A DNA stretch of 29,488 nt from a virus, in IMG/VR virus record IMGVR_UViG_3300032294_001328, positions 1-29,488 of that record; one strand, written 5' to 3'. The position numbers and the translations under genes are program-made. Under the pieces are notes generated by a model. It was not told where the DNA came from. It was given only the letters and a program-made list of their open reading frames with translations, and ran no database searches. Shown here piece by piece: positions 1-29,488 of this stretch. The first letter of the stretch is position 1. Each line of letters begins with the position of its first letter.

Positions 1-7
1 GTCACAC

Positions 8-22
8 CACGCCTACGGCGTG
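8..22. other. Small GC-rich hairpin at window edge
   Basis: CACGCC (8-13), a three-base loop TAC, and GGCGTG (17-22) form a perfect six-pair inverted repeat just upstream of a promoter. There is no T tract directly after it, so it is not a convincing intrinsic terminator. It may be the end of a structure belonging to the gene left of the window. Confidence 0.4.
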
Positions 23-27
23 TCGCC

Positions 28-57
28 TTGACTTTTGTCGGGGGTATCTGATAGGAT
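28..57 (+). promoter_or_regulatory. Sigma-70-like promoter for the three small genes
   Basis: TTGACT (28-33) and TAGGAT (52-57) are separated by 18 bases, giving an expected start near 64. A leader of about 45 bases follows and carries AAAGG at 94-98 ahead of the first ATG at 109. The -35 box is good and the -10 box is imperfect. Confidence 0.5.
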
Positions 58-108
58 ACTCCTATAACAATTAAATAAGATTAACTACTAAAGAAAGGTA
101 CTCATCAA

Positions 109-255
109 ATGAATACACTAGAAAGAATTAGACTAGAACAGCAAGAACGCTACGCTAAGCAGCGTGAGGCTAATCAGGCTAAGATTGAGGCTATGTTCTC
201 AAACAATGTTCGCCCCCTAAATAACTCATACCTACTAACGAAAGAAGAAAACTAA
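109..255 (+). CDS. Small helical protein, 48 aa, unknown function
   Basis: The ATG at 109 follows an AAAGG ribosome site by 10 bases. The 48-residue product starts MNTLERIRLEQQERYAKQRE. It is rich in Glu, Gln, Lys and Arg in its first 30 residues and is probably one amphipathic or coiled-coil helix, then a short polar tail. No family is recognised. The stop codon overlaps the next start as TAATG, so the two are translationally coupled. With the two following genes it forms a compact operon behind the promoter at 28-57. Tiny charged proteins in such clusters of phage genomes are often host-takeover factors, but nothing here shows that. Confidence 0.6.
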   Translation: MNTLERIRLEQQERYAKQREANQAKIEAMFSNNVRPLNNSYLLTKEEN

Positions 256-422
256 TGACTATCACATTCTCAATTTGGCAAGGCTCAAAACTCATCTCAA
301 TCGATAACACTGCTAATGATGTTAAGTTTATTGACAATCTAATCAACACGCTAAACGATAGCGAATTAGGCAAGGGTAAGAAATTTACTGCTAACGTTAT
401 GGATATTAAGGTAACTAACTAA
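255..422 (+). CDS. Small protein, 55 aa, unknown function
   Basis: The start overlaps the preceding stop (TAATG at 253-257). The product, 55 residues starting MTITFSIWQGSKLI, looks like a small alpha/beta fold. It has a beta-prone N-terminus, a central helix (about residues 20-36, NDVKFIDNLINTL) and a basic beta-prone C-terminus containing GKGKKF. No family is recognised. Codon use and tight packing between two other short reading frames support it being real. It is the middle gene of a three-gene operon; the next ATG begins at the base after its stop. Confidence 0.6.
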   Translation: MTITFSIWQGSKLISIDNTANDVKFIDNLINTLNDSELGKGKKFTANVMDIKVTN

Positions 423-527
423 ATGCTATCAGCAATGTATGCACACACATGTGAATCATGTGGAGATACGGGCTTGATTATTTTTGATCAAGATAAAACA
501 CACATAGACCCTTGCAAATGTGAATAG
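423..527 (+). CDS. Four-cysteine zinc-knuckle-like peptide, 34 aa
   Basis: This 34-residue reading frame begins at the base after the preceding stop. It holds two cysteine pairs, Cys10-x2-Cys13 (CESCGDTG) and Cys31-x-Cys33 (CKC), the arrangement of a minimal zinc-binding knuckle like one half of a DnaJ-type cysteine-rich module. The likely role, metal binding with a nucleic-acid or protein partner, is inferred from the cysteines alone. It ends just before the GC-rich hairpin at 534-557 and is the last gene of the little operon. The short length makes it less certain than its two neighbours, but the spacing of Cys residues is unlikely to be chance. Confidence 0.5.
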   Translation: MLSAMYAHTCESCGDTGLIIFDQDKTHIDPCKCE

Positions 528-533
528 GGTATA

Positions 534-557
534 GGGTAGGGGGTACGCCCCCTCCCC
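534..557. terminator. GC-rich hairpin closing the small-gene operon
   Basis: AGGGGG (538-543), loop TACG, and CCCCCT (548-553) pair perfectly. After one mismatch the stem continues with GGG (534-536) and CCC (555-557). The hairpin lies 7 bases after the last small gene. A run of six T residues occurs only about 20-25 bases later, so it may act as a terminator needing help, or as a stabilising 3' structure. It could serve the plus-strand operon or read-through from the reverse-strand gene at 718-933. Confidence 0.45.
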
Positions 558-717
558 GCAGTGTGCTCACTAAAATTTATCAATTCTTTTTTCAAAATGT
601 CGCATCATACAAAACTAACAAATATTCAGATTTTGCCAAAATGAAAATTTTTACAGATTTTCAGAAAAGCGGTATATAAAATAATATTCAGATTTGCCAG
701 GGGTATATAACTCTGGA
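558..717. other. AT-rich intergenic stretch with an imperfect direct repeat
   Basis: No gene is seen here. Two copies of AATATTCAGATTT(T)GCCA lie at 621-638 and 683-699, differing by one T. GGTATATAA occurs at 671-679 and 702-710. The stretch lies downstream of both flanking genes, so it may be a shared 3' region or hold sites for a DNA-binding protein. Confidence 0.3.
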
Positions 718-933
718 TCACCATTTTCCAACTGGACATTTAGCATTCTTAAGGGTAGTCTTTAAAGTCATAAAGCATCCACACTTTTTGCAGGTATTTG
801 ATAGTTTTCTATAAAATGGACATGCCTTACAAATTTCAAGGCGGTATGCAACCAATTCCTCCTGGGACCTAGGTGAATTAGGATTTAATAAATCCCATGG
901 CTTAACATCATCTGATTCGCTAGAACTTGACAT
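718..933 (-). CDS. Zinc-ribbon small phage protein, 71 aa
   Basis: The 71-residue product has six ordered cysteines: Cys35-x2-Cys38, Cys48-x2-Cys51-x-Cys53 and Cys66 near the conserved-looking end CPVGKW. An N-terminal KPWDLL segment precedes them. Short proteins of this layout recur in tailed phages, usually near structural genes, and are annotated only as hypothetical zinc-binding proteins. The start at 933 is chosen because it begins at this conserved part and because TATAAT (945-940 on this strand) lies exactly six bases before the ATG, fitting a leaderless mRNA. The frame stays open upstream to an ATG at 1131 (137 aa) and another at 1194. That AT-rich extension covers two palindromes and, from 1194, would run into the opposing gene, so it is less likely. 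The gene diverges from the block starting at 1163. Confidence 0.75.
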   Translation of the reverse strand: MSSSSESDDVKPWDLLNPNSPRSQEELVAYRLEICKACPFYRKLSNTCKKCGCFMTLKTTLKNAKCPVGKW

Positions 934-939
934 ATAACG

Positions 940-945
940 ATTATA
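940..945 (-). promoter_or_regulatory. TATAAT box of the leaderless zinc-ribbon gene
   Basis: Read on the minus strand, TATAAT spans 945 to 940 and is followed by six bases and then ATG at 933. Transcription would be expected to start on the A of the start codon. No Shine-Dalgarno lies between. The box is preceded by AGGA rather than TGN. Confidence 0.5.
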
Positions 946-971
946 TCCTATAGCACCTATACTTGAATATA

Positions 972-1014
972 TATAACATTTCGTTATAAAGTATATATAT
1001 AACAATTTGTTATA
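972..1014. repeat. Two TATAAC-N5-GTTATA palindromes, left cluster
   Basis: TATAAC-ATTTC-GTTATA spans 972-988 and TATAAC-AATTT-GTTATA spans 998-1014, with 26 bases between equivalent positions. The same dyad recurs in the 2259-2561 gap. They sit between the divergent genes starting at 933 and 1163. They are candidate operators for a dimeric DNA-binding protein; alternatively each could form a small RNA hairpin. Confidence 0.5.
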
Positions 1015-1147
1015 CTTCCCCCATATTAGAGAAAAATAACCTTTATTAGACATATAGTATGCTTGCATACATTGTTTGTCTATAGGGGGTTTGGGTAACT
1101 CTATTTTCGGCTTTGACTTATACCGCCGCATAAAAGCGTATTTAAAA

Positions 1148-1156
1148 TGATATAAT
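1148..1156 (+). promoter_or_regulatory. Extended -10 promoter TGATATAAT, leaderless type
   Basis: TGATATAAT is followed by six bases and then ATG at 1163. Transcription should start at or next to the start codon. There is no Shine-Dalgarno and no -35 box at normal spacing (a TTGACT lies 32 bases upstream, too far). Confidence 0.6.
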
Positions 1157-1162
1157 ACACAT

Positions 1163-1444
1163 ATGACCGCACATAAAATCGTTGTTTTAAGCACAACATC
1201 GCCGATCCTTTTGAGCCCACCAGGAACCCACTCGGGTGTAGATATTACTATGCAAAATGTAAATGCCGAAGGATATATCTATATTGGTGCGGCGAACTTA
1301 ACATCTTCAAACTATGGATTTAGGATTGATCCTAGCCATGCAATTTCGCTTGAACTTAACGGCAAGGATGCAATATATGCTATTGGATCTACTAGCAGTT
1401 TGTCTGTATCGGTTTTAAGTACCGCTCTTGAACAAGGTTCATAA
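1163..1444 (+). CDS. Small beta-rich phage structural protein, 93 aa
   Basis: The 93-residue product starts MTAHKIVVLSTTSPILLSPP and alternates hydrophobic and polar residues throughout, as expected of an all-beta domain. It lacks a signal peptide or membrane segment. The segment NAEGYIYIGAANLTSSNYGF followed by residues matching a ligand-strand pattern is typical of small phage decoration or tail-tip proteins, but no named family is recognised. The start is fixed by the TGATATAAT box six bases upstream, implying leaderless translation. Its stop (TAA 1442-1444) overlaps the ATG of the collagen-like fibre gene. The two are probably made from one transcript and may act together. Confidence 0.7.
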   Translation: MTAHKIVVLSTTSPILLSPPGTHSGVDITMQNVNAEGYIYIGAANLTSSNYGFRIDPSHAISLELNGKDAIYAIGSTSSLSVSVLSTALEQGS

Positions 1445-1941
1445 TGGCTAGATTTTATACACCACCAGACGGTGGAGCAATACCAGGACCGACTGGACCT
1501 GAAGGACCGCAGGGGCCTGTAGGGGATTTAGATAATGGCACAACAACAATTCTTACGTACACTCCAGTTTGGTCGGGTACTGGATTAACATTTACTGGAA
1601 CACCAGCCACAGGATATTATATTAAAATGGGAAACCTAGTAACAGTCCAGATTGATGTTGATTGTACAAATGTTACTAATTTTGGAACTGGTCAATATTC
1701 AATAACAATTCCTGTTGCATCAAGATATCACACAGATGTTTATGGTGGCTCAGTCCATGACGTTGTAAATCAAGGAGTAGATCACTTTAGCATAAAGGGT
1801 CATTTAACAGATTCTAGTACATCTATGACAATTTGGAGTATTGGAAGTTCTGCCAAAGATGAGCCATTTGACCATAACAGCCCATTTAACTTAGCAACGG
1901 CAGACAAGTTTCATATGTTATTTACATATATTTGTGAATAA
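1444..1941 (+). CDS. Collagen-like tail fibre protein, 165 aa
   Basis: Residues 15-27 form four GPX-type triplets (GPTGPEGPQGPVG), a short collagen-like triple-helix segment. The rest (about 32-165) is a beta-rich globular domain containing YTPVWSGTGLTFTG, YYIKMGNLVTVQ and GTGQYSITIPV. These resemble the C-terminal head domain of many phage and prophage fibres, in which a trimer binds the host surface. Inference: a short trimeric receptor-binding or accessory fibre, with the collagen stalk setting trimerisation. It overlaps the preceding gene by four bases and has an AAGG ribosome site. The gene ends 32 bases before the holin-like gene, which has its own promoter. Confidence 0.75.
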   Translation: MARFYTPPDGGAIPGPTGPEGPQGPVGDLDNGTTTILTYTPVWSGTGLTFTGTPATGYYIKMGNLVTVQIDVDCTNVTNFGTGQYSITIPVASRYHTDVYGGSVHDVVNQGVDHFSIKGHLTDSSTSMTIWSIGSSAKDEPFDHNSPFNLATADKFHMLFTYICE

Positions 1942-1955
1942 TCAATCTCAAATAA

Positions 1956-1964
1956 TGATATAAT
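1956..1964 (+). promoter_or_regulatory. Extended -10 promoter TGATATAAT before holin-like gene
   Basis: TGATATAAT lies nine bases before the ATG at 1974, in a 32-base gap. There is no -35 box and no Shine-Dalgarno in the nine bases, so the message would be leaderless or have only a few leading bases. Confidence 0.55.
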
Positions 1965-1973
1965 AATTTTATT

Positions 1974-2258
1974 ATGACCGCACAAGACTGGGCTGGATTC
2001 TTACTTACTTTGCTTTCAATCAGCGGTATTATACTAGGTGGAATCAGGTGGTATATTCATATGCAAATTAAACCCATAGCAGAAGCCATTGAAGATATTC
2101 GTGCCGAGACTAAAACAAACGGCGGAACTTCAATGCGTGATGAGATTAAATTTATTAAACTTGAACAAGAAAGATCTGCTAAAACCAGACTAGCATATAA
2201 TGATAAATTAGATCATATGTATGAAATTCTTTTAGACTATATTTCTAAATCTAAATAG
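1974..2258 (+). CDS. Single-pass membrane protein, holin candidate, 94 aa
   Basis: The product has one clear transmembrane segment at about residues 6-28 (WAGFLLTLLSISGIILGG). A charged, helical tail follows (residues 33-94) that could form a coiled coil, for example IAEAIEDIRAE. One N-terminal membrane helix with a long charged cytoplasmic tail occurs in small phage holins and spanin-like lysis helpers, and also in unrelated membrane proteins. The lysozyme-like gene lies 10 kb away (12752-13318), so context gives only weak support for lysis. It is read from its own promoter (1956-1964) and is followed by the 303-base gene-free region. Confidence 0.6.
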   Translation: MTAQDWAGFLLTLLSISGIILGGIRWYIHMQIKPIAEAIEDIRAETKTNGGTSMRDEIKFIKLEQERSAKTRLAYNDKLDHMYEILLDYISKSK

Positions 2259-2327
2259 TATATATAAAAGATATCTTAAAAACCTCTTACTTTATACTTC
2301 TTTTCTTTATATATTTTAAGTATACAC

Positions 2328-2400
2328 CTTAATACCCTGGATTTCTACTTTTTAAGTAAAAGTTTGTATAACAATTTTGTAACAATTCTTAATACCCTGG
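2328..2400 (+). repeat. 13-base direct repeat, 60 bases apart
   Basis: CTTAATACCCTGG occurs exactly at 2328-2340 and 2388-2400. The flanks are also alike: each copy is followed by a TTT within the next four bases and then ACTTTTT. The exact 60-base period suggests duplication of a regulatory segment or paired protein-binding sites. Confidence 0.45.
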
Positions 2401-2403
2401 GTT

Positions 2404-2473
2404 TATAACTTTTTGTTATCATTAATATAACTTTTTGTTATAATGCTATTTATTAATATAATTTAATGTTATA
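2404..2473. repeat. TATAAC-N5-GTTATA palindromes, right cluster
   Basis: TATAAC-TTTTT-GTTATC spans 2404-2420, TATAAC-TTTTT-GTTATA spans 2426-2442, and TATAAT-TTAAT-GTTATA spans 2457-2473. A degenerate copy with six bases between arms starts at 2367. The right arms of the second and third overlap the boxes TGTTATAAT at 2436-2444 and 2467-2475. A protein binding the dyads would therefore cover promoter-like elements. The same dyad occurs at 972-1014. Confidence 0.5.
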
Positions 2474-2481
2474 ATAAAAAC

Positions 2482-2535
2482 GCTGGCCCACTAGGTTGCT
2501 CTCTACCCACCCCCACTGCCCCTAGTGGGTTCAGC
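2482..2535 (+). terminator. Long hairpin, probable terminator
   Basis: GCTG (2482-2485) and CCCACTAGG (2487-2495) pair with CCTAGTGGG (2521-2529) and CAGC (2532-2535), leaving a 25-base C-rich loop and a small internal loop. The sequence after it is CTTTATTTA, a weak U-rich tail. It lies directly upstream of the promoter at 2545. It probably ends transcription entering from the left, or is a structured leader element if transcription starts at 2436-2475. Confidence 0.5.
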
Positions 2536-2544
2536 CTTTATTTA

Positions 2545-2553
2545 TGGTATAAT
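2545..2553 (+). promoter_or_regulatory. Extended -10 promoter TGGTATAAT, leaderless type
   Basis: TGGTATAAT is followed by eight bases and then ATG at 2562. No Shine-Dalgarno or -35 box is present. It lies just after the hairpin at 2482-2535. Confidence 0.6.
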
Positions 2554-2561
2554 CAATAATT

Positions 2562-2987
2562 ATGACATGTTCATCTTGTTCTCCGCAAATTCAAAAATAT
2601 GGTGCAGATCCTGCAAGCATACAATGGAAGGTCGTACGTGGAGACACTGCAACCCTAGAGGTTGAGTTCTTAGAGATTGACGAGAGTACCCCATTTGACA
2701 CCGATGGCTGGACGTATAAAGCCACAGCGTATGATCCAATAGGTAACGTCCTAGATGCTTTAACCGTAACGGCTACAACAGGCTCTGCGGTCATTACAGC
2801 AGATTCATGTCTTACAGAAAAATGGGGAACATCATATAAATCAGTGGTAGCAGAATTGCCATTTGATTTACAGATAACAATTCCAGGAGAAGCCTCAACT
2901 GGGTATCAGGCAGAAGACACTGTTTGGACACCAATTATTGGTACAATATGTGTACTAGGCGATATTACACCAGGAGGAAGTCTATAA
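2562..2987 (+). CDS. Baseplate/tail accessory protein with a GDT-type beta domain, 141 aa
   Basis: The product opens with MTCSSCSP and carries the motif WKVVRGDTATLEVEF at about residues 22-36, then a beta-rich domain ending in a GD-containing strand. The same opening (aromatic, two or three residues, R/K-GDT, then a beta strand, then a DGW/TGY turn) occurs in the genes at 3087 and 13994. It resembles the N-terminal domain of BppU-type baseplate proteins, which attach receptor-binding proteins to the tail. Inference: a small domain that docks fibre components. The two N-terminal Cys pairs are not shared by the relatives. The stop overlaps the start of the next tiny gene (TAATG). Confidence 0.65.
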   Translation: MTCSSCSPQIQKYGADPASIQWKVVRGDTATLEVEFLEIDESTPFDTDGWTYKATAYDPIGNVLDALTVTATTGSAVITADSCLTEKWGTSYKSVVAELPFDLQITIPGEASTGYQAEDTVWTPIIGTICVLGDITPGGSL

Positions 2988-3085
2988 TGATTACACTATC
3001 ACCAGTTGTTAAAATTAAAAACAACAAAGAAAACTTACCTCCAATTATTAAGGTAAATAATAAGATATTTAAGGTAAAGGCTTAA
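2987..3085 (+). CDS. Tiny basic protein, 32 aa
   Basis: This 32-residue frame begins MITLSPVVKIKNNKENLPPI and is basic and beta-prone. It overlaps the preceding stop by one base, has a strong AGGAGGAAG ribosome site within the end of that gene, and ends one base before the next ATG. Such packing supports translation. A short basic gene also follows the related GDT-domain gene at 13994 (the one at 14374), so the pairing may be functional. No family is recognised. Confidence 0.5.
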   Translation: MITLSPVVKIKNNKENLPPIIKVNNKIFKVKA

Positions 3086-3086
3086 G

Positions 3087-3434
3087 ATGGCATTTCCAGG
3101 TACATATAATTTTAGTTATTACAAGGGTGATACAAGTCAATTTGTTATTCGTCCTAAGAATTCTGATGGATCATCATTTGATTTAACTGGCTATACCGCC
3201 AACTTTTTTATTGCATCAGCCCGTGGAAATAATCCATCATTTAGAGTTGAAGCAGAAGCAATAGTTAGTTCAGTAAACGACACAGTTACCTGTACAATCT
3301 TGCCAGGTGTTGGTGGAACTCTTAATGCAGGAACATATGTTTATGACGTTCAGATCACATCTGGACCATCTACAATCTTTACATTGGTTACAGGAAATAT
3401 CACAGTAACAGAGCAAGTAACTGGAGCATCGTAA
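3087..3434 (+). CDS. BppU-like beta-sandwich tail protein, 115 aa
   Basis: Residues 9-36 carry FSYYKGDTSQFVI followed by a DGSSFDLTGY turn. The rest completes an Ig-like beta sandwich with a GTYVYDVQI strand near residue 85. This is the usual pattern of BppU N-terminal-like phage domains that connect receptor-binding proteins to a baseplate or tail tip. It is the second of three related domains here (others at 2562 and 13994) and the clearest match. The start is one base after the tiny gene's stop region, and the stop overlaps the next ATG (GTAATG). Function is inferred from the family; it has no enzymatic motif. Confidence 0.7.
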   Translation: MAFPGTYNFSYYKGDTSQFVIRPKNSDGSSFDLTGYTANFFIASARGNNPSFRVEAEAIVSSVNDTVTCTILPGVGGTLNAGTYVYDVQITSGPSTIFTLVTGNITVTEQVTGAS

Positions 3435-4012
3435 TGCCAGAGGTAGTATTAAATACCGATAGCATTACAGTTCTTGCTCCACCTGCTGTAATTGAACTTC
3501 TTGTTGATATCGGTCCACAGGGAACTAGAGGAAGTCAGTTTTTTGTCGGGGTAGGAAATCCAAACACCGTAAACATTGGACAAACCCCAAATCTTAATGA
3601 TCTTTATATAAATACATCTCCTGGCGGAGAATTAGGATATTTATATCAATACCAATCACAACCTGGTGGAAATCTTTGGGTAGAAGTACTTGATATTTAT
3701 CCTTCAGTATATTCAGAAAATGCACAGGTCACATTTGAATCAGGCAGTGCAGAAGTTGTTATTCCAGTAGCAGATATTGTAACCGTTACTGGTACCCCGC
3801 TAACATCGGATAACTTTAGTGTTCAGTACAGTATCGCCCATACCAATCCAGTTGCTTCAGCAATGCAGATTCCAGCACTAGTAGGTGCAGGAGATAATCT
3901 TGTTATTAATCTTGAAGCCGTTGAATATGCAAGCAGTACTTGGTCTGCACTAGATGAGTCAGTTACAATCCACTTCAACATCACCATAGTTGAGGCTGGA
4001 CCAGTATCATAA
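3434..4012 (+). CDS. Tail fibre/structural protein with short collagen-like turn, 192 aa
   Basis: Residues 26-33 read IGPQGTRG, a short collagen-like or turn segment. GNPNTVNIGQTPNLNDLYIN and a YLYQY strand follow, a pattern met in phage tail proteins where a short label domain describes the fibre junction. The C-terminal 100 residues are beta-rich (VTFESGSAEVVIPV, then VHFNIT-like strands). No signal peptide or membrane segment is present. It overlaps the preceding gene and closes the accessory-gene group 2562-4012. The next gene has its own promoter in the 28-base gap. Exact role unknown; a structural virion part is likely. Confidence 0.65.
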   Translation: MPEVVLNTDSITVLAPPAVIELLVDIGPQGTRGSQFFVGVGNPNTVNIGQTPNLNDLYINTSPGGELGYLYQYQSQPGGNLWVEVLDIYPSVYSENAQVTFESGSAEVVIPVADIVTVTGTPLTSDNFSVQYSIAHTNPVASAMQIPALVGAGDNLVINLEAVEYASSTWSALDESVTIHFNITIVEAGPVS

Positions 4013-4014
4013 TA

Positions 4015-4023
4015 TGGTATAAT
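4015..4023 (+). promoter_or_regulatory. Extended -10 promoter TGGTATAAT before cassette A
   Basis: TGGTATAAT starts three bases after the preceding stop codon. Unlike the leaderless cases it is followed by a short leader with the ribosome site AAGAGGTG before ATG 4041. No -35 box at normal spacing. Confidence 0.6.
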
Positions 4024-4040
4024 TTTCAAGAGGTGATCTA

Positions 4041-5207
4041 ATGGCAACAGAGTCAATTGGTACGTTAATACCAACAGCAATTCCAGGATATACTGATTCA
4101 GCAGATATCCAAGCAGCACTACGTGCATACCACTACGGTTCATATTCTTACGACCCTGCAAACACATCACCTTCATCACTTGTAACGCCATCTATGGCAA
4201 AGACTATTTATGATATTCAGACAGATATCACTGCTCTTGAAAACCGTCCATCATCTGGTGGAGAGGTAGACAATACAGAGCCAGTACCAGCAGACTTTAC
4301 ACCACCAGAGATTCCAGATGGATTTATCTGGGTAGATTCAAACGGTACAGTAGGTGGACTACCAATATCTGCAACTTCAGTATTTACAAACTCTGCTCCA
4401 ACAACATCTCTTACATCTGGTGTTATCTGGGTAGATAAAGATCCAACAGAAATTACAGCAAACCCATATATCTCAACATCTGCTATTGCAGCAAAGGGTG
4501 ATTTAATTGCAGGAAGCGCAAATGATGCAATAACTATTTTATCTGCTGCTTCTACAAATGGATTTGTTCTTAATGTTAACTCTTCAACAACTTCAGGACT
4601 TGCTTGGGTTGATTCAGCAGCAAGCACACAAACATTAACAAACAAGTCAGTTGCACTTGGTTCAAATACCGTAACAGGAACAATTGCACAATTCAATACC
4701 GCAGTAACAGATGCAGACTTTGCAACAGTTGCAGGTAGCGAAACACTTACAAACAAAACTTTAACATCTGCAAACCTAACAGCACCAGTTATTACTGGAA
4801 CTGCTTCAATCTGGCAGATGATGGAAAATGTGGCGGTGTCTGCAACAGCAGCAACTGGTACAGTAAACTATGATCTTTTATCAAATGGTGCAGTTACATA
4901 CTACACAGCAAATGCTACAGGAAACTGGACACTTAATTTGCGTGGTAACTCAGGAACAACTCTTAACTCAATAATGTCAACAGGAACATCTTTAACAATT
5001 GCATTTCTTGTAACAAATGGTGGATCTGCTTTTTATCAAACAGGATTCCAAATTGATGGAACGACATCTGGCATTACACTAGAATGGCAAAACGGAGCAG
5101 CCCCTGCTGCTGGAAATATAAACGGAATTGATGCTTATTCAATTACAGTTATTAAAACTGGTAGCGCAACATATACAGTGTTAGCCTCTCAAACCAGATT
5201 TGCGTAA
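4041..5207 (+). CDS. Tail fibre shaft protein, cassette A, 388 aa
   Basis: The first 60 residues (MATESIGTLIPTAIPGYTDS) form a distinct attachment region. A Thr/Ser/Ala-rich shaft with the fibre repeat word LTNK (about residues 200 and 237) follows, then a C-terminal domain (about 265-388) with ATAATGTVNYDLL, TGNWTLNLRG, FYQTGFQIDG and the end SQTRFA. That end domain is repeated in the gene at 7111. LTNK repeats are common in shafts of T4-like and cyanophage fibres, where trimers wind into a stiff rod. Inference: the rod carrying the polyglycine adhesin encoded next. It has an AAGAGGTG ribosome site and its own promoter. The next start is 12 bases after its stop. Confidence 0.75.
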   Translation: MATESIGTLIPTAIPGYTDSADIQAALRAYHYGSYSYDPANTSPSSLVTPSMAKTIYDIQTDITALENRPSSGGEVDNTEPVPADFTPPEIPDGFIWVDSNGTVGGLPISATSVFTNSAPTTSLTSGVIWVDKDPTEITANPYISTSAIAAKGDLIAGSANDAITILSAASTNGFVLNVNSSTTSGLAWVDSAASTQTLTNKSVALGSNTVTGTIAQFNTAVTDADFATVAGSETLTNKTLTSANLTAPVITGTASIWQMMENVAVSATAATGTVNYDLLSNGAVTYYTANATGNWTLNLRGNSGTTLNSIMSTGTSLTIAFLVTNGGSAFYQTGFQIDGTTSGITLEWQNGAAPAAGNINGIDAYSITVIKTGSATYTVLASQTRFA

Positions 5208-5219
5208 GGGGGGTAGAGG

Positions 5220-6689
5220 GTGCCATTTCTAGGAACTCGTGGAGCAGGTAGCAATAAGGCTTTTGGCTTTGCTGGCGCTGCAAAACCAAACCAAGTAACA
5301 GGATTAACCGCTACAGATTTTGGTACAGGACGAGCATTTAATAATGGCAGAATTGACTTATCTTGGACCGCACCTGGAAATAACGGTGCAACAATTTCAG
5401 GGTATTTAATTGAAAGATCTACCAATGGATCTTCATATTCTACTTTAGTATCAAGTACAGGAACAAGTGCAACAACATATTCTGATACTTCTTTAACAAG
5501 TACACAGGCTTATTATTATAAAGTTTCTGCTATAAATGCTGCTGGCACTGGAGATGCATCAACTGCAGCAAACGCTACTGCAACTACTGTCCCACAGGCA
5601 CCTACTATTGGTACTGCTACAGTTCCAGCAGTGTCTCAAGCAATTGATGTTCCGTATACAGCAGGAGCCAATGGTGGTAAAGCGATATCAGTTTATACCG
5701 CCACCTCTACTCCAGGGTCTGTTACAGGAACTGGATCAAGCCCAATAAGGGTTTCAGGACTTACTAATGGAACATCTTATACGTTTAGAGTAACTGCAAC
5801 AAATGCTAACGGAACCTCTGCGGCATCTTCTGCTTCTAATAGCGTAACACCAGTGGTTCCACTTCCTGTTGTAACAGGAGGAACATTAACGTCCGATGCA
5901 ACGTATTATTATAGAACTTTTACCTCTAATGGAGATCTTGTAGTAACAAATAGTGCAGTTACTATGGACGTGCTTGTTGTTGGCGGAGGTGGCGCAGGAG
6001 GCTGGATTGGTTATAGTGGTGGAACTCAGTCTGGAACAGGTGGCGGTGGTGCTGGTGGACTCAGAACTGCTAACTCTCAATCTCTTCTAGGAACCTACGC
6101 AGTTGTTATAGGCGGCGGCGGCGGTGGAAGAAATGGTAACTATGGAGGAACTGGAGGCGGCTCTTCACTAGGATCTGTTTTGTCTTCTCTTGGCGGCGGC
6201 GGCGGCGGCGGAGACCAGGGCGGAAATAACGGCAGAGGCCAAGATGGTGGTTCTGGTGGTGGCGCTGGAAGAAACGCAAGCATAACTACTGGAACATCAA
6301 CAACAATAGGTGGCGCTGGAACAGCAGGACAAGGAAATGCTGGTGGCGATGGTAATACACAAAAAAGAGGCGGCGGCGGTGGCGGTGCTGGTGGTGCTGG
6401 AAGCGTAGCAAGTTCAGGAAATGGTGGCGCTGGAAGTTCTACTTTTATAGGAACAATTGCTGGTGGCGGTGGCGGTGGTTCAGCATATACACCTGCTAGT
6501 ACCGCAACTGCTGGTGGTGGAAACGGCAGATCAGTCTATGGGTTTACAAGTACAACTGCTGGCACAGCAAATACAGGTGGTGGTGGTGGTGGAAATGCTG
6601 CTGCTCCTTCTAGTAGCCCTAGAGATGGGTCTAATGGCGGTTCTGGAGTTGTAGCAGTTAGATATACAAGATCTCAGGTAGGTGGATAA
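5220..6689 (+). CDS. Fibronectin III / polyglycine adhesin, cassette A, 489 aa
   Basis: Translation starts at GTG 5220, chosen because the N-terminus MPFLGTRGAG...FGFAGAAKP matches that of the related gene at 7847, and because AAGGGGGGTAGAGG just upstream serves as ribosome site. Two fibronectin type III domains follow (about residues 24-107 and 110-200, with FNNGRIDLSWTAP and YTFRVTATNANGTSAAS). From DVLVVGGGGAGG near residue 250 to about 480 the protein is a polyglycine domain. Polyglycine sheets of this kind form the host-binding tips of some T-even adhesins (for example S16 gp38). Inference: receptor-binding adhesin on the cassette A shaft. Runs of GGC, up to 20 bases at 6192-6211, could change glycine number by replication slippage. 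Ends overlapping the next ATG. Confidence 0.75.
   Translation: MPFLGTRGAGSNKAFGFAGAAKPNQVTGLTATDFGTGRAFNNGRIDLSWTAPGNNGATISGYLIERSTNGSSYSTLVSSTGTSATTYSDTSLTSTQAYYYKVSAINAAGTGDASTAANATATTVPQAPTIGTATVPAVSQAIDVPYTAGANGGKAISVYTATSTPGSVTGTGSSPIRVSGLTNGTSYTFRVTATNANGTSAASSASNSVTPVVPLPVVTGGTLTSDATYYYRTFTSNGDLVVTNSAVTMDVLVVGGGGAGGWIGYSGGTQSGTGGGGAGGLRTANSQSLLGTYAVVIGGGGGGRNGNYGGTGGGSSLGSVLSSLGGGGGGGDQGGNNGRGQDGGSGGGAGRNASITTGTSTTIGGAGTAGQGNAGGDGNTQKRGGGGGGAGGAGSVASSGNGGAGSSTFIGTIAGGGGGGSAYTPASTATAGGGNGRSVYGFTSTTAGTANTGGGGGGNAAAPSSSPRDGSNGGSGVVAVRYTRSQVGG
6111..6211 (+). repeat. GGC trinucleotide tracts in adhesin A
   Basis: Near-pure GGC runs cover 6111-6127 (one T near the end) and 6192-6211 (six GGC units plus GG). 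They encode glycine runs. Gain or loss of one unit keeps the reading frame and alters loop length. Confidence 0.6.
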
Positions 6690-7081
6690 TGGCACACTGG
6701 GCAGAAATTGATGAGAACAACATTGTTATACGTGTAACTGTGGGGGATAATGACGATCCTGCAGGAGATGAAGGCTATCAATGGCTAATTGATAATCTTG
6801 GTGGAACTTGGATTAAAACATCATATAATGCAATTGCTGGAAAGTGGAGAAATCCTGAAACAGAAGAAATTACAGAAAATCCTGGACTAAGAAAAAACTA
6901 TGCATCAATTGGGTATAGTTATGATCCAATTAGAGATGCTTTTATTCCACCAAAACAATTTAATTCCTGGGTGTTAAATGAAGATACATGTGATTGGGAG
7001 CCTCCAATAATTTATCCAAATGATGGTGGCGTGTATTCATGGAATGAAGAAATATTAAATTGGCAAGAGGTATCAGAGTAA
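6689..7081 (+). CDS. Adhesin-associated small phage protein, cassette A, 130 aa
   Basis: The product begins MAHWAEIDENNIVIRVTV. It contains KNYASIGYSYDPIRDAFIPP and ends with a FNSWVLNEDTCDWEPP segment, then a YPNDGGVYSW segment and LNWQ. Proteins of this pattern occur widely in cyanophages and other environmental phages directly after fibre or adhesin genes and have no assigned function. The position after each adhesin suggests a cap, tip or assembly partner. The gene at 9247 is a clear paralogue with the same blocks, and that at 12483 a shortened relative. It overlaps the adhesin stop (TAATG) with an AGGTGG ribosome site. Confidence 0.75.
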   Translation: MAHWAEIDENNIVIRVTVGDNDDPAGDEGYQWLIDNLGGTWIKTSYNAIAGKWRNPETEEITENPGLRKNYASIGYSYDPIRDAFIPPKQFNSWVLNEDTCDWEPPIIYPNDGGVYSWNEEILNWQEVSE

Positions 7082-7083
7082 TC

Positions 7084-7092
7084 TGATATAAT
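7084..7092 (+). promoter_or_regulatory. Extended -10 promoter TGATATAAT before cassette B
   Basis: TGATATAAT begins two bases after the stop of the preceding gene and is followed by a short leader with CAGAGGAGA ahead of ATG 7111. No -35 box is seen (a TTGGCA lies 21 bases upstream, too far). Confidence 0.6.
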
Positions 7093-7110
7093 AAACCAGA
7101 GGAGATTTAA

Positions 7111-7836
7111 ATGGCAACTATTAACACTACCGATCCAAAACCAGGGTTTGTCTACGATCTAGACACAGATACCTGGTTCCCATTGCAGGGTATTGCAACA
7201 ACAACTCTGGATGCATTAAGTGATGTTATTATTACATCTCCAGTTACAAATCAGGCATTAGTTTATAATGGTACAAATTGGATTAATGCAACTGAGTCTG
7301 GTGATATTACCGCCGTTACTTCAGGAACAGGTATCACAGTAAGCAACAGTACAGGACCAATTCCTTCTGTTGCAATTGATACTGCAGTAACTGTAGATTT
7401 AAATACCGCTCAAACATTAACAAACAAATTGTTATCAGGTAACGTTTTGTTATCTCCAGAAGAGCGATGGACTGTAACAGCAACTGCTGCAACAGGAACG
7501 GTAAACCTAGATGTGCTAACTGCTGGGGTATATTATTCAACAGCATCTGCTACTGGTAACTGGACATTAAATGTTCGTGGTAGTTCATCAACATCTCTAA
7601 ATACAATCATGGCAACTAATGATTCAATTACAGTAGTAATGTTTGCAACACAAGGTTCTCCTGCATTTTATCAAACAGCATTCCAAATTGATGGAAACGC
7701 TGTTACTCCAAGATGGCAAAATGGTGTAGCACCTGCTGCTGGTAATGCAAATAGTATTGATATTTATTCATTTACAATTGTAAAGACAGGTTCGGCTACT
7801 TTTACAGCCTTTGGATCACAAACAAGATTTGCATAA
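7111..7836 (+). CDS. Tail fibre shaft protein, cassette B, 241 aa
   Basis: A shorter relative of the 4041 product. It has an N-terminal segment with PGFVYDLDTDTWFPLQG, then GDITAVTSGTGITVSNSTGP and one LTNK repeat (residue about 107). The C-terminal domain (about 120-241) reads TATAATGTVNLDVL, TGNWTLNVRG, FYQTAFQIDG, ending SQTRFA. This domain matches the end of the 4041 protein block for block, so the two shafts probably present their adhesins in the same way. The N-terminus differs, so they attach differently or at different positions. It is followed 10 bases later by the second polyglycine adhesin. Confidence 0.75.
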   Translation: MATINTTDPKPGFVYDLDTDTWFPLQGIATTTLDALSDVIITSPVTNQALVYNGTNWINATESGDITAVTSGTGITVSNSTGPIPSVAIDTAVTVDLNTAQTLTNKLLSGNVLLSPEERWTVTATAATGTVNLDVLTAGVYYSTASATGNWTLNVRGSSSTSLNTIMATNDSITVVMFATQGSPAFYQTAFQIDGNAVTPRWQNGVAPAAGNANSIDIYSFTIVKTGSATFTAFGSQTRFA

Positions 7837-7846
7837 GGAGTTTTAA

Positions 7847-9247
7847 ATGCCTATTATTGGTGGAAGACAAATTGGTGTAAGAGGTTTAGGTTTTCAGGGT
7901 GCTGGAAAGCCTAGTGCACCAATATCAGTTTCTGCTACCGATGTAGGAACAGGTCGTGCATTTAACAATGGCGCAATGAATATAACTTGGTCAGCACCTT
8001 CTTCAAATGGTGCACCAATTACTTCATATACTGTTTTATCTTCTCCAGGATCATTTACAGCAACAACATCTTCTACTTCTGCACAAATTACAGGACTACA
8101 ATCTTCTACACAGTATACTTTTACTGTTACCGCTACAAATGCAGTTGGAACATCTGATGCAAGTTCTGCTTCTACAGCAGTAACTGCAACTACGGTTCCA
8201 CAAGCACCTACTATTGGTACAGCAACTGCTGGAAACGCAAGCGCAACAGTTACTTACACAGCAAATGCAACAGGCGGTAAGGCAATATCTACGTTTACCG
8301 CAACTTCATCTCCTGGATCATTAACAGGAACAGGCGCTTCTCCAATTACCGTTTCAGGACTTTCTAATGGAACGGGATATACTTTTACAGTTACAGCAAC
8401 TAATGCTAATGGAACATCTACTGCAAGTGGTGCTTCTAACAGCGTAACTCCTGTTTTACCAAAACCTTCAAGCGTTGAATACCTTGTTGTTGCAGGTGGA
8501 AATTCAGGCGGTAGAGGCAGTGGTGCAGCCGCAGGTGGTGGAGGTGCAGGCGGTTTTAGAACATCAAACAGTTTTGCTGTTTCTGCAGGATCCGCACTTG
8601 AAGTAACCGTTGGCGCTGCTGGAAATAATTCTGTATTTTCATCTATCACCTCAGCAAGAGGCGGTAACGGTGGCGGAAACACATACTACACACCAGGAAG
8701 TGGAGGTTCTGGTGGCGGTGGTGGCTCAGGTGCTAACGCTACAGGTGCTGCTGGAAATACACCTGCTGTATCTCCTTCACAGGGAAATAATGGTGGTAAT
8801 GCCGCTCCTGGCTGGGGCGGCGGCGGCGGCGGTGCTGGTGCAGTTGGAGTGGCTGGGGTTTCAGGGGCTGCAGGTAACGGAGGCGCTGGAGCATCATCAT
8901 CAATTACTGGTTCTGCTGTAACTTATGCTGGTGGCGGCGGCGGTGGAAATACTAGTTCTTCTGGAGATCGAGCCTCCTTTGGCGGTACTGGAGGTGGAGG
9001 AAATGGTGGAATAGGCAACGGCACTGGAGTAACGTCAGGAAGTGTAAATACTGGAGGTGGAGGTGGAGGTTCAGGACCAACTAATCCTCCACCTGGAAAT
9101 GGTGGTTCAGGCGTAGTTATTATTGCTTATTCAGACTCTTTCGCTGCTCCAGCCTCTATTAGTGCTGGTTTAACATACGACACCCCAACACGCTCTGGTT
9201 TTAGAGTTTATAGGTTCTTGTCAGGAACAGGAACGGTGACATTCTAA
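7847..9247 (+). CDS. Fibronectin III / polyglycine adhesin, cassette B, 466 aa
   Basis: The N-terminus MPIIGGRQIGVRGLGFQGAG parallels the 5220 product. Two fibronectin III domains follow (about 22-108 and 110-196), then a polyglycine domain from EYLVVAGGNSGG near residue 212 to about 430. The C-terminal tail (about 430-466) contains GLTYDTPTRSGFRVYRFLSG, absent from the cassette A protein. Fibronectin parts are closely alike in DNA (for example 17 identical bases at 5598-5614 and 8204-8220), whereas the glycine regions are much less alike, as expected if the tips are under selection for host range. Inferred role: alternative receptor-binding adhesin. AAGGAG ribosome site; stop overlaps the next start. 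Confidence 0.75.
   Translation: MPIIGGRQIGVRGLGFQGAGKPSAPISVSATDVGTGRAFNNGAMNITWSAPSSNGAPITSYTVLSSPGSFTATTSSTSAQITGLQSSTQYTFTVTATNAVGTSDASSASTAVTATTVPQAPTIGTATAGNASATVTYTANATGGKAISTFTATSSPGSLTGTGASPITVSGLSNGTGYTFTVTATNANGTSTASGASNSVTPVLPKPSSVEYLVVAGGNSGGRGSGAAAGGGGAGGFRTSNSFAVSAGSALEVTVGAAGNNSVFSSITSARGGNGGGNTYYTPGSGGSGGGGGSGANATGAAGNTPAVSPSQGNNGGNAAPGWGGGGGGAGAVGVAGVSGAAGNGGAGASSSITGSAVTYAGGGGGGNTSSSGDRASFGGTGGGGNGGIGNGTGVTSGSVNTGGGGGGSGPTNPPPGNGGSGVVIIAYSDSFAAPASISAGLTYDTPTRSGFRVYRFLSGTGTVTF
8816..8832 (+). repeat. GGC tract in adhesin B
   Basis: Five GGC units plus GG encode part of a glycine run in the polyglycine domain. It is comparable to the tracts in the adhesins at 5220 and 11579. 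Confidence 0.55.
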
Positions 9248-9600
9248 TGGCGCACTACGCATTTATAGATACTAACAACATTGTTGTTGAAGTTATTACT
9301 GGTCGTAACGAAGATGAAATTGTAGATGGCATTTCCGATTGGGAAAAACACTATAATGAATTTCGCCCAGGTTTAAAGTGTATTCGAACTTCTTATAACA
9401 ATAATATCCGTAAAAATTTTGCTAGGATTGGATTCACATATGATGAAATTCTTGATGCATTTATACCACCAAAACAATTTAATTCTTGGATTTTAAATGA
9501 AGATACTTGTAGATGGGAAGCACCTACCCCATACCCAACAGACGGCGGTATGTATCAATGGGTAGAAGATGACCTTAATTGGCAATTAATAACACCATAG
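9247..9600 (+). CDS. Adhesin-associated small phage protein, cassette B, 117 aa
   Basis: This is a paralogue of the 6689 product. It starts MAHYAFIDTNNIVVEVITG and shares RKNFARIGFTYDEILDAFIP, the FNSWILNEDTCRWEAP segment, YPTDGGMYQW and LNWQ. It lacks about 13 residues between the start and the conserved centre. The position directly behind the second adhesin, with overlapping stop and start, repeats the cassette A order. Function is unassigned in the family; an adhesin partner or fibre-tip element is inferred from order. The -35 box of the sulfotransferase promoter starts two bases after its stop codon. Confidence 0.75.
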   Translation: MAHYAFIDTNNIVVEVITGRNEDEIVDGISDWEKHYNEFRPGLKCIRTSYNNNIRKNFARIGFTYDEILDAFIPPKQFNSWILNEDTCRWEAPTPYPTDGGMYQWVEDDLNWQLITP

Positions 9601-9601
9601 T

Positions 9602-9630
9602 TTGACAAACATTTTTCCATCTGCTATGCT
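9602..9630 (+). promoter_or_regulatory. Full sigma-70 promoter of the sulfotransferase gene
   Basis: TTGACA (9602-9607), a 17-base spacer and TATGCT (9625-9630) preceded by TGC form a strong promoter with both boxes. ATG follows six bases after the -10 box with no Shine-Dalgarno, so the mRNA is probably leaderless. This is the only plus-strand gene inside the fibre block with a consensus -35 box. Confidence 0.75.
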
Positions 9631-9636
9631 TATAGC

Positions 9637-10476
9637 ATGAATAAAACATATCATTTTTTAGCAGGTCTTCCAAGAAGCGGTAATACATTATTATCTGCTA
9701 TATTAAATCAAAATCCAGATATCTATAGTACTCCATTAAGTCCACTACCAAGCCTTATGTGGGATTTTGCAAACACTTGCAATACTGCAGAGCAAGTAAT
9801 TAGAAATACTGAAAATCAAATTAAATCAGAAATATTTCTATCATCATTTATGGATAACTACTACAAAGAAGTAGAAAAGCCAGTTGTTATTGATAGAGAA
9901 AAAGCATGGGGTACACCAGCAAATCTTAGCATTATTAAACAATATGTTACTCCAACTCCTAAGATTATTTTTACTGTTAGAGATATTTTAGAAATTATTG
10001 CATCTTTTATAAAGATGGATGCTAATTATTTAAAAAATGGAGCATACAATTCAAATTACTATATGGCCAACTACCGTTCTGAAAAAGACTTGGTAGCAGA
10101 ATTTCTAATGGAACCAAATGGAGATATAGGTAAAGGCCTTCTTTCTTTGGCATCTGCATTCTACCCAGAAAACAAGGGTATGTTTCATATTGTAGAATAC
10201 AATAATTTAGTATTTAATCCAGAAGAGACTATGGCTGGTATTTATGATTTCCTAGAAATGCCTCATTATCAGCATAACTTTAATAAAATCCAAAAAGTAG
10301 AAAAAGACAATGACGAGGTACTAGGACTTCCTAAAGACCTTCATGATATAAGAAAGTCCTTGTCTAATTCTTCTACTTCTATAGATATCCTCTCAGATTA
10401 TATAAAGCACAAATACTCTAATATGGAGTTTTGGAGAGATGGATCTACCATGAAAATCAGGGGTAGGGATTTCTAA
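9637..10476 (+). CDS. PAPS-dependent sulfotransferase, 279 aa
   Basis: Sulfotransferases move a sulfuryl group from 3'-phosphoadenosine 5'-phosphosulfate to a hydroxyl or amine. The 5'-phosphosulfate loop is seen at residues 10-19 (GLPRSGNTLL), and the 3'-phosphate site at Arg115 and Ser123 (FTVRDILEIIASF). The length and the strand-loop-helix order fit the family. The acceptor is unknown: a host surface glycan, a phage fibre or a metabolite are all possible. The gene stands alone between cassettes B and C with its own strong promoter and is AT-rich compared with its neighbours, the pattern of a moron (a gene added to a phage genome as an independent unit). The start is fixed by the leaderless spacing and by the loop lying ten residues in. 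Confidence 0.85.
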   Translation: MNKTYHFLAGLPRSGNTLLSAILNQNPDIYSTPLSPLPSLMWDFANTCNTAEQVIRNTENQIKSEIFLSSFMDNYYKEVEKPVVIDREKAWGTPANLSIIKQYVTPTPKIIFTVRDILEIIASFIKMDANYLKNGAYNSNYYMANYRSEKDLVAEFLMEPNGDIGKGLLSLASAFYPENKGMFHIVEYNNLVFNPEETMAGIYDFLEMPHYQHNFNKIQKVEKDNDEVLGLPKDLHDIRKSLSNSSTSIDILSDYIKHKYSNMEFWRDGSTMKIRGRDF

Positions 10477-10491
10477 CTACGCTGCCTTATA

Positions 10492-10500
10492 TGGTATAAT
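10492..10500 (+). promoter_or_regulatory. Extended -10 promoter TGGTATAAT, first of a tandem pair
   Basis: TGGTATAAT lies 16 bases after the sulfotransferase stop. Transcripts from here would have a leader of about 36 bases including TGAGGAGA and the stem-loop at 10513-10532 before ATG 10543. Confidence 0.55.
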
Positions 10501-10512
10501 TTCTATGAGGAG

Positions 10513-10532
10513 ATAGCAGAAATAACTGCTAT
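10513..10532. other. Inverted repeat overlapping the second -10 box
   Basis: ATAGCAG (10513-10519), loop AAATAA, and CTGCTAT (10526-10532) form a perfect seven-pair dyad. Its right arm overlaps the TGCTATAAT box at 10527-10535. It may be an operator, an RNA hairpin in the longer transcript, or a weak terminator for the sulfotransferase. Confidence 0.45.
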
Positions 10533-10535
10533 AAT
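10527..10535 (+). promoter_or_regulatory. Extended -10 promoter TGCTATAAT, leaderless type
   Basis: TGCTATAAT is followed by seven bases and ATG 10543. It is the second box, 35 bases after the one at 10492. From this one the message would be leaderless, from the first it would carry a ribosome-site-like GAGGAG far upstream. Confidence 0.55.
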
Positions 10536-10542
10536 TTAAACT

Positions 10543-11259
10543 ATGGCAATTACCTTTGATAATAGTGGCAAACCAACTTACATGTTCCAGGCTGGAGCAA
10601 CTTCTACTGATGGTGTTTGGTATGCCGTTGGTGCCAAGATTGATACCGCCGCAGGATACGAATGGGCTGGGGCACAAACATTTTTAAATACTGTAACTAC
10701 TGATGCTACTGTTATTTTAAAAGATGGTTTTAATAATTTTCTAAATCCTGCTGCTAGAGATGCTGCTTTAACAGCACCAGTTGCAGGTACTCTTGTTTTT
10801 GTAAGACAAGATGCTGGTGGGTCACCACTTAATCAAATTCAATTTTATAATGGTACTGCTTGGGTTGCAAATGATGGAGACATCAATGGTGTAACTGCAG
10901 GAACTGGTCTTTCAGGCGGCGGTACATCAGGAACAGTTACACTTTCTGTTGATACAACAGTAGTTGCAACAACAAGCAATACTCTTACAATGACAGGTAA
11001 GACACTTTCTGCTGCAACACTAACTGGAACACTTACCGCAGCATCAACATCTGGTGTAAATGGACAATACTTGCAAACAACTGGTACTGGCGTTCAATGG
11101 GCATCGGTTCCAGCGGGGTATTCAGCACCAACACTAGGATCAACAACAGTTACTTCTGGTGCAACTATTACAACAATTTCTGGTTTAACAGACATAGTAC
11201 TAAACGGGCCTGGCAGTGTAGCGGATGAACTTGCGCTACTACTAATGGGTGCGCTCTAA
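10543..11259 (+). CDS. Tail fibre protein, cassette C, 238 aa
   Basis: The N-terminal 60 residues (MAITFDNSGKPTYMFQAGAT) are unlike cassettes A and B. The middle includes a small domain with GTLVFVRQD and a QFYNGTAWVANDG strand pair, then a fibre-shaft segment DINGVTAGTGLSGGGTSGTV also found in the fibre at 18063. The C-terminus is Thr/Ser-rich beta structure ending in GPGSVADELALLLMGAL. Inference: a fibre or fibre-tip subunit, with the variable part around 90-110. It is read from a tandem pair of extended -10 boxes. The next gene starts 15 bases after its stop. Confidence 0.7.
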   Translation: MAITFDNSGKPTYMFQAGATSTDGVWYAVGAKIDTAAGYEWAGAQTFLNTVTTDATVILKDGFNNFLNPAARDAALTAPVAGTLVFVRQDAGGSPLNQIQFYNGTAWVANDGDINGVTAGTGLSGGGTSGTVTLSVDTTVVATTSNTLTMTGKTLSAATLTGTLTAASTSGVNGQYLQTTGTGVQWASVPAGYSAPTLGSTTVTSGATITTISGLTDIVLNGPGSVADELALLLMGAL

Positions 11260-11274
11260 GAAAGGGAGCAATAA

Positions 11275-11577
11275 ATGCCTACATTAACAAAGGTGCTTGC
11301 TAGAACAGCGGCAGCCACATCAAGTACAACACTATATACAGTACCCTCATCAACTACTACAGTAGTTTCAAATATTGCTGTAACAAATACAGCAGGAACT
11401 GCTGCTACATTTACACTTGCACTTAATGCAGTTGCATTGCATACAACAACAGCAATCGCTGCAAATACGACGGTATATATTGATCTAAAACAAGTACTTG
11501 CTACAACACAAACTATTACAGGACTTGCTTCTGCTACTTCTGTTAATTTCCACATTTCTGGTGTGGAGGTATCTTAA
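11275..11577 (+). CDS. Small beta-rich phage protein, 100 aa
   Basis: A 100-residue protein starting MPTLTKVLARTAAATSSTTL, with an AAAGGGAG ribosome site. It is composed of alternating Thr/Val/Ala strands (VSNIAVTNTAGTAATFTLAL, then TTVYIDLKQ) that look like one beta-sandwich domain. Short proteins with this pattern are common beside phage fibre genes and probably bind the virion surface or another fibre protein. It has no equivalent in cassettes A or B and sits between the shaft and adhesin of cassette C. It ends one base before the adhesin start. Confidence 0.65.
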   Translation: MPTLTKVLARTAAATSSTTLYTVPSSTTTVVSNIAVTNTAGTAATFTLALNAVALHTTTAIAANTTVYIDLKQVLATTQTITGLASATSVNFHISGVEVS

Positions 11578-11578
11578 T

Positions 11579-12472
11579 ATGGGTATTAATGTATTTCCTG
11601 TACCTAGTACAGCATCAACACCAGCATTATCTATAGGTGTTCCAGTTGGGCTAACTTTAAGAAACACATATACAAGCACAACATCTGGATTATCTTTTCC
11701 AGTTTCACAAGTTTATGCTATTTTAGTTGGTGGTGGCGGCGGTGGAACAAACACTACCAGCGCAAGTGGTCGTCCAGCAGGCGGTGGAGGTGGAGCAGTA
11801 GTTCAAGGATGGATACTTTCACCATCATCTGTTACCGTTGGCGCTGGTGGCTCTGCCTCTACCACTGCAGGAACTGCAGCCTCTCGTGGTGGCAACACAA
11901 TTGCTTCAACCTTAGTAGCAGTTGGTGGCGGTGCTGGCACTGCTACTAATGTTGGTTATTCAACTGCACTAAACGGATCAATTGGCGGTTCAGGAGGAGG
12001 CGGAGGAACAAATGCTAATCCAACTTCAACAATAGCACAAAGCACATCATATTTAACCGCCATCGGCGGTGCTGGCGGTGTTGAATACAGAAGCGGCGGT
12101 TCTTTTGGAACTTCTGGCGGCGGCGGCGCATCCAATGGCAGAACTACTGCCTCTGCTGGAGGAGCAGGTATTTTTGTTGGCGGCGGCGGTGGCGGCGGTG
12201 GTGACTATAACAATGGCGGCGCTGCTGGCGCTGGTGGTGCTGGAGTGTTTGCAGGTGGAACAGGAGGATCTGGAAATGTTGGTGCTGGAGGCGGCGGCGG
12301 CGGCGGCGGTTTTCTTGGAGCAGGAGCAAACGGTGGCAATGGTGGAAATCCCACTGGAGGCGCTGGAGGCGCTGGAGGATCTGGAGGCGGCGGTGGCGGC
12401 GGTGCAGGATGGGGAAATCCACAAGGAGCAGCAGGAGCAGGTGGTGCAGGTTGCGTACTAATTTATTATTAA
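11579..12472 (+). CDS. Polyglycine adhesin, cassette C, 297 aa
   Basis: The start at ATG 11579 is preferred over an ATG at 11498 because it has GGAGG just upstream and lies one base after the previous stop; the longer form would overlap that gene by 80 bases. Residues 1-43 are beta-rich without fibronectin domains. From VYAILVGGGGGG near residue 45 to the end it is almost wholly a polyglycine domain, ending in the GGAGCVLIYY strand that closes such domains. The entry and exit strands (xxLVVGGGG and GSGVVxxxY in the others) match the 5220 and 7847 adhesins, so the fold should be the same. Inferred role: a third receptor-binding tip. GGC tracts are at 12180-12199 and 12290-12309. Confidence 0.75.
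   Translation: MGINVFPVPSTASTPALSIGVPVGLTLRNTYTSTTSGLSFPVSQVYAILVGGGGGGTNTTSASGRPAGGGGGAVVQGWILSPSSVTVGAGGSASTTAGTAASRGGNTIASTLVAVGGGAGTATNVGYSTALNGSIGGSGGGGGTNANPTSTIAQSTSYLTAIGGAGGVEYRSGGSFGTSGGGGASNGRTTASAGGAGIFVGGGGGGGGDYNNGGAAGAGGAGVFAGGTGGSGNVGAGGGGGGGGFLGAGANGGNGGNPTGGAGGAGGSGGGGGGGAGWGNPQGAAGAGGAGCVLIYY
12290..12309 (+). repeat. GGC tract in adhesin C
   Basis: Six GGC units plus GG, equal in length to the 6192-6211 tract. An interrupted GGC tract lies just upstream at 12180-12199. Slippage here would alter glycine number in frame. Confidence 0.55.
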
Positions 12473-12482
12473 GAGGAGAAAA

Positions 12483-12692
12483 ATGAACTTTGCAGTTATA
12501 TCAGGAAATAATGTAGTAAATGTTATTGTTGCTGATTCAAAAGAGATAGCAGAAGAAGTAACTAATCTTTTATGTATTGAATACACAGATGAAAATCCAG
12601 CAGGCATTGGATGGACTTATGACGGTGTTAATTTTATTGGACCAGGATTTATAGAAGTAGTATCAGAAGAAACACCAGAAGATCCTGCTTAA
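12483..12692 (+). CDS. Short adhesin-associated protein, cassette C, 69 aa
   Basis: It begins MNFAVISGNNVVNVIVADSK and has GIGWTYDGVNFIGPGF near its middle, then an acidic tail. The start (F/Y-A-x-I-x-x-NN-V-V) and the IGxxYD block correspond to those of the 6689 and 9247 products, but the FNSW and LNWQ blocks are missing. Such short forms are common in phages after fibre or adhesin genes, function unassigned. Ribosome site AGAGGAGA; last plus-strand gene before the convergent terminator at 12702-12746. Confidence 0.7.
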   Translation: MNFAVISGNNVVNVIVADSKEIAEEVTNLLCIEYTDENPAGIGWTYDGVNFIGPGFIEVVSEETPEDPA

Positions 12693-12701
12693 TAATTAAA
12701 T

Positions 12702-12746
12702 AAAAAAATAACCCCCAAAGGATATTCTCCAATGGGGGTATTTTTT
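12702..12746. terminator. Bidirectional intrinsic terminator
   Basis: A run of A residues and ATAACCCCC (12702-12716) pairs with GGGGGTATTTTTT (12734-12746) with one bulge. A run of T follows the stem on the plus strand, and the A run gives T on the minus strand. It lies between the convergent genes ending at 12692 (plus) and 12752 (minus) and can terminate both. Confidence 0.85.
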
Positions 12747-12751
12747 ATCCC

Positions 12752-13318
12752 TTAAATTAAATTATTGGGAAATCTCTTTAACCATTTGTAATGGGCACCC
12801 TTTTTATAGGATGACCATGCACTCCAATTAGTACCGCCCTTTGTCATGTGCAACACGACTTGAGCATTCTTAACTGGGCTAAAGAGTTCAGCATTTAAAT
12901 CAAGATTGAATTTGTCTTTACGATCTGGACCTAAATTACCTATCATGTTAATTTGGAAAATTCCATATGAAGAGTCTCCCGTATTAACGTTGCCATTGAA
13001 GGCAAAAGGGCGACCATTTGATTCCGCTTTGGCAACAGCCCAAGCAGTCTTTAGTCCTTGTCCCTTAAATCCAACGGCTTTCAGTAATTCAACCAACTGG
13101 CTGTCAGTCAAACTTGTAGCGTCCGCATACTTAGCAAGCACCACATCAGTAGTAGGCTTAGAAAGCAAAAAAGCCGCTTTGTCGGCGGCAGGTTGGCTTA
13201 CGGCAGTACTACTTAGTAAATTGTTCTTTGTAGCATGTGCAGCACTTAGACCATTATTTAATAATGTTAAAGTAAGCAATGTTACAAGAACCCCCGATAG
13301 TATTTTGTTGTCTCTCAA
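12752..13318 (-). CDS. Secreted lysozyme-like/transglycosylase lysin, 188 aa
   Basis: A signal peptide or membrane anchor occupies about residues 7-29 (ILSGVLVTLLTLTLL, possible cleavage after SAAHA). A linker follows, then a lysozyme-superfamily domain (about 75-180). The likely catalytic Glu99 lies in AVAKAESNG, followed by SSYGIFQIN (117-124), characteristic of transglycosylase/lysozyme folds, and aromatic NWSAWSSY near the end. It would cut peptidoglycan between MurNAc and GlcNAc, for lysis or entry. The start is TTG at 13318, supported by AGGAGG six bases upstream and by the signal peptide. It is the only reverse-strand gene in the fibre block, with a full promoter and a terminator of its own. 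The signal sequence suggests Sec export rather than holin-dependent release. Confidence 0.85.
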   Translation of the reverse strand: MRDNKILSGVLVTLLTLTLLNNGLSAAHATKNNLLSSTAVSQPAADKAAFLLSKPTTDVVLAKYADATSLTDSQLVELLKAVGFKGQGLKTAWAVAKAESNGRPFAFNGNVNTGDSSYGIFQINMIGNLGPDRKDKFNLDLNAELFSPVKNAQVVLHMTKGGTNWSAWSSYKKGAHYKWLKRFPNNLI

Positions 13319-13339
13319 GTTTTTCCTCCTAGACTACAA

Positions 13340-13359
13340 ATGCTACTTTTCAGTAGCAT
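13340..13359 (-). other. 5'-end hairpin of the lysin mRNA
   Basis: ATGCTAC and GTAGCAT arms (7 pairs, 6-base loop) occupy 13340-13359. The expected transcription start from the promoter at 13366-13395 is about 13359, so the stem would be the very 5' end of the message. Such a stem can protect mRNA from decay. Confidence 0.55.
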
Positions 13360-13365
13360 AAGATA

Positions 13366-13395
13366 ATTATAGCATCTTTTGGCCTTTTGAGTCAA
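13366..13395 (-). promoter_or_regulatory. Full promoter of the lysin gene
   Basis: On the minus strand TTGACT (13395-13390), an 18-base spacer and TATAAT (13371-13366) preceded by TGC form a near-consensus promoter. The leader of about 40 bases carries the hairpin and then AGGAGG before the TTG start. Confidence 0.8.
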
Positions 13396-13433
13396 ATATA
13401 CGTAATAATAATCAAAATTATTTTAATTGCAAG

Positions 13434-13442
13434 TGGTATAAT
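13434..13442 (+). promoter_or_regulatory. Extended -10 promoter TGGTATAAT, leaderless type
   Basis: TGGTATAAT is followed by nine bases and ATG 13452 with no Shine-Dalgarno. It diverges from the lysin promoter about 40 bases away. Confidence 0.6.
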
Positions 13443-13451
13443 AATAAGACT

Positions 13452-13994
13452 ATGGCATCGGGCGAAACAACGGTATATGATTTACCGTATCCAATCAATT
13501 CAGATCCTGTAAACGTAGCAGGGGATATTCAATCACTTGCTGAGCGTATTGAGGTTATTTTACCTACTCTTGGATTACCATTTCATACATTAGAAGTTAC
13601 AAATGATAGTGGTGTTTCTATTGCAAAAGGTGATCCTGTATTTATTTCAGGATTTAATAATACCAGCGGAAAACCAGAAGTAACAAAATCACAAGCATCT
13701 GATATTACTACATTTCCAGTAGTTGGATTAGCACAATCTGCAATTGGCGATGGTAATGATGGAGTAATTGTTTTATCTGGTGTATTTACTGGAATTGATA
13801 CTTCAGCATATTCTGCTGGAGATTTACTTTATACCGCTTCATCTGGTGGACTAACCGCAACACAGCCAATTACTGCTACAACAAATTCTGCAGTTGTTGG
13901 CGTTGTGTCAAAAGCAAATCTTAATGGTGTAATTTTAGTTGGAGCATTTCGTGGCAACGGTACGTGGGGATCAATGAAAGCAGGTCTAGCATAA
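13452..13994 (+). CDS. Phage structural/decoration protein, 180 aa
   Basis: The N-terminal 50 residues (GETTVYDLPYPINSDPVN, DIQSLAERIE) match a segment found at the start of many environmental phage fibre proteins. After it a beta-rich domain contains VTNDSGVSIAKGDPVFISG, DGVIVLSGVFTGIDTSAYSA and GDLLYTASSGGLT. This second domain resembles small capsid or fibre decoration domains with a GD-V-hydrophobic core. No catalytic motif is present. Inference: an accessory virion protein, possibly a fibre base. It is the first gene of the second fibre block, has its own promoter, and its stop overlaps the next start (ATAATG). Confidence 0.65.
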   Translation: MASGETTVYDLPYPINSDPVNVAGDIQSLAERIEVILPTLGLPFHTLEVTNDSGVSIAKGDPVFISGFNNTSGKPEVTKSQASDITTFPVVGLAQSAIGDGNDGVIVLSGVFTGIDTSAYSAGDLLYTASSGGLTATQPITATTNSAVVGVVSKANLNGVILVGAFRGNGTWGSMKAGLA

Positions 13995-14374
13995 TGGCAC
14001 AGTATAGAAGTCAATCACCTTATCAGATAGGTTCAGAGCCACCACAGTCTGTATGGACAATCGTAAGAGGAGACACAGCCTCTTTTAAGATGTATGTACA
14101 AGATGATGCTGGTTCACCACTAGTCATTGAAGACTGGAGTATTGAAATGGATTTTAATAGAGAAGGCTCTAGTAGTAATCCAATTTTAACAATTACCCCA
14201 GGAGCAGATCCAGATGATGGCCCAGGAGAGTTTACAGTATTTTTAGCATATGATGAAACAGAAATCTTGCAAACAAATGATGAATTTGATATTCAAATGT
14301 CATTGCCTATTAATGAAGTGGTTTGGACAGTTTTGCAGGGTAAAGTTTTGATGATAGAAGATATAACAGACTAA
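13994..14374 (+). CDS. Baseplate/tail accessory protein with a GDT-type domain, 126 aa
   Basis: The start at ATG 13994 overlaps the preceding stop; an in-frame ATG at 13964 would overlap that gene by 30 bases and adds an unrelated peptide. Residues 20-40 read PPQSVWTIVRGDTASFKMYV, corresponding to WKVVRGDTATLEVEF in the 2562 product. The rest shows DWSIEMDFNR and a closing VVWTVLQGKVLMIEDI strand pair. So this is a third BppU-like N-terminal domain in the window and more similar to the 2562 gene than to 3087. As there, it is followed by a short basic gene. Role inferred: attachment of fibre proteins. Confidence 0.65.
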   Translation: MAQYRSQSPYQIGSEPPQSVWTIVRGDTASFKMYVQDDAGSPLVIEDWSIEMDFNREGSSSNPILTITPGADPDDGPGEFTVFLAYDETEILQTNDEFDIQMSLPINEVVWTVLQGKVLMIEDITD

Positions 14375-14574
14375 TGGCAAAAGCCACTGTTCTTAATGTT
14401 GAAAGCAAAAGGGTAATTGAAGTAAACCCTACTTGCAAGAACAGAAAATCAGTAGTCCTATATGAACTACCATTTAAAATAAGAATAACCAATATTAAGG
14501 TTCCAGGCTATACCCCAATTAATGTACCCCCAATTGGTATAGCAATCATCGGTTTAAATAACTATATTTTATGA
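14374..14574 (+). CDS. Small basic protein, 66 aa
   Basis: The ATG overlaps the previous stop (TAATG). The product begins MAKATVLNVESKRVIEVNPT and is basic and beta-prone, with a proline-rich hydrophobic C-terminus (VPGYTPINVPPIGIAIIGLN). It is perhaps a short peptide that docks on a neighbouring virion protein. It parallels the 32-residue basic gene after the 2562 gene in position, not clearly in sequence. No family is recognised. It ends in the stretch that holds the next promoter. Confidence 0.5.
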   Translation: MAKATVLNVESKRVIEVNPTCKNRKSVVLYELPFKIRITNIKVPGYTPINVPPIGIAIIGLNNYIL

Positions 14575-14580
14575 TATAAT
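14572..14580 (+). promoter_or_regulatory. Extended -10 promoter TGATATAAT, leaderless type
   Basis: TGATATAAT overlaps the stop codon of the preceding gene. Seven bases lie between it and ATG 14588, with no Shine-Dalgarno. Confidence 0.6.
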
Positions 14581-14587
14581 CTAAGAT

Positions 14588-15025
14588 ATGGCCGTTCTAC
14601 CAATCAACACCCTTAAAGCAAAATTTGAGACTGGCGACAGGCCTACAGGTTCAGACTTTTCTGATTTAATCGATACCACTTCATACAGAGCGGACTCCCT
14701 TGGTGGAGATGGAAACAACTCCGTAACAATCAACGGTATTGAATCAGCAACAGTGTTTGACACAATAGACACCGCTACCTGGAGAACAATCAAATACATG
14801 GTTCAAATGTCCCATGCTGGATCTTCTTCATATAGAAGTTCTGAAATAAACATAGTTTTTGATGGTACCAATCAAAATATTACAGAATTTGCCTCTGTTG
14901 CTAATACCAATAGTAACGTAGGAAATATCACTGCTAATTTAAATTCTGGTACAATTAGCATGACAGTTACACCAGCACTAACCCCGATGACCATACGGTT
15001 CTACCGTACAGGTTTGAAGGTTTGA
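14588..15025 (+). CDS. Short fibre-like structural protein, 145 aa
   Basis: Residues 1-40 (MAVLPINTLKAKFETGDRPT, then GSDFSDLIDTT) are a recognisable opening for environmental phage fibres, where a GDRPTGSDF segment precedes the shaft. The C-terminal part (about 55-145) contains VFDTIDTATWRTIKYMVQM, SEINIVFDG and TPMTIRFYRTGLKV. The same domain closes the 851-residue fibre encoded next. The protein looks like a fibre reduced to its attachment and end domains and may co-assemble with that fibre. It is followed by AAAGGAG and the fibre start 17 bases later. Confidence 0.7.
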   Translation: MAVLPINTLKAKFETGDRPTGSDFSDLIDTTSYRADSLGGDGNNSVTINGIESATVFDTIDTATWRTIKYMVQMSHAGSSSYRSSEINIVFDGTNQNITEFASVANTNSNVGNITANLNSGTISMTVTPALTPMTIRFYRTGLKV

Positions 15026-15041
15026 CCTAAAGGAGAAGTAA

Positions 15042-17597
15042 ATGGCTACAGTCGACAAAGCCTTTCGCATTAAAAATGGCCTGGTAGTTGAAGGCGCATC
15101 GGCTACTGTAAATGGATCAACAGTCCTTACAGAAGCCTCTACAGAATTTTTACAAGATACCACCGCAGCCATGTTTACAAATGGCTCACAGAGCGGTATC
15201 TCATTTACATATAATGACACAACTGGCGTAATTGATGCCACTGTTTCAACAACACCAACATTTGCAGATAGAATTACATTTGAAGGTGCAACACCTGATG
15301 ATTTTGAATTAACACTGCTTGTTGTAGAACCAACATCAGATGTAACAGTAACCCTTCCAAACGCTACAGATACTTTGGTAGGTAAGGCAACAACAGATAC
15401 TCTTACAAACAAGACAATCTCAGGATCAAACAATACACTTTCTAATATTGGAAATTCCTCACTTACAAATTCTACTATTTCTGGTAAAGCATTAGGAACA
15501 AACCTAGATGCACTAACAATTGGAACTGGTCTTTCTGGAACATCTTATGATGGTTCTACTGGTGTAACAGTAGCAATTGATTCAACAGTAGCAACAACAT
15601 CTGGAACACAGACTCTTACAAATAAAACACTTACATCTCCTTTAGTTAATGGAAATGGAGTTGTTTTTGAAGGTTCTACAGCAGATGAGTTTGAAACTAC
15701 TTTAACAGTTGTTGACCCAACTGGAGATAGAACAATCACTCTTCCAAACGTAAGCGGTACAGTAGTAACAACAGGCGACACAGGTTCTGTTACAAACACA
15801 ATGCTTGCAGGATCAATTGCAAATGATAAGTTAACTAATTCATCTGTAACAGTTAATAGCAAGTCCGTATCCCTTGGTGGATCTACAACACTTATTACTG
15901 ACGATATTGCAGAAGCAGTAACATCACCAACAAATCTTTGGTTTACCGCTGAAAGAGCACAGGATGCTGTAGCACAAGCAATTGCAAACGGTACTCAGAC
16001 AAATATTACAATCACATACAGTGATGAAAATAACTCATTGTCATTTAACGCATCTGGCGGAGTATCAAGCATCGCTGGAACAGCAAATCAAATTACAGCC
16101 TCAGCATCTACTGGCGCAGTAACTCTTTCTCTTCCAAGTGCAGTAACATTCCCAGGATCAGTTACTCTTAATGCAGATCCTACACAGGCTCTAGAGGCTG
16201 CTACAAAGCAGTATGTTGATGCTGTTGCACAGGGTCTAAACGTACATGCTGCAGCCGTTGCTGCAACAACTAGCAACGTAGACCTTTCAACTGCTCTAGA
16301 AGCAGGAGATGTAGTTGATGGAGTAACTCTTGTTGCTGGTAATCGTGTTCTTGTTAAGTCACAGTCAACAACATCTCAAAACGGTGTTTATGTTGTTCAA
16401 GCATCTGGTGCAGCAGTTCGTGCATCAGACTTTGACACACCAACAGAAATTGTTCCAGGAGACTTTATCTTTGTTGCTGGTGGTACACTTTATAACAACA
16501 CTGGCTGGGTACAAACAGAGGTAGTAACTACAGTAGGAACTAGCCCAATCGTATTTGAGCAGTTCTCTGGTGCAGGTACATATGCTGCTGGAAATGGTTT
16601 AACTTTAACTGGTAACTCATTTGCAATCAACACAACAATTACAGCAGATCTAAACTCTGTTCAGACATTAACTAACAAGACTCTCACAAGTCCAGTATTA
16701 ACAACACCCTCTATTTCTGGAATGCTTATTCTTGATAACAATATTGTTATTGAAGGAACTGATGATACACATGAGACTACATTAACATTTACAGATCCTA
16801 CACAGGATAATACAATTACATTTAAGAATGCTACAGGTACCGTTGCATTTACAGCAGACATCGATTCTGCAGTAGATGGATTTGGTAACGCAGTAACTGG
16901 CGGTACAGGAATCTCTGCTTCTTATGCATCAACATCAAACATTCTAACAATTACAAATACAGACCTTGGTTCTACACAAAACATTTTCAAGAATGTTGTT
17001 GTAGGAGCCACAACAATTGCAGCAGACAGCAACGACGACACACTTACCTTTGTTGCAGGTTCTGGTATTTCACTATCAGCAGCATCAACATCAGATACAA
17101 TTACAATTGACAACTCTGGTGTTCTTTCAATTGCTGGCACAGCCGATCAAATTACAGCAAGTGCTTCAACTGGAGCAGTAACCCTGTCTCTACCACAGAG
17201 TATTGCTTCAACATCTAGCCCAACATTTGCAGGACTTTCTGTTGGAACTGGATCACTTACTGCAGGCTCAGTAACTTTGACAGATGCACTTATCGGTACT
17301 GCTACAACTAGCCTAAGCACAACAAGTGCAACAGTGGTTGATACATGGTCAGCAACATCATACAGTTCAGCAAAGTATGTTGTTCAAATGAAGAATGGTA
17401 ATGACATTGAGGTTCTAGAAGTTTTAGTAACAGTTGATGCAAACAACAATGTTTACATAACAGAGTATGCTGATGTAATTAGCAATCTTCAAATTGGAAC
17501 AACAGATGCAGACTACTCAGGTGGCAATGTACGCTTGTTAGTAACATCTACAAACGGTACTACAGTAAAGGTTCACAAGACGCTTATTGAAGCGTAA
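15042..17597 (+). CDS. Large tail fibre protein, 851 aa
   Basis: The N-terminus (MATVDKAFRIKNGLVVEGAS) is a fibre-attachment segment. A long Thr/Ser/Ala-rich shaft follows with LTNK repeats near residues 124, 190 and 547 and pairs of DDFE/DEFE-TTL-PT-LPN blocks (about 85-110, 210-235). At about 386-515 lies the domain ATKQYVDAVAQGLNVHAAA, GDRVLVK-like and NGVYVV strands, known from cyanophage fibres. SIAGTANQITASASTGAV near 342 is repeated as SIAGTADQITASASTGAV near 697. The C-terminal domain (about 755-851), KYVVQMKNGNDIEVLEVLV, matches that of the 14588 product. Inference: main long tail fibre rod, trimeric. Ribosome site AAAGGAG. Confidence 0.8.
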   Translation: MATVDKAFRIKNGLVVEGASATVNGSTVLTEASTEFLQDTTAAMFTNGSQSGISFTYNDTTGVIDATVSTTPTFADRITFEGATPDDFELTLLVVEPTSDVTVTLPNATDTLVGKATTDTLTNKTISGSNNTLSNIGNSSLTNSTISGKALGTNLDALTIGTGLSGTSYDGSTGVTVAIDSTVATTSGTQTLTNKTLTSPLVNGNGVVFEGSTADEFETTLTVVDPTGDRTITLPNVSGTVVTTGDTGSVTNTMLAGSIANDKLTNSSVTVNSKSVSLGGSTTLITDDIAEAVTSPTNLWFTAERAQDAVAQAIANGTQTNITITYSDENNSLSFNASGGVSSIAGTANQITASASTGAVTLSLPSAVTFPGSVTLNADPTQALEAATKQYVDAVAQGLNVHAAAVAATTSNVDLSTALEAGDVVDGVTLVAGNRVLVKSQSTTSQNGVYVVQASGAAVRASDFDTPTEIVPGDFIFVAGGTLYNNTGWVQTEVVTTVGTSPIVFEQFSGAGTYAAGNGLTLTGNSFAINTTITADLNSVQTLTNKTLTSPVLTTPSISGMLILDNNIVIEGTDDTHETTLTFTDPTQDNTITFKNATGTVAFTADIDSAVDGFGNAVTGGTGISASYASTSNILTITNTDLGSTQNIFKNVVVGATTIAADSNDDTLTFVAGSGISLSAASTSDTITIDNSGVLSIAGTADQITASASTGAVTLSLPQSIASTSSPTFAGLSVGTGSLTAGSVTLTDALIGTATTSLSTTSATVVDTWSATSYSSAKYVVQMKNGNDIEVLEVLVTVDANNNVYITEYADVISNLQIGTTDADYSGGNVRLLVTSTNGTTVKVHKTLIEA

Positions 17598-17624
17598 TGT
17601 GGACTGAAGGGACAGTGAACTTCA

Positions 17625-18023
17625 GTGACAACTAATAATAAAGACTTTGTTGTAAAGCAAGGACTTAAGGTTGCCACTGGAGTCACATTCCCTGATAACT
17701 CTGTACAGACTACAGCGTTTACTGGAAGTGCAATTACCGTTGGTAGCACATTTCCAGTTAGCCCATCAAACGGTGCAATGCATTTAGATACAAATACAAA
17801 TAGAATTTATTATTACTATTCTAGTACTTGGTATGCAATGGCTAATTATGATGATACCGCTTCAGTTACAGATCACAATCACAATGAAGAGGGTTTTGTT
17901 CAAGATGTTTATCAGTATCAAGGCAATGGTCCTGTTGGCCCATGGCTTGGAACATCACTAGACGGTGGTTCACCAGCCACAACGTCATTTACAATGACAA
18001 TTGATGGCGGAGCGGCAGCATGA
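17625..18023 (+). CDS. Fibre-associated structural protein, 132 aa
   Basis: GTG at 17625 is taken as start because NKDFVVKQGLKVATGVTFPD is the usual opening of this kind of phage fibre protein and no in-frame ATG occurs before it; GAAGGGA lies 12 bases upstream, a somewhat long spacing. The middle (about 45-75) carries NGAMHLDTNTNRIYYYYSST, a short repeat typical for fibre ends where Tyr-rich strands label the tip. The rest includes His- and Gly-containing turns. It lies between the long fibre and the Mtd-like gene and probably contributes to the same organelle. Confidence 0.65.
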   Translation: MTTNNKDFVVKQGLKVATGVTFPDNSVQTTAFTGSAITVGSTFPVSPSNGAMHLDTNTNRIYYYYSSTWYAMANYDDTASVTDHNHNEEGFVQDVYQYQGNGPVGPWLGTSLDGGSPATTSFTMTIDGGAAA

Positions 18024-18030
18024 CAAATTC

Positions 18031-18039
18031 TGCTATAAT
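18031..18039 (+). promoter_or_regulatory. Extended -10 promoter TGCTATAAT
   Basis: TGCTATAAT lies eight bases after the preceding stop. The 23-base stretch to ATG 18063 has the strong ribosome site AAGGAGG, so this belongs to the class with a short leader. No -35 box. Confidence 0.6.
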
Positions 18040-18062
18040 TAAGGAAAATAAGGAGGTTTGTT

Positions 18063-19193
18063 ATGTCTGTTAGAATTCAAATGCGTAGGGGCACAACCTC
18101 TGAATGGAACTCAGCCGACCCAATTCTCAATGAAGGAGAAATTGGCTATAATTCAACCCTTGCTTCTTTTAAAATTGGAGATGGCGAATCTCTTTGGTCT
18201 GAACTAGATTATTATCAAGCAGCAGCCGATATAACACCAAATGAAATTGGTGCAATTGCTTCTACAGAAAAAAATGCAGCAGATGGTGTTGCAATACTTG
18301 ATGGAAGCAAAAATGTTGTTACTGCACTTTCAGTTGTTTTTGAAGGTGCAACAGCAAATGACTTTGAAACACTTCTTACCGTAACAGAGCCAGCATCAGA
18401 TATAACTCTAAGCCTTCCAAATTCGACAGACACTCTTATTGGTCGTGCAACCACAGATACACTTACTAACAAGTCTATTTCTGGGTCTACAAATACACTT
18501 TCTAATATTGGGAACTCTTCATTAACAAACTCTGCTATTACAATCAACGGATCAAGCGTTTCTCTTGGTGGTTCAATCAGTATTGGTGATATTACAGGAA
18601 TAACAACTGCTGCAGGTTCAGGTCTTTCAGGCGGTGGATCAAGTGGAGACATAACTCTTTCTATTGATACAGCAGTTACAGCAGATCTTACAACTGCTCA
18701 GACATTAACCAATAAGACTCTTACAAGCCCATCTATTGGAACATCCCTTGTAACCGCATCAACATCTTTTAATCTATTAAATGCAACTGCTACAACAATT
18801 AATTTTGGTGGGGCAGCCTCAGTAATATCAATAGGTGCAGTTACTGGAACAACCACAATTAATGATGATCTTGTTGTTACTGGAGACTTAACAGTTAATG
18901 GCACAACAACAACCATTAATTCTCAAACACTATCTATTGAAGATAAAAATATTATTCTTGCAGATGCTAATACTTCAGATGCTGGAGCAGATGGCGGCGG
19001 TATAACATTAAATGGAACAACAGCAAAAACATTTCTATGGGTAGATGCAACAGATGCTTGGACATCTTCTGAGCATATGAATTTGGCTACAGGAAAGTCT
19101 TATAAGATTAACAATACAGCAATAGTAGCAGCCTTACCAGCCCTTACATGGGGAGAAGTTAAAAATGGTAAGTCTGGACTTGTAATTAGTTAA
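18063..19193 (+). CDS. Tail fibre with Mtd-type N-terminal domain, 376 aa
   Basis: Residues 3-50 (VRIQMRRGTTSEWNSADPIL, GEIGYNSTLASFKIGDG, then WSELDYY) match the N-terminal domain of major tropism determinant proteins, the fold that attaches the Bordetella phage receptor-binding protein to its fibre. A shaft follows with LTNK repeats (about 138 and 215), NTLSNIGNSSLTNSAI (as in the 15042 fibre) and SGLSGGGSSGDITLSIDT (as in the 10543 protein). The end region carries GDLTVNGTTTTINSQ, SIEDKNIILAD and DGGGITLNG, frequent in cyanophage fibres. No C-type lectin domain or diversification cassette is seen, so it is a fibre using the Mtd docking domain. Strong AAGGAGG ribosome site. Confidence 0.75.
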   Translation: MSVRIQMRRGTTSEWNSADPILNEGEIGYNSTLASFKIGDGESLWSELDYYQAAADITPNEIGAIASTEKNAADGVAILDGSKNVVTALSVVFEGATANDFETLLTVTEPASDITLSLPNSTDTLIGRATTDTLTNKSISGSTNTLSNIGNSSLTNSAITINGSSVSLGGSISIGDITGITTAAGSGLSGGGSSGDITLSIDTAVTADLTTAQTLTNKTLTSPSIGTSLVTASTSFNLLNATATTINFGGAASVISIGAVTGTTTINDDLVVTGDLTVNGTTTTINSQTLSIEDKNIILADANTSDAGADGGGITLNGTTAKTFLWVDATDAWTSSEHMNLATGKSYKINNTAIVAALPALTWGEVKNGKSGLVIS

Positions 19194-19275
19194 TTACTTT
19201 CTAAAATCAAAAGTACTAAACCTTTACTTTATACTTAATGTTTTAAATTAAGCGTAAATTCATAAAATAATTATG

Positions 19276-19284
19276 TGATATACT
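19276..19284 (+). promoter_or_regulatory. Extended -10 promoter TGATATACT for the reductase
   Basis: TGATATACT lies within the 152-base gap before the reductase. It would give a leader of about 55 bases with the dyad at 19291-19309 at its very start and GAGAGG as ribosome site. No good -35 box. Confidence 0.5.
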
Positions 19285-19290
19285 TAGACT

Positions 19291-19309
19291 ACTTTACAAT
19301 ATGTAAAGT
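19291..19309. promoter_or_regulatory. Dyad at the reductase transcription start
   Basis: ACTTTAC (19291-19297), AATAT, and GTAAAGT (19303-19309) form a perfect seven-pair inverted repeat. It coincides with the expected start of transcription from 19276-19284, so it can be an operator or a 5'-end RNA stem. Only one copy is present. Confidence 0.45.
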
Positions 19310-19345
19310 TCTATTATTATTTTTAGTGAGAGGTTTACAAATTCA

Positions 19346-21373
19346 ATGTCAGATATCTTTTCTTTTCGTTTGTTAGATGATTTTATTGCAAAATACAAGG
19401 AGACTGCTCCTCCGTTTGGCTTTACAGACGCAGGCAATAACTCTTTAGGAGAAATCACTTTCATTCGTACCTATTCTAGAATCAAGGAAGACGGAACAAA
19501 AGAAAGATGGCATGAGGTTTGTAAGCGTGTAATTGAGGGGATGTACTCAGTTCAAAAAAACCATGCGAAGGAAAACAGACTTCCTTGGAATGATAACAAG
19601 GCTCAAAAGTCTGCACAAGAAGCCTATGAGCGTATGTTCAATCTTAAGTGGACTCCACCAGGTCGTGGTATGTGGACATTTGGTACACACATGACTATGG
19701 AAAAAAAGAACTCTGCAGCATTGCAAAATTGTGCAATGGTTTCTACTCGTGATATTGATCGTAATGACCCTGGTGCATTATTTGCATGGGTTATGGATGC
19801 ATTAATGCTAGGTATTGGAGTTGGATTTGATACCGTCGGTGCTGACAAAGAATATCCAATTTATGCACCAACAGAGCCAGTCTCTACATATCAAATTCCA
19901 GACACCCGTGAAGGATGGGTTGAATCTGTTAGATTCTTGTTAAATTCCTTTTTAAGGCCAAATCAGAATATTCAGGAGTTTGACTACTCTGTGATCCGTC
20001 CTCTAGGTGCCCCTATTAAGGGCTTTGGAGGGGTTGCAAGCGGTCCACAGCCATTGATTGACCTCCATACACGTATTCGTAAAGTTATTGGCGGTAGAGC
20101 AGGAGAGAAGTTAGATTCTCGTGCAATTACAGACATTGTAAACCTTATCGGTACATGTGTTGTTTCTGGAAATGTACGTCGTTCTGCAACACTTGCTTTG
20201 GGTGCACCAGGAGATCAAGATTTTATTAATCTAAAAAATGCAGAAGCATTTCCTGAAAGAAACTCATTTGATCCAGAAAACCCAGGTTGGGCATGGATGT
20301 CTAATAATTCTATTTCTGCAAACGTAGGAATGGATTATGAAAAATATGTAGATTTAATTGTTGATAATGGAGAGCCAGGTTTTATTTGGCTTGATGTTGC
20401 CAGGAATTATGGTCGACTAAAAGATCCAGCAGACGGAAAAGACTTCCGTGTAATGGGCTTCAATCCTTGTGCGGAGCAGCCATTGGAATCATACGAACTT
20501 TGTACACTTGTAGAAGTGCACTTGAATCGTCATGAAACTAAGGAAGACTTCCTCAAGACATTGAAGTTTGCATATCTTTATGGAAAGACTGTAACTCTAC
20601 TTCCAACACATTGGCAGCAGACAAACGGTATCATGCAACGCAATCGTCGTATTGGAACATCTCTAACAGGTATTGCATCTTTTGCAGATGAAAGAGGACT
20701 TCCAACAACTCGTGAGTGGATGGATGAAGGCTATGAAAAGATTCGCCACTACGACCACAAGTATTCAGAGTGGCTATGTGTACGTGAATCAATTCGTGTA
20801 ACAACAGTAAAGCCATCAGGTTCTGTTTCAATTCTTTCTGGCGCAACACCTGGAGTTCACTGGGGACCAGGAGGAGAATACTTCCTACGTGCTATTCGTT
20901 TTGGTGAAACAGATCCAATGCTTCATTTATTTAAAGCAGCGGGGTACAAGATTGAAAAAGATCTTGTATCAGCAAATACTCAAGTAGTATATTTCCCAGT
21001 ACATTCAGGACATCCACGTTCTGAGAAGGATGTAACATTATTTGAAAAGATTGCTCTTGCTGCAACTGCTCAAAAGTATTGGTCAGATAATGGTGTTTCC
21101 GTTACCCTTTCATTTGATAAAGAAACAGAGGCAAAGCATGTTGCTCCAGCACTTCATATGTATGAGGGACAACTAAAGGCGGTATCATTTTTACCAATGG
21201 GAAATACCGTTTATCCTCAACAGCCATATACCCAGATTACAAGAGAAGAGTATGAAGCACATCTTGGTCAAATTAAAAAGATTAATTGGGATGCAATCTA
21301 TGATGGCGTTGGCAACCTTGAGGCTATGGGCGAGGCATATTGCACCACAGATGTGTGCGAAATAAAACTCTAA
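19346..21373 (+). CDS. nrdJ: Adenosylcobalamin-dependent ribonucleoside-triphosphate reductase (class II), 675 aa
   Basis: Class II reductase turns ribonucleotides into deoxyribonucleotides using a cobalamin-generated thiyl radical. Seen here are Cys129 (LQNCAMV) and Cys386 (LCTL) as the reducing pair and Cys375 with Glu377 in NPCAEQ as radical site. The 375-386 spacing equals that of the monomeric Lactobacillus-type enzyme. The phosphate-binding loop TVKPSGSVSILSGATPG lies near 487-503, and Cys666 with Cys671 in CTTDVC acts as the C-terminal re-reduction pair. All key residues are present and the length is a little below the monomeric family, so it should be active. The start has GAGAGG upstream. 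It lies inside the structural region, unusual for a nucleotide-metabolism gene, behind its own promoter. Host cobalamin is needed. Confidence 0.93.
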   Translation: MSDIFSFRLLDDFIAKYKETAPPFGFTDAGNNSLGEITFIRTYSRIKEDGTKERWHEVCKRVIEGMYSVQKNHAKENRLPWNDNKAQKSAQEAYERMFNLKWTPPGRGMWTFGTHMTMEKKNSAALQNCAMVSTRDIDRNDPGALFAWVMDALMLGIGVGFDTVGADKEYPIYAPTEPVSTYQIPDTREGWVESVRFLLNSFLRPNQNIQEFDYSVIRPLGAPIKGFGGVASGPQPLIDLHTRIRKVIGGRAGEKLDSRAITDIVNLIGTCVVSGNVRRSATLALGAPGDQDFINLKNAEAFPERNSFDPENPGWAWMSNNSISANVGMDYEKYVDLIVDNGEPGFIWLDVARNYGRLKDPADGKDFRVMGFNPCAEQPLESYELCTLVEVHLNRHETKEDFLKTLKFAYLYGKTVTLLPTHWQQTNGIMQRNRRIGTSLTGIASFADERGLPTTREWMDEGYEKIRHYDHKYSEWLCVRESIRVTTVKPSGSVSILSGATPGVHWGPGGEYFLRAIRFGETDPMLHLFKAAGYKIEKDLVSANTQVVYFPVHSGHPRSEKDVTLFEKIALAATAQKYWSDNGVSVTLSFDKETEAKHVAPALHMYEGQLKAVSFLPMGNTVYPQQPYTQITREEYEAHLGQIKKINWDAIYDGVGNLEAMGEAYCTTDVCEIKL

Positions 21374-21375
21374 AA

Positions 21376-21384
21376 TGCTATAAT
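21376..21384 (+). promoter_or_regulatory. Extended -10 promoter TGCTATAAT
   Basis: TGCTATAAT begins two bases after the reductase stop. AAGGAG follows before ATG 21402, so it is of the short-leader class. Confidence 0.6.
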
Positions 21385-21401
21385 AAAGGCTAAGGAGTAA
21401 C

Positions 21402-24400
21402 ATGTCCCAGCCGTCTAATTTATATGCAGAAAAGATTTATTCTGAGCACCCAACTATTCTTTGGGCCTTGGATGATCAGGCTGACTATATTACTCTTATT
21501 ACAGAAGAGCAAAGAAATATAACTTCTGGCTGGACCGTAACTAATGCATCAGTAACATCTGCTGCTGGAGTTACTGGAGAACCATTTCCAGATAGTTACA
21601 CAACTCTTATTGAGGGAGATGTCCCATCTGGTGCAACAGAAACAGTTACATTAATAAGTCCAAACCTAGTTAGTTTTCAAGATTTAAACACAACTCTTGG
21701 ATCTTTTTCTATTGGTTCATACTTTTATTCTAACAGCGCATATCTACAATCTGTTCAAATAGGATTTAGGTATATTGATACAACTACTTCTTTGCCAGTT
21801 GAAGAGTTTGACACTTTTGTAACTTCCGTTTTTAATGCCTGGAGTTTTGTGTCTGGAACATTTGACATAGTAGATGAAAACACAGACTTTCAAGTTCTTA
21901 TAAAATTAACCTATGCAGAAGGTGGAAGTGCTGGAGACTATGATTTTTATATTAATGGAGTTACAGCAGGACAGTGGTCAGAAGAGTTTAACACTACATC
22001 TCTTGGAGTAACACCTGTTTCATTTCCATCTAACATTGCCTTAGATGCAGTTCAAGCAGTAGCAGCAGATCCATACGGTCTTGCAGGAGAAGTTGGATAT
22101 TATCTTGTAGACAACAATGCTCTGGTTGCAAGAAACAGCGGTGTGCCAATGGTGTTTGGTGCAAGCAACATAACACGAATGACACCAAACTCAAATAACA
22201 AGCCATCCTTGGTTGTTCCTGGAAAAGGTTTCTTAAATAAGTCTGGTCAGTACAAAGAGTATACAGTTGAGTTTTGGACAAGAATTAATTCAAATGCCTA
22301 TGAGCCAAAAAGAATCTTTGGTCCTATATCTTCAACAGATGGGCTTTATGTTGAGTCAGGATTTTTAACGCTTGTTATAGGAACAGAGTTTGCTTCACAC
22401 TTTGTTGGCGAGTGGTTTAGGCCAATGCTTATTCATGTTAGAATAATTAGAAACAGTGCAACGGTATTGCTAAATGGGGAAGAAGTAATCAACCTTCCCA
22501 TTAATACAGATACGTTAAATCTTCCAGATATTCTTGATGAAGATGGAGATAGCCAAGACTGGCTTGGGTTTTATGCTTACACAGATGTAACTCCCGTTGA
22601 AGTAGACTGTGTTGCTATTTACCCATATTCTGTAGCAATAAATGTTGCAAAGCGTAGATGGGTTTATGGACAGGGAGTTCTTTCTCCAGAAGGAATTAAC
22701 TCAGCATATGGTGGAACATCAGCATTTATTGACTATGCCTTTGCAGACTATACAGCAAACTACAATTACCCTGATTTTGCAAACTGGGAACAAGGAACCT
22801 TTGACAATCTTATAACAACAGCAAATACACTTGGTGCTCCTCAGTATTCTTTGCCAGACATTAGCCTTGGATCAAAATCACTTGCACAACTTTATGCAGA
22901 CAACAAAGAAATCCAAGTTCCAGGAGAGTATAACTTTATTACTTTTAGACCAGACAACTCATGGGATACAGATCAGTGCTATTTTAACTTCCCTAACTTT
23001 AATATATTAGGTGATTCTATTTATACTATTTATGGAGTATTTAGTTCATCAGACTTAGCAACAGAAGAAACACTAATTAAAATCTATAATCCTCAAAACG
23101 GCAACTACTTTAGTATTCGTAAAGACTTGGACGAGATTCACTACTATCTATATTTTAATGGAACAGAAGAAGAAATTTATACATCTATTGCAATTACAGA
23201 AGACGGGCTGTTTGCGGCAGGAATACAGATCAACACCTTGTCTGAGTACTTTGGTGGAAATGTTTCAACATTCTTTGGTAATCAAAACGGACTAAAGATA
23301 TATGTTGGAGGAGAAGCAGATCCTGTCTATCAGTTCACTGGAAAAATTTATACATTTGGAATATCAACTGCCTACAACTCATCTGATATCTCACAGAATT
23401 TTGATGTAAATGGAACAGCAATAGTAGATGACCTAAATGTTACTGGACTTCCAGAACCAGAAAATGCTATTGCTCTTATTGATCATACAGCAAGTTATAC
23501 ACTTCTTCCAATACAAGCATATGGCTCATACTTCTTAGACATTGGAGTTTCAGGTTACTGGGAAGACTATTTGCCCCTTTCATACTTTGCACAGTTTGTA
23601 ACAAATGACGTTGGTAATAAATATTATGATTTAGATTTCTTGCAGTTTAATATTGGATACCCTTCACCAACCAAGTTGGCAGAATTTGAAACAACTAGTT
23701 CTTGGACCTATGAAGAATTAAAAGAAGAGTTCTCTCACCCAGTTCAAAGAACATATTTACAACTAGATAATAATTTGTTTACTGGCTGGAATGACTATTC
23801 CGACATGGCGCAAAGAGCAGAAAAATACTATGAATATGATACTACCGATGCTTCTATTAGAAGTTATATTACTTTCCAATATATAGCAACAGGGGCAAAT
23901 GCACCAAGGTCTGATTTCTCAACAATATTGCCTGCAAAAGAAGGCGGCATAATTGAAATGGATAACTATCCAGACTGGATTGCAACAAAGTTTGAGGTAG
24001 TTGACAACACTCTAATTTATCCAAGCAAGACTGTTGACTTCAATGAACTAGCCTTGGTGTATCATCTTGATTTTAACATTCGGGGTATTCTTAAAAAACC
24101 TATTGCATTAAGAAGACTAGAACTTGCATCACAAGCATTTAATGACAACTCATTTAACCCAGTAGGAACAAGGTTTGGTGTTGACATGTTCCCATTTACA
24201 AGGTCTGGACTATATTTTGATTATAAGGCTAAAAACCCATTTAGTGTTTATAAGGGAAGCACCCCATATCTTTATTTAAATAGAACCTCTGGAGTAGAAG
24301 TACGTGGAGATTTTGATCCACTGACAAGTCGCGGTATGTCTATGCCAATCAATCAAAATATTGCAGACAACTATCGTGTAAGTGCCGCTCAGGTATGGAT

Positions 24401-25019
24401 GAGATATGACCAAGATGCTTTTCCAATTACCCCAACAGAAATATTTGAAATTAAATATAAGGCAGATACTATTAAGTTTTATATGGTTGCAGATAATCCA
24501 GAAGGAACAAGAGCAAGAATATATGCAACTAGCCTAGCAACAAACTCACCATTTAATGGTATTTCTTATTTTATGAATGGGGCTATCGTAAGAGAGCCAG
24601 TTTTAACAATCAAGGAGTGGGGCGTTCTAGGTATTGCCTTTGCTAGTGCACTAAACTTTGACTTATTTATTGGAGCAATTAACTTAACAGGTCCTCTAGT
24701 ATTTAATAATATTGCATACTACCAAGCCAATAATTTACAGCAGGTTCAGAGCAGTCTCTTAAGACCTTGGCTCAAGGTTAAGACTGATGGTGTAACAAAC
24801 TTTGAGTGGGAATATTGGCTAAATAATTTTGTTTGGGAAGGTGTTTTGGTTATTTCTGCCTCAGACCTTTATGGAGTTCTGCCTTCTGACGTATATAAGA
24901 CTTATATTGGAACTAATAAGATTATTATTGATGATTCAGAGGGCATGGTGTTCGATGCAGACAAACTTAAGATATATAATGACACGACATGGACTATAAG
25001 ACTCGGTACACCTGTTTAA
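21402..25019 (+). CDS. Giant lectin-like virion protein, 1205 aa
   Basis: The opening HPTILWALDD is shared by phage proteins with concanavalin A-like lectin domains. One such domain is visible at about residues 266-406 (YTVEFWTRINS, GFLTLVIG, WFRPMLIHVRII, TVLLNGEEV, the beta-sandwich order of laminin-G-like folds). A second region with similar strand order is at about 515-655 (IYTIYGVFSS, YFSIRKDLDEIHYYLYF), and a third at about 1015-1130 (AAQVWMRYDQ, EIKYKADTIKFYMV, WGVLGIAFA). No protease or chaperone motif is seen. Sugar binding is inferred; a tail-tip, baseplate-hub or decoration protein is possible. It sits between the reductase and head genes, an unusual place for a fibre-like protein. 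Ribosome site AAGGAG, own promoter. Confidence 0.7.
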   Translation: MSQPSNLYAEKIYSEHPTILWALDDQADYITLITEEQRNITSGWTVTNASVTSAAGVTGEPFPDSYTTLIEGDVPSGATETVTLISPNLVSFQDLNTTLGSFSIGSYFYSNSAYLQSVQIGFRYIDTTTSLPVEEFDTFVTSVFNAWSFVSGTFDIVDENTDFQVLIKLTYAEGGSAGDYDFYINGVTAGQWSEEFNTTSLGVTPVSFPSNIALDAVQAVAADPYGLAGEVGYYLVDNNALVARNSGVPMVFGASNITRMTPNSNNKPSLVVPGKGFLNKSGQYKEYTVEFWTRINSNAYEPKRIFGPISSTDGLYVESGFLTLVIGTEFASHFVGEWFRPMLIHVRIIRNSATVLLNGEEVINLPINTDTLNLPDILDEDGDSQDWLGFYAYTDVTPVEVDCVAIYPYSVAINVAKRRWVYGQGVLSPEGINSAYGGTSAFIDYAFADYTANYNYPDFANWEQGTFDNLITTANTLGAPQYSLPDISLGSKSLAQLYADNKEIQVPGEYNFITFRPDNSWDTDQCYFNFPNFNILGDSIYTIYGVFSSSDLATEETLIKIYNPQNGNYFSIRKDLDEIHYYLYFNGTEEEIYTSIAITEDGLFAAGIQINTLSEYFGGNVSTFFGNQNGLKIYVGGEADPVYQFTGKIYTFGISTAYNSSDISQNFDVNGTAIVDDLNVTGLPEPENAIALIDHTASYTLLPIQAYGSYFLDIGVSGYWEDYLPLSYFAQFVTNDVGNKYYDLDFLQFNIGYPSPTKLAEFETTSSWTYEELKEEFSHPVQRTYLQLDNNLFTGWNDYSDMAQRAEKYYEYDTTDASIRSYITFQYIATGANAPRSDFSTILPAKEGGIIEMDNYPDWIATKFEVVDNTLIYPSKTVDFNELALVYHLDFNIRGILKKPIALRRLELASQAFNDNSFNPVGTRFGVDMFPFTRSGLYFDYKAKNPFSVYKGSTPYLYLNRTSGVEVRGDFDPLTSRGMSMPINQNIADNYRVSAAQVWMRYDQDAFPITPTEIFEIKYKADTIKFYMVADNPEGTRARIYATSLATNSPFNGISYFMNGAIVREPVLTIKEWGVLGIAFASALNFDLFIGAINLTGPLVFNNIAYYQANNLQQVQSSLLRPWLKVKTDGVTNFEWEYWLNNFVWEGVLVISASDLYGVLPSDVYKTYIGTNKIIIDDSEGMVFDADKLKIYNDTTWTIRLGTPV

Positions 25020-25021
25020 CA

Positions 25022-25030
25022 TGGTATACT
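25022..25030 (+). promoter_or_regulatory. Extended -10 promoter TGGTATACT, leaderless type
   Basis: TGGTATACT is followed by seven bases and ATG 25038, in an 18-base intergenic gap. No Shine-Dalgarno. One mismatch (TATACT) to the common box. Confidence 0.5.
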
Positions 25031-25037
25031 TGAGTAC

Positions 25038-25433
25038 ATGAATCCATTAATTAGTCCAAAAACTGGTAAGCCTATTGTAGGAAATGTACGTCGTCAGGTT
25101 ATTGAAAAGAAATATAACTGGGGTTTGTATGTTTATAAGAAATCAAATGGCAAGTGGTTTACAGACGAAGATGGCAATGTCTTAAACATTGAGTCTACTC
25201 GTGGAGATATTGCACAAATTGCCAAACTAAAGGATGCTGCAAAGTATTATGGTGATGAAGGTGACGGAGAAGCAGTTTTCGTTCCTGGCTTAACAAGAGT
25301 AAGCGAAGAAGAATATTCAGAGCAACTTGATAGAATGAAGCAGGGATTAATTCCTTCCCTAAACGATTTAGGTGCATGGAAAGCCGCACAGGATACACTC
25401 AACAAACACGGAAGAGATGCGTACGAATCATGA
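25038..25433 (+). CDS. Head-region small protein upstream of portal, 131 aa
   Basis: The product begins MNPLISPKTGKPIVGNVRRQ and carries WGLYVYKKSNGKWFTDEDGN, a short beta hairpin, then helices with KLKDAAKYYGDEGDG and a Glu/Lys-rich C-terminus. It is soluble and charged without a recognised family. The stop overlaps the portal start as ATGA (25430-25433), so translation is coupled to the portal and the product is probably made in related amounts. Its place before the portal, where terminase subunits usually lie, raises the idea of a head-assembly or packaging helper; no terminase motif (Walker box, HTH) is seen in it. Confidence 0.6.
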   Translation: MNPLISPKTGKPIVGNVRRQVIEKKYNWGLYVYKKSNGKWFTDEDGNVLNIESTRGDIAQIAKLKDAAKYYGDEGDGEAVFVPGLTRVSEEEYSEQLDRMKQGLIPSLNDLGAWKAAQDTLNKHGRDAYES

Positions 25434-27055
25434 GCGAAGATTACGATTACATTCAAGCAAGTCTTAGAACTCAAGAAGAGTCTGAGAATATTTTTAAGGC
25501 ACAAGATCCATTTGGCAAAGATTGGACTGTGCTAAAAGACTATGTTGGAATTGATCAAAACTTTAAGCGTAGAACAACAAGAAATGTTTCAAAGGTAACA
25601 TACGCATACAACACAGTAGAGCCATCTAATCAATACTTAAACTCTGCAAATGCAGTCCCATCTGGAGACGGTGCAGAATCAAAGCAGATTAATCCTGGAA
25701 CGGTATATCGTAATGGCTACGGACTATTTGATGTAATTACTCCACCATACAATATGTATGAGTTAGCAAGTTACTATGACACATCTTTTGCTAATCATGC
25801 TGCCATTGATGCAAAGGTAGAAAATGTTGTTGGTCTTGGATACCACTTTGATATTACAGATAGAACAATGTTGCGTTTTCAGACAAGCGATGATCAGGGT
25901 GCAGTAGAACGTGCACGACGCAGAATTGAAAGAATGAAGTTAGAAATGCGTGAATGGGTTGAGTCACTAAACGATGATGATTCATTTACAACAACTATGG
26001 AAAAGGTATACACAGATCTTCAGGCTACTGGTAACGGTTTCCTAGAAGTTGGCAGAACTGTTACTGGCGAGATTGGATATGTTGGACATATTCCTTCAAC
26101 AACCATTCGTGTTAGAAGACTGCGTGATGGCTTTGTACAAATTATTGGTCAAAAGGTTGTTTACTTCCGCAACTTTGGGGCTAACAACGTAAACCCAATG
26201 ACTACTGATACACGCCCAAACGAGATTATTCATATTAAAGAATACTCACCATTAAATACCTACTATGGCATTCCAGACATTATTTCAGCAGTATCATCAT
26301 TAATTGGTGACTCACTTGCTGCTCAATACAATATTGACTACTTCCAAAACAAGGGAGCCCCACGCTATATTATTACAGTAAAGGGTGCAAAACTATCTGC
26401 AGATGCAGAAGACAAGATGTTTAGATTCCTGCAGACTGGTCTAAAGGGTCAAAACCATAGAACTCTTTATATCCCACTTCCTGGAGATACAGACAACAAC
26501 AAGGTTGAGTTTAAAATGGAGCCTGTTGAGACTGCAATTCAAGAAGCATCTTTTGAAAAGTATCGTAAGCAAAATCGTGATGACATCCTGGTTGCACATC
26601 AGGTTCCTATTTCAAAACTAGGTGGATCAGATTCTGCTGCTATTGCTGCTGCAATGTCACAGGACCGAACTTTTAAAGAGCAGGTTGCACGTCCAGCACA
26701 AGCACAACTTGAAAAAATCATTAATAAGATTGTTAAAGAAAAGACAGACATTCTTACTCTTAAGTTTAATGAACTAACTCTCACAGATGAAATTGCTCAG
26801 TCTCAAATTATTGAGCGTTATGTTAAGACACAGGTTATTACTCCAGATGAGGCTCGTGAAATGATTGATATGCCACCAAGACCAGATGGTGACGGTGGCG
26901 AACCATTCTCAATGACTCCACGTCAAGCAACAGATGCTAGAGCAAATCTTGCTGGCAATCGTCAGCGGGATGCAGAAAGAACAAACAACTCTTCAGATTC
27001 CCCAGCAACACTTGAAGGAAGAAATCCACAAGGAGAGGGAAGATCGTCTCAATAG
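25430..27055 (+). CDS. Phage portal protein, PBSX family, 541 aa
   Basis: The portal forms the twelve-membered ring at the head vertex through which DNA passes and on which head and tail join. The start is ATG 25430, overlapping the previous stop; an upstream in-frame ATG at 25376 would overlap the earlier gene by 58 bases and adds an unlikely basic peptide. Family features are the N-terminal region with YELASYYDTS, a helical part (about 155-185), LQATGNGFLEVGR, the wing NEIIHIKEYSPLNTYYGIPD (about 263-283), and the stem region with YNIDYFQNKGAPRYII and IEKIINKIVKEK-like helices. The C-terminal 70 residues are polar and disordered. Length is normal for the family. The next gene has its own promoter. 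Confidence 0.9.
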   Translation: MSEDYDYIQASLRTQEESENIFKAQDPFGKDWTVLKDYVGIDQNFKRRTTRNVSKVTYAYNTVEPSNQYLNSANAVPSGDGAESKQINPGTVYRNGYGLFDVITPPYNMYELASYYDTSFANHAAIDAKVENVVGLGYHFDITDRTMLRFQTSDDQGAVERARRRIERMKLEMREWVESLNDDDSFTTTMEKVYTDLQATGNGFLEVGRTVTGEIGYVGHIPSTTIRVRRLRDGFVQIIGQKVVYFRNFGANNVNPMTTDTRPNEIIHIKEYSPLNTYYGIPDIISAVSSLIGDSLAAQYNIDYFQNKGAPRYIITVKGAKLSADAEDKMFRFLQTGLKGQNHRTLYIPLPGDTDNNKVEFKMEPVETAIQEASFEKYRKQNRDDILVAHQVPISKLGGSDSAAIAAAMSQDRTFKEQVARPAQAQLEKIINKIVKEKTDILTLKFNELTLTDEIAQSQIIERYVKTQVITPDEAREMIDMPPRPDGDGGEPFSMTPRQATDARANLAGNRQRDAERTNNSSDSPATLEGRNPQGEGRSSQ

Positions 27056-27077
27056 TTGAGAAAACCCTAAAAAGGTT

Positions 27078-27086
27078 TGATATAAT
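27078..27086 (+). promoter_or_regulatory. Extended -10 promoter TGATATAAT, leaderless type
   Basis: TGATATAAT is followed by nine bases and ATG 27096 without a Shine-Dalgarno. A TTGAGA at 27056-27061 is 19 bases upstream, a weak and over-spaced -35 candidate. Confidence 0.55.
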
Positions 27087-27095
27087 AATACTGCC

Positions 27096-28427
27096 ATGAT
27101 TATAAATAAAGCACACTGGATTACTGATGGTGACAATGTTCGCTTTTCTATGCCAATTGGCAAAGTAGATCAAGAACGTAGAATCGTATCAGGTTTTGCA
27201 ACTCTAGATAATGTTGACAAGCAAGATGACATTGTTACAACAGAGGCAAGTCTAGAAGCATTTAGAAAATTCCGTGGAAATCTACGAGAAATGCACCAGC
27301 CTATGGCTGTAGGCAAGATCGTTTCATTTAAAGAAGATCGTTATTTTGAGCCTCAGTCAAAGAAGTTTTATAGCGGAGTTTATGTATCTGCTTATGTTTC
27401 AAAGGGTGCACAAGATACTTGGGAAAAGGTGCTTGACGGTACCCTTACTGGATTTTCTATCGGTGGTAACATCACAAAGTCAGATGACAAGTTTGACGAA
27501 AATCTTGATAAATCAGTGCGTATAATTAAAGAGTATGAGTTGTTTGAATTATCACTAGTTGACAATCCAGCAAATCAATTTGCTAACGTAATCTCCATTG
27601 AGAAAGTTAATGGAAAAGATGAAATTGGCGGATACCTTTCAAAAACAGAAGTTAAGAATGTATTCTGGGATTCAGAAAATGATATTGTTTTAGTATCAGA
27701 AGATGATTCAGCAGATAGCCCAACTTCTGGCAGACCTATGAAAAACATTGGGTTTGTTGAAAAATCGGATTCAGAAAATACAGAAAAAATAAAGTTCTTA
27801 GTTGATAGTGCAAAAGGCATTAGAACAATTAAGATGACAGAGGAGGAAAATCCTATGACAGAAGAAACAACAGTAGTTGTTGAGACACCAGTTGTCGAAA
27901 CAGTAGAGTTGGTTGAAAATGTTGAGGTTGCTCCAGAGGCTCCAGCAGATGCTGTAGAAGAGGCTCCAGTAGATGTTCCTGCAGAGGAAACACCTACAAC
28001 AGAGCCAGTAGCAGAAGCGGCACCAGAGGCTGAAGAAGCACCTGTTGTTGAAGAAGCGGTTGATTCTGTTGATGCTGTTGTTAGTGCAACAGAAGAAGTT
28101 GCTAAAGCAGTTGCTTCAATCAACGAAAATCTAACTAATGCCTTGAGCAATCTTGCAGATACAGTAAAGTCTATGCAGACAACTGTAGAAGCAATCACGA
28201 AGTCCCTTGAAGCCGTTACAGGTGAAGTAAAGTCTGTATCAAATGAGGTAAAAGAAGTCAAGGGTTCTTTTAATGAGTTTGGAAAGCGAGTAGATATGGT
28301 CGAAAAAGACACCGCTTTCCGCAAGTCTGGCGATCTAGGCGAGATCGTGCAGGAGTTTTCAGAAACGAAGACTCAAAAATCCCTATGGGGCGGCCGTTTC
28401 CTCAAATCAGCCGACTTATTCCAATAA
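27096..28427 (+). CDS. XkdF-like prohead protease with fused scaffold, 443 aa
   Basis: The N-terminal part (about 1-170) is a serine protease of the prohead/XkdF type, which processes scaffold and capsid during head maturation. Likely catalytic residues are His67 (LREMHQPM) and Ser121 (TGFSIGG), and the family block ELFELSLVDNPAN lies at 148-160. After a linker (170-245), residues 254-330 are a Glu/Pro/Ala-rich acidic stretch, followed by coiled-coil helices (about 340-410) with NENLTNALSNLADTVKSMQ, as in scaffold proteins. The end reads WGGRFLKSADLFQ. So protease and scaffold are one polypeptide, with a likely internal start (see 27855). Translation starts at 27096, leaderless after TGATATAAT. 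It is followed by the capsid gene after 26 bases. Confidence 0.85.
   Translation: MIINKAHWITDGDNVRFSMPIGKVDQERRIVSGFATLDNVDKQDDIVTTEASLEAFRKFRGNLREMHQPMAVGKIVSFKEDRYFEPQSKKFYSGVYVSAYVSKGAQDTWEKVLDGTLTGFSIGGNITKSDDKFDENLDKSVRIIKEYELFELSLVDNPANQFANVISIEKVNGKDEIGGYLSKTEVKNVFWDSENDIVLVSEDDSADSPTSGRPMKNIGFVEKSDSENTEKIKFLVDSAKGIRTIKMTEEENPMTEETTVVVETPVVETVELVENVEVAPEAPADAVEEAPVDVPAEETPTTEPVAEAAPEAEEAPVVEEAVDSVDAVVSATEEVAKAVASINENLTNALSNLADTVKSMQTTVEAITKSLEAVTGEVKSVSNEVKEVKGSFNEFGKRVDMVEKDTAFRKSGDLGEIVQEFSETKTQKSLWGGRFLKSADLFQ
27841..27857 (+). promoter_or_regulatory. Internal Shine-Dalgarno and start inside the protease gene
   Basis: AGGAGG (27841-27846) stands eight bases before ATG 27855, in frame with the protease gene (codon 254). 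It is a stronger ribosome site than that of the gene itself, which has none. Confidence 0.65.
27855..28427 (+). CDS. Nested capsid scaffold protein (internal start), 190 aa
   Basis: An in-frame ATG behind a strong AGGAGG gives a 190-residue product comprising only the acidic region and coiled coil of the protease fusion, starting MTEETTVVVETPVVETVELV. Nested scaffold genes inside protease genes are known in other phages, the classic case being lambda C and Nu3. Here the outer gene seems leaderless and weakly initiated, so the inner start would supply the scaffold in excess over the protease, as head assembly needs. The acidic N-part and coiled-coil C-part fit a scaffold. This is an inference from the ribosome site and protein layout; the inner ATG at 27834 is a less likely alternative. 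Confidence 0.65.
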   Translation: MTEETTVVVETPVVETVELVENVEVAPEAPADAVEEAPVDVPAEETPTTEPVAEAAPEAEEAPVVEEAVDSVDAVVSATEEVAKAVASINENLTNALSNLADTVKSMQTTVEAITKSLEAVTGEVKSVSNEVKEVKGSFNEFGKRVDMVEKDTAFRKSGDLGEIVQEFSETKTQKSLWGGRFLKSADLFQ

Positions 28428-28453
28428 GTATAAATCACTAGGAGGTGAACAAT

Positions 28454-29488
28454 ATGTCGGAACAAGAAATCGTAAAGAACTATCCAGGTTCTCCAACCGT
28501 AAGCCACCAACACGCAGGTGATGGTGCTTTCGCATCTGGTGATATTGGTGGAGCAACCGCAACAAGCCCATCAACATCAGATATCGGAGCAAACCTAGGA
28601 AATATTGCAACAGCAAACTTTGGTGTATCCAATGGTGCTAACGCAGTCAATCCAACTGGAACACCAGGCGGTATTCTGCTCCCAGAGCAGGCTCGCCGCT
28701 TCATCGACTATGTGTGGGATGCAACAGTTCTCGCCAAAGATGGTCGTAGAGTTACAATGAGAGCAAACACCATGGAACTTGAGAAAGTTAACGTTGGTGA
28801 GCGTGTTATTCGTGCTGCTGCACAGGCAAACAATAACTACACAAACGCTGGTGCTACATTCACAAAGGTAGAACTAACAACCAAGAAGATTCGTCTTGAC
28901 TGGGAAGTATCTACAGAAGCACTTGAAGATAATATTGAAGGCGGTGCACTTGAGGATCATCTAGTTCGCTTGATGACAAATGCATTTGCTAACGATATCG
29001 AAGACCTAGCCATTAATGGTGACGGTTCAACTGGTGACTTCCTTTCAATCATGGAAGGTTTCGTACACAAGGTAGAAAACGATGGCGATGCTCACGAAGC
29101 ACTCGTTACTGTTACTGATGACAACTGGACAACTGAAGTAATGCAGGATATTATCCTTGCAATGCCACGTAAGTATCGTGCACTAAAGCAGAACCTAAAG
29201 TTCTACGCAGGTACAGATGCTTTCCAGGGTATCGTTAAGAACAACGGAACACTTGCTGATGCAATCGCAGAAGCATTTGCTCCACGTACTGGTGGTACAG
29301 AGCGTAACCGTCAGGCATACCTTGATGGACAGGCACAGACATTCGGTGGAGCACGTACAACACGTGTTCTAGGCATTGATGTACAAGAAGTTCCTTACTA
29401 CCCAGCAGGATATGTCGACTTGACATTCCCTGCTAACCGTGTATGGGGCTTCCAGAGAGATATCACTGTAAACCGTGAATACAAGCCA
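28454..29488 (+). CDS. Major capsid protein, HK97 fold, partial (345 residues seen)
   Basis: The frame is open from ATG 28454 (AGGAGGTG ribosome site nine bases upstream) to the window edge, so the C-terminus is missing. The first about 70 residues are Gly/Ser/Thr/Ala-rich and flexible. They are followed by ILLPEQARRFIDYVWDATVL (about 74-94), the beginning of the HK97-type N-arm/E-loop region, TTKKIRLDWEVSTEALEDNI (about 140-160) and DIEDLAINGDGSTGDF (about 181-196), typical of the P-domain spine helix and following loop. The C-terminal visible part GGARTTRVLGIDVQEVPYYP corresponds to the A-domain strand usual near the end of such proteins. Position after portal and protease confirms it. The protein forms the icosahedral shell. 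Confidence 0.88.
   Translation, partial: MSEQEIVKNYPGSPTVSHQHAGDGAFASGDIGGATATSPSTSDIGANLGNIATANFGVSNGANAVNPTGTPGGILLPEQARRFIDYVWDATVLAKDGRRVTMRANTMELEKVNVGERVIRAAAQANNNYTNAGATFTKVELTTKKIRLDWEVSTEALEDNIEGGALEDHLVRLMTNAFANDIEDLAINGDGSTGDFLSIMEGFVHKVENDGDAHEALVTVTDDNWTTEVMQDIILAMPRKYRALKQNLKFYAGTDAFQGIVKNNGTLADAIAEAFAPRTGGTERNRQAYLDGQAQTFGGARTTRVLGIDVQEVPYYPAGYVDLTFPANRVWGFQRDITVNREYKP

Follow-up and report, generated by a model that had tools for sequence, protein, structure and literature searches.

A conserved sulfotransferase gene within an exchangeable adhesin module of a freshwater phage, with cousins beside giant adhesin genes in bacteria

The window examined here is the whole 29,488-base stretch of freshwater phage DNA in a virus record, and the gene of interest lies in its fibre block, where the original prediction had placed it, preceded by an adhesin gene with its partner and followed by a fibre gene. 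The relevant features are as follows:

7847..9247, plus strand: fn3 and Gly-rich adhesin (PF00041, PF21722), directly upstream, its distal half from about 8439 exchanged
9247..9600, plus strand: phrog_7759 adhesin partner (possibly a fibre accessory or chaperone), in the exchanged block
9602..9630, plus strand: promoter TTGACA-N17-TATGCT with an extended -10 (TGCTATGCT), of which relatives keep just the extended -10
9637..10476, plus strand: sulfotransferase, 279 aa, recognized by GLPRSGNTLL, R115...S123, Pfam, PHROG, fold and alignments
8439..10490, no strand: block replaced between the window and its sister G001, with its right edge shortly before the TGGTATAAT promoter at 10492
10543..11259, plus strand: downstream fibre gene, at whose promoter synteny with the sisters resumes

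The sulfotransferase gene had been described as sitting alone, which holds within the window but not among relatives, where three loci (L002, L008 and L027) carry 2–3 copies per phage. Portal and capsid proteins are nearest to those of Streptomyces phages (~42–45% identity), so an actinobacterial host is likely from these sequence comparisons. Between the fibre and portal genes stands a ribonucleotide reductase gene (19346–21373), which occupies the same place in relatives.

Evaluating the 279-aa ORF against protein families, we found matches to Sulfotransfer_3 (PF13469; 1.1e-15, 58.9 bits against a cut-off of 27) and Sulfotransfer_1 (PF00685; 3.8e-11, 43.3 bits against a cut-off of 22), as well as a full-length match (residues 1–278, 1.2e-95) to PHROG_27463, a family annotated as being of ‘unknown function’. 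The ORF is intact and both donor-site motifs are present, the 5'-PSB as GLPRSGNTLL at residues 10–19 and the 3'-PB as R115...S123, with a KYSNMEFWR signature in the C-terminal part, all of which bears out the proposal of a complete PAPS-binding sulfotransferase. Checking relatives for loss of the key PAPS residues, we found them kept: R13, R115 and S123 are invariant in 111/111 aligned sequences (32 phage and 79 bacterial), T17, D226, H236 and W91 are likewise invariant across this set, and the freshwater copies are under purifying selection (median dN/dS 0.13, maximum 0.26, 123 pairs). Together, the invariant donor site and purifying selection indicate that the gene is maintained and its PAPS site intact, and we conclude that the ORF is a conserved PAPS-type sulfotransferase whose activity is predicted from sequence and structural model.

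An AlphaFold2 model built from sequences of relatives (pLDDT 90.1, pTM 0.89) placed sulfotransferases at the top of its PDB fold matches, led by human and tick TPST1/TPST2 (E down to 1.5e-8, TM 0.5–0.6) and followed by heparan-sulfate sulfotransferases, while its top viral fold match was the S-SCSM1 sulfotransferase (TM 0.75). Sequence searches of solved structures also returned protein-tyrosine sulfotransferases as nearest, at E ~1e-3 for a single protein query, and a 30-member profile matched TPST1 at 7e-14. Although these are the nearest solved folds and profile matches, the window enzyme shares only 14–18% identity with TPST1/TPST2, does not conserve their catalytic Glu region, and has no Golgi or secretory context. 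Specifically, the TPST catalytic Glu (loop after strand 2) has no counterpart, the aligned residues being Ser, Thr or Pro, with S35 invariant in phage members at that place. Between the two PAPS motifs, 28/32 phage and 69/79 bacterial members have a Glu at position 52 or one column away, and D86 is near-invariant; E52, D86, D226 and H236 are candidate catalytic bases from conservation. That no His or Glu equivalent to the TPST base is fixed at the aligned position would suit a fold relative that has left sulfotransferase chemistry behind and serves to bind PAP or another nucleotide, or as a structural accessory, but the donor-site residues are all invariant in phage and bacterial members alike and APS-kinase genes cluster with the bacterial members, and we regard such a loss of chemistry as unlikely.

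We then considered the promoter, for which the original prediction had claimed a class unlike that of its neighbours, the greatest strength in the fibre block, and possible early expression. The element itself is present at 9602–9630, and the start codon lies 6 nt past the -10, making a leaderless message plausible, in keeping with an extended -10 (TGNTANNNT) found 3–9 nt before the ATG in 16/22 freshwater copies (shuffles: mean 0.37, maximum 3). The remaining claims fared less well. A -35 matching at least 5/6 positions occurs in just 5/22 of these copies, so that TTGACA is not conserved, and sigma-70-like sites in the first 20 kb of the window occur at the chance rate (59 against 59.3 in shuffles), the best-scoring of them being an 11/12 promoter-like site on the opposite strand before the endolysin gene, which together leave little to the idea of an exceptionally strong promoter. 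The endolysin is lysozyme-like (SLT_3; 12752–13318, minus strand) and is encoded inside the fibre block behind that site. As for class, the extended -10 TGnTATAAT occurs 14 times on the plus strand and once on the other, ahead of structural and fibre genes throughout the window, in many cases 6–9 nt before an ATG (1163, 1974, 2562, 10543, 13452, 14588, 27096), and this recurrence suggests that many structural transcripts may be leaderless. Positions recorded for the motif in the window are 1148, 1956, 2545, 4015, 7084, 10527, 13434, 14572, 18031, 21376 and 27078. Sharing the extended -10 with structural genes argues for co-regulation of the sulfotransferase gene with them rather than for an early foreign unit; early expression is thus unsupported, and we rejected the promoter as a sign of a separate transcription class.

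Composition gave a similarly ordinary picture, with a GC3 of 0.229 for the sulfotransferase gene and 0.18–0.27 for its neighbours, and recent acquisition was rejected on this measure. In G001, a sister phage whose portal is 99% identical to that of the window phage, the left flank matches at 88% as far as position 8439 within the adhesin, and the match returns at 92.5% from 10490, the right-hand breakpoint falling at the TGGTATAAT promoter. The G001 block between these points carries a different adhesin distal half with two phrog_7759-like partners, a 249-aa phrog_7084-like ORF, and a 184-aa ORF with FPRSGSTFL and VPFRNPEESIAS motifs. This last ORF matches PF00685 below threshold (E = 0.0012), resembles A1 in the P-loop only, and yields an AlphaFold2 model with a pLDDT of 37.5, and because of these sub-threshold profile matches and the poor model we call it ‘sulfotransferase-like’ and no more. 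Proteins of the phrog_7084 type (~240 aa) recur in the sulfotransferase slot, both in G001 and at L019:4384-5103, L019:5103-5801 and L009:5802-6476. A second sister, G002 (portal 93%), has the slot without any gene, indicating that the enzyme is dispensable.

The replacement in G001 means that adhesin tip, partner and enzyme have been exchanged as one unit, and on these genome comparisons the sulfotransferase gene is part of an exchangeable adhesin module and probably no solitary moron. A recently acquired moron with its own strong early promoter, as first proposed, would fit a gene that has its own promoter, is absent from sisters and is present patchily (a family match in 3/30 portal-relative records); yet the promoter is of the neighbours' class and its -35 is not conserved, GC3 is like that of the neighbours, the freshwater genes cluster in a single, supported clade of phage genes, and the gene moves with the distal half of the adhesin. 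We consider that reading highly improbable.

To place the gene among its phage relatives, we drew on a viral-contig scan that yielded 47 sulfotransferase loci at 33–77% identity. Freshwater phage sulfotransferases formed one clade in the tree (support 0.93), and in the loci mapped for this clade the gene lies in the fibre block. A Gly-rich ORF ends no more than 1 kb upstream in 16/19 unique freshwater loci, as opposed to 13/53 for other genes taken as controls from the same loci (p = 1.4e-5). Some more distant phage relatives are placed differently: the S-SCSM1 homologue lies between an exonuclease and an HNH gene, and the S-SRM01 homologue adjoins a glycosyltransferase and a nucleotide-sugar epimerase. 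Among other genes seen in fibre blocks with the sulfotransferase are a GT61 glycosyltransferase(-like) gene (L002:402-1334) and one for a DUF6445 protein that adjoins the sulfotransferase (L029:5397-6005).

Several of these phages may also carry genes for donor supply, as an APS-kinase-like/nucleotidyltransferase gene lies just downstream of the sulfotransferase in L019, L020, L026 and L027. Three of these (L019:7184-7936, L026:7782-8534 and L027:9764-10522) are APS-kinase-like and cytidylyltransferase-like fusions of PHROG_10255 in one phage lineage. Phage PAPS supply as a general partner of the sulfotransferase was nonetheless rejected: the APS-kinase-like gene is abundant in phages lacking a sulfotransferase (at least 599 contigs; a strong match in ~21 of the 80 best loci, and mostly none in those more distant), and it matches just the first 91/152 APS-kinase positions, for which reasons we treat the partnership as a lineage-specific possibility. 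These observations bear on a metabolic reading, in which the sulfotransferase would serve as an auxiliary metabolic gene, acting on a metabolite of the host or draining or recycling PAPS. Sulfotransferases do figure among virome auxiliary metabolic genes (PMC8290583), and the adjoining APS-kinase-like gene in some phages would suit such a role, but that gene is common in phages lacking the sulfotransferase, essentially all freshwater relatives keep the enzyme in the adhesin block, it is exchanged together with the adhesin module, and its bacterial relatives sit in adhesin operons. Such a small-molecule role is therefore improbable.

Those bacterial relatives were recovered in number by profile search. 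An ORF of at least 1000 aa lies within 600 nt downstream in 50 of the 62 bacterial loci with enough sequence, against 113/1528 (7%) in the control. These giant ORFs usually encode 2000–3000 aa and usually overlap the sulfotransferase gene or lie no more than 50 nt from it, and the adjacency occurs in 16/28 genus-like groups, including ones with Bacteroidota and Verrucomicrobiota names; the 80 bacterial loci at hand are best-scoring matches and not a random sample, with Pseudomonas over-represented. In four giants that we sampled, the domains are of the DUF4347, Ig-like, fn3, cadherin-like, autotransporter or RTX types. Also near the bacterial sulfotransferases are genes for tail-collar, TolC and Asp/Asn-hydroxylase proteins. 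An APS-kinase gene lies within 10 kb in 22/62 loci, where ~0.4 would be expected from whole-genome counts. In the tree, most adhesin-operon sulfotransferases of bacteria form a sister clade to the phage clade, such that what they suggest for the phage enzyme comes by cousinship. Two further loci-level observations concern related chemistry and its distribution. A 617-aa protein (L049:10831-12681; L050 and L052 have ORFs like it) fuses an Asp/Asn beta-hydroxylase domain to Sulfotransfer_3 and adjoins a PHROG_27463-type sulfotransferase (in L049 an APS kinase as well), from which domain arrangement a hydroxylate-then-sulfate chemistry is possible. Separately, L061, a Patescibacteria locus from a 0.8 Mb genome, keeps both a sulfotransferase of the same family and an APS kinase.

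Taking phage and bacterial evidence together, we hypothesize that the enzyme is a PAPS-dependent O-sulfotransferase of TPST-like fold that sulfates the phage's own adhesin or fibre during late expression, a proposal to which we give about an even chance. Under it, the sulfotransferase would be produced together with the late structural genes, and sulfation would take place inside the infected cell, with PAPS as donor, before virion release. The acceptor would be a tail adhesin or fibre, most likely the neighbouring Gly-rich adhesin or the phrog_7759 partner. Adhesin distal half, partner and sulfotransferase would be inherited together as a module, so that a swap of the receptor-binding tip would also swap its modification enzyme. 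Of this account, that the enzyme is active, that it is made late, which protein and residue it modifies and how adsorption would be affected are inferences. Adhesin sulfation explains the late-type promoter, the adhesin linkage, the block exchange and the bacterial operons, and the earlier suggestion that the enzyme might modify the phage's own fibre gains independent support from relatives, through adhesin linkage and module exchange. Several observations weigh on the other side: the adhesin-operon members from bacteria belong for the most part to a sister clade and are not direct relatives of the phage clade, the TPST catalytic Glu lacks a conserved counterpart where the sequences align, the S-SCSM1 and S-SRM01 relatives sit elsewhere than beside fibres, the empty slot in G002 marks the enzyme as dispensable, and APS kinase is found as a strong match (E < 1e-20) in only 73/149 sampled Actinomycetota.

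What holds adhesin sulfation at an even chance is that glycan masking would account for the linkage too and is favoured by the S-SRM01 neighbours, and that S-SCSM1 shows the family can lie away from fibres. Under masking, the enzyme would sulfate a glycan of the host envelope in the course of infection and so change the receptor, which would block superinfection or the re-adsorption of progeny to debris; it would travel with the adhesin since both have to fit one and the same receptor, making co-exchange with the adhesin tip equally expected. Fibre blocks also collect host-range and receptor-masking genes, and the glycosyltransferase and epimerase beside the S-SRM01 homologue, the GT61-like gene in the L002 fibre block and the heparan-sulfate sulfotransferases as next fold neighbours are in line with glycan work. 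However, the promoter is of the structural-gene class while masking is best done early, the nearest folds are protein enzymes (TPST) and not glycan enzymes, and the bacterial relatives go with giant secreted proteins, no glycan operon having been seen around them, which leaves sulfation of host glycans a rather doubtful account. Returning to adhesin sulfation and extending it across the family, we tentatively propose, at somewhat below an even chance for the whole, a general system in phages and bacteria in which a dedicated sulfotransferase post-translationally sulfates giant extracellular and phage tail adhesins, often with local PAPS synthesis and sometimes with an Asp/Asn hydroxylase, and in which the phage enzyme is exchanged with the receptor-binding tip and unrelated short sulfotransferase-like genes can fill its slot.

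A described parallel by arrangement is RaxST of the Xanthomonas raxX-raxSTAB cluster, a PAPS-dependent tyrosylprotein sulfotransferase modelled on TPST2, with Arg and Ser conserved in its two PAPS motifs, whose gene adjoins those for secretion and for the secreted protein that it modifies (PMC6637879). The likeness lies in that description, namely a bacterial PAPS-dependent enzyme with its gene beside a secreted substrate; the RaxST substrate is a 60-residue peptide, whereas the neighbours in the window and its relatives are phage fibres or giant adhesins, and neither a raxX peptide nor raxAB is among the fibre genes that surround the window sulfotransferase. Among phages, the PHROG_27463 sulfotransferases of Synechococcus phages S-SKS1 and S-SRM01 and of marine SAG viruses belong to the same family over their full length and carry the same P-loop and 3'-PB motifs, but these cyanophage and marine members are just 26–40% identical to the window enzyme, and some cyanophage copies are not beside fibres, whereas those of the freshwater phages group in a separate clade with a link to Gly-rich adhesins. 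OM43 phages, likewise aquatic, have Sulfotransfer_3 genes related to that of S-SRM01, the function of which is called unclear, and no adhesin linkage is reported in the available part of that paper (PMC10580990). Searching the open-licence literature, we found no paper on a sulfotransferase with DUF4347 or on fibre sulfation.

Sulfotransferases recur in aquatic phage genomes with a role described as unclear (PMC10580990). What is new here is the link of a phage sulfotransferase with tail adhesins, and of its bacterial cousins with operons for giant adhesins, from which a specific prediction follows: virion adhesins and giant surface proteins would carry sulfated residues. If true, protein sulfation in bacteria would extend far past the RaxX peptide, and chemical modification of phage receptor-binding proteins would constitute a new layer of host-range evolution.
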